Below, piece by piece: positions 1-64,000 of a stretch of 64,000 nucleotides of DNA. The translations under genes and the position numbers were made by a program. Position 1 is the first letter of the stretch, and every line of letters starts with the position of its first letter. The notes beneath the pieces are model-generated. The model did not search any database. It saw only the letters and a program-made list of their open reading frames with translations, and was not told the DNA's origin. Source of the stretch: Cordylochernes scorpioides. Taxonomy: Eukaryota > Arthropoda > Arachnida > Pseudoscorpiones > Chernetidae. The stretch covers positions 17,790,316 through 17,854,315 of the forward strand of contig CP092882.1 in assembly GCA_030710605.1 (NCBI GenBank). Direction: 5' to 3'.

Positions 1-3000
1 ATGGCGTGACTAGATGGCTTGGTATGTATTCTCAACAACCTAGGTTCTAAGTCTCTGTGTTGTACTCAACATGGCGTGACTAGATGGCTTGGTATGTATT
101 CTCAACAACCTAGGTTCTAAGTCTCTGTGTTGTACTCAACATGGCGTGACTAGATGGCTTGGTATGTATTCTCAACAACCTAGGTTCTAAGTCTCTGTGT
201 TGTACTCAACATGGCGTGACTAGATGGCTTGGTATGTATTCTCAACAACCTAGGTTCTAAGTCTCTGTGTTGTACTCAACATGGCGTGACTAGATGGTTT
301 GGTATGTATTCTCAACAACCTAGGTTCTAAGTGTCTGTGTTGTACTCAACATGGCGTGACTAGATGGCTTGGTATGTATTCTCAACAACCTAGGTTCTAA
401 GTCTCTGTGTTGTACTCAACATGGCGTGACTAGATGGCTTGGTATGTATTCTCAACAACCTAGGTTCTAAGTCTCTGTGTTGTACTCAACATGGCGTGAC
501 TAGATGGTTTGGTATGTATTCTCAACAACCTAGGTTCTAAGTCTCTGTGTTGTACTCAACATGGCGTGACTAGATGGTTTGGTATGTATTCTCAACAACC
601 TAGGTTCTCAGTCTCTGTGTTGTACTCAACATGGCGTGACTAGATGGTTTGGTATGTATTCTCAACAACCTAGGTTCTAAGTCTCTGTGTTGTACTCAAC
701 ATGGCGTGACTAGATGGTTTGGTATGTATTCTCAGCAACCTAGGTTCTAAGTCTCTGTGTTGTACTCAACATGGCGTGACTAGATGGCTAGGTATGTATT
801 CTCAACATCCTAGGTTCTAAGTCTCTGTGTTGTACTCAACATGGCGTGACTAGATGGCTTGGTATGTATTCTCAACAACCTAGGTTCTAAGTCTCTGTGT
901 TGTACTCAACATGGCGTGACTAGATGGCTTGGTATGTATTCTCAACAACCTAGGTTCTAAGTCTCTGTGTTGTACTCAACATGGCGTGACTAGATGGCTT
1001 GGTATGTATTCTCAACAACCTAGGTTCTAAGTCTCTGTGTTGTACTCAACATGGCGTGACTAGATGGCTTGGTATGTATTCTCAACAACCTAGGTTCTAA
1101 GTCTCTGTGTTGTACTCAACATGGCGTGACTAGATGGCTTGGTATGTATTCTCAACAACCTAGGTTCTAAGTCTCTGTGTTGTACTCAGACATGGCGTGA
1201 CTAGATGGCTTGGTATGTATTCTCAACAACCTAGGTTCTAAGTCTCTGTGTTGTACTCAACATGGCGTGACTAGATGGTTTGGTATGTATTCTCAACAAC
1301 CTAGGTTCTAAGTCTCTGTGTTGTACTCAACATGGCGTGACTAGATGGCTTGGTATGTATTCTCAACAACCTAGGTTCTAAGTCTCTGTGTTGTACTCAA
1401 CATGGCGTGACTAGATGGCTTGGTATGTATTCTCAACAACCTAGGTTCTAAGTCTCTGTGTTGTACTCAACATGGCGTGACTAGATGGCTTGGTATGTAT
1501 TCTCAACAACCTAGGTTCTAAGTCTCTGTGTTGTACTCAACATGGCGTGACTAGATGGCTTGGTATGTATTCTCAACAACCTAGGTTCTAAGTCTCTGTG
1601 TTGTACTCAACATGGCGTGACTAGATGGCTTGGTATGTATTCTCAACAACCTAGGTTCTAAGTCTCTGTGTTGTACTCAACATGGCGTGACTAGATGGCT
1701 TGGTATGTATTCTCAACAACCTAGGTTCTAAGTCTCTGTGTTGTACTCAACATGGCGTGACTAGATGGCTTGGTATGTATTCTCAACACCTAGGTTCTAA
1801 GTCTCTGTGTTGTACTCAACATGGCGTGACTAGATGGCTTGGTATGTATTCTCAACATCCTAGGTTCTAAGTCTCTGTGTTGTACTCAACATGGCGTGAC
1901 TAGATGGCTTGGTATGTATTCTCAACAACCTAGGTTCTAAGTCTCTGTGTTGTACTCAACATGGCGTGACTAGATGGCTTGGTATGTATTCTCAACAACC
2001 TAGGTTCTAAGTCTCTGTGTTGTACTCAACATGGCGTGACTAGATGGCTTGGTATGTATTCTCAACAACCTAGGTTCTAAGTCTCTGTGTTGTACTCAAC
2101 ATGGCGTGACTAGATGGCTTGGTATGTATTCTCAACAACCTAGGTTCTAAGTCTCTGTGTTGTACTCAGCATGGCGTGACTAGATGGCTTGGTATGTATT
2201 CTCAACAACCTAGGTTCTAAGTCTCTGTGTTGTACTCAACATGGCGTGACTAGATGGTTTGGTATGTATTCTCAACAACCTAGGTTCTAAGTCTCTGTGT
2301 TGTACTCAACATGGCGTGACTAGATGGCTTGGTATGTATTCTCAACAACCTAGGTTCTAAGTCTCTGTGTTGTACTCAACATGGCGTGACTAGATGGCTT
2401 GGTATGTATTCTCAACAACCTAGGTTCTAAGTCTCTGTGTTGTACTCAACATGGCGTGACTAGATGGCTTGGTATGTATTCTCAACAACCTAGGTTCTAA
2501 GTCTCTGTGTTGTACTCAACATGGCGTGACTAGATGGCTTGGTATGTATTCTCAACAACCTAGGTTCTAAGTCTCTGTGTTGTACTCAACATGGCGTGAC
2601 TAGATGGCTTGGTATGTATTCTCAACAACCTAGGTTCTAAGTCTCTGTGTTGTACTCAACATGGCGTGACTAGATGGCTTGGTATGTATTCTCAACAACC
2701 TAGGTTCTAAGTCTCTGTGTTGTACTCAACATGGCGTGACTAGATGGCTTGGTATGTATTCTCAACATCCTAGGTTCTAAGTCTCTGTGTTGTACTCAAC
2801 ATGGCGTGACTAGATGGCTTGGTATGTATTCTCAACATCCTAGGTTCTAAGTCTCTGTGTTGTACTCAACATGGCGTGACTAGATGGCTTGGTATGTATT
2901 CTCAACAACCTAGGTTCTAAGTCTCTGTGTTGTACTCAACATGGCGTGACTAGATGGCTTGGTATGTATTCTCAACAACCTAGGTTCTAAGTCTCTGTGT
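1..3000. repeat. 70-bp satellite array, about 43 copies, cut by the window edge
   Basis: A head-to-tail array of a 70-bp unit starting ATGGCGTGACTAGATGGCTT and ending TTGTACTCAAC. It runs from base 1, so its left edge lies outside the window, and stops abruptly at 3000, where the last unit changes into TTAAGACGTC. Copies are nearly identical. Recurrent single-base variants exist (GGCTT/GGTTT, AACAACC/AACATCC), with rare one-base indels near 1189 and 1787. The unit has stop codons in its ATG frame (ATG GCG TGA), so no protein is implied. High homogeneity suggests recent amplification or gene conversion. Confidence 0.97.
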
Positions 3001-3299
3001 TTAAGACGTCATGGGTAACCTAATCCCCGAGGCCACTCCCGAAGAAGTCTCTCCCTAACCCTAGCTGTAAACATGGCGATAAATCTTGCCGTTTCGGCTC
3101 GTTGTTGCATCAGGGTGTCGCCTTACATCCGTTGGGTGGTCGGAGATTGGTCTCAATACTTTCTGTATCGTTGTTCTCACTTTCTTTTATTGCGCATTTC
3201 TTTGAACTCTTGGAATATATCGATGTCCCAACTTTCTGGGGGATTGCTGCCAGGTCCTTCTCATTCGCTGTTTCTAATTAAAGTCTTTGTTTAATCTTG
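3001..3299. other. Junction sequence between satellite and MITE array
   Basis: About 300 bp of mixed composition, GC-richer than its surroundings, between the 70-bp satellite and the next tandem array. A 73-codon forward frame (3073-3294) covers most of it but shows no recognisable motif. I see no gene. Confidence 0.4.
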
Positions 3300-3736
3300 A
3301 AATACACTCATGGACAAAACTTAAGGAAGTTGTACCTTTTAGCTTTTATATCGGGATTCAGACATTAACACTTAAAGATATTACAGTTACCTTTATTGAA
3401 GATACACTCATGGACAAAATTTAAGGAAGTTGTACCTTTTAGCATGTATATCGGGATTCAGACAATAACACTGAAAGATATTACAGTGACCTTTATTGAA
3501 TATACACTCATGGACAAAACTAAAGGAAGTTGTACCTTTTAGCATGTATATCAGGATTCAGACAATAACCCTGAAAGATATTACAGTGACCTTTATTGAA
3601 TATACACTCATGGACAAAACTTAAGGAAGTTTTAGCTTTTATATCGGGATTCATACAATAACTCTGAAAGATATTAAAGTGACCTTTATTGAATATACAC
3701 TCATGGACAAAACTTAAGGAAGTTGTTCCTTTTAGC
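3300..3736 (+). repeat. Tandem array (~100-bp unit) built from the left half of a Tc1-like MITE
   Basis: Five head-to-tail units begin at about 3303, 3403, 3502, 3601 and 3695, each starting with the terminal motif ACACTCATGGACAAAAC, followed by TTAAGGAAGTTGTACC and ending near GTGACCTTTATTGAA. The same ~100 bp is the left half of the dispersed MITE found whole at 12.7, 18.2, 35.4 and 49.2 kb. Here the right half is missing and only the left half is multiplied. Reverse-strand frames across it are by-products of the repeat. Confidence 0.9.
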
Positions 3737-3742
3737 ATGAGT

Positions 3743-3990
3743 CTACTTCACCCACATACGGAGTGTTTCTAAAATTGTTTCAATTGGCTCTCGATTCTTA
3801 AATAAGTCCATTTCCACCTGTGAGTGTAAGTAACCAAACAGGGCTCTAGTATCTCTGGTAAGTGCACAAGTCAAACGATTTCGACATGTGTGGACATGTG
3901 TCGTACTTACAGTAAAAGCAGTCGCTAACTTACTACCATGATTATCATGGCCTGTACTTGGGATATGCACCATCCACTAATGTATATTCT
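3743..3990 (+). mobile_element. SINE family A copy, 5'-truncated and diverged
   Basis: Shares the family A body with the copies at 5.0, 14.0 and 18.9 kb in the same order: the GAGTGTAAGTAACCAAAC block, the block ending GACATGTGTGGACATGTG, CAGTAAAAGCAGTCGCTAAC, and ATGATTATCATGGCCTGTAC. The tRNA-like head expected upstream is missing or unrecognisable. It sits directly against the MITE-derived tandem array. Confidence 0.75.
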
Positions 3991-4309
3991 GCCATATATA
4001 AGATTGGGTCAATAAGTAATGCAACAATCAACCTAGCAAAATATATAAATAATTTATTATCATAAAATACATGTTTTCTGGTAAATAAAACACTATGCTT
4101 TTCATACCTGCAATCAGAATTGATTTATCTCTTGTATTTTTTCAGATATGGAGCCTAATGTTAAAACAAGAATCCGACAACGGTCGGTGACCGAGTTCCT
4201 CTTTAAGTCTTTTATTTTTAAGTACTTGTATATATGCATTGTAACATGATATACTGTCTTGATGGTTACATCTATGATGTTATGTTGTTGTCGTGTCCAA
4301 CAAAGAGCC

Positions 4310-4700
4310 TCAGATGTCTCCATACATCTCTATCACAGCAGCAGCAATATCCACTATCTTAGGTATGTAAAGCTGCTGCTCTGGGTCTAAGTCAATTTTC
4401 TGCAAGGCTGCGGCCATTGCTGGACATGAGAATATGTGAGTAGGTGTTAGTTCCACACCAGGACAGTAGTTGCATGCTTTATAAGTTCTTGTGCCATCTG
4501 GATGTATTGTCATTCCTTTATAGTGTTTTGTTCTAAGTCTTGTTATAGTTTTTGTCAGTTTTCTTCAGAGTTTATTTCACATATTTGATCTTTTCTTATT
4601 TTTTGTTTGATTATCTTGTATTTTGCCAAAGCATCAGCGTCAAACACTGACATTTGTTCTTTCCTTTGGCTCAGCTTTCTGGCTTCTTTTGCCAATTCAC
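4310..4700 (-). pseudogene. Non-LTR retrotransposon 3' end: RNase H tail plus C-terminal CCHC-like finger, frameshifted
   Basis: On the reverse strand, 4700 down to about 4565 encodes ELAKEARKLSQRKEQM and further residues typical of the C-terminal end of a LINE RNase H domain. A one-base frameshift near 4560 leads into TITRLRTKHYKGMTI, then ACNYCPGVELTPTHIFSCP, ending YGDI at 4310. Spacing C-x2-C-x8-H-x4-C matches the terminal finger of Jockey/R1-like elements with RNase H. This is the 3' remnant of an R1/Jockey-type LINE. Reverse transcriptase and endonuclease are absent. The wording of the finger resembles spider LINE proteins as I recall them, which is my main clue to the host group. Confidence 0.7.
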
Positions 4701-5011
4701 TATGATGTTATCCATAGGCTAAAAGTGAAAAGCCATACATGGATATGGAAAAACCCATTCATAGAATATAACAACGACCTTGAAGGGAATGCCAATTCTT
4801 TTATCTGCTACATATGACACCAGCATCGATTATCAATTCCAAGGTTGAAACTTTTCAAAATGGCGCAACCACCTGCAATAACCAAGCTATATTTCCTGTC
4901 TATAAACGTTCACCGTAAATTGACAAAATTGACCGTGTGGCAATTTGACCCGCTGTCTTTCCAGGAAGTCTTCTGCACCGATTGTAGGATCTTGGACCCC
5001 GCTTTTCATAT

Positions 5012-5390
5012 TATCCCTAGTACACGTGGCCATGATACTCATCTTTTTAATCATTATCCCTAGTACACGTGGCCATGATAATAATCTTTTTAATCATTAT
5101 CCCTAGTACACGTGGTACAGGCCATGATAATCATTTTTCATTATCTCTAGAACACGTGGTACAGGCTACACATATGAAAAGCAGTTTGAATTTTGCACTT
5201 GCAAATCTGCCTGAGCCCCGTTTGGTTACTTGCACTCGCTGATGGGGTTGGACTTTTGCAAAAATCGGGGGCGATTGGAGCTTTTTTTTTTTATCAGAAA
5301 AAAGTGCCCAATGCAGGATTCGATCCCGGGTCGTAGCGCTCGAAAACCAACGGTTTAGACAATACTTCCACCGACCCCCATGATAATCAT
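5012..5390 (-). mobile_element. SINE family A, near full length with tRNA-like head and tandem tail
   Basis: Read on the reverse strand, 5390-5310 is a tRNA-like head: GTCTAAACCGTTGG resembles an A box and GGGATCGAATCC is a good B box. A T-run (5281-5292 on this strand as A/T tract) follows, then the family body (GTCCAACCCCATCAGCGAG, GTAACCAAACGGGGC, ATGATTATCATGGCC). The 3' end consists of four repeats of a 43-44 bp unit containing CCACGTGTACTAGGGATA at 5142, 5098, 5055 and 5012. A Pol III-transcribed, LINE-mobilised element is the expected biology for this class. The head type was not assigned to an isoacceptor. Confidence 0.8.
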
Positions 5391-5514
5391 GGTTGGTAAT
5401 AGATGGCGACTGATTTTACTGTAAAAATGCACCACATGTCTACATTAAATAATTTGACTTTAGCGCTGTAGAATGGATGATATCGGGGGAGGGAGTTGTG
5501 GAAGGTCATTTACC

Positions 5515-6290
5515 TTAAGGGGCGACATAGAGGTGACAACCCACCAATCACATCTCGTTATTCCCACCACGTGATCGAAACCCTCCAATAAATGATTGAC
5601 AACCTTTGATTCTTACATCGTTTACGAATCTTATAAAAGAGATTTCAATATAAAGACATAGTGAACTATCTGTTAATGAATGAGTCAGGTAACCCACCAA
5701 TCACATCTCGTTATTCCTACCACGTGATTGAAATCCTCCAATAAATGGTTGACAATCTTTAATCCTCTCACATCGTTTACGAATCTTATAACAAGAGATT
5801 TCAATATAAGGACATAGCGCGGTATCTGTTAATGAATGATCCAGGTAACCCACCAATCACATCTCGTTATTCCCACCACGTGATCGAGATCCTCCAATAA
5901 ATGATTGACAATCTTTGATCCTCTCACATCGTTTACGAATCTTATAACAAGAGATTTCAATATAAAAACATAGCGCACTATCTGTTAATGAATGAGCTAG
6001 GTAACCCACCAATCATATCTCGTTATTCCCACCACGTGATTGAAATCCTCCAATAAATGGTCTACAATCTTTGATTCTCGTTTCTCTTTCGTTTACGAAT
6101 CTTATAACAAGAGATTTCAATATAAAAGACATAGCGCACCATATGTTAATGAATGAGTCAGGTAACCCACCAATCACATCTCGTTATTCCCACCACGTGA
6201 TCGAAATCCTCCAATAAATGGTTGACAATCTTAGATCCCCGAATCATTTAAGAATCTTATAACAAGAGATTTCAATACAAAGCCCTAACC
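5515..6290. repeat. Five-copy tandem array, ~157-bp unit, with CACGTG in each unit
   Basis: Units begin with CCCACCAATCACATCTCG at about 5539, 5693, 5849, 6005 and 6166, giving periods of 154-161 bp. Each contains CCACGTGAT followed by CTCCAATAAATG, TTTACGAATCTTATAA and a GAGATTTCAATATAA block. Divergence is a few percent to about 10 percent, with small indels. A related sixth unit lies at 6596-6735. No coding potential was seen. The first and sixth units share the leader GGGGCGACATAGAGGTGAC, suggesting the array grew from one dispersed element. Confidence 0.92.
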
Positions 6291-6329
6291 CGCCATCTAT
6301 ATACACAAGAAGTGGAATCATAAAGCATT

Positions 6330-6576
6330 AATGCTTTTTTTATAAACAAAATAAACGTATGTCCATAGTTTGATAAAATACCATGACTAAGATCCCACTC
6401 TTCAGTATAGCATATATAATCAGAATTGTCAGATACAGTATTAGAGCTCTAAGAAGCGGCGGTTTGGTAGATTCAATTGACGAAGCCGCTGGGAGAGTTC
6501 ACCACTGATAAGCCAAGCCCTTCCACTAATTTCCATCGTAGTAAGGATAGAGTTTTTTTTTTTTTTTTTTTTTTTG
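6330..6576 (+). mobile_element. Foldback/pseudoknot family element (single arm)
   Basis: Contains the family landmarks TCCATAGTTTGATAAAATA, CAGTATTAGAGCTCTAAGAA, then TTGACGAAGCC, GGGAGAGTTCACCACTGA and AAGCCAAGCCCTTCC, followed by CATCGTAGTAAGGATAG and a T-run (6553-6576). The same order occurs at 45.2-45.5 kb and 54.3-54.5 kb. Only one arm is present here, so this copy is not a complete inverted repeat. The family's RNA structure is described under the 54.2-kb copy. Confidence 0.65.
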
Positions 6577-6595
6577 TAAAAGAAACATTTTTACC

Positions 6596-6735
6596 TTAGG
6601 GGGCGACATAGAGGTGACAACCCACCAATTACATCTCTTTATTCCCATCACGTGATCGAAATCCTCCAATAAATGATTGACAACCTTTGATTCTCGCATC
6701 GTTTACGAATCTTATAACAAGAGATTTCAATATAT
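6596..6735. repeat. Isolated sixth unit of the ~157-bp repeat
   Basis: Starts with GGGGCGACATAGAGGTGAC like the first unit of the array at 5.5 kb and keeps CCACCAAT, CACGTGATCGAAATCC and the GAGATTTCAATATA ending. It is separated from the array by the foldback element at 6.33-6.58 kb, which suggests insertion next to or within the array. The 300 bp that follow (6736-7030) hold nothing I recognise. Confidence 0.85.
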
Positions 6736-7224
6736 ATGTAAATAATATTTATGAATCTTTCTAAGTCGCTTTCTGTGTATCTTTCCATGTTGAATATTTT
6801 CTTTGTTATATTTGTATGTGCATTTAGCGCAAGTGTCCCTAAGGGGACATAGCGTTTTGAATTGAAATAAATAAAAGAAACATTTGTAAGATTTTTATGA
6901 ATCCAATTCAACATATTCAAAAAGTAGAGTTAAAATTATTTCTGTTTTTCAGCTATAGATTGCGCTAGGTTGATGATGCTATTTGAAATCCACAATAAAT
7001 ACCTGAAAGCCTGATGTATTTAAATAAATACTGATAGAGAGGCGGCACGAATTTGACGAGTGGACGACGGTTCTGATTTCGAGAAAGTTCTTTATCAGGG
7101 GAAGTCAGTCGATGATAGTACTGGCGGCTGTGTAGATCTCAGCCTCTATACTGCCATCTACCGATCTACGTTCTATCAAGAACAACAAACGAAATAGCGA
7201 TGGCTCATTCCTTGAGTTACTTCT

Positions 7225-7376
7225 AAATACAAAAGATAGAGGCTGTCTGGCCGGCATTCATAACTCTTAAAATTAAAGATACTTCGGCCAGTATATCTTT
7301 TTATTATTTCTATAGATATTTATATAGGCAATAAAAAGATTTACTTGGCCGAAGTATCTTTAATTTTAAGAGCTAA
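7225..7376. mobile_element. Inverted-repeat element (GCCGGCATTCAT family), short form
   Basis: Arms CTTAAAATTAAAGATACTTC and its complement GAAGTATCTTTAATTTTAAG (7267-7286 and 7353-7372) flank an AT-rich loop, and TATCTTTTTATT/AATAAAAAGAT extends the pairing. The left side is preceded by GGCTGTCTGGCCGGCATTCA, shared with 22.05 kb and 48.4 kb. Those two copies contain hammerhead-like cores. This short copy has lost that segment. Confidence 0.75.
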
Positions 7377-7422
7377 ATATAAAAGAACAAGAATAAAGCG
7401 AAGAATTTATTGATGGAAATTT

Positions 7423-7500
7423 TGCCGGTAGGATAGTGGTCTATTGAGAGCTATTAGGCCGAAATCCTGGTCTCCAGGTGGGCGCTTTGAACTTGTAAAA
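7423..7500 (+). other. Possible tRNA-derived SINE head
   Basis: GGTAGGATAGTGGTCTATTG resembles the 5' part of an Asp/Glu-type tRNA (GGTAGTATAGTGGT) and could hold an A box. About 45 bp further on, GCGCTTTGAACTTG is a poor B-box match. The anticodon arm does not fold convincingly. This is weak evidence for an old tRNA-derived element, not for a functional tRNA gene. Confidence 0.25.
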
Positions 7501-7678
7501 TCTAGTGTTGTTGCTTTTTCATCGACTCGGTTCTGCAAGTTTGCAGGGACGTTAGATATATGGCGCATAGTTGTTGCCTCTATTTTGATGGGAGAGGCGA
7601 TCTTTCTTTTAATTGAAGAATTTATTCTATTCGGGTTTTATTAACACAAGATTTTAAACCTCTCCGTTCTTCCACAGA

Positions 7679-8045
7679 TTTGAATCGCTTCTCGGCTTTT
7701 TGGCTATGGTTAAAGATCTACAGTTTTGAATCGCTTCTCGGCTTTTTGGCTATGGTTAAAGATCTACAGTTTTGAATCACTTCTCGGCCTTTTGGCTATG
7801 GTCAAATATCTACAGATTTGAATCTCTTCTCGGCCTTTTGGCTATGGTCAAAGGTCTACGGTTTTGAATCTCTTCTCGGCTTTTTGGCTATGGTTAAATA
7901 TCTACAGTTTTGAATCGCTTCTGCGCCTTTTGGCTATGGTTAAAGATCTACAGTTTTGAATCGCTTCTCGGCTTTTTGGCTCTATGGTTAAAGATCTACA
8001 GCTTTGAATCACTTCTCGGACTTTTGGTTCTGGTCAAAGTTTTGT
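7679..8045 (+). repeat. 46-bp minisatellite, eight units, core resembling the 5' end of U2 snRNA
   Basis: Units start with TGAATC at about 7681, 7727, 7773, 7819, 7865, 7911, 7957 and 8005. The core of the third unit reads ATCACTTCTCGGCCTTTTGG followed by CTATGGTCAAA. The 5' end of U2 snRNA is ATCGCTTCTCGGCCTTTTGG then CTAAGATCAA, so about 26-27 of 30 positions agree. The U2 branch-point recognition part (GTAGTATCTG) is represented only by a weak ATCTACAG. The last unit is degenerate. The rest of U2 (Sm site, 3' stem-loops) is not visible. An array seeded by a U2 5' fragment is the simplest reading. Confidence 0.85.
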
Positions 8046-8629
8046 CTGTGGCTTAATGAGAAACTTCAGGTTTGATACTCAAGACGACCTAAGTTCTCCA
8101 GGAGGAAATCTGGTGAAGACGTTGTTAGAAAACTAATTTATACATTTAAGGCAGCATTTGCATAAACTTTAATGAAAATCATGTAAGGATATATATACTC
8201 TGAAATTGTAGACGAACAGAGATGTGCCAAACCCAAATAAAAGAAGCACTGTTCACATTCGTCTTGAATCCACTCAGAATGTTGTTATGAGAAGATGATA
8301 TTCAAGATACGGACTGTATCCCATTGTATTCTTCGTTGTTCCAGGCTTCAGCTAGAAATTTCAAATTTGGCAGTTTCTCATGTCAAAACGTAACAAGTCA
8401 AATACTTACAAGTTTTTCTCTAATTCATTGGCCTGATGAGATCTTTGCTTAATTGTACTACCAGTTCTACAGTTCAGTAGAAAAGCTTAAAATATATTTA
8501 AACAATAAAAAAGAAGATATCTAGAAAACACACAGTAGTTGTTATATCTCTCCAACAAGACATGTGTATAGTTGATTGTCTATTTATCTATTGATTCTTT
8601 CTTCCAATTTTTCCTCTTTCTTGGACTCC

Positions 8630-8690
8630 GAGACGAGAGTCTGTAAGACGAAATGTCTTAATAAAAGTAATTTGTTGCTGTTGTTTTCAC
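8630..8690 (+). mobile_element. Retroelement 3' tail with hairpin before AATAAA
   Basis: GAGAGTCTGTAAGACGAAAT then GTCTTAATAAAAG forms the TAAGAC/GTCTTA hairpin immediately upstream of AATAAA and is followed by a TTGTTGCTGTTG-type short tandem tail. The same arrangement recurs at least nine more times in the window. It marks the 3' end of a LINE or LINE-dependent SINE whose body is not recognisable here. Confidence 0.55.
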
Positions 8691-8699
8691 CTCCATCTT

Positions 8700-9380
8700 A
8701 TTCTTTACGAATCACAAAGTCAATAATAATAATAATAACTTCACTTTTATAAAGCTCTTGTTTCAAACATTAATTGACCCATCTCCGGTTTATATCTAAC
8801 GCTCTATAACTTAATCATAAACTCTAACCTGATTTATTCTATGCTGAAATCAATAACTCCTTTAAAAAAATTCGATCAAATTAATATATTCGATTTTATA
8901 TATGATTTATACACTAGTAAAATAGAATGGGGGTAAACCCAGAAGAAACTAATTAAATATGAAATTTGGTACGGATGTTTAACAGAGAGCCTATTCACAT
9001 ATACCAAATGATCAAAAATAAAAATAATTTGAATTTAACTATTTATTAAACGCTTTACATCCAAAATGTATTTATTATATAATTTATACAATATATAAAT
9101 TTAGTTCATTTGAGCCAAATTCAATGTTTTTTTTTTTTTTTTTGTTGTCCTGCAATTCTTTTTGGTCGTAACACTTTCTATATCTCTCTCTCTCTATCTC
9201 TCTCTCTTTCACTCTATCACTTTCTATAGTGTAAATTACAATTTTTTTTAATCAACGGTATATTTGTTGCTAATCAAGACTTTATTCATATTTAAAATAT
9301 CATTCAAAGTTTTTTTATTGAAAATATATAGATATATTAAAATAATAATATAAATATGCGTTAAAAATCATATCAAAATC
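8700..9380. other. AT-rich spacer
   Basis: Very AT-rich, with a T-run at about 9126-9143 and a CT-rich microsatellite near 9178-9215. I see no gene, RNA or structured repeat here or in 8046-8630. Confidence 0.5.
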
Positions 9381-9383
9381 GAT

Positions 9384-9574
9384 TAAAAGGAATTAAAAAC
9401 ACGTCGAGATTCTCCATCGTTTTTAAACGTACCAAAGTAACTTTTTAAAGAAATAAAAATATGGCTTTACAAAAAATACTATTTTAATTTAAAGCCATAT
9501 TTTTATTTCTTTAGAATTTTCCTTGGCATTTTTACAAAGGAATGAGAATCGGCGTGTTTTTAATTCCTTTTAAT
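9384..9574. mobile_element. Foldback element, arms ~85 bp
   Basis: Left arm AAAAGGAATTAAAAACACG at about 9385 pairs with CGTGTTTTTAATTCCTTTT ending about 9572. Inner arms AAAGAAATAAAAATATGGC and GCCATATTTTTATTTCTTT also pair, leaving an AT-rich loop of about 20 bp near 9473-9492. There are mismatches between the two paired blocks. No coding content. It is a MITE-like foldback of unknown superfamily. Confidence 0.75.
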
Positions 9575-9848
9575 AATTTTATTATACACACCAAAATTAT
9601 TTTTAAAAAATGGGGAAATAGACTAAATTCAACATGAAATATCGCCAACCACCCGGATTGTTCTTTAGATTTAATTCTTTTGGTTATTATATTAAAAAAA
9701 ATGAAATTTAAAATAATAGTGAGATATTTTGAAATCGGAGAGAGGGCTTAAAACAAACTATTTATTTTTAATTGAATGTAAAAAGTAAATGTAAATATAT
9801 ATATATAATATAATAAATCTTTTAAAGGTAAAGACTCTTCTAGTAAGG

Positions 9849-10104
9849 TATATCAATTAAGAAGGATCAGAAGATGAGTTTCTTTTATTGTATGAATGCT
9901 ACGAGCTTACGGGCAAAAGCCCTTCGACAGGCAAAAATATAACTATACTAAGAAAGAATAACGATTTATATATGTTAAATATAAATCGTTATTCTTTCTT
10001 AGTATAGTTATATTTTTGCCTGTCGAAGGGCTTTTGCCCGAAAGCTCGTAGCATTCATACAATAAAAGAAACTCATCTTCTGATCCTTCTTAATTGATAT
10101 AATA
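9849..10104. mobile_element. Near-perfect foldback element with degenerate hammerhead-like motif (CGGGC/GAAAGCT family)
   Basis: TATATCAATTAAGAAGGATC opens the left arm and GATCCTTCTTAATTGATATA closes the right. Arms of about 125 bp are almost perfect complements around an ATGTTA-like centre near 9974. Each arm carries, in one orientation, CCTGTCGAAGGGCTTTTGCC followed by CGAAAGCTC: a hairpin (GGGC/GCCC) between CTGTCGA and GAAA, which resembles a hammerhead core with one core base changed. Related copies lie at 19.1, 29.0, 44.7 and 57.8 kb. Confidence 0.9.
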
Positions 10105-10784
10105 AATCTTGTTAAAATAAAAGCAGGCACGCATGTTTATTTATTATTTCCTTAATATATTTGAAGGGAAAACGCGTATTTAATTACTAACTATTTTGAA
10201 AGGTATTTTGAACCTAATTTTATCTCTTTTTCCCCTTCTAATATATATAGCTGGTAAATATATATATATGAATACAACTTTTTTTTGCGTTTAATCTGAA
10301 ATTATAAATTATTATTACATTCTTTTAAAATCATATCTAAATATAATTTCGAACGAGTTAATGAGAAATACCAATAAAATATACACAAAGAATATAACTC
10401 ATCCTTATCTATAAATTTATAGTTATATTCATAATATCAATTTATAGTAAAAATACATTTTGTGTGTGAGAGAGAGAAAATTGTAATTTAATAAAAATAG
10501 ATTATAAATCCAGACTTTTTGAACAATCTTTTTTTTTTAGATATTAAAATTAAATATTTTAATTAATATTTTCTATAATATTTACCGTATTATTATCATT
10601 AAATTAAATTGTAAAAATAATTTTTTATATTTATTTTTAAAATCCTGATTTTTTTTTTTTTTTACATTAATTTTTTAAAAATCGAAATATTGATAATAAA
10701 ATAAATGAATATAAAGATCTTCCAGCTAAAATATACCTTTTATATTAAATCCGATTACTAAATAAAAAAAGAGATGGTAAGGCT
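10105..10784. other. AT-rich spacer
   Basis: Strongly AT-rich with several A/T homopolymer runs. No open frame, RNA or repeat was recognised. Confidence 0.5.
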
Positions 10785-10932
10785 ATAGAGAGAGAGTCGT
10801 TTGGTAACGAAAGAGACAACGGCCGAGCGAAGTAGAAGAAAAGTAAGAAGAGCCGCGGCAACCAGGTGGCGCTGACGGCAAGCCTAGTGGCCCAGTTGTG
10901 TCTTCTGCCCTTGATTCGGATACCCCCTCACC
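10785..10932 (+). other. Candidate non-coding first exon ending in a splice donor
   Basis: A GC-richer island in a very AT-rich stretch: about 150 bp including CGGCCGAGCGAAGTAG, AGCCGCGGCAACCAGGTGGC and GATTCGGATACCCCC. It ends CTCACC at 10932, followed by GTGAGTAC, a consensus GT donor. This is what a promoter-proximal 5' UTR exon looks like in a compact eukaryotic gene. There is no TATA box, and the partner exon is not identifiable within the window. It could be chance or part of an unrecognised repeat. Confidence 0.3.
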
Positions 10933-10949
10933 GTGAGTACACTTCTAGC

Positions 10950-12435
10950 GCGTGTTTGTCCTTTTTTTCCCCATATCGTCTGTAATTTCCCAGTCAATTT
11001 ACTAGCATCTATTCACCCCCGTTACATTTCTGCTATCGTACGACCTTTATAACATCGATAAATGTTATCAAAAATAACAAACGATACTAAAAAGGTTACT
11101 TTGATAATTCTATATAAATAACTTCATCTACCTCTATGTTTATTTAGCATTATTAATTATTTTAAACATATAATTACGCAATCGTTATAACTTATTAATA
11201 AATATTATATAAAATATTAGCAAACGATACTAAAAATATTACTTTTACAATCACATATAAATAGTTATATACCAATTTTTTGTTGCATTATTAATTATAT
11301 TTAATATATATTTAAACACACACAAATAAATATATAGGAAAATTATTATAAAATACATATTTTTGTGATAAAAACCATTTCGTTTGGAATTAATATTTGG
11401 CAAGATAAATATTGAGGTTAAATGTATTTATTTAGGAGATTGAATGAATTAATATTTAAAATGGGTCAACAGCCCACATTTACAAACGATTTCAATTATT
11501 TAAAGGAATTTTTAAAGTAAAAATTCAAAGTTTTTTTTTTTTTTTTAAGAATTTGTAAATAGTTATCACGTGACTGCTACAAAATTTTATTTAATAATTT
11601 TTAAAAAAATAATAATCAAATTGATAATTATTTATTAAATTCAGTTATAAATGTATAATTATAAAATAAATATCTTAACTATTTACATATAAGAGGAGTC
11701 GAATATATATATATACAAATAAATTGTTATGGCATACTTTCAACACATATTCATTATATAATTAATGATTAATTAAGAAGAATAAAAAAACAATGATAAA
11801 TTATTTCTTCTTGAAAGTTTATATATAGTTTATATTTATGTTTTACTTATACATCTTTTAAAAAATAAACTACAAATCATAGAAAAATAAAAAAAAAATC
11901 AAATATGCCATTTATTCTTTAAAAAATATAGATTTTATAATTTTATAAAAATGATATTTTATATAAAAAGTTTTTAATTTATAATAGCTACACATTTAAA
12001 AAACGCTGAAGAGATATAAAGATATATTATTTTAAATTATATATTAATAAAAAATAAATTATATAAAAATTATCTTATTTCATTAAGCAAGGCGTGGTAT
12101 ATTTCTATTATATAACCATGCATTTTTAAGAAAGCAACCAAGGTCAATCTACTATCTGGCACTCCTGGATGGGGATAGCAGTTGATTATTTACTTTCTAT
12201 GATTAGCTTGAAAGCACACGAATATTTTAAAGTTCATAACATTTTTTAAATAACTATTTATATAGTAAAAATTAAATTTACTATTTAAAAAAAATGGTAG
12301 ATGTTTATGTCTCTTCTCCAACAAAACTACTGAATAAATAATTTAAAATTCTCGTTTTGTACTCTGTGGGGTGATAAACTAAAAATACATTGTTTTAATA
12401 CATTTTTTTAAAGGGAGAGGTGTCACTTTTTGTAT
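10950..12435. other. AT-rich spacer
   Basis: Extremely AT-rich, with T-runs (for example 11530-11546). There is a pair of related short segments (CAAACGATACTAAAAA near 11078 and 11221), hinting at an old local duplication of about 145 bp. Otherwise nothing is recognised. Confidence 0.45.
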
Positions 12436-12439
12436 GTGA

Positions 12440-12600
12440 ATACCATCCTCCCTGCAATTCGGCCCTTGCCACTTATCAGCTTTGTAAATTCGAGCGATTT
12501 CATAACTCTCTCTGGTAGGATGTTATGAAATCGAAGCCGCCCCTGTACTGATGAGAACCAAATCCCAAACCTATAGTATACACAGATTGGCTTTTTTTTC
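12440..12600 (+). ncRNA. Degenerate hammerhead-ribozyme-like element (TGTA/TACA family), copy 1
   Basis: The upstream half holds the family hairpin CGATTTCATAAC...GTTATGAAATCG (about 12493-12534). The ribozyme-like part is 12543-12585: CTGTA, core CTGATGA (12548-12554), a 12-base segment where stem II is largely lost, AAAC (12567-12570; canonical GAAAC), then TATAGTA and TACACAG. The TGTA/TACA pairing that would be stem I is kept as in the 31.5 and 51.0 kb copies. Stem II and the G of GAAA are decayed, so self-cleavage is unlikely in this copy. Confidence 0.5.
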
Positions 12601-12731
12601 TGAATTTGCCTAAACTGGTGTTTTGGCTCATTCTTTATCATTACTAAGTTCTTTTACTATAGAGTGATGAACAAAATGTATCGTTCTCTGATGCATAATT
12701 AAAGGGAGAGATGCTTTTTTTGGTACATATC

Positions 12732-12948
12732 TATACACTCTTGGACGAAACTTAAGCAAGTTGTGGGATTCAGACAATAACTCTGAAAGATATTACAGTG
12801 ACCTTTATTGAATACACACGAGATAACCAAGTGTGAACAAAATTGCCTCTGTCTCCTTCAAAAAAAAAAAAAAAATAATAATAATAAATAGATGACCGGC
12901 GACATCAGAGACTTTCCACTCCATTAAGTTTTGTCGATGAGTATATAT
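12732..12948 (+). mobile_element. Tc1/mariner-like MITE (CTCATGGACAAAAC family)
   Basis: Left end TATACACTCTTGGACGAAAC and right end GTTTTGTCGATGAGTATA are inverted repeats flanked by TA. The interior has the family blocks ATTCAGACAATAACTCTGAA, GTGACCTTTATTGAA, GAGATAACCAAGTGTGAAC and GACCGGCGACATC plus an A-run. Length is about 217 bp. There is no transposase. TA target sites and TIR style suggest Tc1/mariner mobilisation. Confidence 0.88.
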
Positions 12949-13098
12949 TTAAAAATAAAGCAAGTGTGTTTCAATTATAAAATATAGTGATCAATGAAGA
13001 TAATAGTTATTAGAGAGGACAATTTGTAAGAGGGAAAATGTCGTCCTAAGAACTATTTTTAATGGTCACTGGGAGTATTCGAGGCGTTTGCTTCTATT

Positions 13099-13294
13099 TA
13101 CAGTAGTCAGTCTCCCATGAGAGATCATACCCTAAAACATGGCCAAACCTGACTCTCTTGGAGGTCATCTCTTATCTGAAGCTATCATGACAGTCATTAG
13201 GAATCTTTCAACCGAATTAGAGTCTCTGATTAGAGACAACCTCCTCGAGAGACCAGCCATGTTTTAGGTGGTCTCTCACGGGAAGTTCTACTAT
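13099..13294. mobile_element. MITE with CAGTAG ... CTACT ends and ~30-bp TIRs
   Basis: TCCCATGAGAGATCATACCC then AAAACATGGC on the left pairs with GCCATGTTTTAGGTGGTCTC then TCACGGGA on the right, with a few mismatches. The outer ends TACAGTAG and TTCTACTA resemble those of the MITE at 62.6 kb (TACAGTAGAAC). Length is about 196 bp, with no coding content. The family is probably pogo/Tigger-like by its CAGT-type ends. That assignment is inference. Confidence 0.7.
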
Positions 13295-13299
13295 CATAC

Positions 13300-13639
13300 A
13301 AAGGCGGAACATGTTAACCTCTGTCAGGTGGCCATTAACCTGGTGTAGTCGTTAAAAAGGCATGGTCGTTAAAGCGGCGTAGCATAAACGTAATATTATT
13401 TTTTAAAATAAATATTTAAAAACATTCTCACTCTTTTTTGAAACACACAATATGGATAATTATAATATTATTAATTCAATATATTTTTCATTATAATACT
13501 TTTTTTCTTCCAATCATCTTAACTCTATCTATTGCTGAAAGTTTCAATATCCTCTTTTTTAACGCTATAGTCACGCTTTTAGAATTAAAAAGCATTTCTA
13601 CACACACTTTATATATAATGCAATGATTATTTTTTTTTA
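13300..13639. other. AT-rich spacer
   Basis: Nothing recognised. A 62-codon forward frame at 13438-13626 is low-complexity hydrophobic translation of AT-rich DNA and is not called as a gene. Confidence 0.4.
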
Positions 13640-13860
13640 GCTGGGTAGGCATGGCTCATCAGTAGAGAACCCACCCAGTGTTTTCGCCAGTTTAATCTTC
13701 CCCCATAGAACTATTTCTACACACTGCAAGAATTTAAAAAAAAAGGAATTTAAAATAGCGAGGCCACTGAGAGGATTCACCATTGATGAACCATGCTCTC
13801 CCATTTCTAAATGTTCCATCATTTCTGTATATAAGGTATATAGGAATAGGGTTTTTTTAG
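13640..13860. mobile_element. Foldback/pseudoknot family element, both arms present, diverged
   Basis: Left part GGCATGGCTCATCAGTAGAG ... TTTTCGCCAGTTTAATC is the reverse complement of the family core. The right part GGCCACTGAGAGGATTCACC then ATTGATGAACCATGCTCTCC is the forward core. The two arms face each other across about 70 bp. A T-run follows at about 13853. Mutations in both arms (GATGAA for GATGAG) show it is old. Confidence 0.7.
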
Positions 13861-13893
13861 TTCAAAATTCGATTTAAAAAAACTTGTTTCATT

Positions 13894-13990
13894 ATTAAGG
13901 TGGAAATATCGAGTCTCCGGGGATAGATTTCTTTTTAAAAAATCATTCACAAATCTTTCTTTCTAGCTTTTATACCCGAAATCTTCTTTT
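13894..13990. mobile_element. Fragment of the GAAAGCT foldback family
   Basis: AAGGTGGAAATATCGAGTCT then CCGGGGATAGATTTC matches the outer end of the 29.04-kb element (AAGGTGAAAATATCAGGTTT). TTTCTAGCTTTTATACCCGA matches its AGCTTTCGGG block. There is no second arm. Confidence 0.5.
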
Positions 13991-14036
13991 CTTGGTAAAA
14001 GCTTTTCAATAAACAACTTGAAGCATTTAATATATG

Positions 14037-14312
14037 CACATCGCATCAAACGACCCGGGTTCGATTCCCGCATTGGACACTTTTTTCTGATTAAAAAAAA
14101 AAAATGTTTCAATGGCCCCCGATTCTTGCAAAAGTCCAACCCCACCAGCGAGTGCAAGTAATCAAACGGGGCTCTGGCACATTTGTAAGTGCAAAGTCGA
14201 AATGCTTTTCACATGTGTAGACATGTGGTGCGCTTACAGTAAAAGCAGTCGCTAACTACCCACCATGATTATCATGGCCTGTACTACGTGTACTAGGGAT
14301 AATTAAAAAAAA
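14037..14312 (+). mobile_element. SINE family A copy with B box
   Basis: ACCCGGGTTCGATTCCCGC at about 14051 is a strong Pol III B box. The A box upstream has decayed. A T-run, an A-run and then the body follow: AAAAGTCCAACCCCACCAGC, GTAATCAAACGGGGCTCTGG, TTTTCACATGTGTAGACATG, AAAAGCAGTCGCTAACTACC and ATGATTATCATGGCCTGTAC. It ends GTGTACTAGGGATAATT and an A-run. Orientation is opposite to the 5.0 and 18.9 kb copies. An open frame on the reverse strand here is a by-product. Confidence 0.8.
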
Positions 14313-14319
14313 AAAACAT

Positions 14320-15250
14320 AGCATCAAAAATAAGTAATAATATAAATAAAAAATACAATAAGCTAGGGAAAAAATAACGAATTTCCAAGAAAATTACCAT
14401 CAGACGATGTTATACAATCTGTATTCGTTCCAAGTCTCGAGGTGCCATGATATAAGAACCATTTTTATAATAGCCTGACCTACTCGTCCAAATGGTTATA
14501 TTAAATGAAGAAGAAACATTCTTCAAACGCCCACCCAAAAGAGGCGCCGCGCCTTTCTTAATGATTTCATACCTCCCTCTTTCCTTTACCTACCCTAGTA
14601 TTGGACCTGGTTAATTACATCGTTTCTCTTGTTGAAATATATATATGTGATATTCATTACGTTGTCATTCAGCATTTGTTCTTAATTGGTGTCTCTATAT
14701 ATAGTTAACTTCTATTCAACTTTTATATAAAATAATATTTCGCTCCTCAATTCAATAAATAATCCCTTGTATTGAGTAAAATTAGTCAGGCTTCCAGGGA
14801 AATGTATCTTCAAAAAGATAACCATGTTTATCGAGGCTTGTACCTCTATTTTTGGAATATTTATTAAGTAAGAAATAGCTCTTTTAACTTTCCACTAAAA
14901 CGAAGTGTTTTTTTTTTTTAAACGAAATATCGTTGTTGTGTATTGTAAATATTAATTGATTAAAATGTATCGAGAGATAAATCAGAGATTACCAAAAATA
15001 ATCAATGAATATTTACAATACACAATAAAATCTCTCTTTCAACACAATTCAAACGAACATACAAAAAGAATACGCTTGTAATATAAAGTACTATTTAAAT
15101 GTCCCATTATGAAAGGGTAAAAAGGTTCTGCATAAAATATGGAATAGCTAAATGTATAGTTGAAAAATATATATATTTTTACATATATGATGTATTAAAT
15201 CGAATCTGAATTCATTCCTAAGCAGCAAAAAGTAAATCTCCCATAATGGA
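14320..15250. other. AT-rich spacer with one foldback-family fragment
   Basis: Mostly AT-rich. GGCTTCCAGGGAAATGTATC (about 14790) is a fragment of the family seen at 19.3 kb (GCCTCCAGGGAAAAGTTTC). The segment AATATTTACAATACACAATA around 15007 is the inverse of TATTGTGTATTGTAAATATT-like sequence around 14935, giving a weak inverted repeat of about 70 bp spacing. No gene is seen. Confidence 0.4.
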
Positions 15251-15264
15251 TTTATCTAGAAGAA

Positions 15265-15284
15265 TCCGTCGCATATGCGACGGA
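15265..15284. other. Perfect 20-bp palindrome TCCGTCGCATATGCGACGGA
   Basis: The two halves of TCCGTCGCATATGCGACGGA are exact complements around CATATG. It is GC-rich compared with its AT-rich surroundings. No neighbouring copy was noticed. It could be a binding site for a dimeric protein or the centre of a decayed inverted repeat. Confidence 0.6.
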
Positions 15285-15539
15285 ACAATTCGAGGATATT
15301 TTAACCGAAGTCTCATTGTTTCAAGGCCTGTTGAAGATATTTCACCCAGGAGCTACGCGTCTTTTGACCATCGTTTTCAAACGTAGAGTGAAAACGTTTG
15401 ATTTTTTTAAACCTCCCCCCACACTTGATTAACTTGAAAGAAACAAAACAGAAGTGATAAATCACTATTTTGAAATATCTATTAAAAATCACTTTCAAAA
15501 TAAATAAAAACGAATTTATTTTAAAAACTAAGACATCTC

Positions 15540-15610
15540 CTGATCGTACAACTAAAAGTTTCTGATGGCTTGCGCCATCTATCGGAATAAATATCAACTA
15601 ATAGTTGATT
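15540..15610. repeat. Dispersed repeat end (GATGGCTTGCGCCATCT...GGAATAAATA)
   Basis: CTGATGGCTTGCGCCATCTA contains the hairpin GATGGC/GCCATC and is followed by TCGGAATAAATAT. The same ending is found at 22.39 kb (GATGGCTTGCGCCATCTTTC) and in part at 53.31 kb (GCCATCTATTGGAATAAATA) and 30.14 kb. It marks the terminus of a repeat family whose other end often reads TATTCCAGAATATT. The family type is unknown. Confidence 0.55.
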
Positions 15611-15949
15611 TAAAAAAAAAGAAATTTAAAGACTGTCAAGAAAAACGGATCAAGTTTTAAGGCGGGAAGAGGCTACTAGGTGCTTGAACTTACATAGAGA
15701 GAAATAAACTATCTCCACATACGCCGTATGAAAAAATACAACATCACATTGACAATAAGACACAAGTCACATATTATAACCAAAATGAATTGAACTAATA
15801 GACTCGATTAGGAACTAGACAATTAACAATTTTATTGATTCTTCTAATCAATTGCTACAAAGGTTAAAATATATATAAAAAGATAGTAAATAAAGGGTAG
15901 ATAAAATGTAGGGGAATATATAGAGTTGTGTATATGTACATGTTTCTTC

Positions 15950-16115
15950 AGCAAGGAAGGCTTCCCCACCTTGAGAGAGTTCTCCTCCAGATAAGGTCTT
16001 CTTGAACACTCCTCAGTTCCACGCCGAGGAAGTATCTATAGATGTGGGTCTTTGCAGACGCCAGGATGGCGATTAGGAACTAGAAGGAGAACCGCTAAAG
16101 ATATGGCACCATTGG
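15950..16115 (-). pseudogene. Degenerate protein-like repeat (IYKYHLG...WERTL type), copy 1
   Basis: On the reverse strand this GC-richer block reads ILASAKTHIYRYFLGVELRS and then ...EDLIWRRTLSRWGSLP. It lines up with the frame at 31.1-31.3 kb (SVAKATIYKYHLGLEV ... DLPTLWERTLAVHRWW), sharing AK..IY.Y.LG.E, then DL...W.RTL. Stops lie on both sides. I do not recognise the protein. It could be a fragment of an unidentified retroelement ORF or of a dispersed host pseudogene. Confidence 0.35.
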
Positions 16116-16119
16116 AGAC

Positions 16120-16754
16120 CCGAAGCCTCAAAAAAAGTCATGGAGATTAAAAAGAACTGATAAATACATGAAAAACTAGTAAATATAAACTACACATTGA
16201 AAAAGTTTTTTTAAAGGTAAAGTCATAAAAAAAGGGGGATGGTTTAAAGAAGGCAGCTCAAAAGGAACCCCAGGAGAGATAAAGTTCTGTGCAGGTTGCC
16301 CGTGGAATTTCTCGGACAATTTATAAAATTGTGCCAAAGTACTTGACCTCCTTTTTAAACTCCCCCCCCCCCCTTTTTTTTTTTTTTCACTTCGTTTTCA
16401 TCTGAGCGTGGCGGGTAGTCTTAATTTTGTAACGTAATTATAAATTTCAACTTTCTCACAGAGAGGAAGGGAGTTTGTTGAACTTACCTTCGTTTGTGTT
16501 TAATATACAATTTGGTTCGTTGTTTTACTATATCGTTATTCTACTCGATTACTATATAGAACGTATGTACTTAAAGACTCGAATACTATATAGAATGGTG
16601 GATTAACGTTATTGCCATTTTTTTGGGGTAAATTTGTAACCATTTTAAAAACATATCTCACATCTTTATGCTAAAATTTATATCATAAAACAATGCACCT
16701 GTAAAAGAATCAGTTTTTATTCTTTCAATTTTATTATTATTCTATTGTATAATT
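16120..16754. other. AT-rich spacer with a C/T homopolymer block
   Basis: Includes a run of C followed by T at about 16362-16386. No gene or repeat is recognised apart from the foldback that follows. Confidence 0.4.
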
Positions 16755-16977
16755 ATAAAATTTGTAATAATTAAATTCACAGGCAATGTGTTTTCTTTTT
16801 AACAAATATCATCAAATATTATCTCTACAGACCTTACTGCAATGATATAAGTTATTGAATGAGAGGGCTTGGCTCATCAGTGGTGAACTGAATCAGTAAG
16901 GTATGTAGAGATTATATTTGATGGTATTATTAAAAAGAAACACATTGCCTGTAAATTTAATTATTACAAATTTTATC
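16755..16977. mobile_element. Foldback element with ~85-bp arms, pseudoknot-family centre
   Basis: AAATTTGTAATAATTAAATT then CACAGGCAATGTG on the left pairs with CACATTGCCTGTAAATTTAA then TTATTACAAATTT on the right. AACAAATATCATCAAATAT and TCTACAGACCTTACTG pair with their partners at 16895-16925. The centre keeps a relic of the pseudoknot family: GGGCTTGGCTCATCAGTGGT then GAAC. A GATAGATGGC block, seen beside other copies, follows the right end. Confidence 0.85.
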
Positions 16978-17383
16978 GATAGATGGCAGTTAATTTATAA
17001 ATTTAATTTACTAATATTGTATAATTATACAAGGTCATGGAGACTGAATTCATGGATTAAATTTATGGTAGGGTTAGAATATAGGTCCTGTTTGAGGCTC
17101 CCATACATACCAAGAGATGGTCTGGTGAGGTCTCTGAAGAAGAACACCGTGAGGTTTGAAAGCTTGTGGTCTATCGATATAATAAAAGAAACATTTTCCG
17201 TTATTATTGAAATATTTTGATATTTAATCTGAAAGGAATGTATTATTTAGTAAAATATAACAAAAATACGGTTTTCTTTCTTATTTTTACTAAGCACCAT
17301 TTACATAAATATACCTTCAAATGATAATTAAATAAGTTGAATGATAACAAATCAACAGTTTTATTGATTGGGCTTATCTAGAT

Positions 17384-17452
17384 GTCTAAACTGGCGAAAC
17401 CGCCGGGAGGATTCATCATTAATGAGTTAGGCCCTTCCAATTTTTTCCAAAT
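17384..17452 (+). ncRNA. Pseudoknot/hammerhead-permuted core, single copy
   Basis: CTAAACTGGCGAAACCGCCG then GGAGGATTCATCATTAATGA then GTTAGGCCCTTCC. CTGGC pairs with GTTAG using two G-T wobbles, and GGAGG/CCTTCC partly keeps the second helix. CTGATGA has become TTAATGA. A flanking GCCCTTCCAATTTTTTCC matches the family. No second arm is evident. Confidence 0.5.
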
Positions 17453-17469
17453 TTCGTTTAGTGATTTTA

Positions 17470-18246
17470 TACACAAATTTGCCTTATATTATATAATTTT
17501 TCATAACGTTAAAAATAACTAGATTGTTCTTTTTTTTATGTTTACGGAAAACAAGGATGATAGAATTATTATCTATAGTTAAAGATATATATTTTTTTGT
17601 ACTCCTATAAAGAAATAATTCAAGGTAAAATTGTCAAAGGGGCGTTCCCTCTTTTTTCCTTTAAGAATTGAAAGAAGATATAAATTGGAAAAATTGAAGA
17701 AAGTGGTATGAACAAATAAATTGCCATTCCTTTTACTAAAAACTCTAATAGAATGATGAAACAAATAGTTGCATTAAATTAAATTAAGAAAAAAAATTCC
17801 TTATAGAAGATGGTAGAGAAAAAACTCATAAGATACAATAAAGTTCCTCCCATTACACAGAATGACAAACCCAAGCACGACAACGTAATAAGAAAAATAT
17901 AAATTTAACGTAAAAAGAAAAAAAAAGTGAAAACGAATCTTTCTTGAATGTGTCTGACAGACGCCAATTAAATGGACCCAGCAATTTGCTACACACAGCG
18001 GGACAAATGTTTTTAACCTCATAAAATGTTTCCCCTCTCTACGAACAAATAACAAAAAAAAATCCACTTTTTGTCGGCCGTACTATCATCCTATTGCAAA
18101 AAAACTTGGCGATAAGATTAAGAGAGCTGTATATTTTTTGGTAAAAAATGCCATGAGATCACCTGTTGCGACACCGTCCCCTACATCTACGCTCGTAGTT
18201 GGTCTATGCAACTCGACAGGTAAACATGCAAATACGGTTAGACTAT
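17470..18246. other. AT-rich spacer
   Basis: No feature recognised. Reverse-strand frames of 61 and 88 codons (17579-17764 and 17801-18067) are low-complexity and have no motif I can name. Confidence 0.4.
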
Positions 18247-18480
18247 TTACACTCATGGACAACGCTTAAGGAAGCTGTACCTTTTAGCATGTATATCGGG
18301 ATTGAGACAATAACTCTGAAAGTTATTACAGTGACCTTTATTGAAGACATACCATATAAATGTGAACAAAATTGCCTCTGTCTCCTTTAAAAAGAAAAAA
18401 AAAAAAAATAGACGACCGGCGACATCAAATACTTTCACTTCCTTAAGTTTTGTGTTGTATGTTTGTCCATGAATGTATAT
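18247..18480 (+). mobile_element. Tc1/mariner-like MITE (CTCATGGACAAAAC family), complete
   Basis: Left end TTACACTCATGGACAACGC, right end TTTGTCCATGAATGTATA. The interior follows the family order: TAGCATGTATATCGGGATT, GTGACCTTTATTGAAGACA, TGTGAACAAAATTGCCTCTG, an A-run, and GACGACCGGCGACATC. There is a small duplication in the right TIR (TTTTGTGTTGTATGTTTGTC). Length is about 234 bp. Confidence 0.88.
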
Positions 18481-18775
18481 TACAATCAATTAATCAAAAC
18501 ATTTGTTGATGCCATTAGTGTTTATTACATACAGATTCTCCTCTGAGAGATACAGAGAAATATAACTATATGTATAAATTAAATAAACCTAAATCGAGAT
18601 TCTTCATCCCCATAATATATATATTTCAGAGAAATAAACAATTCAAATCAACTGAAGTTTTCAATTGAAATTGATTAAGAAAATTAAATGCGTATAGAGA
18701 GGAAGATTTTTTATCAATGTCTTCTTTGTAATAAGTTCGATTGTATAGAAAAAGAGAAAGCAACTTAATAATAAT

Positions 18776-18875
18776 TATTATCCCTAGTACACTACAGGAG
18801 CTCCATATATGCTTCCTTTCTTCCTGTGGTGAATCTGTATAAGACCGGTGGTCTTAATTAAGCTTTGTTTGTGTC
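18776..18875 (+). mobile_element. SINE-end fragment plus retroelement 3' tail hairpin
   Basis: ATTATCCCTAGTACACTACA is a short piece of the SINE A end. It is followed by TGCTTCCTTTCTTCCTGTGG, GAATCTGTATAAGACCGGTG and GTCTTAATTAAGC, matching the reverse-strand tail at 58.28-58.35 kb. The hairpin TAAGACC-GGT-GGTCTTA is perfect. The sequence after it lacks AATAAA by one base change (AATTAA). Confidence 0.6.
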
Positions 18876-18876
18876 T

Positions 18877-19063
18877 GTATTATCCCTAGTAAATGTGGTA
18901 CAGGCCATGATAATCATGGTGGGTAGTTAGCGACTGCTTTTACTGTAAGTGTACCATATGTCTACACATGTGAAAAGCGGTTCGACTTTGCACTTTACAA
19001 ATGTGCCAGAGCCCCGTTTGGTTACTTGCACTCGCTGATGGGGTTGGACTTTTTCAAGAGCAA
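18877..19063 (-). mobile_element. SINE family A copy, head missing
   Basis: Reverse-strand copy from the TATCCCTAGTA end (18880) through CCATGATAATCATGGTGGGT, AGTTAGCGACTGCTTTTACT and GTTACTTGCACTCGCTGATG up to GGGGTTGGACTTTTTCAAG. It then stops before the tRNA-like head, a typical 5' truncation. Confidence 0.82.
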
Positions 19064-19139
19064 CTTAATAATGATTATGTTAATTGAGTAACACCAACCA
19101 TTAAAAAAAGGGGAGAAATAGTCTGTAAAGTCATCGTAT

Positions 19140-19440
19140 AATATAAAGTTTCCAGGGCTAAGTTTCTTGTGCTAACCTTTTATTTTCAAGCTTTCAGACT
19201 TATCAATCCTTCAACAGGAGTATCACATTAACAAATACTGATAAATAGTATTTTATACCAATTATTATTTACATATATTTAAATACTTATGATATATTGA
19301 GAGAAATATATTATTTGTGTTAAAATAAGAAAACATTAAGCCTCCAGGGAAAAGTTTCTTTTGAAAATATTTTTTATTTACAAATATCTCAAGCTTTCGG
19401 GCTAGAAAGCCTTTCTTTCTTCTGGAGCTTTATGTTCTTA
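19140..19440. repeat. Two tandem fragments of the GAAAGCT foldback family
   Basis: TTTCCAGGGCTAAGTTTCTT ... TTTTCAAGCTTTCAGAC ... TTCAACAGGAGTATCA (19150-19230) and CCTCCAGGGAAAAGTTTCTT ... TCTCAAGCTTTCGGGCTAG ... TTCTTCTGGAGCTTTATG (19340-19435) are two copies in the same orientation. Both keep AAGCTTTCGGGC-like and CAGGAG-like blocks, which are the two sides of the degenerate hammerhead-like hairpin seen at 9.9 kb. Confidence 0.6.
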
Positions 19441-19578
19441 TTTTATTATTGTTTCAAGGGATTATTTCATCGACATTATTTGTGTGTGTGTGAAAAACAA
19501 TTTTATGAAATATACGTGCACATGTTGAATGATACCATATATAGTAAAAGTAGGTATAATCATAGTGTAGTGATGTGT

Positions 19579-19761
19579 TCAGAGGTGAGAGATATAAGGT
19601 AGATTGTAGCACATACACACACACACACTACCAAAGAGAGAACAGGTTGGTATCGTGAGAGAAGGTGTTCTATAGATAGAGTGACAAATGACACCGCCAC
19701 CAACTGTCCAGGCGAGGAGACCAAGGACACACAATAGATAAATTAATCTTGGGCGAAACAT
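19579..19761 (-). CDS. Candidate short frame with signal peptide (possible first exon of a secreted protein)
   Basis: From an ATG at 19761 on the reverse strand the frame reads MFRPRLIYLLCVLGLLAWTV then GGGVICHS. This is a basic N-terminus, a 13-residue hydrophobic core and small residues before a likely cleavage near GGG. The local DNA is GC-richer than its flanks. The sequence just upstream on that strand (GTTATAACAG before ATG) could be an intron 3' end. Downstream the frame decays into CA-repeat translation, so a real gene would have to splice out soon after residue 23-30. No clean consensus donor is obvious. The function is unknown. Confidence 0.25.
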   Translation of the reverse strand: MFRPRLIYLLCVLGLLAWTVGGGVICHSIYRTPSLTIPTCSLFGSVCVCMCYNLPYISHL

Positions 19762-20099
19762 CTGTTATAACGCTCCATCGCCTACCAACCAGCCACTCCA
19801 TAGCATCACTCTCTGCCTTGTTTTGTTGGGTAACGACAATCTATACTCTGCGAGCTATGGATCAATGTTCGATGGTGTTTGATGGTGAAAAGCAATGCTG
19901 TTGTTCGATAGTGAAAGGTTAACTAACATCACAAAAGTTTGCAGTTCAGGAATTTATTGATGCTCGTCGGTAAAATGATGTCTCTCCAAAAAACGAGTTA
20001 GATAGCTCTTAGCATTACATACTTTTTTTTTTTTCACTAAGGTAAATGTTCTTACAATAACAAACCGGTGGCAAAAAGGCTGTAATTTTATCGCGAAAA

Positions 20100-20190
20100 T
20101 GTGTTACGGGACATAGCCCTATAACAATTAAAAAAAAGCTCTACAGGATTCGAATCTGGAATCTTGTGTTCCATAATTTCTCTAAATTAC
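20100..20190 (-). other. Possible tRNA-like (Pol III) relic
   Basis: On the reverse strand AGATTCGAATCCTGTAGAGC is a near-consensus B box (GATTCGAATCC) followed within about 10 bases by a T-run suitable as a Pol III terminator. The A-box candidate (TGATCAAAAGTA, about 45 bp upstream) is weak. It is most likely a SINE head fragment. Confidence 0.3.
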
Positions 20191-22040
20191 TTTTGATCAT
20201 CTTGATGGACCCGTAGGTGAGTTCCTCAGGTCGCAATGACACTCTTGCCATCCTCTCTTCTCCCCCCAGCAACCAATATTATAAATTTAGTTTGTATGTA
20301 TTTTTAGTATACCAAATGGGGGCAACTATACGCGCTCTAAGTAGAAGTTTACAAGAAGTAATAACCGTAATACCGAAGATCACTGGAGAGTGTCCAAGTT
20401 GGTGACTATTAAGTTAATATTAGATCTAATAGTTATAATAATTAATATAATAGTTAAGACTTAGAATATTATGTATTTGCAAAAGTGCAGCAGAGGTTCT
20501 CCTCGTAGATCCAGCTGGATTGTAGCCATCAACAACAAACACACCACAACACACAACAACAAACACAACACGCACACAACACACAACAACAACAACAAAC
20601 ACAACACACAAAACAGCTGCAGTATCAGTTCCTACAGACAACTTTATACCAAAGACAGAGATCACCAAACTGTTGATTGCCCTTGACTAAGTGCAATAGA
20701 TAAGTGAGACCTACACATGTATCCCCATTCTTAAAATACAAACACCTATATATATAATCACAGATAATTTAACTATTACATGTCATTTAGATGTGTGAGC
20801 TTGATGTAGTCGCTTACAATTTACTAATGTGTGAGATACTACAATTATAATATATAGTATTAATTTGTTACAATCGTTAATAATTATGTTGTTCTAATGT
20901 TCCCATAGCTATGTTTCTCGCTAGTTTATATCCAATAAAATGTATAATAAATACCAATGTATTCGTACTTTTGTTTTCAAAAAATGTTAGAAAAGGAATT
21001 TAGTCAAAATTAATTAAATTCGATGTTTTTTCTGACTTCATGTTGAAAGTGTGGTGCCCTTCAAAAATTCTCACTAACTATATTGGCTTTTTTTAATTAA
21101 CTCTTCTCTAGTTAAAAGCATATCGATGTTTTAATTAGTTTAGAACACTTAATTTTTAAAAGAAAAAAAAAACCTGCAAACTCTGCGAACAAAGTTTAAA
21201 AAAGATAACAATTTGACTTTTTTTCGCTTTCGTAATTTTTTTTTTGTGTGGGATATATAAAATTAAATATATACTATTAATTATGTAATAGATAAATCCG
21301 TTTTTAAAAATAATTTTAAGCGCATTATTTTAAAAAATGTCTAAGGATTGAATTGTGAGATCACATTTAACCTACAGATCTTAATATGGTGTTTAAAAGA
21401 GAGATCTCGAGAAACGCCTATATTTGCATAAGTAGGTAGTATGCAAATAAAATAGCGTGGCGCTATTGTGGAGAACAAGACCTACATAAGGTCAGGGAAT
21501 CTGATGAAGAAGAATAATGCATCAAATTACCATTGAAATATATTCCATTAAACTTAGTTGATTCTCTTTACACACACGCGCTCAGGTCTGCGCGTGTTCA
21601 CAATAGTGAAATTAAAACCGAGTCACCTAGAGAAGTGAGGACACTCATTAATTCAATTGAACCTCTCTAAATTCTCAACTAAAAGTAAATGTAATTGCAA
21701 CATAACCTACACTCGAGTGTAGTCAGATTGTAGAGTCGATCAATGCGTAGGTTTTTTTGGGGGTCTATTTTGACGAAAGAGAGAGGGAGGAGGACCCCCA
21801 TTTCTTTTTTATCAGTTTTCCTTCCTGTGGCAGATTTCTATATAGGTAACGTCGTCCAGTCCGCCGGGGACAAACACGGCGTCAAAACACTCAACGTCTC
21901 CCCCCCACCTCTCCCCCTAATGGGGCCAACATAACAACCAACCTGTACGCCGTGCTGCCTACCTGCCTTTACATAACTCGACCTACCTCACATTTTTATC
22001 ATTAAAACTTCATGGTTTTAACTCTTTCTATAAATCGTAA
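20191..22040. other. Spacer with an ACAAC-rich block; no gene recognised
   Basis: 20525-20620 is a low-complexity CAACA/ACACAA tract. The remainder is AT-rich, with a GC-richer patch at 21840-21960 (CCAGTCCGCCGGGGACAAAC). Its 63-codon frame (21743-21934) has no motif. I see no RNA gene or mobile element. Confidence 0.4.
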
Positions 22041-22310
22041 AGATGAGGTTGTCTGGCCGGCATTCATATTTATATAAAAAATATACACTTCGGCCAGTTA
22101 GAGTTTTTTTATTTTTCTCAACATTTCGACAAAAATCTTTTGTATTCGTCAGGAAAAGTAAATAAAAATAAAGCATTTGGCAAGGCGTTAAAAATTGTTC
22201 TGAGGTTGAGTGTTTATTTTTATTTTTTTACTTCTCCTGACAAAAGATTTTTGTCGAAACGTTGAGAAAAAATAAAAACATAAACTGGCCGAAGTGTCTA
22301 TTTTAAATAG
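22041..22310. mobile_element. Foldback element (GCCGGCATTCAT family) with a hammerhead-like core in each arm
   Basis: Arms pair over most of about 230 bp: ACACTTCGGCCAGTTAGAG with the ACTGGCCGAAGTGT end, and TTTTCTCAACATTTCGACAA with TTTGTCGAAACGTTGAGAAA. In the right arm CTC, CTGACAA (canonical CTGACGA), a hairpin, GTCGAAAC, GTT and GAG (22234-22266) follow each other. The left arm read in reverse (22155-22116) has CTGACGA, a hairpin, GAAATGTT and GAGA. Stem I (CTC/GAG) is intact on the right and has one wobble on the left. A related copy lies at 48.27-48.45 kb. Confidence 0.85.
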
Positions 22311-22384
22311 AAATAATCTTTCTATAAAGCTAAGCAGAATGTAGAGTTTACCAGGTTGAGATAAAAGCGTCTTCTGATCTTTTA

Positions 22385-22615
22385 GCTAAAAATTGCTGAT
22401 GGCTTGCGCCATCTTTCAGAATAAATCCTCCCTTGCTGAAGAAATGTCTACATATATAACTGTCTATATTTACCTACATGATCTTTCTTTTTTATATATA
22501 ATTTTTATTTTTACAATTGAGGCCAATAAAATTATCTATCAGAATAAAAATACCAACCAATCGTTGATATTTAATTATTCCAGAATATTAGCCAAATATC
22601 ATTTCTTGATTAATT
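22385..22615. repeat. Dispersed repeat (GATGGCTTGCGCCATCT ... CCAGAATATTAGCCAAATA)
   Basis: Begins GCTGATGGCTTGCGCCATCT then TTCAGAATAAAT and ends TTATTCCAGAATATTAGCCA. The same two landmarks occur at 53.31-53.38 kb (GCCATCTATTGGAATAAATA ... ATTCCAGAATATTGACC) and one at 15.55 kb. The 74-codon frame across it is not convincing as a gene. Confidence 0.5.
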
Positions 22616-23039
22616 AAGAAAAGCCAACTTGATACACGTTTCAGACTGTTGCCCTCGTGGTTGTACCTCAACAACTAAAAAACTGGTCTTGGAGGCTTCC
22701 TGAAAAATCAAGGTATGGATATTTGAAGCAAAATATAAAAATCTATGTTCTGGTAATCAAAAGATTGATATACCTTGGACTTTAGCTGCTATTGAAAATT
22801 CTATAAATAAAAATCTATATTTGAATTGAATGGAGAAAATCCAATTTACTGTTTTTTATAATCCTAACGTTTGGGCGACCGTCCTTTCAAAAAGAATTGT
22901 ATTTTCCTTTAAAATGGCGACACTGAGTCTCCAAACAGACAGAATAAAAAAGACAAAAGGTTGATGTGATTTGTCAAAGCTATTCAAATATAAATTCCAA
23001 CTTACTAAAATGAGTTTTTCTATAAAAAAAATTCTGTTA

Positions 23040-23132
23040 TGTGTGGCCTGGCTCATCAGAGGCAATCCCTCACTGCAGCTTGAACTGACGAAACTACTGG
23101 GAGGGTTCACCACTGATGAGCCAGGCCATATT
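23040..23132. mobile_element. Pseudoknot-family core with inverted GGCCTGGCTCATCAG flank
   Basis: GGCCTGGCTCATCAG (23045-23059) and CTGATGAGCCAGGCC (about 23114-23128) are exact complements around about 54 bp. The right side holds ACTGACGAAACTACTGGGAG then GGTTCACCACTGATGAGCCA. ACTGAC replaces ACTGGC, weakening helix A. An A/T-rich flank follows. Confidence 0.65.
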
Positions 23133-24670
23133 AGGAAGTTAGTTATTAATATAAAATATCATTAAAATAATTTCAATTCTTGCTTACATTTGTATAAAAT
23201 AATGGTAAGGAATTTCAAATTAATTTTAAAAATTCTCTCTCAAATATACACATAGCTCTAGTTTGAACTTATTAAAGAAAGAAAAAGGGTTGTGTAATTG
23301 AACTTGTTATCTCTGAGCGGAAGTAAAAAACCTTCGTTAAATCGAAACTAGATCTCAACTATGGCAGAAAGTAGTTAGAGATTCTTAAGAAACACAAAAC
23401 CTAAACTCTCTCTCTCTAATTTTAGTGAAAATGTTATTTTATTAAAACGCCACTTGGCGTGAGGAAAGAGAAATGAAACCAGAACAACGACACACAAAAA
23501 ATGAGAACACACTCGGGCCTCACAGCATACACTAACCCCCCCTCCCCCAAAAGATGCCTCAACCCCACAAAGACAAAAATAATCGATTTTTAGGCCATTT
23601 GAGGTTACTTAATCCTTAGGGAGGAGTTCATGACCCCTCGATGACCTCTGGGTCATTTCGCTTGTAGGACAGCTGTGGGGCTGTCCCACGTGGTGGTCGT
23701 TGAGGCCAGGACATTCACTCTTGCTTCTTACTACATTGCTTTGGGATAACTTTCTCTCTGAGGACCTACTTGGTACCAAATATCGTTTTCATTATGTCCC
23801 ACACACACATATACATAGCACATATAGAGTCTTCCACGAAGTCTGCAAGACAAAAGTAAATGTTAACTTTTCGTAGATTTCTTTTAATTAACCGATTACT
23901 CCCCCCAGAAAATAAATTAAACTTTACTTTTATAAAGTTACATGAAAATAACAAACAAAAGAATAACCTATATTAACAGTAAACAAGAAAAAAAACTTTT
24001 TTTCGGTTAGCGCCCATTTGATTAAAATCTACATACATATACTCTGTATATAAACAAATTACTTAGTTAAAATATATCGACAGCAGTAAAAAAAAAGTAA
24101 AAGTTATATACACTTAATAATAATGCGGATGTTATAAACATAAAAAGTCCAATTAAAACCGTTTTATACACGGGGTTGTATAATAAGTCAAAGGGAGAAC
24201 AAAAAAGATAAAACTAAATAGAAGAAAATACAGTTATTTGGTTAGAGAACACAAATGTTGAAAGGTTTTTGGACAACCTTCTACACACCCGACCTCAACT
24301 GTCTCCTACCATTCAACCAACGACATAAAGGAAAGAAGAACTGTTCAATATGACAATACACCAACCAGATCTCCCATCACCTACAGACATCTACAATGTG
24401 TAGTGCAATAAATAACATTATTTATATTTGAAATAATCATTTAGCGATATATAGTTTTATATTTTAGATAATGAGAAGAGAGCTTTCGGAAAACCTTTTC
24501 TTTTTTTCTCAATTCAAAAAGTAATTTTTGCATATTAAACTATAGATCAGTTAATACTTTTATAGAGAGGTGTTGTATGTATATTGAAATTAATATTTGC
24601 ATAAGTTAAATTTGGATTGAATATTTTTTTATATTTACATATTGGATTATTGTTGATAATTATATATACA
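23133..24670. other. Spacer, no gene recognised
   Basis: Includes a GC-richer patch at 23580-23720 with short local hairpins (ATGACCTCTGGGTCAT; GACAGCTGTGGGGCTGTC) and a CT run at 23408-23418. Otherwise AT-rich. Nothing matches a known family by eye. Confidence 0.4.
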
Positions 24671-24876
24671 TATACATGGGCAAAACTTATGGAAGTGGAA
24701 AGTTTTTGATATCGCCAGTCGTCTATTTTTTTTCTCAAGGAGACAGAGACAATTTTGTTCACACTTGGTTATCACGTGTGTCTTCAATAAAAGCCACTGT
24801 AAAATCTTTCAAACTTATTGTCTGAATCCCGATATACATGCTAAAAGATACAACTTAAGTCCATGAGTGTATATAC
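24671..24876 (-). mobile_element. Tc1/mariner-like MITE (CTCATGGACAAAAC family), reverse copy
   Basis: Right end ACTTAAGTCCATGAGTGTAT, left end TATACATGGGCAAAACTTAT. Between them the family blocks run in reverse: GTCTATTTTTTTTCTC, GACAATTTTGTTCACACTTG, GTCTTCAATAAAAGCCACTG and TATTGTCTGAATCCCGATAT. Length is about 206 bp. This is the only copy in the window in this orientation. Confidence 0.87.
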
Positions 24877-25442
24877 TATTTGGGAATAAGAGATTATAGT
24901 TATATCATTTATGTAAATCAGGTCTTCTGAGATTAAATAGAATGGTAGCTCTCCTATTTTACATATAGTTGTAAACTGATGATGTATTGATGTGCTAAAG
25001 ATGATAACAGAATGAAGTGATGCGTAGAGAGTTCTCTAACCCAGTTTGTTACACTGCCATCCTTACATAACGTAAAGGAAGGAGGCCTACACAACAATAT
25101 ATAATTGGAGGGGAACGAGGGTGGGTGATTTGAATTAACGGGGCCCATAATAGATATTTTTTTCAGGAAAAATGTGCACGCCCCTCCTGCTTTGAACTCC
25201 AGCTACTCAGTTATTCTCGATAGTCAAATAAATTCTCCTATTAAAAAAAGGTAAAACGATAGGATATCTATATTTCAAATTCCAATGAACCGAATTCCAA
25301 CTTTATTTAATGGAAACAAATAATAAAGAGCACCCAGTATAAAGATTGCCTTGTGTTGTTGAATATATATATTTTTATACCTTCCCCACCTAAATATTAC
25401 TATGTATCCAGAAGAGGACATCCATACAAACAGGGCACCTTT

Positions 25443-25585
25443 GTTGGCTGGTATTGTGATTAGGGTGCATGGACCGATCTGATCTGCTCCATGGATAAGA
25501 CACCACCACCTCAGTTGGCCGGTATTGTGATTAGGGTGCATGAACCGATCTGATCTGCTCCATGGACAAGACACCACCACCACCT
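25443..25585. repeat. Two-copy tandem duplication, 71-bp unit
   Basis: GTTGGCTGGTATTGTGATTA (25443) and GTTGGCCGGTATTGTGATTA (25514) start two units that continue GGGTGCATGGACCGATCTGA / GGGTGCATGAACCGATCTGA and end with CACCACC runs. They differ at only a few positions. A reverse-strand 102-codon frame passes through both (repeated SCPWSRSDR.. / LIHGADQIG..). I do not recognise it, and the repeat explains its openness. Confidence 0.9.
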
Positions 25586-25599
25586 AAATATTGATAAAT

Positions 25600-26390
25600 A
25601 ATTTTATTAATATTTGGTATTTTTCTAATTCATAGAGAGTTCTATTTGGATAAAAGAAAAGTGATATGAGAAGTATATAATAAAATAATTAACAATTTTT
25701 AGCGATATAATTATATTATATTATATAGAATCTCTTCTCCCCGACCTATGTTTCTTCTTCTTTAGCGAATAGAGGATATTATCATTGTGTCTTGTCATAA
25801 TTATTGGTGGTGGATCTCAATAATTATTCTCTTTCTAAAATATAAATCTTCTTTGTTGAAGGTACAAGAAACATAAATTACTAAATATATATAAGTAAAC
25901 ATTACTAATACAATAACACCTCTCTAACCACATCTCTATTAACTCTTACCTATATATATACGTACACTCCTGACACCACAGATTTTAAATCACAGATTAT
26001 TACAATCATAGAATAATATTTGACTATAACATCCAACAATATTTATTATATATTTATCACACAATTATAACAGTAATTCATAAGAAAGTTTTGTTTTATG
26101 AACTTGAAAGATAGAGATAGCCAGTAAATTTAAGTAGTTTACAGTAATAGTTCACATACAAAACACACATGGATGTCTCTAGATGACGTAAAATCCCATG
26201 ATATACAATCAACTGACTAAAAAAAAAAACGGACAATTTTCTCATTTTCGTTAAAAGAAGTAAATAGAAATGGAAAAATTGCTGAAAAAGAGGGAAATGA
26301 TAAATGGATCAGACCAAAATCTCAATATGGAAATCAAAAATAAGTTTCTCAGGAAAAAAATGTAACAACTCAAGAAGAGAGATAGGATAA
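25600..26390. other. AT-rich spacer
   Basis: Nothing recognised. Confidence 0.45.
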
Positions 26391-27109
26391 TCCCTATATA
26401 TTTAAAAGTCAGTGTATGTATGTGTGTTTGTTCCTATGTCGGCTATACACGTCCACAATACGTTACTAATCTGACTGAAATTTTAACAGTATATAGAGTA
26501 GAATCTGAAAAAGCTCATAGTGAAAATTTCATGTCTCTATTCCGAATATTCGTCGAGTTATTTGCAAATTGCGTTGCAAATTTGCCCTTTCGCTCGCAAG
26601 CAGCGCCTCTAGCGGTGAAGATGGAAGGTAATATCAGCTGACCTAATGTACATGTAAAAAGGGGTTTTAACAGGACATAGAGAAAAATATGGAAGGGATA
26701 TTTGTCGCATTTTTAGCCAAGAAAATTTGAAATTGGCAGGTTTTAGGCAAAAATAGTTGTTGTTTTTTTTTTTAGTCAGAAAATGATGATGACAATATTG
26801 CTGTATCATCATTTGATTATCAGATACAAAATTATATCGGAAAAAATCCAAATAGCAGAGACCACGGGTGAAGCCAGTTCATTTTTAGTATTCAGGAACA
26901 AAATTCTAACAGAAAAAAAAATCATTCGAGCAGAAGACACAAAGCCAGATCATCTCTCTATAAAAATATCGTTTCTCAGACACAAATTTGGAGCGGGACG
27001 TTTCACAAGAGTGACATCCACGGAGCCAATTTATAATTGTAACGAATAGTATTTGAATAAAAACATTTAATCGGGTAAAACCCGGGCTTTGCCCGGGTCA
27101 TTCGGCTAG
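26391..27109 (+). mobile_element. Non-autonomous Helitron
   Basis: The 5' end is TCCCTATATATTTAAAAGTC preceded by A. The 3' end has the hairpin ACCCGGGCTTTGCCCGGGT (27080-27098), seven bases, then CTAG (27106-27109) followed by T. A 5' TC, a 3' hairpin a few bases before CTRR and insertion between A and T are the defining marks of Helitrons, whose rolling-circle Rep/helicase is absent here. Length is 719 bp. The interior contains a palindrome-rich stretch (TTGCAAATTGCGTTGCAAAT) and no convincing gene. There are no TIRs and no target duplication, as expected. Confidence 0.85.
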
Positions 27110-27311
27110 TATCCAATAAAGAAGGAAGACTGTGTTGGAAGGAGTTGCCTGCTGCCGCCGGTGGCCAAGGTGAAGCAACGTCTGTGACCCAGGAGAAAGT
27201 AGGACGTGTCGTCGTTACACAACGCCAGTCTTCCTGATTGCTCCGCGGCTCCTGAGATCAAGGCCTCGAGGTTCTTTCTCTAATGCTAGGCTTCCGGACT
27301 CCTTTATATAA

Positions 27312-27563
27312 TACACACACTCACGGACAAAAGGAACTTTAGCATGTATATCGGGATTTGGACAATAACTCTGAAATATATTTGATACACAGTGAAAGTT
27401 GAAGACACGAGATAACCAAATATGAACAGAATTACATCTGTCTCCTTCAGAAAAAACAACAACAACAACAAAAAAAAAAAAAAAACAAGACGACCGGCGA
27501 CATCAAAGACTTTTCACTTCCTTAAGTGTGTTATGTATGCATGTATTTTGCCCATGAGTGTAT
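27312..27563 (+). mobile_element. Tc1/mariner-like MITE (CTCATGGACAAAAC family), expanded A-rich centre
   Basis: Left end ACACACTCACGGACAAAAGG, right end TTTTGCCCATGAGTGTATTT. It has TAGCATGTATATCGGGATT, GACAATAACTCTGAAATATA, ACGAGATAACCAAATATG and GACGACCGGCGACATC, with an AAC/A microsatellite at 27456-27487. At about 250 bp it is the longest copy. Confidence 0.86.
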
Positions 27564-27689
27564 TTACGTAAACTTAAGTAAACAATACGCACATAGAACG
27601 GCGGCCGCACGCTGTATATGTTGAGAGAATGGGATCATTGATATACAGGACGAATAGCTACAATTGAATTGAAGATGCAAATTAACTTT

Positions 27690-28200
27690 TGTACATATAG
27701 ATAAAAGTTTTTGTTTGAAGCAACTCAAACTCTTTTACGTCTCTTCCGCCATCAAAGTTATCTTTGTTTTCCTAAATACTCTTTCACATTCATACCATTA
27801 TTTTATAACAGTTTGCACATTTATCTTCTACCTAAATTATTTTCACAAGAATCTGCTTATGTGACCAAGAAGATCACAACCCTGAGCATATTTTAATCCG
27901 GTGCCCACTTGTTGCTGATTTGAGAGTACAATGTCAAATGAACAGTTCTAGTTTAAGCCAAATGGTTCCCAGTAAAGAAGAATATAGAAATTTAACAAGT
28001 TTTGTAGACTCTATCTCAAATGCCGTGGACTTGAATTACATTAAGAATTGAAATTTCTAGTTTTAATTAGTATATTTGTGCCACTGGTTTAGTGGTTGTA
28101 ATTATAAATATATATTGGACTTTTGATGATATGTATGTAAATAATCTTTGTTTATTGTATAATGTATTGTTCTAAAATGTAAATTTGAATAAATTTCACT
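27690..28200 (+). pseudogene. Non-LTR retrotransposon 3' end: C-terminal finger and 3' UTR
   Basis: In one forward frame from about 27855 the sequence reads ICLCDQEDHNPEHILIRCPL followed by VADLRVQC, ending NAVDLNYIKN at about 28050. The CxC...H...C arrangement with PEHIL.RCP is the C-terminal finger of Jockey/R1/I-type LINEs. The preceding region (27711-27850) is in a different frame and only loosely LINE-like. After the stop comes an AT-rich 3' UTR with AATAAA near 28188 and a CT-rich end. Reverse transcriptase is absent. Confidence 0.55.
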
Positions 28201-28209
28201 CTCTCTCTA

Positions 28210-29039
28210 AAACTATAAATAATTTGTATATATATTTAAAAACTATGTACATAAAATGGTTTAAACATTTACATGCAAATATCCACATAGGATATAGCGT
28301 GTGTTTTGTAATAAATAAATAAAAAATAAAAATAAATATAAAACAAGAAAAACAATTAGTATATTATCTAATATCATTTTTTAATATAGTTAATACAAAT
28401 AGGTGAGAGGTACAATTCGGGGAACATTTACGGGATTTTGCAGCCGTTAGGAATGTACCACATTCCGTAGTGGCAAGGCACAGACAATATTGGATCAAAG
28501 GAGACTGAGCAGATGGCAATAGTTCTAGTAGGTTCCGGCCCAAGTTAGTTCAACGTGTTCTCTTCTAACCTTGTCACGCTCCAACAGCCAGCCACCAAGA
28601 AGGCTTGTTTTTTCCTGGAAGTTCCACCCTAGATTAGGGTCGCTAGAACAAAAGGGAAAGCTCCCCCTATAGCAAAATTGGAGCGTTACACGACAACCTC
28701 TTTTGCTACTCTTCAATACCTCTGTTAGCTTTTTACGATCTCTTCTTGTTAACACACCTTTATTTTATTTCTACAGTATTTTTAACTTTAGTATTCTTGT
28801 AGAGAGAGCGTTTTTATAATTTTCATTAATATCTTCTATAATATAAGGTCCTTACTCTGTTTATATTAATCTATTTTATTCGCGCTCTAATAGGTTGTTC
28901 ATTGTCACGTGACCTTAATCAGCTATTCAACGTGCAGTGTTTCTTTAGTTCCGAGGTTTCAGTGAAAAACAAAATATACTATATGGCATTTCGATACAAA
29001 AGTTCATAATTCAATAGAATAATCCCTTGTTACAATTAT
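28210..29039. other. Spacer with an unassigned GC-richer block
   Basis: 28430-28770 is GC-richer, with a 76-codon reverse-strand frame (28525-28755; CRVTLQFCYRGSFPFCSSDP) that I cannot place. It has no clear start context or splice signals. The rest is AT-rich. Confidence 0.35.
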
Positions 29040-29137
29040 AAGGTGAAAATATCAGGTTTCTAGGAATAGGTTACTTTATTATTATTTCAAATCTCTAGCT
29101 TTCGGGGCATGATAGCTCTTCTACAGGAGAAACATAA

Positions 29138-29258
29138 TATAATAAATCTCTCTCGTCGATAGGAAATGAGTTATATAATATGATTATAATGATTATAATA
29201 TTAGAACTCTTTTCCTATCGGCGAGAGAGAGAGAGAGATAGATTTATTATATTGTAAC
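29138..29258. repeat. Inverted repeat nested in the 29.0-kb element
   Basis: AATATAATAAATCTCTCTCG then TCGATAGGAAATGAGTT pairs with AACTCTTTTCCTATCGGCGA then GAGAGAGA...TTTATTATATT. The centre is GATTATAATGATTATAATAT. A GA microsatellite lengthens the right arm. Confidence 0.75.
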
Positions 29259-29500
29259 AGGGTTTTTATTATTTTTATTAACATGGTGGTCATTTTTGTG
29301 TTTATATTGTAACAGGGTTTTTATTAACATGGTGGTCATTTTTGTGTTTATATTGTAACAGGGTTTTTATTAACAGGGTGGTCATTTTTGTGTTTATATT
29401 GTAACAGGGTTTTTATTAACAGGGTGGTCATTTTTGTGTTTATATTGTAACAGGGTTTTTATTAACAGGGTGGTCATTGTGTTTATATTTTGCTGCTCTG
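29256..29500. repeat. 46-bp minisatellite, five units
   Basis: Units contain ATTGTAACAGGGTTTTTATT then AACATGGTGGTCATTTTTGT. The first has a short internal insertion (ATTTTTATT) and the last lost several bases of the T-run. Copies 1-2 read AACATGG and copies 3-5 AACAGGG, so a variant spread within the array. Confidence 0.93.
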
Positions 29501-30192
29501 AGGGTTTCCCTCGTCTTTTGTTTACCATTCATAGTTTTGTCGTCCTTGCCTGAAATAAATTGTTGTCTCTTCCTGAAGTTTGTCTTCCCTAATTTTCCAC
29601 GTGGCAATATTATGTTTCTCCTATAGAAGGACTATCATGCTCGAGATTTGAAATAATTTTTTTAGAAGAAACTCATCCCCGGAATCCTGATGTTTTCACC
29701 TTAACAAAAAAGATCATTCTAGTCAGGATATGTAAGTATGGTTTCCATGCGACGGTTAGTTATTCTTGTTGTTTACAAGCCAAGTGGGAGCCGTTGGACT
29801 AGGTCAGTGAAATACTAGTGTGGATGTAGGGCATGTCTTACTGTAGAGAGATAGAGGTCAGTTCTGGTGAAGTATGGCGACCTGGAGAGACAGAAGTGGA
29901 CCGGAATATCTGTGTTACAGCGCGACGACACACTGTAACGACCCTAGTATATAGCTAGCTATCTACGTGAAGTATGTTACTGGAACTACATTGTTCTGTT
30001 GTACAGAGGATGGAGAAATTCGAGGATATCAAAACCGAAATGTTAAAACACACTTTTTAGGAATCTTTTTTTTTTACTAAATGAAAATGTATATTTAGAA
30101 AGAATATAAAATATACCTTTCCTATCATAATAAATGTAAAAACTATACGCCATCTATTGACCAGTCTCTATAATCTAGCAAACTCAGATCGA

Positions 30193-30236
30193 TGACAAAA
30201 CCATAACACCAACTTTGGAAATTTCAGAACGCCTGC
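30193..30236. repeat. Fragment of the 34.0-kb foldback family
   Basis: ACACCAACTTTGGAAATTTC then AGAACGCC matches the arm of the element at 33977-34111 (ACACCAACTTTGGCAAATTC then AGAACGCC). There is no second arm. The surrounding 29.7-30.5 kb has no other recognised feature except GCCATCTATTGACCA at 30150, a relic of another repeat. Confidence 0.6.
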
Positions 30237-30529
30237 CCATCTGGACACCGTGGTTTAATGAAATTATCTTACAAAGAGGTTTGTAGTGGTTGCATAGAAT
30301 CGCTGGACCAATTCTATGGGGTTGAAACCTAGATGTGACAATTTTACCATAATTCAAACAGGTGTCGCATCAATTTTAAAAATAAAAAAGCTCATGTTGA
30401 AGCTGGGTAAGAGTCGGTGTGTTATATATGGGAATAAAATCAACAATGGCAAAATACTGAGATGTCTTTATTTTCAAAATTGTTAAATTGTGTAAAAAGT
30501 GTATTCTTCTTTCTATTCCGGGTTAATTG

Positions 30530-30680
30530 GCCTTTTGAGCAAGGTCTTCTAACCCCCAAGGCAGAACGCGGCTTCCAGTGGCAAGTGGCCCTAGGGTCTG
30601 GCAGCAAAGATGTCTCGCAGGGATGGCGCCCAGAAAGTGGAATCGAACCATTCAACTGTAAAAAGTGTCATTTCGATATT
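30530..30680 (-). other. Possible tRNA-derived repeat (B-box-like block)
   Basis: On the reverse strand AATGGTTCGATTCCACTTTC contains a good B box (GGTTCGATTCC), followed by a GC-rich body (GGGCGCCATCCCTGCGAGAC). No convincing A box is found 30-60 bp upstream. The open frames on both strands through this GC-rich patch (79 and 71 codons) show no known domain. It is probably a SINE fragment. Confidence 0.3.
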
Positions 30681-31099
30681 TGTCCTCTCTCGAAACGATA
30701 ATCAAATAAAAAGGTTAAAAAAATCTTTTTTATATATCTCCCAGTATGACGCATGTTCAAATGACCTTAGTGTATTACATGTGAATCAGATTAATCAAGA
30801 TACAAGAATGCTACTAAAAAAAGGTATCTTGGCCAGAGACACGATCAAGAAACAGTTCTCTCAGAATTTATACGTGGCATTGGTGCTAACCTTGACCCTG
30901 CCTGCTGACACCACAGCTCGTCGATTCATTGTCTTACTCCATATTTCCTTCCTCTCAACCTTTCCTCGATGAAGAGAGAGTGAGAGATTGGGTGTCCATA
31001 TAAGATTATATAATGATAAATATATGCATAAATAGATATAAATATAAAATAATTGATAAATATACATATATGTAAAATATAAACAGTCTTCATTGGTGG

Positions 31100-31345
31100 G
31101 GCCCACCGCGAGAAAGACTCCACCACCGGTGGACTGCGAGAGTTCTTTCCCACAGAGTGGGCAGGTCGATGTATTGGCTCGTGTTACCCACCTCAAGACC
31201 AAGATGGTACTTGTAGATGGTAGCCTTCGCCACACTTGTGATATTTATTGCCTCGGGATGGAGGCCGACGCCGAAGACCAGGCCTGCTGATCCAGGGGCT
31301 CTTCGCAGGAGGCGAATACCTCCCGAAGCAGGGAGAGAGACAACA
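31100..31345 (-). pseudogene. Protein-like repeat (IYKYHLG...WERTL), best-preserved copy
   Basis: In one reverse-strand frame the GC-rich block reads LVFGVGLHPEAINITSVAKA, TIYKYHLGLEVGNTSQYIDL and PTLWERTLAVHRWWSLSRGG. It stays open for over 80 codons without an in-frame start that I trust. Degraded relatives occur at 15.95-16.11 kb and, multiplied, at 55.2-56.0 kb, all on the reverse strand. Recurrence in three places argues for a mobile or dispersed element. I do not recognise the family. Alternative frames here also give long ORFs, which is expected from GC content. Confidence 0.4.
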
Positions 31346-31482
31346 GCTGAGAGAGATTACCAAATATTGTTTGTCGTTATGCAAGGAATCTTGCTCTTCA
31401 ATATTGTCATTACCACACATTGATTGAAATTTATAAATATAATACCATATATTCTTGTTGTATTCTATCTCTGCCACTTCAC

Positions 31483-31612
31483 CAGTTTAAACACCTATTT
31501 GGTAAATTTGACCGATTTCATAACTCCTCTCGTAGGATGCTATGAAGCCGTCACTGTACTGATGAGGGCCATAACCCGAATTATCACATTTTGATTTTTT
31601 ACATCTTTAATC
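31483..31612 (+). ncRNA. Hammerhead-ribozyme-like element (TGTA/TACA family), copy 2
   Basis: The family leader TTTGGTAAATTTGACCGATT then TCATAACTCC precedes the core: CTGTA (31554-31558), CTGATGA (31559-31565), stem II GGG-CCATAA-CCC (31566-31577), GAA (31578-31580; the third A of GAAA is T) and, after 19 bases, TTTTTTACA, so that TGTA/TACA closes stem I. Order and spacing fit a stem-I-open hammerhead. The missing A and a poorly paired stem III argue against strong activity in this copy. Confidence 0.6.
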
Positions 31613-31689
31613 CAAATGGCTCGCATTAAAAAAAAGTTAATGTTGTTTCTTATAATGTACCCCCTATGGAAGCCATACACATAACCTAA

Positions 31690-31905
31690 TTGATGTAAAT
31701 AAATATATGTAAATAATCTTTGTCAGGACTAGAATGACGAATCCTGTATGGGACTTTGATTCCAGTAAAAGGCTTGTTGCTTCTGTTGTATATAGTCACA
31801 GTGTAGTCTCTTCTCTTCAATTACTCTGTAAACTGGCGAATCCTTTATAGGACGAGAGGTCCTCAATAAAGGCTTTTGTTGTTGTTGTTGTATAATGTAC
31901 CCTCT
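31690..31905 (+). mobile_element. Two retroelement 3' tails in tandem
   Basis: ACGAATCCTGTATGGGACTT ... AGTAAAAGGCTTGTTGCTTC (31733-31790) and GCGAATCCTTTATAGGACGA then GAGGTCCTCAATAAAGGC then (TTG)n (31836-31893). The second has a perfect hairpin AGGAC-GAG-AGGTCCT next to CAATAAA. In other copies the stem is AAGAC/GTCTT, so both sides changed together. Such tails mark 3' ends of LINE-like or SINE elements. The body upstream is not recognised. Confidence 0.55.
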
Positions 31906-31989
31906 ATTATATAATGTAGCTTTGCTCTTTGTGAGATTCTAATTGATAACCCTCTAAATTAGAAAAAAAAATCTAACTAAAACTCTTAA

Positions 31990-32700
31990 CAATAGCACAA
32001 GATTCTCTCGGATGTGAGAAGAACATAAAACTTTATTTTTTAATGAGCAAAAAAGGAAGAGAAAGGACTCTCGTAATTAGCGGAGACTCCATTTAGAAGT
32101 CTCCAAGGTCCATATTTAGAGTTAACCCTAACGACACCGCCCACTTTAGGCCTATTTTCCGGCTGACGTCATGGCCAATTAATCGGATAATTGTTATTTA
32201 AATTTGCACAACCATGCATTGTTCTCTTCATTGTGGCGGCCGTGTGGCAACTCATCACAATTCTCGACTCCACTATCCATCCTAAACCTAACATAAGACG
32301 GACACATCTCTTATTTGTTTGTAAATATATTTACCAATTATTTATTTAATAAACGACGTCTCAGTGACTTACTCTCCTCAGGGAATGATTGATGTAACCC
32401 AACATCTCCACCAGTTGTAGCGTAGAAATCAAGTCTTTGTATATCTGAAGATGTGAAAGTATGTATTGATGACGTCACGGCGACTAGTCGACAATTATCA
32501 ACAACTCAACCAAACTATCTACAGCTAGAAAATCTTGAACAAAAAAGCAAATAAATATTTTTAAAATGATTTTACAAAGACAGAGTAATATATATTTTTA
32601 TAATCTGTTGAATATTTTCATTGAATAATATTAAATTAAATAATAAAATATTTCTTCGCCACAATTTATTTTCTATACAAACTTCCAACCAACACATGAT
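31990..32700. other. Spacer with CRE-like sites
   Basis: TGACGTCA occurs at 32164-32171, followed 3 bp later by CCAAT, and again at 32470-32477. A GC-richer stretch runs from 32060 to 32290. This could be promoter-like, but no transcript unit is seen nearby and single 8-mers are weak evidence. Confidence 0.2.
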
Positions 32701-32711
32701 CTTCAAAACCT

Positions 32712-32765
32712 CTTATTTGGTAAATTTGAACGAATTCCACGAGAGGGAGAGAAAGCCATGTTGAG
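32712..32765 (+). repeat. Fragment of the TGTA/TACA hammerhead-like family (leader only)
   Basis: TTATTTGGTAAATTTGAACG then AATTCCACGAGAGGG matches the leader of the 31.5-kb and 51.0-kb copies. The ribozyme-like core is missing. Confidence 0.5.
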
Positions 32766-32989
32766 GTTTTGGTATAACAAATAGGTAAGAAATAAGAGTC
32801 AAGTTATAGCTTCAAATAATGTTACGGCCAACCTTAATAAACGATCAAATACATACAAACAGGTTTCTACAGACTTTAGTTGCTTTAAATAGTTTATGAA
32901 GATACACTCAAATTGGTTGTGCAAGACAGCATATTCCAAGAGTCTATCAAAAGTATCACTATAAAAGGAAGTTCCAAAAATGCGATATA

Positions 32990-33140
32990 ACAGCGGTATG
33001 GTAGATTAAACTGGCGAAACCGCTGGGAGGGTTCACCACTGAAGAGCCAGGTCCTCCCATTAATTTTTCCATTGCAGTAAGGGTAGTAGAAATTGTTTAA
33101 TTTCAAAAAAAATATTGCGCGTTTAAAATAGCTTCGAATT
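32990..33140 (+). ncRNA. Pseudoknot-family core, well preserved
   Basis: AAACTGGCGAAACCGCTGGG then AGGGTTCACCACTGAAGAGC then CAGGTCCTCCCATTAATTTT. Helix A CTGGC/GCCAG (33011-33015 with about 33045-33049). Helix B TGGGAGG/CCTCCCA. GATGAG is GAAGAG here. It is followed by CCATTGCAGTAAGGGTAGTA and TTCGAATTTTGATAA, the family's flank and outer arm end. No complete left arm was found. Confidence 0.65.
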
Positions 33141-33149
33141 TTGATAAAT

Positions 33150-33976
33150 GGTTTTGCTAACAAATTCTAAAACGTGAATGTGATTTAATATATAAGAAAA
33201 TATTTTATTAAAGTGTGTGATAAAGAGAGATATGAAAAAAAACGAATTATCTTTGTAAAGATAAATGTATAGATGGTGCCATTTTTCTCTTATCAAGTTA
33301 TATTCTATAAATAACTTTAAATTAAGATCTTTAGTATTATATACAGAATAAAATGAAGAAAGAGACATTAGAATAAAGTTATATATATATATGGGAAATA
33401 TGCACATATAGAGTTATTTTATTTTGATTATCAAATAATAAAAAGTGCAAGAAGGAGTTTTAAAATAAAAATTTAAAATTTTTAAAATTTATCCTTAGAT
33501 GCATATGTGATAGACGTGTTGAGGAAGAGCTCGTGGCTCGAATGCTTGGCCGTTTATGGGTATAATTAATCCTTCAAAGCTGATATCCATAGAGTCCTTA
33601 AATACCCTCACCAAGAAATCCTCTAAAAAGTCGGATATTTAAGCAAAGAGCGCAGCACAATACAATATTAGACCGCTTGGAGGGTTCACCACTGATGAGC
33701 CAGAGGCTTCTTTATGTTATTATTATTATTGCACTAAGAACAGTTTATTAGGGAGGGAAGTATGAAATTTCTCTCTTCACAACTTCGATTAAAAAAAGAT
33801 GTGGGGTCGTTTTTTAAAATTTTCTATAAAGAGATTTGTCCTTTATAATTCTCTTATAAAGATAATAAATTCTCTATTTTTGAGAAATTTTGCCCCGGAA
33901 GGATATTTATCTATAAAAAGTTCCCCCATCTCCTGTCAAAATAGACGCTAAAACCACTTTCAACTATCTCTGAAAA
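33150..33976. other. AT-rich spacer with one pseudoknot-family fragment
   Basis: GACCGCTTGGAGGGTTCACC then ACTGATGAGCCAGAGGC at 33671-33707 is a short family fragment. Otherwise AT-rich without recognised features. GTCCTTTATAATTCTCTTATAA near 33838 and neighbouring AT repeats are unremarkable. Confidence 0.45.
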
Positions 33977-34111
33977 TATCAGATTGGGGACAACACCAAC
34001 TTTGGCAAATTCAGAACGCCCACCAGAAGTTCGGGCTAATGGCCCTTGTCAGTCCATGGCGGGCGTTCTGAATTTGCCAAAGTTGGTGTTGTCTCCGGCC
34101 TGAATCTGATC
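33977..34111. mobile_element. Foldback element, ~50-bp near-perfect arms
   Basis: GGGGACAACACCAACTTTGG then CAAATTCAGAACGCCC pairs with GGGCGTTCTGAATTTGCCAA then AGTTGGTGTTGTCTCC. Pairing extends outward through ATCAGATT/AATCTGAT after a small insertion. The 35-bp loop contains CGGGCTAATGGCCCTTGTC. The reverse-strand 70-codon frame over it is a by-product. One arm recurs at 30.2 kb. Confidence 0.92.
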
Positions 34112-34611
34112 GCTTTGAGAAATGGATGAAAGATGCCGCATAGCTTTGACAACTGGAGAGTTGACCTTTCTTTTTATAGATTTTTATTTGTCTTTTTTTA
34201 TCTGACTGTGAAAATGGACTCATTGACTTACTGGTCTATACAGCCCATCGATGTCCAATAGTAAGTAACCGACACTGTTACAACATTTCCCTGCACCACG
34301 TGTTCCACATATTTAGCTCCACTCCCTTCACCAACTATTCTGTAAGACCCTCTGTTTAAGTCACATTTTTTATCATTCTAAGATTGTTTTCCTACCCAAA
34401 TATATAGATTTACATAACTGGTTCTCACTTCGTAATTCTATCTGCCATCATGTTAGTTACATATTTACATATCATTGTACTTCTATATATATGTCATACA
34501 TTATGCTTTATAAAACGACATTTGAAAATCATCCCGCATGTGTTTCTTTTAAACGAAAAATCTAAATTTATTTTTTAGAAGAAATAACGATTATTTCTAA
34601 CCATAGGGATG

Positions 34612-34672
34612 AAGCATGAAAGGATGAATTGTGAAGAGTAATAATAAACGGAAAAATAAAAGTGTCCAGGGT
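34612..34672 (-). mobile_element. SINE family B fragment (tRNA-Thr-like family)
   Basis: ATGAAGCATGAAAGGATGAA then GAAGAGTAATAATAAACGG then AAAAATAAAAGTGTCCAGGG matches the body next to the tRNA-like head at 60.0 kb. It stops at the CCAGGG that would begin the head on the reverse strand. Confidence 0.7.
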
Positions 34673-34724
34673 CAGTCTCTCAAAGTCTATTTCTGCAAAC
34701 CCTACTGCGATAATTGAAACATTA

Positions 34725-34880
34725 GATGTGGAGGTTTTGTTTATCCTTGGTGGTGAAGCCTTTCAGCGGTTTTGCCCAATTGATTTTCAATGGGATTGAG
34801 AAACCGCTGAGAGGGTTCACTACCGATGAGTTAAACCCTCTCATCTAATAATTTCTATCATTGCAATGAGATTTGCAGAA
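34725..34880. mobile_element. Pseudoknot-family foldback, copy with compensatory helix B
   Basis: GTGGTGAAGCCTTTCAGCGG then TTTTGCCCAAT (left, reversed) faces GAAACCGCTGAGAGGGTTCA then CTACCGATGAG then TTAAACCCTCTCATC (right). Helix B is TGAGAGGG/CCCTCTCA, a perfect 8-bp helix that differs from TGGGAGGG/CCCTCCCA elsewhere on both strands of the helix. It is followed by ATTGCAATGAGATTTGCAGA. The 36.1-kb copy is a close sister. Confidence 0.75.
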
Positions 34881-35359
34881 ATAGTTTATGATTAATTATT
34901 CTAAAAGAAGCATTAATATTAAGAATATATTAATAATAAATTATACTTTATCTTAACGCCCGTTGAAGAACGATGTCATTCGAAAACAAGCGGAATGTTC
35001 TACACAAGAAGCTCCTTTTTGTTCTTTTATATTATCACAATATAGTAACATTTTTAAAATCAAGATTCACAGTTTTCTCTACACGGGAATGTTGTCTAAA
35101 ATATATAATCCTGTGGTTATTTATTGCAAAGCTTACATGTTAATCCACAGTAACACCAATTAAGCTTGACACTAATTACGAATAAGTGATAATTAACTAT
35201 ACCTAATTAGAACTGTTAATTATAAATGGTCATTGGAACCTAGGAACTACACACAAAGCGATTCAGAACCAAAAAGTAAGACGTTTTCTTTAACGACACA
35301 TTTACGTTGCACTTTGATAAAATGGTTTATAAAATGATTAATTTTATTTAATAATTGCA

Positions 35360-35410
35360 AGGATCTGGCTCATCAATAGAAACAAATCACATTTGATGAG
35401 TCATCATTGG
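35360..35410. repeat. Short inverted relic of the pseudoknot family
   Basis: TCTGGCTCATCAATAGAAAC and CATTTGATGAGTCATCA: CTGGCTCATCAA versus TTGATGAGTCA form an 11-bp inverted pair across about 15 bp. The central GAAA/helix B region is lost. Confidence 0.45.
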
Positions 35411-35444
35411 ACAGACTTAGGCCTAGATTGAACAAGTGCTGCTT

Positions 35445-35636
35445 ATATACACTCATAGACAAAACTTAAGGAAGTTATACCTTTTAGCATGTATATTGGG
35501 ATTCAGACAATAACTCTGAAAGTTATTACAGTGGCATTTAACCAAGTGTGAACAAAATTGCTTCTGTCTTAAAAAAACACGACAACCGGTGACATCAAAA
35601 TATGAAATTCCCTTAAGTTTTGTCTATGAGTGTATT
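35445..35636 (+). mobile_element. Tc1/mariner-like MITE (CTCATGGACAAAAC family), shortened
   Basis: Ends TATACACTCATAGACAAAAC and GTTTTGTCTATGAGTGTATT are perfect inverted repeats, including the shared ATAGAC variant. That suggests the ends were homogenised or the element moved recently. The interior is about 40 bp shorter than in other copies, with no A-run. Confidence 0.9.
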
Positions 35637-35689
35637 TTTACTTTCCAACCATCTATACTTATGAACATAGTATATATGGTAGAGAAAGA

Positions 35690-35795
35690 TGTATTTACAT
35701 CACCATGACTATCATTGCTATATCTCAGGAGAATATGTATATATATATAAGACTGATGGTTTAACAAAAAGGTATTTATTGATTGATATATACCA
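35690..35795 (+). mobile_element. Retroelement 3' tail with (ATTG)n end
   Basis: CAGGAGAATATGTATATATA then TAAGACTGATGGTTTAAC and AAAAAGGTATTTATTGATTG then ATATA. The hairpin is imperfect (AAGAC/GGTTT). The ATTGATTG tail is the short tandem repeat typical of this LINE-like 3' end. Confidence 0.5.
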
Positions 35796-35929
35796 CTACA
35801 TCGACTCTTCACTTAATAAAATCTGTATTTATTGAGAAAGGGTAACAAACTATAATGGTCTCTTTCTGCAACCAGTATCTGGAGTCGGAAACCCTCAGTG
35901 AAGCTGTTTTTAAAATAACAAATTACTTT

Positions 35930-36055
35930 AATGGTCTTCGAATCTCTTGGACAAGTTTTAACTTCTTTAGTGCAAGTACTAACCACAAAGGAGCTCTGGC
36001 ATCTTGTAAGTTCAAATGTCGAACTGCTTCTTCACACAAGGATATATATTTTACA
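35930..36055 (+). mobile_element. SINE family A, highly diverged fragment
   Basis: AGTGCAAGTACTAACCACAA then AGGAGCTCTGGCATCTTGTA then AGTTCAAATGTCGAACTGCT and TCTTCACACAAGG align with the family A body (AGTGCAAGTAATCAAACGGG, GCTCTGGCACATTTGTAAGT, GTCGAAATGCTTTTCACATG). The 72-codon forward frame is a by-product. Confidence 0.55.
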
Positions 36056-36114
36056 CGCTCTCTCTTTACATGATTGTTTCTTGTTGAATAAATCATTTTA
36101 AAGAATATTTATGC

Positions 36115-36305
36115 AAACCCTACTGCTATGATTGAAACATTAGATATGTGAAGGTTTTGTTCATCCTTGGTGATGAAGCCTTTCAGCGGTTTTGCTAAAT
36201 TGATTTTGAATGGGATTGATAAATTACTGAGAGGGTTCACCATCGATGAGCCAAACCCTCTCATCTAATAATTTCTATCATTGCAATGAGGTTTGTAGAA
36301 ATAGT
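36115..36305. mobile_element. Pseudoknot-family foldback, sister of the 34.7-kb copy
   Basis: GATGAAGCCTTTCAGCGGTT then TTGCTAAATTGATTTTG (left) and ATAAATTACTGAGAGGGTTC then ACCATCGATGAGCCAAACCC then TCTCATC (right). Helix B TGAGAGGG/CCCTCTCA is intact. The GAAA side of helix A is decayed (GATAAATTA). It shares ATTGCAATGAGGTTTGTAGA with the sister copy. Confidence 0.72.
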
Positions 36306-36399
36306 TTATGATGAATTATTAGAAAATAAGCATTAATATCAAAAATGAATTGTATACAAATATTGATCAAATTTATATATTTAATTTTTTTTTCAACTT

Positions 36400-36640
36400 T
36401 TAATCTTTAGCGAGAGTAGAATATATCGGTCACATATTAAATTCACTTGCTTTAAATTTGAATCAATAATTTTTATTTCTATATACATCGTTTTTTTTTT
36501 ACTATTTTGCATATATCTTCGGATGACTACATAGGTAAAATGTCGACCTAGTTTTCTTAGCACGTTGTAATCTTGGCTAAATGGTGACAGTAGGTCGCCG
36601 TCGGGGTTAGTTACCACACAATGTTGACAAGCGATAAAAT
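36400..36640 (-). other. Unassigned protein-like reverse frame
   Basis: On the reverse strand about 40 codons read DFIACQHCVVTNPDGDLLSP then FSQDYNVLRKLGRHFTYV before dissolving into AT-rich sequence. The amino-acid mix looks less random than the neighbours. No domain is recognised, and a stop lies just upstream (RI*DF). It could be a captured exon or a decayed repeat. Confidence 0.2.
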
Positions 36641-36839
36641 CTTATATTCGATTGATACTCGTGGAATACTGTGGAGAATATTGTTACAACACGAGAGAGG
36701 CAGGTCGGAGTGCTGGCGACCTTCTGTAAAAGAATCAAAGATGACAAAAGTCCTTGATGGCAGGGGACTTGGCAAGGTACCAAACTTCTCTAATTACAGC
36801 CGTCGTGGGGGATAGATCACTGGAGTAGAGTGCTTGGAG

Positions 36840-39800
36840 CATCCTAGTTGGCCTGTCTGGTTGGTTGACAGATTCACACGTGATTCTCCAGTGATTGGCC
36901 ACGCTGATGTACCAAAACTTGAACTCTCACTACTTATTGAAATTGAGTCTTAACACATCATAGTTGACCTGTCTGGTTGACAGATTCACACGTGATTCTC
37001 CAGTGATTGGCCACGCTGATGTACCAAAACTTGAACTCTCACTACTTATTGAAATTGAGTCTTAACACATCATAGTTGACCTGTCTGGTTGACAGATTCA
37101 CACGTGATTCTCCAGTGATTGGCCACGCTGATGTACCAAAACTTGAACTCTCACTACTTATTGAAATTGAGTCTTAACACATCATAGTTGACCTGTCTGG
37201 TTGACAGATTCACACGTGATTCTCCAGTGATTGGCCACGCTGATGTACCAAAACTTGAACTCTCACTACTTATTGAAATTGAGTCTTAACACATCATAGT
37301 TGACCTGTCTGGTTGACAGATTCACACGTGATTCTCCAGTGATTGGCCACGCTGATGTACCAAAACTTGAACTCTCACTACTTATTGAAATTGAGTCTTA
37401 ACACATCATAGTTGACCTGTCTGGTTGACAGATTCACACGTGATTCTCCAGTGATTGGCCACGCTGATGTACCAAAACTTGAACTCTCACTACTTATTGA
37501 AATTGAGTCTTAACACATCATAGTTGACCTGTCTGGTTGACAGATTCACACGTGATTCTCCAGTGATTGGCCACGCTGATGTACCAAAACTTGAACTCTC
37601 ACTACTTATTGAAATTGAGTCTTAACACATCATAGTTGACCTGTCTGGTTGACAGATTCACACGTGATTCTCCAGTGATTGGCCACGCTGATGTACCAAA
37701 ACTTGAACTCTCACTACTTATTGAAATTGAGTCTTAACACATCATAGTTGACCTGTCTGGTTGACAGATTCACACGTGATTCTCCAGTGATTGGCCACGC
37801 TGATGTACCAAAACTTGAACTCTCACTACTTATTGAAATTGAGTCTTAACACATCATAGTTGACCTGTCTGGTTGACAGATTCACACGTGATTCTCCAGT
37901 GATTGGCCACGCTGATGTACCAAAACTTGAACTCTCACTACTTATTGAAATTGAGTCTTAACACATCATAGTTGACCTGTCTGGTTGACAGATTCACACG
38001 TGATTCTCCAGTGATTGGCCACGCTGATGTACCAAAACTTGAACTCTCACTACTTATTGAAATTGAGTCTTAACACATCATAGTTGACCTGTCTGGTTGA
38101 CAGATTCACACGTGATTCTCCAGTGATTGGCCACGCTGATGTACCAAAACTTGAACTCTCACTACTTATTGAAATTGAGTCTTAACACATCATAGTTGAC
38201 CTGTCTGGTTGACAGATTCACACGTGATTCTCCAGTGATTGGCCACGCTGATGTACCAAAACTTGAACTCTCACTACTTATTGAAATTGAGTCTTAACAC
38301 ATCATAGTTGACCTGTCTGGTTGACAGATTCACACGTGATTCTCCAGTGATTGGCCACGCTGATGTACCAAAACTTGAACTCTCACTACTTATTGAAATT
38401 GAGTCTTAACACATCATAGTTGACCTGTCTGGTTGACAGATTCACACGTGATTCTCCAGTGATTGGCCACGCTGATGTACCAAAACTTGAACTCTCACTA
38501 CTTATTGAAATTGAGTCTTAACACATCATAGTTGACCTGTCTGGTTGACAGATTCACACGTGATTCTCCAGTGATTGGCCACGCTGATGTACCAAAACTT
38601 GAACTCTCACTACTTATTGAAATTGAGTCTTAACACATCATAGTTGACCTGTCTGGTTGACAGATTCACACGTGATTCTCCAGTGATTGGCCACGCTGAT
38701 GTACCAAAACTTGAACTCTCACTACTTATTGAAATTGAGTCTTAACACATCATAGTTGACCTGTCTGGTTGACAGATTCACACGTGATTCTCCAGTGATT
38801 GGCCACGCTGATGTACCAAAACTTGAACTCTCACTACTTATTGAAATTGAGTCTTAACACATCATAGTTGACCTGTCTGGTTGACAGATTCACACGTGAT
38901 TCTCCAGTGATTGGCCACGCTGATGTACCAAAACTTGAACTCTCACTACTTATTGAAATTGAGTCTTAACACATCATAGTTGACCTGTCTGGTTGACAGA
39001 TTCACACGTGATTCTCCAGTGATTGGCCACGCTGATGTACCAAAACTTGAACTCTCACTACTTATTGAAATTGAGTCTTAACACATCATAGTTGACCTGT
39101 CTGGTTGACAGATTCACACGTGATTCTCCAGTGATTGGCCACGCTGATGTACCAAAACTTGAACTCTCACTACTTATTGAAATTGAGTCTTAACACATCA
39201 TAGTTGACCTGTCTGGTTGACAGATTCACACGTGATTCTCCAGTGATTGGCCACGCTGATGTACCAAAACTTGAACTCTCACTACTTATTGAAATTGAGT
39301 CTTAACACATCATAGTTGACCTGTCTGGTTGACAGATTCACACGTGATTCTCCAGTGATTGGCCACGCTGATGTACCAAAACTTGAACTCTCACTACTTA
39401 TTGAAATTGAGTCTTAACACATCATAGTTGACCTGTCTGGTTGACAGATTCACACGTGATTCTCCAGTGATTGGCCACGCTGATGTACCAAAACTTGAAC
39501 TCTCACTACTTATTGAAATTGAGTCTTAACACATCATAGTTGACCTGTCTGGTTGACAGATTCACACGTGATTCTCCAGTGATTGGCCACGCTGATGTAC
39601 CAAAACTTGAACTCTCACTACTTATTGAAATTGAGTCTTAACACATCATAGTTGACCTGTCTGGTTGACAGATTCACACGTGATTCTCCAGTGATTGGCC
39701 ACGCTGATGTACCAAAACTTGAACTCTCACTACTTATTGAAATTGAGTCTTAACACATCATAGTTGACCTGTCTGGTTGACAGATTCACACGTGATTCTC

Positions 39801-40870
39801 CAGTGATTGGCCACGCTGATGTACCAAAACTTGAACTCTCACTACTTATTGAAATTGAGTCTTAACACATCATAGTTGACCTGTCTGGTTGACAGATTCA
39901 CACGTGATTCTCCAGTGATTGGCCACGCTGATGTACCAAAACTTGAACTCTCACTACTTATTGAAATTGAGTCTTAACACATCATAGTTGACCGTCTGGT
40001 TGACAGATTCACACGTGATTCTCCAGTAATTGGCCACGCTGATGTACCAAAACTTGACCTCTCACTACTTATTGAAATTGAGTCTTAACACATCATAGTT
40101 GACCTGTCTGGTTGACAGATTCACACGTGATTCTCCAGTAATTGGCCACGCTGATGTACCAAAACTTGAACTCTCACTACTTATTGAAATTGAGTCTTAA
40201 CACATCATAGTTGACCTGTCTGGTTGACAGATTCACACGTGATTCTCCAGTGATTGGCCACGCTGATGTACCAAAACTTGAACTCTCACTACTTATTGAA
40301 ATTGAGTCTTAACACATCATAGTTGACCTGTCTGGTTGACAGATTCACACGTGATTCTCCAGTGATTGGCCACGCTGATGTACCAAAACTTGAACTCTCA
40401 CTACTTATTGAAATTGAGTCTTAACACATCATAGTTGACCTGTCTGGTTGACAGATTCACACGTGATTCTCCAGTAATTGGCCACGCTGATGTACCAAAA
40501 CTTGAACTCTCACTACTTATTGAAATTGAGTCTTAACACATCATAGTTGACCTGTCTGGTTGACAGATTCACACGTGATTCTCCAGTAATTGGCCACGCT
40601 GATGTACCAAAACTTGAACTCTCACTACTTATTGAAATTGAGTCTTAACACATCATAGTTGACCTGTCTGGTTGACAGATTCACACGTGATTCTCCAGTG
40701 ATTGGCCACGCTGATGTACCAAAACTTGAACTCTCACTACTTATTGAAATTGAGTCTTAACACATCATAGTTGACCTGTCTGGTTGACAGATTCACACGT
40801 GATTCTCCAGTAATTGGCCACGCTGATGTACCAAAACTTGACCTCTCACTACTTATATTGAAATTGAATA
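36840..40870. repeat. 112-bp satellite array, about 36 copies
   Basis: The unit contains TAGTTGACCTGTCTGGTTGA, CAGATTCACACGTGATTCTC, CAGTGATTGGCCACGCTGAT, GTACCAAAACTTGAACTCTC and ACTACTTATTGAAATTGAGT. The first unit (36845-36960) differs (TAGTTGGCCTGTCTGGTTGG, a 4-bp insertion). From 36961 to about 39990 units look identical. From about 39990 on there is a one-base deletion (GACCGTCTGG), GTGATT to GTAATT changes and two TTGACCTCTC variants. The array ends in a degenerate TATATTGAAATTGAATACAT. No coding potential. The pattern is a homogenised core with a diverged right flank. Confidence 0.97.
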
Positions 40871-40924
40871 CATTTTAAATTTAAAAAAATATTTTATTAT
40901 GAAAAAATTATATCAACTAAAAGG

Positions 40925-41075
40925 TAATAACAAAGTATCAATCAATACCTTTATTAAAACCATTAGTCTTATATAAAGATATTTCTGAGAGATATAGAAA
41001 AACAGTGGAAAAAAGAGAGATAGAAGTTAGAATATACAAAGTGGGGACAATGTGCATATAGATCTCTAATTATTT
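40925..41075 (-). mobile_element. Retroelement 3' tail (reverse), abutting the satellite
   Basis: On the reverse strand CTCAGAAATATCTTTATATA then AGACTAATGGTTTTAATAAA then GGTATTGATTGATAC. The hairpin AAGAC/GGTTTT sits directly before AATAAAGG, followed by an ATTG repeat. It ends about 55 bp from the last satellite unit. Confidence 0.55.
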
Positions 41076-41334
41076 TGATGTCTCCCGCTCTCTTTTTTAC
41101 ATACAGATTACCGTAAAGTTGAATATATTGTAGAGATATTCAAAAAATAGATAAAATTCCTAGTATAATATTGAATAGTTGTGAATAAGAATCATTTAGG
41201 GATAAGTTCCTTTTGTGTGTATATATTTCAATAGAGTCACATTTTATCACAAATAATGGGTTAATCCTACTTTAGAAGAGCAAAACGGAATTTTGTTGAA
41301 AAGAAGCCTGGAAATCTCACAACCAGGAAATTGT

Positions 41335-41385
41335 AGATGTCAAGAGATCTTAATAAACGTATTATTATTATTTTTTTTTTACAAT
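41335..41385 (+). mobile_element. Retroelement tail with (ATT)n
   Basis: GTCAAGAGATCTTAATAAAC then GTATTATTATTATT and a T-run. AAGAGATCTT is a short self-complementary block just before AATAAA, followed by a trinucleotide tail typical of LINE 3' ends. It is too short to assign. Confidence 0.35.
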
Positions 41386-41595
41386 AGCGGACGCTCAAAG
41401 AGGTTTTCATTCATGGAAGGTTAGTCTCAGTTAAGCCTAGAAAGGTGAATGGAGCATCAGTAATCATTCTTTTCCCATTTCTCATTCAATTTCTTCCTTA
41501 AGGATATGAAAATCCTATCTAAATTGGTGTGGTCAAAAACTTTTTTTATTGTTCTAAGAATATGCGAGGAGAGTTAATAATAAGCAATATAATGT

Positions 41596-41747
41596 TACTT
41601 GGATAATTCGAACGTCTTCAATTCAAATATTTATCTTGGTCCCTAGAATTTCCTATAAATAGAATTTCCATTTTGAATTCGAATTTTTGGATAATTCGAT
41701 TTTTTTTTTTGTCTCTTGGAGCTTCGAATTATCCAAGTTCGACTGTA
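41596..41747. mobile_element. Pogo/Tigger-like MITE, left end truncated
   Basis: The right end is CGAATTATCCAAGTTCGACT then GTA. The left side begins ACTTGGATAATTCGAAC and lacks the outer TACAGTCGA, so it is truncated. An internal second inverted copy (TTTGGATAATTCGATTT) lies at about 41680. CAGTCGAA-type ends with TA duplication are characteristic of widespread pogo-like MITEs. This is family knowledge and was not searched. Confidence 0.65.
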
Positions 41748-41749
41748 TA

Positions 41750-44470
41750 TTCTTAATGTTATTTTGAAATGATCTGTGAATTTTTCTTTATAGAGAACAC
41801 TTGGCAACGCGGTTTTGTCCTTAGTTGTGTCTCGAATGAATGGCTTGTGGATAATGGATAAAGTTAAACAATAGAACGGTAGAGTCGCATTGTCTCTTTC
41901 TCTCTTCCAGCAGGCCTTTCATCCAATTCAAATGGAAGAAAGTAATGGAAGCGGAAAGCTCTAAATGATTGGGGAGCTCAAAGAAAACTTTTATCATTGA
42001 TTTATAAAGACAAAGGAAGAAAATAGACTGCTTTAATCACCTTGTTTACGTGAATGTTTTCTCTCCTTTGTTGATTTTATATGATGATAATATACTACCC
42101 CGGCACAATTTCATCATCAATTATAATCGATTAGTATAATCCGACCTGTATTTTTAGCGTATATATGCGATTTTAATAGGTATTCCTGCTGAGAGCGAAA
42201 CGTGCTTGCATATCTAATAGAAATAATATATACAGAGCTAATATATATATGTTATATTAAAATATTATTCTATTTGAAATTATATTTCATAGATCCAAAT
42301 ACTATGTTAAATCGACCGCCAGAGGTCATGCTTCCCCTATAAAAACTCGTTGTTGTTCTTTCCCGATGGCCGGCTCAACCTTTTGTACAATATGTAAATA
42401 AGTTATTCATTTTTTTATTCTTACGCCTTAAGCCAGGCATTACTTTTATAAAATTATGTTTTTGAATATATTCCTTTAGCTCATTTAAAGCTATTTTTGA
42501 TAACTAATTTTATTATAATCTTTTCCACGACTGCATACCAAAATCAAGCAATAATAATAATCCTCAAGTTAATCAAAATCAAGCAGTGAATCACTTCTCT
42601 TTTTATAATATATATATATAATAAATATGTGTGCATCATATTATATATAACTCTGGAAATAAAAAAAAAGAATTAACATTATGATATTCTTTTGACAATT
42701 TGTTACTATTTAATCACATAGAATCATTGGATTCTTTAAAGCCAAATTGTTAAAAGTAACCCCAAAAGAAATAGAATCGCTGACATAAATATTCAGCGAA
42801 GGAATTAAAGAGTAAATTAAAAACTTTAGAGAATTTTTTCACTTGTGTTTTATTTACCGTGTGTGTGTTACATGAAGGATTTTGTGTACAGCAATTTATA
42901 GTTATGAAAATTGTTGTAAAGTCTCTGTGTTAGATTGAGATTTAAAGAAGAGTAATATATAGTTGGTCAAATTTTATATTAATTAAAGGCTTATCCAAAT
43001 AATGGATCAGAGATTGAAGTGGACAATCAATTGGTTTGGGTGACCGATTATGATTGATAGAAAATAGTTAATAAAGTTATTAATCAACTTTATTATGTGC
43101 AGCACAATACAAAGGACAAAACCATTCAATAGACGACGTCTTTGTTTCTTAATTTCTAGCCTTCTAAAGGATAGAGAAAATATAGAGACGGTTAAATATA
43201 TCATTTCCCATTATGCTTTACTAAAAGTTATGATACAAAGCTTACTGTAAGCACCAGGAACCTGGGTTAACTAAATAAGTAAATACAGGAATTTCAAAAT
43301 AAAATATATTAATATATACCATTTTATCACAACACGTAAGGGAGTCAATAGTCAAATATAAATAAAATTTTCATAGAGATGTAAGTATCGATATATAAGG
43401 ATAAACAAATAGAATATTGTGTGTATCTCTCTGTGCATTTGAAAATATAATCAAAGTTCCGATATATATGTATATATGCATTTTCTCTTATGAAATATAT
43501 ATGTAAATAGAGGAGGTGAATTTAAATGATAAATAAACATGCTAGCGAATAGGAGGTCATATCGCCAAATAAAACTATTGACCAATAACGAAAAAAAAAT
43601 AAGATTTGCAATTTAAAAAAATATATATAAAGCTTGATTAAAGTTGTAAAATTAAAACTTCACACTTTTTTTACCATTAAACATTGAGGGCGAAGAATGG
43701 CCCTGAATAGTAAAAATGAAAACTGGATTATTGCAGAATAAGACACGAATATTAAGAACTCTTTTAAATGAATCAATCAATAAACCATCACCAAAACCTC
43801 TATTCCTATCAAATTTTAGCAAAAGACAGAGATAGAATGTAATATAATTTTAAATTTAAATATTAAGAAAATTTTCTTGCAGGGATAAATGCCTCAATGA
43901 CAGCAAGAGGGTTGTGTGTCAGAAGAGTTGTGGGCAGGTGAAACACAGAAGGCTGTATCCACTCTAAATTAGATTTACCAGGACAAATGATGGGATGGTA
44001 TATCATATATACTTACAGAGTATTGAGTTACAGATTAATACTTCTCCTCTTACAAAAATCCCCGAGCCAAATTTAAAATTGTTCACAGAAATGTAACCTG
44101 ATAGCCTTTTATAGATATTTGACCGTGAACTTGATGGATTACATTTGTCTGTTTCCATTTTTAAAATTACTCGAAAAATATTTTTTGGTAGAAATTATTA
44201 AAGATTATTTTCCTTTTTTTTTTTTATATATTCGAAAATAATAGGAATATATATCGCTCTTTTTTTTTTTTTTTTTGGGCGCGCGCGGTAAAACCTGTTT
44301 TAAACGAAAAATGTGTAGAGTAAATTAAAAAATTTACTGACAAGAAATTTCAAATATTTCGATATGTCATTTTATCAATTGATTGAGAAACCTAGGTTCC
44401 CACATATTTATATATACTACCTCAATATTATTAATACTTATAATATTATTAGTAGTTTATATATAGTATT
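41750..44470. other. Long AT-rich spacer without recognised features
   Basis: About 2.7 kb with microsatellite-like TA stretches, T-runs (44210-44226, 44261-44277) and a short GC burst GGGCGCGCGCGG at about 44278. A block at 43880-43960 is GC-richer without motifs. I see no gene, RNA or repeat family. Confidence 0.5.
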
Positions 44471-44474
44471 ATAA

Positions 44475-44590
44475 CAATAAATACCCCCTTTAGTAAGACC
44501 TCCAGTCTTAAACACAGATTCTCCTGAGAGGAAGAAAGAAATTGGAGTATACAAGGTTATATGGGAAATATGTACATAGAATGCTATAAT
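44475..44590 (-). mobile_element. Retroelement 3' tail (reverse)
   Basis: On the reverse strand TCAGGAGAATCTGTGTTTAA then GACTGGAGGTCTTACTAAAG then GGGGTATTTATTG. Hairpin AAGAC-TGGA-GGTCTT is perfect. AATAAA has mutated to ACTAAA. The flank TATACAAGGTTATATGGGAA matches the 63.17-kb copy loosely. Confidence 0.55.
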
Positions 44591-44689
44591 AGTTGACCAC
44601 TGTTTCTACATAATTCGGATATATATATAAGCATACATTAATTTAATTTAAATCTACTAATTATAGAGTAAACTATTACAACAGGTTTC

Positions 44690-44861
44690 TTGAGAGAGGA
44701 TTTTCTTGAGAATGTATTCTCAAACTTTCGAGCATCCCTGCCCATGAGTACATAAAACGAATAATAATAAACGCCGTTTACTTTATATACTACTGTAGAA
44801 GGGATTCCCGAAAGCTTGAGAATACATTAATACAAAGAAAACTCATCTCCAGAAACCTGTT
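44690..44861. mobile_element. GAAAGCT-family foldback, complete
   Basis: ACAGGTTTCTTGAGAGAGGA and ATCTCCAGAAACCTGT mark the ends. GAGAATGTATTCTCAAACTT then TCGAGCATCCC pairs with GGGATTCCCGAAAGCTTGAG then AATACATT. On the forward strand the motif order is CTGTAGAAGGGATTCCCGAA then AGCTTGAG, a hairpin (GGGAT/TCCC) followed by GAAAGCTT, as in the 9.85-kb copy. Confidence 0.78.
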
Positions 44862-45229
44862 TTATTATTTTTCAGCATAGATTGTTTATCATTGCTGCTA
44901 GGATTATTTGAGTTTATAGAGAAGATCGATTAGAGTGAAGGAAAGATGTTTTCTAAGGATGAAGGAGAGAATGTATGCAGGAACATGTCGACCACCGGAC
45001 ATCCCAAAGGAACTCAGATTGACCTGTCAGCCACATAGATTGCCCAGAAATTATCAAAGTTGATAATACCAACATTCTACCTTGACGTCTGGCTCGCTCG
45101 ACTTGAACGCTAGACATTCTTATTTTAATTCCTTCTTAATAGTTATTGCCTTATAAGTAATTTATCCCAAACTTTGTCTCCTTATTGTTTGAGGAAGATC
45201 ATTACTCGATGCAAATATATTTATGTCAT

Positions 45230-45475
45230 TCTACCGTCCTAAATGCATATGTCCATAGTTTTAGTAAATACCCAAACTAAGATTTCTATCCTTCAGTGTC
45301 ACATATATAAGCAGAATCTTTCAATACAGTATTAGAGCTCTAAAAAAACGCGGTCTCTGGTGGATTAAATTGGCGAAAACGCAGGAAAGTTTTACCATTG
45401 ATGAACCCTCTCGATATTTTTTCAATCTCAGTAAGGACAGTAGAAAAGTTTGTTTTATTTGTAAAAGAAAACATC
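45230..45475 (+). mobile_element. Foldback/pseudoknot family element (single arm)
   Basis: ATATGTCCATAGTTTTAGTA then AATACCCAAACTAAG, TACAGTATTAGAGCTC, GATTAAATTGGCGAAAACGC then AGGAAAGTTTTACCATTGAT then GAACCCTCTCG and CAGTAAGGACAGTAGAAAAG. Same block order as 6.33 and 54.33 kb. GAAA is kept. CTGATGAG is ATTGATGAA, and helix B is broken. An old copy. Confidence 0.65.
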
Positions 45476-45479
45476 GTGG

Positions 45480-48264
45480 TGAATAGTTTTATGGTTTATA
45501 TAGATAGTGCGTTATTGTCTCACAATTAAGCTATTTCTATTTTGGATATTTCCTCAGCTTTCTTTCCTATGCCTGTTTCTCTCAGATCACACCATCACCT
45601 CGTCGGCGAAAGCATGCGGCGTTGATATGAAAATGTGCGGTGTCACTGGAAACCCGCTTACGATATTCCAGCGAACTTTTCATCAGTGGAAAAGTTATTT
45701 GTAAAACACCTTTGCATATATAATTATAACTATGCTTGTGTCATCTCTCGCTTTTCAAATATCCATAACATACTGGGTAATACCAGCCTAAGATTCTTCG
45801 AAAGTAAACCTTTTCGTACGTTGTTGTTACTTAATCCTATTCTCCTTGAACGGAAGTCTATTGTTGATCTTTGCATCCCGTCCTTTATTCCAGCAATCGG
45901 CGACAGAACCAACTTCATTAGTTGGCGATGTCAGGAATTGATATCAACATTGAGTTTTTTAAAGGCATCTATTCAATATAGGATCTTTTATTCTAGTGCA
46001 CGGAGAATGTGAAGTTCCTAAATTCTACGATATAGTAGAAGACCCTTATGCACACTTCTGTGAAGCAGAACATGCACGAAGGTGTTTATTCTTCAGATGG
46101 TTTGTGCTTTCCATTATTCTCTAAACTAGGAAAGAATTGAAATAGAGTTCTTCTTCTCCAAGTTGAAGGCTGTTCCGGCTGAAGTTCGAGGAAAACGTTG
46201 TGCTAATCCAAGGTGGGGGGGAGGGAGGCCAGCGGGGTTATCTGTAGGGAACTTCAAGGTCACACGCCTTCTTTTGATTAGTCGTTCCCCCCTTGTTCCT
46301 CCCGTAGAGGCCTCTTGGAGAACTGCGGGGATAGGTCGTTCACTCGAATTCGACTTTCTACGTTTGCTCTTTCCTCAAAATTTCCCCATCTTGGTTTGTT
46401 GTCCACTCCACACGTGAGATTAACAGAAAATTTAGCCAAATATCATTGAATTCAATTTGATCAAAATCATATCAGAATGCCTACTAGAAATCTTTTTTTT
46501 TTGCCCTGAAGAAGACAAATTAGAAAACCTTGATTTGAAAACTTGGAGATATTTCTAACTTATTTTCAAAATCGTTTCTTTGTGGCGCAAGAACATGATT
46601 TGAGCAATTCTCATTTGATTAATGAATAGCTTTGTTATAATCACCTATATTTTTATTATAAAACTATCCTCAATATGACTTTGAATCATTCACGAAGATC
46701 ATTGCCTCTAAATTCTCCAATGATCATCTACCCCATTTAATTAGTGACTACCTAGAAGTAGAATCAAAATTGACTTGAGACCAGATATAAGCCAACCTCT
46801 TATAAGAGACTACCTTCAGGAATACCTATGTTTTTGGACAATCTCTAATTGAAGAAGCTACTAGAGATGTGTTCTCTCGACTCATCATCTTAATCTACTT
46901 AGACATAACTCCTGTCCATATTTCCAAGCACTTTCCTTCTACAATCGAACTGGAAAAAGGAGGAAAGGAACTCTTAGAAAATAATTTCAAGACAACCTAA
47001 GCAACCTCCTCTTAAATCATTGCAGGAAAATGACAATAGACGAAATAATAGAAATAATCAATGATAAAAAAAATCCCTAGAATTTCTTGCTGCTCCTCAT
47101 ATATTTTCCGATTCTTGCCATTTTATCCATTTCTAGACTTCACTTTAGAAATAGATATATTGACATCTTGTACTTATATATTTATATGTCGTATCTGTCG
47201 TGGTCGAATGGAAGGGCGCAGTCGTTGTACATGTAAGCTTCGAAAAAGAACTTGTTCCACACTCGTGAGCGCGCGCACGCGGCGGCGTGTCGTAGCATTC
47301 GCCCGCACATGCTGGCTCCCACGTTTATTTTGTACAGATTTATAGATGGATTAATTTGTATTTACATTTAAAAATATTAATTATGGCGTAAATAAATTAT
47401 ATCTATTGGGCATTAGGCAAATTATGACATATATATCGCTTTGTGTTTCTCTATTCATACTTTTAAACAAATATATAGGATAATGACTTCAAGTTTAAGT
47501 TATTACATAATCCATTTTTACTTTCACTTGGACTACTTATCGGTAGAATTCCTATTCTGAAAAATATTTATTTTACCTGTTAAATGTTTTCAGAGAACAC
47601 AGGAATGCTAAAGTGAACTAGTAGAAGTGAAAGTAAAACTGAATTATTGTGTAAGTTTAAAGTAATCAGAAGTATATGTACGGGCATAAGTTCTACATAC
47701 TTTAAGTTAATCAAAAGTTAAACTACATGGCCACCAACTGCTGGAACCATTTCGTGTGTAGGAGTTCTTTTTCATCGTGTTGACCTAATTCGTCCCGCCC
47801 GCCATCAGTTTCACTCTCTGCCCTCCTAAATTTAATCAATAAAAATCATTTGTCATACCCAATCATTTGTTAAAGATGTCATACACCTTTTCTTCAATTC
47901 ACTATGATAACTTATCTTCTTTCTTTTTTTCTTTTCTTTTTATTATTAATGATGTTTCTTTTCAATTTTAAAACCTTTTTTATTCGGATTTTTTTATTTA
48001 GCTATTTATATTTTTTCTATATATATATATATAAGAATTTGTGTTTAAAAATATATCTTGTTGTGCGCACACATGTTTATAGTTTTTAAATTTTAGTGTG
48101 ATATACATACAAATGAATACTTATGTAAACCATCAACCATCCCTATAAAAATAATAGAGTAAAAAGTCTCATTACAGAACTGGAACTATAATTACGGTTA
48201 TTAATGAGATAATAATGACGTAATTATATCATCATATTCCACGATACTCATCATCACTGAGACA
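45480..48264. other. Spacer with unassigned short frames
   Basis: The longest frame of the window (125 codons, 45635-46012, forward) lies here. It has no signal peptide, domain or codon pattern that I can name. An 84-codon frame at 46163-46417 follows a G-run (GGTGGGGGGGAGGGAGG). 47210-47330 is GC-richer, with GAGCGCGCGCACGCGGCGG. I cannot support a gene call in any of these. Confidence 0.35.
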
Positions 48265-48447
48265 AGTTTAAATAATAAACAATAATTTTTAACGCCTTGC
48301 CAAATGTTTTAATTTTTGTTTGCTCCTGACGAGAACAAAAGCTTTTTGTCGAAACGTCGAGGTAATAAAAAGATTTACTGACCGAAGTATCTTTATTTTC
48401 AATAAATATGAATGCCGGCCAGGCAGCCTCTATCTTTACGATAAACA
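48265..48447 (+). ncRNA. Hammerhead-ribozyme-like core with all canonical positions, in a GCCGGCATTCAT-family repeat
   Basis: 48323-48361 reads stem I strand CTC, core CTGACGA (48326-48332), stem II GAACAAAAGCTTTTTGTC (48333-48350; GA/TC, one bulged A, then CAAAA/TTTTG), GAAA (48351-48354), C-G-T-C (48355-48358) and stem I strand GAG. All conserved hammerhead core bases and the preferred GTC cleavage triplet are present. Stem III is just AC/GT with no loop, so a single molecule would fold poorly and a dimer (ACGT self-pairing) is implied. The flanks ACCGAAGTATCTTTATTTTC and AATGCCGGCCAGGCAGCC show it belongs to the 22.04-kb family. Confidence 0.65.
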
Positions 48448-49044
48448 AGAGATGTTATACTTTTGTTTATTAATATAATGGCAATAAAATTCTACCGTTG
48501 CGCACCAAAGTGACGCTTCTTAATTAACTTTCAATTTAATCTTATTTTCAGTCTTCATTTCGAATATCTCCATTGGGGGATAGGCCAATCTATCTACTTG
48601 TATTTTGGCGAATTGGCCATCTTTGTTCTGAAGGTATTGTGGGAAGACATCTCTCAAAAGTTTTAGATTAAATAAGATTTAATTCCAGATATGTGTAAAA
48701 ACTTGTAGGGCTATTTCTCTAAACAAGATATACTTTTGGGGTCAAATTTATTGGTAGCTGCACAGATTGTAAGCGATAGTCGCTATTTAGAACTTTGATT
48801 TAAATGTAAACTTTTGATAAGCGGTCGTTAATCTGACGTGGTGGTTAAAGAGCCATTTTGTATAATTAACTATATAGCTAAACAATTGGTGTTCTATTCA
48901 CATTCTATATCATACTATTTGTCGGAAATATGCCAACAACAATCAGCACACATTGCGTGAATATTTTTGGAGGATGGAATTAGCCATCTCTATTTATTTT
49001 TAATATAGAAGACACATGTCCACAATCAGGGAACTAAAGATGAA

Positions 49045-49135
49045 AGGCTTTCAATCAATAGTGGAAAACCTTCCCCCCAGCGATTTCGTCAATTTGAGGT
49101 TCACCTCTGGTGAACCAAGCCTTTCCACACATTTA
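49045..49135 (-). mobile_element. Pseudoknot-family core, reverse, diverged
   Basis: On the reverse strand AAAGGCTTGGTTCACCAGAG then GTGAACCTCAAATTGACGAA then ATCGCTGGGGGGAAGG. GGTTCACC and GGTGAACC are present as a local inverted pair. TTGACGAAATCGCTGGGG keeps the GAAA side. A forward 94-codon frame across it is a by-product. Confidence 0.5.
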
Positions 49136-49238
49136 TTTATATTCACAAATTATAATTATAAGTTTCCCTTTGTATTAAAAAGGAATAGTGTTGAATTATT
49201 ACATACTCAGCATACAGAATACGCTGTTTTCTTAGTTT

Positions 49239-49450
49239 ATATACACTCATGGACAAAACTTAAAGAAGTTTTACCTTTTAGCATATATATTGGGATTTAG
49301 ACAATAACTCTGAAAGATATTTGATACAAAGTGACCTTTATTGAAGACACACGAGATAACCAAGTGTGAACAAAATTGTCTTTGTCTTCTTAAAAAAACA
49401 GACGATCGGTGACATTAAAGACTTCCTTAAGTTTTGTCAATGAGTGTATA
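49239..49450 (+). mobile_element. Tc1/mariner-like MITE (CTCATGGACAAAAC family), complete
   Basis: Ends TATACACTCATGGACAAAAC and GTTTTGTCAATGAGTGTATA. Interior TAGCATATATATTGGGATTT, GACAATAACTCTGAAAGATA, GACCTTTATTGAAGACACAC, GAGATAACCAAGTGTGAAC and CAGACGATCGGTGACATT. About 212 bp. Confidence 0.9.
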
Positions 49451-49699
49451 TCTCATGTGGTGGCGCAGTAATTGCGTTCGATATTTCGACAGTCTTTCTC
49501 AATAAAACCTCTTCTTTTGTCGTTGTAGATCCAAAATGTTCCTCGTGGTATATCATGTGGTCTGTAATATAATCAGAAAGAATATTTCTTTATTGTTATT
49601 TATCCGAATAAAGCCAGATTATCCAGGTGCGTACGCACATATGTCGCCAGCTATCAATAAATAGAATGCATAATATAGAAAAATATGGAAAACACTATT

Positions 49700-49790
49700 T
49701 TGCATATTGGTTTTGTTTAGCAAAATATTTCCTTGAAAAGGGCGACAGAGGGTTGTCGAAACGTTGGAAATGTTAAAAAAAAACTCAATC
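49700..49790 (+). ncRNA. Hammerhead-like half motif (GTCGAAACGTT)
   Basis: GGGCGACAGAGGGTTGTCGA then AACGTTGGAAATG: the hairpin GCGACA/TGTCG sits before GAAACGTT, as in the 22.2 and 48.3 kb cores. The CTGANGA strand upstream is not recognisable (TTGAAAAGGGC). Probably a decayed relative. Confidence 0.35.
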
Positions 49791-49820
49791 GTACAACAAC
49801 TCAATCATAGAAAATTATTA

Positions 49821-50088
49821 AATAATAAAAAGGCGTATATTAGATTTAATAAAATATTTATTTGCCAATATTTCGGTTGGCTGAACGCCAAACCTTTATC
49901 AAGGCATTACATTTTTGTATAAACAAACTCAGCGCCGCATAGCATCACTCTGATATTATAACACTATGCGGCGCTGAGTTTGTTTATACAAAAATGTAAT
50001 GCCTTGATAAAGGTTTGGCGTTCAGCCAACCAGAAATATTGGCAAATAAATCTTTTAATAAATCCAATATACGCCTTTTTATTTTTTA
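49821..50088. mobile_element. Near-perfect foldback element with hammerhead-derived arms
   Basis: AAAAAGGCGTATATTAGATT is mirrored by AATCCAATATACGCCTTTTT. Arms are about 115 bp and the loop near 49950-49962 is short. The forward right arm holds GCC, TTGATAA (canonical CTGATGA), a strong hairpin GGTTTGGC-GTTCA-GCCAACC, then AGAAATATT and GGC. The left arm, reversed, has CCGAAATATT. Stem I GCC/GGC and stem II are kept, but two core bases are changed. A fragment lies at 62.45-62.52 kb. Confidence 0.88.
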
Positions 50089-50293
50089 ATGAATTAAATA
50101 ATGGATTGCTCTATTTTCAAAACGATAGAAAAATATATAAACAAAGAAATTTATAGATAGGCCAAATATCTGGAGCGCAGAATGTCAACTAACCAGAATA
50201 TAAAATATATATATACAATAGAAAAACAAAATATTACAGGCGATTCATCATGAAACAGAGTAATAGCAATTTTAACATCAGTGAATATTCTAA

Positions 50294-50547
50294 TACAGTG
50301 GTACCTCGACATACGAGCGCCCCAACATACGAGTTTTTCGAGATACGAGCCGACGAGCAAGTGATTTTTTTGCTTTGAGTTACGAGCGAAATTCGAGATA
50401 CGAGTTCGGTTCGGTAGTGTTGAAGATATTAATCTGTGATTTTAAATGGGAATTTTGTATGGGGAAATTTGCTTCGAGATACGAGTAATTCAAGATACGA
50501 GCAAGGTTGCGGAACGAATTAAACTCGTATGTCGAGGTACCACTGTA
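50294..50547. mobile_element. MITE with CAGTGGTACCTCGACATACG ends
   Basis: Left end TACAGTGGTACCTCGACATA, right end TATGTCGAGGTACCACTGTA, perfect over at least 24 bp and flanked by TA. The interior is rich in GAGATACGAG/CTCGTATC-type subrepeats on both sides, so the inverted homology continues inward. Length is 254 bp, no ORF. This end sequence is one I know from mariner/pogo-type MITEs in many animals. Good preservation suggests relatively recent activity. Confidence 0.92.
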
Positions 50548-50934
50548 TTGATTTGATAATGTGTTTTTCAGCAACAGATAATAACGTTATATATTTTGAA
50601 ACGATAATACAATCTTTTTTTTTTTTTGCATCAAGAATGAAAATTTCAGAATTGAAATAACACAAATTTGATTGCATTTTATATTGATACAAAATGGAAA
50701 AATTGAGGGGGTTAGGAAGTAAAATGGTAAATCACATTTATTTTACCTATTTCTCTTTTTGTGATTTCAACTCCTTTCACTTGTAAATAGAAAATTTTAA
50801 TCTAACCATTTTCAAAGGGATCGTTGAATAGGATATATGCAAAGATGGCAATCTCATTTATGCATCAAAACAAATGCATGCAGTTTATCAACTCAGCACA
50901 TAAGATAGAGGTTGTGATGAAGAATGAGCTACAA

Positions 50935-51015
50935 CACACCAGTTTTGGAAAATTTAGACGAATTCTTATCTGTAAATCCACGGTTTTGGGCTATAGCCTT
51001 CATCAGTACAGACAG
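50935..51015 (-). ncRNA. Hammerhead-ribozyme-like element (TGTA/TACA family), copy 3
   Basis: On the reverse strand: CTGTA (51011-51007), CTGATGA (51006-51000), A, stem II GGC-TATA-GCC (50998-50989), C, AAAA (50987-50984; canonical GAAA), CCGTGGATT, then TACAG (50974-50970). Stem I is a perfect 5-bp CTGTA/TACAG. The first G of GAAA is A, and stem III lacks clear pairing. The next block, GAATTCGTCTAAATTTTCC, is the family's other landmark in inverted position compared with 31.5 kb, implying an originally foldback element. Confidence 0.6.
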
Positions 51016-51596
51016 CTTTCTGTTATTATGGCATTGTAATGTTTCCTATTTAAAAATAAGGGATACTTACAAAACGTTGTGTTCCTTTATTTAACTCGAT
51101 TACAACAAGGGTAATCAAAAAATATATATATCAACACAACAAACTTATGCAAAAATACTAAAAGAAAAGCACACAGTCTTGCCGACTTACCCAACCAAAA
51201 ATAAAAATTAAAGAATAATAAAATATTTTACATAAATAAACACAAAGCATGTTACAGACATAAAATCTACATCTACGTTTTGTACTGGAGTTATATACTA
51301 AATGCATTGTTTTGAAGAAAGTTTAAATGGGAAAGGTTGCACAATTTGACTTCTGGCATAATTACAAGGAATAGGATGCTTGCTATTTTAAAGGTTAGTA
51401 CCATTTTAAAGAGAATGTTATGGTTCTTGTGTATATGTTATGTCCTTCTAAGTAGAATTTTATAATTATGTCTTTCCCTATTCTACCCGTTGTTCCAGAC
51501 TATTTTAATCATGATGGGTTAGAGACTACGGCATTTATACTCCAAGTATATCATTTTTATATGAAAAAAAAAAAGAGATAGTTTAACGTTACATTT

Positions 51597-51705
51597 TTAC
51601 TCATAAACAAAACTTAGGCAAGTTGTACCTTTTAGCATTCATATCAGGATTCAGACAATAACTCTGAATGATAAGTTGATACACAGTGACATTTATTGAA
51701 GCATA
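51597..51705 (+). mobile_element. Tc1/mariner-like MITE, left half only
   Basis: TTACTCATAAACAAAACTTA then GGCAAGTTGTACCTTTTAGC, TCAGGATTCAGACAATAACT and GTGACATTTATTGAAG. The right half and right TIR are absent. The same half is what was multiplied at 3.3 kb. Confidence 0.75.
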
Positions 51706-51849
51706 AATAGCCTTTAATTATATGTATTTTTTAAAAGTAGCGTTGAGATAATTATATATATTTTTAAAACATCCGTAAAAAAGTTCAAATCCTCTCGGTA
51801 TACTTGCTTTATCCCCAACCACTTCTTTATGACTCCGTGTACAATTCAC

Positions 51850-51985
51850 ATTTATGACAACAACAACAAAAACCTTTATTAAGACCTTTTAGTCTTATAC
51901 AGATTCTCCAAGCACAGAAATGTAGGATACATGCAGGAAAAAAGTAATAGTACCTTAATGGTAATATGATATTTATATACAGGAA
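51850..51985 (-). mobile_element. Retroelement 3' tail (reverse) with (TTG)n
   Basis: On the reverse strand GGAGAATCTGTATAAGACTA then AAAGGTCTTAATAAAGGTTT then TTGTTGTTGTTG. A perfect AAGAC/GTCTT hairpin directly before AATAAAGG. It is preceded by CTACATTTCTGTGCTT. The best-formed example of the tail family. Confidence 0.6.
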
Positions 51986-52116
51986 AAATTATATAAAGAC
52001 AATCAAGCTAATAGATTAGTCTGGGTAAATTGGAGGAAAAGAAATTTATTATACCTGGATTTACCACGGATTTTCTGAAAAAAAGATTTAAAAAAAGAAG
52101 TAAAAGCTAATCACAA

Positions 52117-52197
52117 TCAATATTGCCACATGGAAAATTAGGGAAGACCAACTTCGGGATGAGACAACAATTTATTTAAGGCAAGAACAAACTAAAC
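52117..52197 (-). repeat. Dispersed repeat fragment shared with 29.5 kb
   Basis: Reverse complement contains AAATAAATTGTTGTCTCATC then CCGAAGTTGGTCTTCCCTAA then TTTTCCATGTGGCAATATTG, matching 29541-29612 (AAATAAATTGTTGTCTCTTC, TTCCCTAATTTTCCACGTGG). About 90 percent identity by eye. The family is unknown. Confidence 0.7.
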
Positions 52198-52807
52198 AAA
52201 ATATAAGAAAAAAAGGGAAGTGTACAGAGTATAGCAAAATATAAACATAAAAAAAATTAATAAATCTGCTAATAAAATAATAAATACTTTGTTACAATCT
52301 TTATAATGAAATTTATACACAATAACCTAATTAAGACAATTTTGCTCATAAACAGATTGTACACATTTATAACATTGTTTCAAAGAGAAGTATATAGCCA
52401 ATTCTGTTCTAATAGCGATATGTGTATGTTTATTTATTCAACGCAGAAATATTTACGTCACTATGACCTTCAGCCCGCCCCTATATAAAATGGCTATAAT
52501 TTAAAAAATGCTGAAAATAGGAACAAAACCAGTTTGTACCAGGTAATGGAGATCTATAGCTCCCCTGTTTGACGGCTAACTATTCTAATAGTTGCCATCT
52601 AATTAGGGATTCAAACCTTGACCCCTCTCTCTTGTAATCCTATCAAATGATTTGACCCTTGGAGGGAAAAATTTCACTTTTTTTTTTATGACGATGTATC
52701 TATTTCATAGATGCAGTTTTCTGCTTCGATATGATTCAAATAAGATTAAAAATACTATATAATATCTCTCTATTTATTCCTATATTTATCATTATATAAT
52801 CTTATTT

Positions 52808-53000
52808 AAAATTCGAAATAATTTTAAAGGCGTAAGATTCTTTTTGAAAAAATAAACAATTTCTACTGCCCTTACTGCAATGGAAAAATTAATGGGAGGG
52901 CCTGGTTCATCAGTGGTGAACCCTCCCAGCGGTTTCGCCAGTTTAATCTACCATTAATTATCAAAAAGAATCTTACGTCTTTAAAATTATTTCGAATTTT
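52808..53000. mobile_element. Pseudoknot-family foldback, complete with outer arms
   Basis: The outer arms AAAATTCGAAATAATTTTAA then AGGCGTAAGATTCTTTTT and AAAAAGAATCTTACGTCTTT then AAAATTATTTCGAATTTT pair over about 40 bp with one or two mismatches. Inside, on the reverse strand, is AAACTGGCGAAACCGCTGGG then AGGGTTCACCACTGATGAAC then CAGGCCCTCCCATTAATTTT. A GATAACAGATGGCGCG block follows the right arm. This defines an element length of about 193 bp. Confidence 0.88.
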
Positions 53001-53239
53001 GATAACAGATGGCGCGCTAGTGCATCATATTATAAATGCATCATATTATAATCGTATTTATTCAATTTTGTAATTAACCCTATATAATCTTATATGAACA
53101 TTGTAATAAATCAGTTTCAATCTCTCTCTCTCTCTTCTTTGTCTTCTACGTCTTAGTTAGATGAAGAAGAACTTACCTGAAACCTTCCTTTGATCAGGTC
53201 AATAACAAAAAAGTTGCGTTGTTGTATGATTTTTGTAAT

Positions 53240-53400
53240 GATTCAAAGAGATTTTCTTTTCGTTTAAGAAAGGAAAAAATCTCCTTTTCGTTTAATTGAA
53301 AGTTGGTAATGCCATCTATTGGAATAAATATTAATTATCGTTATTATTTTATTTTTAATATTCCAGAATATTGACCAAACGGAGATATTAATTTAACAAC
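53240..53400. repeat. Dispersed repeat (GCCATCTATTGGAATAAATA ... CCAGAATATTGACCAAA)
   Basis: Shares both landmarks with 22.39-22.61 kb, about 65 bp apart here. The upstream part has two similar GATTTTCTTTTCGTTTAA / CTCCTTTTCGTTTAA blocks (53250-53305). Confidence 0.45.
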
Positions 53401-54209
53401 CTCTGATCCCGGTACAATTTTACTTTTGTATTATTTTCCCATTTAATATATTTTAAAAAATCTTTGTGCTAAATTAAAAGTATGGTTAGAAAAGTACAGT
53501 AATTCCTATAGAAGAGATATGATAGAAGAAAGGGAAGGAGTTTTTCTTTAGTATAATAACAATCGAATTCAAAGAGACTTATCTATCGTTTTCGAAGAAT
53601 ATTTCCTGATCTCCAAAGAAATAAGACAAAAATATGAGTTTATAGCAATCTGGTATAGCAGATACTGTAGACTTATTGTTCCTGTAAGTACAATATACCT
53701 AAGTTATACACAAGTTCGACTTTGTAGTTTGAAGTTACCCTTGAAACCACGTTAATGCTCGCATTCTTGGAGAATTATACTTAGGAAAGAATATATCAGA
53801 GGCCTCCACTCCCCTTGAATGTAATTTTTTTTAAAACGTATATGTGCTGGGTAAAACTCGGGTTTTTACTGTACTGCACACATAAGCATCACATTTAACT
53901 ATGTATAACAATATTGGGTTATTTCAACCATCTTCAAAAAAACCTGTCGATGAGACAGCACATTACTAGACCACCTAACTAACCTATATTTAACTCCCCC
54001 ACCTAACTAACCGAATGGTAACTAGGTCATCGATCGGTCGGTCCCAGGATCGATACGATCCTGGACACAATAACTTACCTTCTCCGGTATATTTACATAT
54101 AAAGAGCCACTTCGATTTGAATCCATGTTTATGAGGATTTTGACGAATCAACTTGTTTAGGTATGATTATAATTAACACAAAGCAATAACGCGCCATCTA
54201 TACAGATAA
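53401..54209. other. Spacer with a short perfect hairpin
   Basis: CCAGGATCGATACGATCCTG then G at about 54046-54066 is a 9-bp perfect hairpin with an ATA loop. Before it lies GATCGGTCGGTCCC. TACTAAC-like and CTAACTAACC repeats occur around 53985-54010. No gene is seen. Confidence 0.45.
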
Positions 54210-54535
54210 AATGAAAGGATTTAAAAGCGCGAATGTTTCTTTTATACATAATACAAACTTCTACTGCCCTTACTGCGATGAAAAATATATTGGGAGGGCT
54301 TGGCTCATCAGTGGTGAACCCTCTCAGCGGTTTATATGCGTATATAAGCAGAATCGTCCAATACAGTATTAGAGCTCTGAGAAGCGGTCTGGTGGATTAT
54401 ATTGGCGAAACCGCTGAGAGGGTTCACCACTGATGAGCCAAGCTCTCCCAATATATTTTTCATCGCAGTAAGGGCAGTAGAAGTTTGTTTTATGTATAAA
54501 AGAAACATTCGTGCTTATAAATCCTTTCATTTTAT
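54210..54535. mobile_element. Pseudoknot-family foldback, long form with central spacer
   Basis: Left arm AAGCGCGAATGTTTCTTTTA then TACATAATACAAACTTCTAC, through GGGCTTGGCTCATCAGTGGT then GAACCCTCTCAGCGG. Centre GCGTATATAAGCAGAATCGT then CCAATACAGTATTAGAGCTC. Right arm ATTGGCGAAACCGCTGAGAG then GGTTCACCACTGATGAGCCA then AGCTCTCCCA, ending TATAAAAGAAACATTCGTGC. Helix A here is TTGGC/GCCAA instead of CTGGC/GCCAG, a compensatory change. Helix B has one mismatch and one wobble. Short reverse and forward frames through it are by-products. Confidence 0.88.
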
Positions 54536-54547
54536 GATTATAATTAT

Positions 54548-54612
54548 TATTATCTCTAGTACACATGGTAGAGGCCATGATAATCATGGTGGGTAGTAGT
54601 TGACGACTTAGC
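54548..54612 (-). mobile_element. SINE family A 3'-end fragment
   Basis: TTATCTCTAGTACACATGGT then AGAGGCCATGATAATCATGG then TGGGTAGTAGTTGACGACTT: the terminal ~65 bp of family A, immediately beside the 54.2-kb foldback. Confidence 0.75.
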
Positions 54613-55185
54613 GACGTGTAAGGATGGGTGTTTGCTTATAATGGCCTCTATCTACCAAGTTTTGTTTGAACGCGGAATCTTCAATATATATCCTTGTATC
54701 TCTCAGATATTAAAACCAAATTTGAATCACAAAGAACCGAATTGTATTGTTGCAATGCTAATGAAAAGAAATAAAATAGAGCGTTAGTTGTCCCAGGTCT
54801 ACTTATACAAAGACAATCGCACAAAACTATGCGGAACTTGAAAGTGAAACCTGAACTCTCCCAATCACCTCATGTCATAATAGAGTTATTGTGTTACTCC
54901 TGTCGAGGGGCCTATAGGCCCGACCACAGCTTGAGGTCAAGTAATAAAAATTATAAAGAAATTTATCCCCGGATGGATCTTCGATATATTTAATTGTGAG
55001 CACGGGGGATTAATGTGTTTTAAATATCCGAAGGAATTTGTACTTTGTTTGACGGATGGTATTTTTTAATGTCAATATCGACTTCTTTAATCCACATATA
55101 ATGACTCTAAGTCAATAAGACAGTAGTGGACTGGAACGTAGATATTGTCCAGTGACGTTTCGGAATTAACATCCTACCTATCAAT

Positions 55186-56015
55186 GTACTACGAAAATTC
55201 TTCCTCTCAAGCAGGGTAGGTCGATCAAATTGATACTTGTAGATTGTCTTCACAACCGATATTCCCCGAGACTAGGCTGACGAGTCCACAGGTCTCTCAG
55301 GAGTAGGCGAACTGAGAGTTTTGAGATAGTGGGCAGTAAACCGGCGTGTAAAACGGTATGTAAAATTATTCCTCTCAACCTGGGTAGGTCTACCAAATTG
55401 ATACTTGTAGATTGTCTTCACAACCGATATTCCCTGAGACTAAGCTGACGAGTCCACAGCAGTAGGCGACCTGAGAGAGAGTTTTGAGATGGTGGGCAGT
55501 AAACCAGTGTGTAAAACGGTATGTAAAATTCTTCCTCTCAACCTGGGAAGGTCTACCAAATTGATACTTGTAGATTGTCTTCATAACCTATATTCCCCGA
55601 GACTAGGCTGACGAGTCCACAGGTCTCTCAGGAGTAGGCGAACTGAGTTTTGAGATAGTGGGCAGTAAACCAGTGTGTAAAACGGTATGTAAAATTCTTC
55701 CTCTCAACCTGGGAAGGTCTACCAAATTGATACTTGTAGATTGTCTTCATAACCTATATTCCCCGAGACTAGGCTGACGAGTCCACAGCAGTAGGCGACC
55801 TGAGAGAGTTTTGAGATGGTGGGCAGTAAACCGGCGTGTAAAACGGTATGTAAAATTCTTCCTCTCAACCTGGGTAGATCGACCAAATTGATACTTGTAG
55901 ATTGGCTTCACAACCGATATTCCCCGAGACTAGGCTGACGAGTCCACAGCAGTAGGCGACCTGAGAGAGAGTTTTGAGATGGTGGGCAGTAAACCGGTGT
56001 GTAAAACGGGGTCAG
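55186..56015. repeat. ~165-bp tandem array, five units, from the IYKYHLG protein-like repeat
   Basis: Units start at AAAATT(C) near 55194, 55362, 55525, 55691 and 55852 (periods 161-168). Each contains CTCTCAACCTGGGTAGGTCT, ATTGATACTTGTAGATTGTC, TTCACAACCGATATTCCCCG, GACTAGGCTGACGAGTCCAC and GTGGGCAGTAAACCGG. Two subtypes alternate with or without an extra GGTCTCTCAGGA. On the reverse strand the unit reads VVKTIYKYQF.RPTLLERKNF, clearly related to TIYKYHLG...LPTLWERTL at 31 kb. After the array comes GGGGTCAGGTGACCTCAAG. Confidence 0.9.
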
Positions 56016-56019
56016 GTGA

Positions 56020-57815
56020 CCTCAAGTAAAACTTTTATGGACGACGCCATTGTCAGCTTACGACCGTAAGCTATACCCAACTGGACTGCCAACCTTCTCC
56101 TTGTTTAATACCCTTAATAAAATATGCCAGGAAAACTTATTTGTCAGGATCTCGGCTACCTTGACACATCGTGGACTTTCTATGTAAATATTTTTAAATC
56201 CCCCCCCTTCTTGCCACATTTCTTGGATTTTAAATATATAGATTTAGAATTTTATTTCTTTTTTCAATTTGATTTTATATACATTTTCAGGACTTTTTCT
56301 AATATATTTTAGAATTTTAAGAAATATTACCAATAATTTTTATTGATTGTATTAAATATTCTCTCGAATACTTATCACATAATTCGAATTTTAAATATGA
56401 TATATGTAGAGTCTTTGCCAAATTTATATATAAATACGTAACATTTTTAAAAACTTGTAGCTATTTTATAATAGATTTGACTTTTCTTTTATATTGAATG
56501 ATGTATATACAGAAATAACAGTAATCAGCAATGCTATTTACAATGTATCAAAAAAGAGGAAAGAAGAAAGAAAGGGCTTGGCATAAACTTATATATAAGT
56601 AATCGAGTATAAGCAGTTTCTTTTCTTAAAGAAACTATGATTAGTAGTATTGACAGAAATTTAGATTAGTACAAGTAAAAAAGGAATATACAACAATGTA
56701 ATATGCATACTTATCAGGTATCTTTATACTTTTATACATGAAAGGATTAAGGGTAGAGGTTTGTCTAAAGTCGGAATATATAGTCTTAGGGGTTATATGC
56801 AATTTAAGAATATAAAGTAATTGCATTAAGAATCTATAAAGGTAGAGAAAGAATGTGCCGACGAACGCAACCAGACGACGACCAAGGCCAAATTTTGATT
56901 ACAAAGGTTATCGCGCAAGACAGGATATGACGTCACTTCATTATCATATTATTCAGATTGAGCGTGTTTATTCTTGTTATTGCATCTTCCCTTTTTTTCA
57001 CGGTTACGTTTCATCATAAAATGAAAAGGCTTCAAATTCCTGTTTTAGTTTACTAAAAGGCAATATATCTCTTGGGAATGATTTTTATCAAATTAAAAAA
57101 AAGTTTAAAATTATATATTTTTTTAATGAGAATTGAAACTTTCGAGTATTTCACACTTCTAAGGATCAAAGTTCCAAAAAAAAATCCATGAATTATAAAA
57201 GAAGAGTAAATAGACCCTCCTTTTGATGAATTGACCTTAAACCTCAGGTTGATGGAAACCAACAATCCCAAACGTCAAAGTGGTTAGCTTTATCTTGTTA
57301 AATCAAGAAATGGTATATATTGGCCAATTTCTTCACGTAAAAATAATCAACGTTTCCACATGGTGACTAACGTTTTTTTTTTTCCAATGAAAAAAAAAAA
57401 AGGACAACAACAACTAAATAATTATCATCAAATTGTAATAGAGCCGCTTCTAAAGAATGTTTTGGGAACTAAAACTGGTTATCCTAATAGTCATAGTCAA
57501 AGTTTTCAAAACATAGCAACAGCGGGGGAAATATGAATAAATAAAAAGAGGTTGTGTATTCAGGATTTTTACTGCCCGTGAAATTCAAGGTTAATTTCCA
57601 ATATAGCCAGTAAGAAGAAAGCCGTTATCCAACTTTCCCCTTTGTGTTTTTGTAACCTAAATTTGTGATAAGCGCCTTACATGAAATATCAAAACAAGTT
57701 GTTAAAATGGACAAGTTCTACGTTGTTGACTGGAATACTCCTAAAAACTTGTCATCAGGGAAATGTGTCATGGCTAATAAACAGATAATATTCTTGTTAA
57801 TAATATAATCGGTAA
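56020..57815. other. AT-rich spacer
   Basis: Contains a TGACGTCA at 56928-56935 in a slightly GC-richer patch (56850-56945). Nothing else is recognised. Short frames of 60-72 codons are AT-driven. Confidence 0.4.
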
Positions 57816-57820
57816 AATGA

Positions 57821-57986
57821 TAAATAAAAGATCATTCGCTGAGGGAAGAGTTTATGTATATCGGCAATACAAGCTTTCGGGCTCAACAGAACTTCGACAG
57901 GTATAACTACGCTGAGCCTGAAAGCTTGTATTGCCGATATATATAAAAAGAAACTCTTTCTTCTCAGCGAATGGTCTTTTATTTAT
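57821..57986. mobile_element. GAAAGCT-family foldback, complete
   Basis: TAAATAAAAGATCATTCGCT then GAGGGAAGAGTTT pairs with AAACTCTTTCTTCTCAGCGA then ATGGTCTTTTATTTA. TATATCGGCAATACAAGCTT then TCGGGCTCA pairs with TGAGCCTGAAAGCTTGTATT then GCCGATATA. GAAAGCTTG and GTTCTGTTGAGCC/TTCGACAGG are the family motifs. About 166 bp. Confidence 0.88.
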
Positions 57987-58261
57987 AAGATTCTATCATT
58001 GCAGATATATGGGGATTTTGTGGTGGCGGACATTCAAAATTATTGTACTTGCTTTCTTAATACAAGTTACTGGACTCTAAACAGAATCTACAAGAAATTG
58101 TCTTTTTCAATGGCAAGATGAGAAGTCTTCGGAGGTGCATTTCTTCTTTTTTCCTCCCCTTCATACAACCCCATGTTAAATAGAAGTTTATATAGCAAGA
58201 TTATGGTTGTCTCCCGACCTCAGTTCTACCATCACGTGGTATAAATACACATTTATTATAA

Positions 58262-58547
58262 ACACTTCAAATACACACATACAAATTTATTAAGACCACC
58301 GATCTTATACATATTCACCGCAGGAAGGAAGCATAGATGGATCTCCTATACTCCAGACAGCACAGAACCCAACAAAAGCCTCCAGGTCTGACGCATATCC
58401 AGTAGCCACAGATTCCACTGTGTATACGTCAAGGTTAGCGTACCACTGAAAAGACGAGAATAACTTTAAATACACTGGTACAACTAAGCGATCTTCAAAG
58501 TCTAACTTGAACTCACAGCTACCCCATATCATCAAACTGATATCCAA
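58262..58547 (-). pseudogene. Retroelement 3' end: possible ORF tail plus hairpin tail
   Basis: On the reverse strand an 80-codon frame (MDISLMIWGS ... TGYASDLEAFVGF ... MLPSCGEYV, 58547-58305) runs to a stop just before TATAAGATCGGTGGTCTTAA then TAAATTTG, the hairpin-AATAAA tail. A coding end next to the tail is what a LINE ORF2 C-terminus would look like, but I see no reverse-transcriptase or zinc-finger motif in it. The tail matches 18.80-18.87 kb. Confidence 0.4.
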
Positions 58548-58559
58548 AGTTTCTTGAAG

Positions 58560-59845
58560 TTGTACTTTATTAACGGACCGTAATTTTGATGTTAATCTGC
58601 GTCTCTGATCCTAGAAACATATTCAGATTCTGGGTCGATTGGTGATGATAATCATGATGAGAAGGGGGTTGGTTTACTGCTGCCTAAGTATATTCGTATC
58701 TTCAAAAACGCAGGCTGATCCTTTGCTTACCAGAGTGATAAGTACATATTTTTGCCATGGTGGAGAGGCATATAGCTTAGTTTTAATACATTTAGAAACA
58801 TTTCTTTAAAAAATGGAATAGTTAAGAAAATGTTTTTAAAAAGAAACGCTGCAATTGCTTTTCAGGTACGTTTCCGAGCTAGAATGCTGTGTATTTTGTA
58901 TAAAACTAAGGGGAAAAACAATATATAAACGGGTCAATGGCCTAATAAAAATTAGGAAATTATTTTTCGTTTTATTTTAATTCGATTATTGTTCCGATTA
59001 TATTATTCTGTTTTTCTAGTTTCACACACACAAAGTAGGTATGCAAAATTGTAGGTTATGCTATTTAAGAAATAGCCTATCAACTTTGGCGACTGTATAA
59101 TTTTCTTACTATCTAGATTTTTATTGTAATGGAGAACCGCCTAGCAGCTTCAACTTCCTCGTTTAAAAACATTTTATTGACTTTCTCAATACGCGAGTAT
59201 AATAAGTTGTTTCTAAATTGTACGTAAATAATTAGAATCCTCCATTTTCCGCGACACACGATAATTTATTTCCCAGCTTTAGCTTCAGGACGTGTTACTT
59301 TCATCCAAAATTGGAGGCGCATACACATAGTTTAGGCTTAGTGCATGAATTATTCCAAGAATTTCCCATTCTGCAAGTATCCATAGGTTACTAAGAACCT
59401 GTTTCTTGAGGCGTTAAAGAGGCTTTAAACTCGGAAAAAGTCTTAATGATCCGAGGAACTTGATTTGCATAACAAATTGGGAGATGTCGCGACAGGTTTA
59501 TGACATTCCACATGGCACAGGACATTCTTCAGTCACTAACATAGCAGTAGCTGGCGACACTAAGTGATACCTTGCACAAAACCCGGACAATTTCCTGCCA
59601 AACTTGGTAGGATTGTTGGCCTTACTCGAAGGACATACTCTCTTCAGCTGTTACTGATATATGAATTGTCATTGTCACACGAACAACAAAGACCGTTGAA
59701 TGAATCTAATTAAATGCATAACAGGCCTGTGTCGGGGAAATTCAATGAAAATAAAATCAATAATTTGGTATATTATAAAGGACTGCGGCGTATGATTATA
59801 AAGTATTACTTAAAGTTGCACCGCATACGTTTCTTTTCTGTGATA
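58560..59845. other. Spacer, no gene recognised
   Basis: Average AT content with a moderately GC-rich patch at 59440-59700. No open frame, RNA or repeat could be assigned. Confidence 0.4.
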
Positions 59846-59847
59846 AA

Positions 59848-60278
59848 TCAATATTTATTTCAAAGAGAAATATCTACTATTTCTAACTTTTTTTGAATGA
59901 CGTATGAAAGGGTGAAAATATGAAGAGTGATGGTCTATATATGATTGGATGACGTATGAAAGGGTGAAAATATGAAGAGTAATGGCAAACGGAAAAATAA
60001 AAGTGTCCAGGGGCGGGAATCGAACCCACAACCCTCCGCTTACCGGGCAGATGCCATGTCCACTAGGCTACCCTGGACGTATCTTTCCGTTCGTAACTAA
60101 TACTTAAAGTAACTTCAATATTTATTTCAAAGAGAAATATCTACTATTTCTAACTTTTTTTGGATGACGTATGAAAGGGTGAAAATATGAAGAGTGATGG
60201 TCTATATATGATTGGATGACGTATGAAAGGGTGAAAATATGAAGAGTAATGGCGAACGGAAAAATAAAAGTGTCCAGT
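59848..60278. repeat. Local tandem duplication (~269 bp) carrying SINE family B
   Basis: AATATTTATTTCAAAGAGAA then ATATCTACTATTTCTAAC occurs at 59848 and again at 60117. GATGACGTATGAAAGGGTGA then AAATATGAAGAGT occurs twice in each unit. The first unit continues through a tRNA-like head (60005-60080). The second stops at GTGTCCAG (60278), exactly where the head would begin, and joins unrelated TATATTGTTTGG. Confidence 0.9.
60005..60080 (-). other. tRNA-Thr(GGT)-like SINE head (family B)
   Basis: On the reverse strand: acceptor TCCAGGG/CCCTGGA, positions 8-9 TA, D-stem GCC/GGC, anticodon stem TCTGC/GCGGA with loop CCGGTAA (anticodon GGT if standard), T-arm GTGGG-TTCGATT-CCCGC. B box GGTTCGATTCC and A box TAGCCTAGTGG are good. 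Position 33 is C instead of the nearly invariant T, there is no 3' T-run, and downstream comes the SINE body seen also at 34.6 kb. I therefore call it a tRNA-derived SINE head and not a functional tRNA gene, though it folds well. Confidence 0.6.
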
Positions 60279-60474
60279 ATATTGTTTGGTATATTGATCA
60301 ACTCTGTATTTTGGCCATTCAACCTGTCATACTAGCTTGCTTATTTTCAGAAGGGGACAACGATTCTGTAACATATACGTTTTATATAAGGAATATTTTT
60401 ACTGTACAGAGAATTTAGAAGTTCTCTCTTCGAATTTATTTTTACCTCATTTTTCTTACTTCTTTTCTATATCC

Positions 60475-60535
60475 CTCAAGAGAATCTGTTTATAAGACTA
60501 AAGATTTTAATAAAGATATTGATTGATTGATAAAT
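60475..60535 (+). mobile_element. Retroelement 3' tail with (ATTG)n
   Basis: CCCTCAAGAGAATCTGTTTA then TAAGACTAAAGATTTTAATA then AAGATATTGATTGATTG. Imperfect hairpin AAGAC/GATTTT before AATAAAG, then ATTG repeats. Confidence 0.55.
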
Positions 60536-60699
60536 TTACTAAAAAACGATCGAGCCACAACGCTATTAGATTTAGTTTATACCAAAACCTGTATCTTGTT
60601 GGTCTAGGACAATGCAATCGTATCATTTAGATGTTGTCGAGTGTCCCTGAGCATCTAGTTCTTCTTCTTCTTTCTTATCTACACTCAATCATATTAGGG

Positions 60700-61215
60700 T
60701 ATCAAGCTTGTAAAGATGACAACCATCATGACTGGGTGAAGTAGAATGTGTCTGCCTTTGTCATTAAGACTGGGAGCACTACTCAGTGGCAGGCCGACTT
60801 AGCCCCAAATGAAATAGCCGCCTCTAACATGAGGAACAGACGCCATGTGCAGCCGCTCCTAACATGGAGTACAAACACTGCTCATCCTGTATTCCTGTAT
60901 CAGGAGTCCTTACAGAGTACTATCAGCCGGGCCAGCTGAGCCCAGTTTTAAAGCGAGCTTGTTACTGAATCCCCTCCTACTTTTTCATCCGGGCTTGGGA
61001 CCGGCAAAGGCGGAGTTGAGCATCTAGTTGACGTTATTAAATGGTATCCGCTACAAGGATGGCAAATCGAAGTTACCGTTAACCCAATCCCCCGGATCAA
61101 ACACAGATGGCGTCAAGTGCTCCTGTCCTTGAGGATGCCATTGAATTCCTCTCTGCAAACATACCTGTGTAGCAGGATCTGCCTATTGTCCTCTACACGC
61201 ACCGGCAGTTCATTG
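60700..61215. other. GC-richer block, unassigned
   Basis: Less AT-rich than its flanks, with a 63-codon forward frame (60748-60939; PVFLYQESLQSTISRAS) and further short open stretches, but no domain, splice pattern or RNA fold that I recognise. GGGACCGGCAAAGGCGGAGT at about 60999 is the GC peak. It may be a decayed gene or a repeat not otherwise present in the window. Confidence 0.3.
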
Positions 61216-62445
61216 ATATTTTTTGGCCTTTTCCCTCAAATTTTTGTTAGCTAAACACTCGTCTACACAAATCTGTTCGTTCAATTTTACCTCGTCGAGT
61301 GGATCTGTTCTTGAAACAGGAACTACATTTTGAAGACAATAGCGACATGGCTGCAAACATCCTCAAAAATACTTTTTTTTTTCCTTTTTACTTAAATAAA
61401 AAATTTCTTTCGCTCCGAATGAGATTTGATATTGCGAGTTGATTCTTCCTGTACGAACTAGCAGACCAACCTCGGCAAGTCAAGTAATCCCCAAATATAT
61501 ATATTAGGATTGGCTTCAAAGAGAGAGTGACACAGCCAAATTCAAAATCAGTAAAATATACATTGATAACATCGGCAGTTATTTTAAGCGATATTTTTTC
61601 TTCAAATAAAACTATTTCCTACAATCCTTACTGCAGTAAGAAAAATATTAAGAAGGCCTGTCTCTAGAAAAATGAATCTATGTGCAGAAAAAAGGTAATT
61701 CCTTTTTTTAAGAAATAAGAGAGCATATAGACATACTTTAAACTATTAAAAATTATACGAAAACCTCAAAATAGAATCAAAATATTTCTATTTTACAAGT
61801 AATATATCCCTAGACCACTATTCTTTCAATGTTATATAGAAGTATATGCCCGTTGAAGAGCAGAAATTTTGGTCGAAAACTTGCGAAAATCAAAATTAAA
61901 AGAAATTCTTTACCTTAATATTGTTTATTCTTTCTTTTTCGAGAATAAATTCTAGGTAACTGTTGCTCACATAAAATGTTAGATTTGTAGGCGATTACTT
62001 CATAAACCAAAAAAAGGATCTTCGTGTGGCCCAAACAACAACCATATACGGACGGGTATCTGAATCTACTCCAATGGATTAACTTAATTTACTTATTCAA
62101 TGACAAATCGCATATATGAACGAAAACTTATGATAATTAACGATTTGAGAAAGCGTATATTATAAAAGAATATGTAAAAATGACAACGAGCTGCGATTAC
62201 CATATTTTCAAAAGGAGTCTTAATTTGTGCATTGAGGTTAAGAAAAAAGAAGGTGTCACCGCTGTGACGGACGCAGAAGGCCGCCAGCCATCCGTCCTTG
62301 TCCTCGTTGGAACATCATCTTCCCGCCCACGTCCTCGACAATACCACGCCTTCCGCCCCATGCTTCTTCCTATCTCCGATTGCCATCCGTATTCCCAATT
62401 ATATCATACATATCTTTTATTTAATTAAAAAGGCATATATTGGAT
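61216..62445. other. AT-rich spacer
   Basis: No gene recognised. 62240-62350 is locally GC-rich inside an 82-codon forward frame (62180-62428) of low-complexity Ser/Arg/Pro content. I do not call it. Confidence 0.4.
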
Positions 62446-62447
62446 CA

Positions 62448-62520
62448 AAAAAAAAATTATTTTACCAATATTTCAGCTGGCTGAACGCCAACCTTTATCA
62501 AGGTGTTATAACATTTTAAA
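62448..62520 (-). mobile_element. Fragment of the 49.8-kb hammerhead-derived foldback
   Basis: ACCAATATTTCAGCTGGCTG then AACGCCAACCTTTATCAAGG matches the 49.86-kb left arm (CCAATATTTCGGTTGGCTGA). Reverse strand: CCTTGATAAAGGTTGGCG then TTCAGCCAGCTGAAATATTG. The second arm is lost. Confidence 0.7.
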
Positions 62521-62612
62521 GTGTGTCAACAACAAACCTTTATTGATATTTCAATTCAGGTTAATGAGTCACGATGAACATAATTTTGGCGATTTAGAAG
62601 CATCAACCATGT

Positions 62613-62796
62613 TACAGTAGAACCTCCATGAGAGCACACTCCCGCTAGTAGATACCTCTCTAAAAAGAACAGTATTCATCACAAAAATGATCATATTTAC
62701 CAATTAGAAGTTCTCTGATAAGAGAATTACTCCTCTAAAGGACCCGCTAGCTCTATAATTCGGTTCTGTCCTTTAGAAAGAAGTAGTTCTACTGTA
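62613..62796. mobile_element. Pogo-like MITE with CAGTAGAAC ends
   Basis: TACAGTAGAACCTCC at the left and GAAGTAGTTCTACTGTA at the right give TIRs of about 11 bp flanked by TA. The inner part has partly inverted CTCTCTAAA/TCCTTTAG blocks. 184 bp, no ORF. Related ends occur at 13.10 kb. Confidence 0.75.
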
Positions 62797-63069
62797 ATAG
62801 GATCATTTTTCCTTAATTGATTGCTATCTGAGAAGTTGTGACACACTGAAGATGAAGAGAGAAAAAAGAATGTTCCAAATGCTTAACAGGATCCCAAAAA
62901 GAATTGGCCATATTCCCAATCACCAGAATATCTATACAAAATTGGAAAATATACGAAAGATTCTCCAGTTCATACCAAGATATACTTGAGGATCTATATA
63001 TAAGTATAGTCGTAAAAATACTTTACAGCGGAGAGAAATCTCAATATTACAATGAAATAAAAATTTGAG

Positions 63070-63200
63070 TATCAACCAATCAATACCTTTAATAAAGACC
63101 TTTAGCCTTATATATAGATTCTCCTGAGAGATTCAGCAATGAGAGGGAGAAATAAATTATAATAAATAAAGCTATATGGGATGTATTTGCATCTATATAT
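63070..63200 (-). mobile_element. Retroelement 3' tail (reverse)
   Basis: On the reverse strand CTCTCAGGAGAATCTATATA then TAAGGCTAAAGGTCTTTATT then AAAGGTATTGATTGG. Hairpin AAGGC/GGTCTT with wobble and an ATTG tail. It lies directly beside the mariner left end. Confidence 0.55.
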
Positions 63201-63202
63201 AA

Positions 63203-64000
<798 letters not shown>

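What the first reader, a model, noticed from the sequence alone, without database searches (positions are those of the whole stretch)
50935..51015. Three separated copies keep one hammerhead-type fold with the same TGTA/TACA stem I
At 12543-12585, 31554-31603 and 51011-50970 (reverse) the order CTGTA - CTGATGA - stem II - (G/A)AA(A) - short spacer - TACA(G) is preserved although the rest of the repeats has diverged. Stem II differs in sequence but still pairs in two copies (GGG/CCC; GGC/GCC). Preserved pairing across diverged copies suggests the ancestor carried a working type-I-like ribozyme, as known for retrozymes and Penelope-like elements. Each copy has at least one defect (AAAC for GAAAC, GAAT, weak stem III), so present-day cleavage is doubtful.
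Basis: partly seen in the sequence, partly recalled or inferred. Interest (0 to 1): 0.75.

Follow-up and report, generated by a model that had tools for sequence, protein, structure and literature searches.

The report
Self-cutting RNA repeats that jump
Three worn repeats in this stretch are fossils of a mobile element of about 320 letters that carries a self-cutting RNA, and younger copies elsewhere in the same genome show, through their paired, mirror-image insertions, which kind of copying enzyme probably moves them.

Summary
The three sites are decayed copies of one dispersed repeat. The consensus of 34 genomic copies (c1 is one of them) contains a complete minimal type I hammerhead: CCTGTA-CTGATGA-GGGC/GCCC-GAAA-CCATGG-TA-TACAGG. 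No window copy is intact. A model built only from copies outside the window finds all three (E 2e-11 to 2e-7); Rfam misses them and even near-perfect copies. A palindromic stem III makes it a dimer-type ribozyme in a co-fold. The unit is 323 nt, often tandem. A young 319-nt relative (337 matches, all listed rows at 100%) carries compensatory stem I changes. All 20 young sites examined, 10 of them chosen for showing both strands, are head-to-head pairs of tandem arrays. In 19 of 19 fully read sites one arm stops near unit position 142 and the other near 177. Sixteen of 20 lie in (TA)n; the other four show 12-13 shared flanking bases. Head-to-head copies with an optional tail are a Penelope-like-element hallmark (PMC3846280), so a Penelope-type enzyme copying from both sides of a staggered break is most likely. 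Circular template: possible, not shown. Donor element: not found.

The parts
12354..12735 (+). copy c1 of the family-1 unit: unit position about 71, through the ribozyme, to about 150 of the next unit
   Evidence: blastn to the unit; HMM of family-1 copies, E 1.2e-70 for 12451-12735 and 2.2e-11 for 12354-12454
12542..12586 (+). decayed hammerhead of c1 (G of GAAA lost, two stem II pairs broken, 2-nt insertion in stem I)
   Evidence: model R1 43.5 bits, E 1.1e-10
31470..31580 (+). copy c2 of the family-1 unit, truncated after the ribozyme
   Evidence: HMM E 1.2e-32
31553..31590 (+). decayed hammerhead of c2 (stem III lost, stem I 3' strand unsure)
   Evidence: model R1 33.3 bits, E 1.5e-7
50851..51015 (-). 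copy c3 of the family-1 unit
   Evidence: HMM E 3.2e-23
50969..51012 (-). decayed hammerhead of c3 (G of GAAA changed to A, outer stem III pair broken; stem I and three of four stem II pairs kept)
   Evidence: model R1 45.7 bits, E 2.3e-11; sequence
7438..7609 (+). old relative of the second (319-nt) family, with a decayed hammerhead at 7437-7476
   Evidence: nhmmer with the family-2 unit, E 1.7e-19; model R1 only E 0.61
33884..34069 (-). old relative of the second family, left arm of a head-to-head pair
   Evidence: nhmmer E 1.2e-16; decayed core at 34052-34021, R1 only E 1.3
34054..34183 (+). right arm of the same head-to-head pair
   Evidence: nhmmer E 2.1e-5; the arms form the 33992-34090 palindrome
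30116..30256 (-). old fragment of the second family
   Evidence: nhmmer E 1.3e-11

Best explanation
The three sites are dead copies of a non-coding, non-autonomous retroelement whose unit (323 nt here, 319 nt in a young sister family) carries a minimal type I hammerhead. Shown: the consensus ribozyme, stem I changes that keep pairing between subfamilies, tandem units, head-to-head paired insertions, two fixed 3' stop points about 35 nt apart used once each per insertion, a target bias for (TA)n, and 12-13 shared flanking bases at the sites where they can be read. Inferred: tandem transcripts fold pairs of hammerheads into a dimer through the palindromic stem III and cut themselves. A Penelope-type endonuclease/reverse transcriptase makes a staggered cut in an AT-rich site. 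Each freed DNA 3' end primes copying of the element RNA at its own internal start site (near position 142 on one side, near 177 on the other). Both cDNAs run over one or more units and meet head to head at arbitrary internal points. The multi-unit arms need a template longer than one cut monomer, either a circle or an uncut multimer.
For: Consensus ribozyme (grammar in 0 of 20,000 shuffles). Compensatory stem I changes. Dimer co-fold with 8-bp stem III, -35.8 kcal/mol, against -12.2 for the best monomer fold, which is not the hammerhead. Unit fold z -7.4. Family 1: of 26 neighbouring tract pairs 23 are head-to-head, 2 tail-to-tail, 1 direct; 3' ends cluster at 140-163 (29 of 100) and 168-184 (28 of 100). 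Family 2: 10 of 10 sites read through are head-to-head pairs; 10 more, chosen because both strands were listed, have the same order; 19 of 19 sites with both ends read have one short and one long end, and the four sites without a long (TA)n run show 12-13 shared flanking bases. The genome holds GIY-YIG frames: 146 matches; all 11 close pairs are head-to-head. One has RT-like sequence before the GIY-YIG and a hammerhead core in its 3' flank. Inverted pLTRs with an optional 31-bp tail: PMC3846280 (passages). An Anolis element cuts and extends both strands and starts at two internal sites: PMC11167929 (main text).
Against: No autonomous element sharing the unit was found; the canonical-order element sampled shows only a 37-base match to unit 2 (73%, E 0.003, in its coding part) and none with model R1. 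5' ends do not stop at the predicted cleavage site (inner ends scattered), so the insertions hold no direct trace of cleavage, and in vitro the Anolis element did not need cleavage for insertion. One arm of 13.2 units has a variant in 7 units only, which a single uniform circle would not give. Shared flanking bases in the old family-1 insertions are barely above chance, and no shuffle control was run for the four young sites. 43 of 100 family-1 tracts end outside the two 3' zones.
Confidence: 0.78

Rival explanations
1. Same element and enzyme class, but the template is a long uncut multimeric transcript of a tandem locus, not a ribozyme-made circle; the ribozyme acts elsewhere in the cycle.
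For: Arms of up to 13.2 units; a variant present in only 7 units of that arm; in the Anolis element unprocessed RNA was judged the dominant substrate (PMC11167929).
Against: It does not explain why ribozyme pairing is kept through compensatory changes. Arm lengths and inner stop points look unrelated between the two arms of a site, which fits a circle as well as a multimer.
Confidence: 0.4
2. An ordinary satellite DNA spread and inverted by recombination, with the hammerhead as a passenger.
For: Tandem arrays of near-identical units exist.
Against: 34 scattered young places (read off the cut listing), fixed outer ends, one short and one long end at 19 of 19, 12-13 shared flanking bases at all four sites where they can be read, and TA-repeat targets at 16 of 20 point to insertion events.
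Confidence: 0.05
3. Mobilised by an ordinary LINE with twin priming, not by a Penelope-type enzyme.
For: LINE twin priming also gives inverted copies (recalled); frames that look LINE-like by eye occur in flanks (not scanned against a library).
Against: No poly-A tail directly at the ends printed. Both outward ends are 3' ends at fixed sites about 35 nt apart, as described for Penelope-like elements.
Confidence: 0.1
4. Chance resemblance or a C/D-box snoRNA-derived retroposon (UGAUGA as a C box).
For: Rfam's only hits on c1 and c3 at E up to 10 are C/D snoRNAs at E 1.5-8.9.
Against: Those hits are far below gathering scores; the genomic consensus is a full hammerhead.
Confidence: 0.02

Closest known systems
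Metazoan non-LTR retrozymes (Cervera and de la Pena 2020, PMC7229834)
   Same: Tandem repeats of 150-450 bp with type I hammerheads and no LTR or PBS; strongly self-paired RNA; amphibian members work best as dimers.
   Different: Those described carry mostly classical hammerheads; here the ribozyme is the minimal, Penelope-like kind with a palindromic stem III. The sections I read describe no head-to-head paired arrays or fixed pair of 3' ends. Circular RNA is not tested here.
Penelope-like elements and their pLTRs (PMC3846280, PMC11167929)
   Same: Head-to-head inverted copies, partial tandems, an optional 31-bp tail on one inverted end, AT-rich targets, flanking duplications, minimal hammerheads.
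   Different: The unit here is too short to code for the enzyme and stands as free multimeric arrays; no coding element with this unit was found.
Small dimeric hammerheads of Penelope-like elements (Lunse et al. 2017, not held; known from citations in PMC7761336)
   Same: Minimal type I core with tiny or missing stem III that may cleave as a dimer.
   Different: Sequence comparison with their set was not possible.
Newt and axolotl satellite hammerheads (330-350 bp repeats, PMC7229834)
   Same: Similar unit length, weak palindromic stem III, dimeric action.
   Different: Sequence relation not tested.

Membership tests
Hammerhead ribozyme, type I | Conserved core CUGANGA ... GAAA and UH at the cut site | tested here: met
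   Both family units; 40 of 72 aligned copies keep CTGANGA plus GAA (these are best matches, so not a random sample); window copies fail
Hammerhead ribozyme, type I | Three stems with stem I open to the outside | tested here: met
   6, 4 and 3 bp in the family-1 consensus; 85.5% of cells paired against 17-45% for slid controls, but 84.4% for within-pair shuffles
Hammerhead ribozyme, type I | Match to an Rfam hammerhead family | tested here: not met
   No hammerhead match at E up to 10 in the window, in short stretches on c1 and c3, or on 5 loci of which L015, L053 and L060 meet the strict grammar; taken as a blind spot of those models
Hammerhead ribozyme, type I | Self-cleavage | not testable with these tools
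   Needs in-vitro transcription
Metazoan non-LTR retrozyme | Tandem repeat of 150-450 bp bearing a type I hammerhead | tested here: met
   323- and 319-nt units, 1.2 to 13.2 per arm in family 2
Metazoan non-LTR retrozyme | Accumulates as circular RNA | not testable with these tools
   No RNA data
Penelope-like element | Reading frame with RT and GIY-YIG endonuclease | tested here: not met
   A unit of 319-323 nt is too short; no coding copy recognised in the flanks of 90 loci by eye among frames of 110 aa or more (no library scan)
Penelope-like element | Head-to-head inverted copies with a tail of about 30-40 nt on one of them | tested here: met
   One short and one long end at 19 of 19 sites; 31-bp tail described in PMC3846280
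Penelope-like element | Target-site duplication | tested here: inconclusive
   12-13 shared bases at all four sites without a long (TA)n run, partly overlapping the element end and without a shuffle control; ambiguous inside (TA)n; weak in old family-1 copies

The most novel reading that the evidence does not exclude
Each young insertion is a snapshot of two-sided rolling-circle reverse transcription: a Penelope-type enzyme opens a staggered break and both DNA ends copy a small ribozyme-made RNA circle, often several times, starting at two different fixed points, until the two tandem cDNAs join head to head. That would assign the unknown driver of animal retrozymes and give the minimal Penelope hammerhead a job: making the circle.
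Probability: 0.4. Interest if true: 0.78.

Novelty: new variant of a known kind. Interest (0 to 1): 0.64.

Why it matters
A 2020 review (PMC7761336, passages read) says that animal retrozyme repeats show no conserved motif that would help deduce which autonomous element moves them, and that the activity and role of the minimal Penelope hammerheads are still a mystery. This genome has a young family with well over a hundred near-identical units whose ends point to a Penelope-type enzyme, so both questions become testable on defined RNA and target sequences. It also shows that the present Rfam hammerhead models overlook this kind of ribozyme.

Tried and rejected
Rejected: family-1 5' ends at the exact cleavage site. 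A first count showed a pile-up at unit position 1, but the query was linear; with wrap-around alignment it dissolved into a mild excess at 301-323: 10 of 47 flanking tracts, 3.3 expected. (computed a probability with 11 by miscount; it is not used. Weak: shared bases around family-1 insertions (3 of 53 single tracts with 10 or more, 0.6 expected; 0 of 23 pairs, 0.5 expected). Not found: a coding element that shares the unit; L111 has GIY-YIG near the N-terminus, no CTGANGA and no R1 match better than E 0.16. Not possible: a genome search with the covariance model. Never answered: a genome-wide count of ends in (TA)n (and repeats). Before the family-1 end counts 7 of 60 loci were dropped as duplicates or overlaps (L006, L008, L046, L050, L052, L058, L060; for L052 this was a guess not checked), as were tracts under 60 bp. 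Some head-to-head neighbours overlap by up to 67 nt because the unit has self-complementary parts. Of 94 extracted hammerhead stretches 72 distinct ones of 42-44 nt went into A1. Family-2 sites: 10 came with the best matches plus L053; 10 more were picked because both strands were listed; 14 further listed places were not read. In one search all 19 sites with both ends read were counted; the 20th (C9) has one end read.

Full report
What was claimed and what is there. The three stretches exist as described at 12543, 31554 and 51011, with the caveat that the TACA of the second copy is not the aligned partner strand. They share flanking sequence and so are copies of one repeat. CTGTACTGATGA occurs exactly three times in the window. 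The window is a piece of a genome of 2.62 Gb in 24 contigs, so a eukaryote; it is not named and I did not identify it.

The family. A search of the same genome with the c1 region gave 2324 first-look candidates, of which 40 were scored and 40 matches listed, one of them c1 itself; a search with the consensus unit gave 8421 candidates, 40 scored, 104 matches. These candidate numbers are not copy counts, but the repeat is clearly abundant. The majority consensus of 34 copies from 30 loci (c1 and two near-duplicate pairs among them) contains CCTGTA CTGATGA GGGC CAAA GCCC GAAA CCATGG TA TACAGG: stem I 6 bp, stem II 4 bp, stem III ACC/GGT around AT, cut predicted after the A before TACAGG. Both family units satisfy a strict hammerhead grammar and 0 of 20,000 single-letter shuffles of unit 1 do. 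A covariance model built from 72 copies outside the window finds c3, c1 and c2 at E 2.3e-11, 1.1e-10 and 1.5e-7. Rfam finds no hammerhead in the window or on 5 loci, 3 of which hold full-grammar copies, so its silence says little here.

The ribozyme. Long matches of family 1 lie mostly at 83-90% of the queries. In 72 distinct aligned copies, which are best matches and not a random sample, 40 keep core and GAA and 16 also keep at least 12 of 13 pairs; no window copy meets the strict grammar. Within one decaying family covariation is not expected. Across subfamilies stem I shows two pairs with double changes, U-A to G-C in 5 rows and G-C to A-U in 4 of 72 rows; since rows are related these may be as few as two events. 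The controls are mixed: cells changed on both sides (19 against 9.1) and the covariation score are reached by only 1 of 500 shuffles each, but the number of pairs with such changes (7 against 5.7) does not stand out, and stem II has only 3 such cells. The palindrome ACCAUGGU in stem III lets two ribozymes pair: the co-fold of two 43-nt motifs is the dimeric hammerhead with an 8-bp stem III at -35.8 kcal/mol, while a single motif folds otherwise at -12.2. The family-2 unit is strongly self-paired (z -7.4, 0 of 100 shuffles as good).

The young family. A search with a tandem unit found in locus L053 gave 337 matches (40 of 812 candidates scored); every listed row is 100% (rounded) over 319 bases, at 34 places, and the list is cut. 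Its hammerhead, CCTGGA CTGACGA GGGC CATCA GCCC GAAA CCATGG TC TCCAGG, has the compensated stem I. I read 10 sites from the loci that came with the best matches and L053 and the outer ends of 10 more, picked because both strands were listed; 14 listed places were not read. All 20 have left arms on the minus strand and right arms on the plus strand, that is, head to head. In the 10 sites read, arms hold 1.2 to 13.2 units (one arm runs off the fetched stretch). In all 19 sites with both ends read, one outer end stops at unit position 142-145 and the other at 170-178, never two alike (in one site an inserted AA makes the automatic stop read 164). If each arm chose freely, 19 of 19 would have a chance of about 2 in a million. 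The inner ends are scattered and are joined with overlaps of up to 4 nt or fillers of up to 65 nt. At 16 of 20 sites the ends hold TA runs of 12 or more bases on at least one side; the other four are AT-rich or mixed and show 12-13 shared bases, part of which can overlap the element end, with no shuffle control run.

Family 1 shows the same anatomy in worn form: among 26 neighbouring tract pairs 23 are head to head, 2 tail to tail, 1 direct; 3' ends cluster in two zones, 29 of 100 at 140-163 and 28 of 100 at 168-184, 43 elsewhere, and of the 9 head-to-head pairs with both ends in a zone (of 24) 8 have one of each; TA runs of 6 or more follow 32% of 57 such ends against 8% of background stretches. 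The window itself has an old head-to-head pair at 33884-34183.

What moves it. PMC3846280 (passages) describes for Penelope elements of a rotifer an inverted head-to-head pLTR, an optional 31-bp tail on one of the inverted pLTRs, partial tandems and duplications of 8-10 bp. PMC11167929 (abstract and main text) shows that a purified Anolis Penelope-like enzyme cuts and extends both strands, starts copying at two internal sites, prefers AT-rich DNA, and carries a protein-assisted hammerhead whose cutting is not needed for insertion in vitro. The match in anatomy is close. The genome has many GIY-YIG reading frames (146 matches from 150 scored of 17015 candidates), and all 11 neighbouring pairs closer than 6 kb are head to head. 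Two were sampled. L111 has its GIY-YIG near the N-terminus (Pfam E 2e-7), RT-like sequence behind it by eye (no Pfam hit) and no hammerhead core. L113/L112 has RT-like sequence before the GIY-YIG (RVT_1 only E 0.023, below Pfam's cut-off and little better than unrelated families; the call rests on recalled motifs) and a CTGACGA ... GAAAC core with a 7-bp stem II in the 3' flank; that stretch folds no better than shuffles (z -0.5) and R1 does not find it. Neither shares the unit sequence beyond a 37-base match at E 0.003, so the driver's class is inferred from anatomy, not from a shared end.

Template. The arms are longer than one cut monomer and their inner ends are not at the cut site, so the template was not a simple ribozyme-cut linear monomer. 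A circle or an uncut multimer both fit. One 13.2-unit arm with a variant in 7 units speaks against a single uniform circle there, unless changed later. I found no variant pattern that favours the circle.

Novelty. Hammerhead retrozymes in animals (PMC7229834: abstract, results parts 1-2 of 3, discussion) and minimal hammerheads in Penelope-like elements are known; PMC7761336 (passages) names Penelope-like elements as likely drivers and says no conserved motif reveals the driver; PMC6155905 was seen in passages. I did not see paired head-to-head tandem arrays of ribozyme units with one short and one long end in the listings or in what I read; Cervera 2014 and Lunse 2017 are not held, and a 2021 paper on permuted Penelope-like elements with microsatellite bias (recalled) did not appear, so this is not proof of absence.

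Noticed in passing
window 61022-60968 (-): Twister-type P1 ribozyme match, 35.2 bits (gathering 67.2), E 2.1e-6 on the short stretch; the conserved CCGGUCCCAAGCCCGG core is intact but other stems are worn.
   Followed up: partly
window 7674-8039: Tandem of about eight 46-bp units that look like the start of U2 snRNA (recalled resemblance; sub-threshold Rfam U2 match at 7822-7952, E 0.18).
   Followed up: no
window 1-3001 and 36862-40867: Long tandem arrays with 70-bp and 112-bp units, 99% matches.
   Followed up: no
window 55194-56009: Tandem of about five 163-bp units holding CTGACGAGTCC; I see no GAAA in the fitting place, so it is probably not a hammerhead (by eye).
   Followed up: partly
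window, e.g. 13642-13701, 32998-33111, 52796-52953, 54199-54542: Another repeat family, often as inverted pairs, with CACTGATGA(GCC) after a GGCGAAAC stretch; may be a different folded element.
   Followed up: no
L112 470-530 (G000:C1:119841149-119841209): Hammerhead-like core CTGACGA, 7-bp stem II, GAAAC in the 3' flank of an element with RT-like sequence before GIY-YIG; fold z only -0.5.
   Followed up: partly
L111 (G000:C22:25101178 onwards): GIY-YIG domain near the N-terminus followed by RT-like sequence, as in permuted Penelope-like elements (recalled), with an inverted 280-bp copy upstream.
   Followed up: partly
window 60003-60078 (-): tRNA-Thr (GGT) gene or tRNA-like repeat head, the only Rfam match above gathering score.
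   Followed up: no
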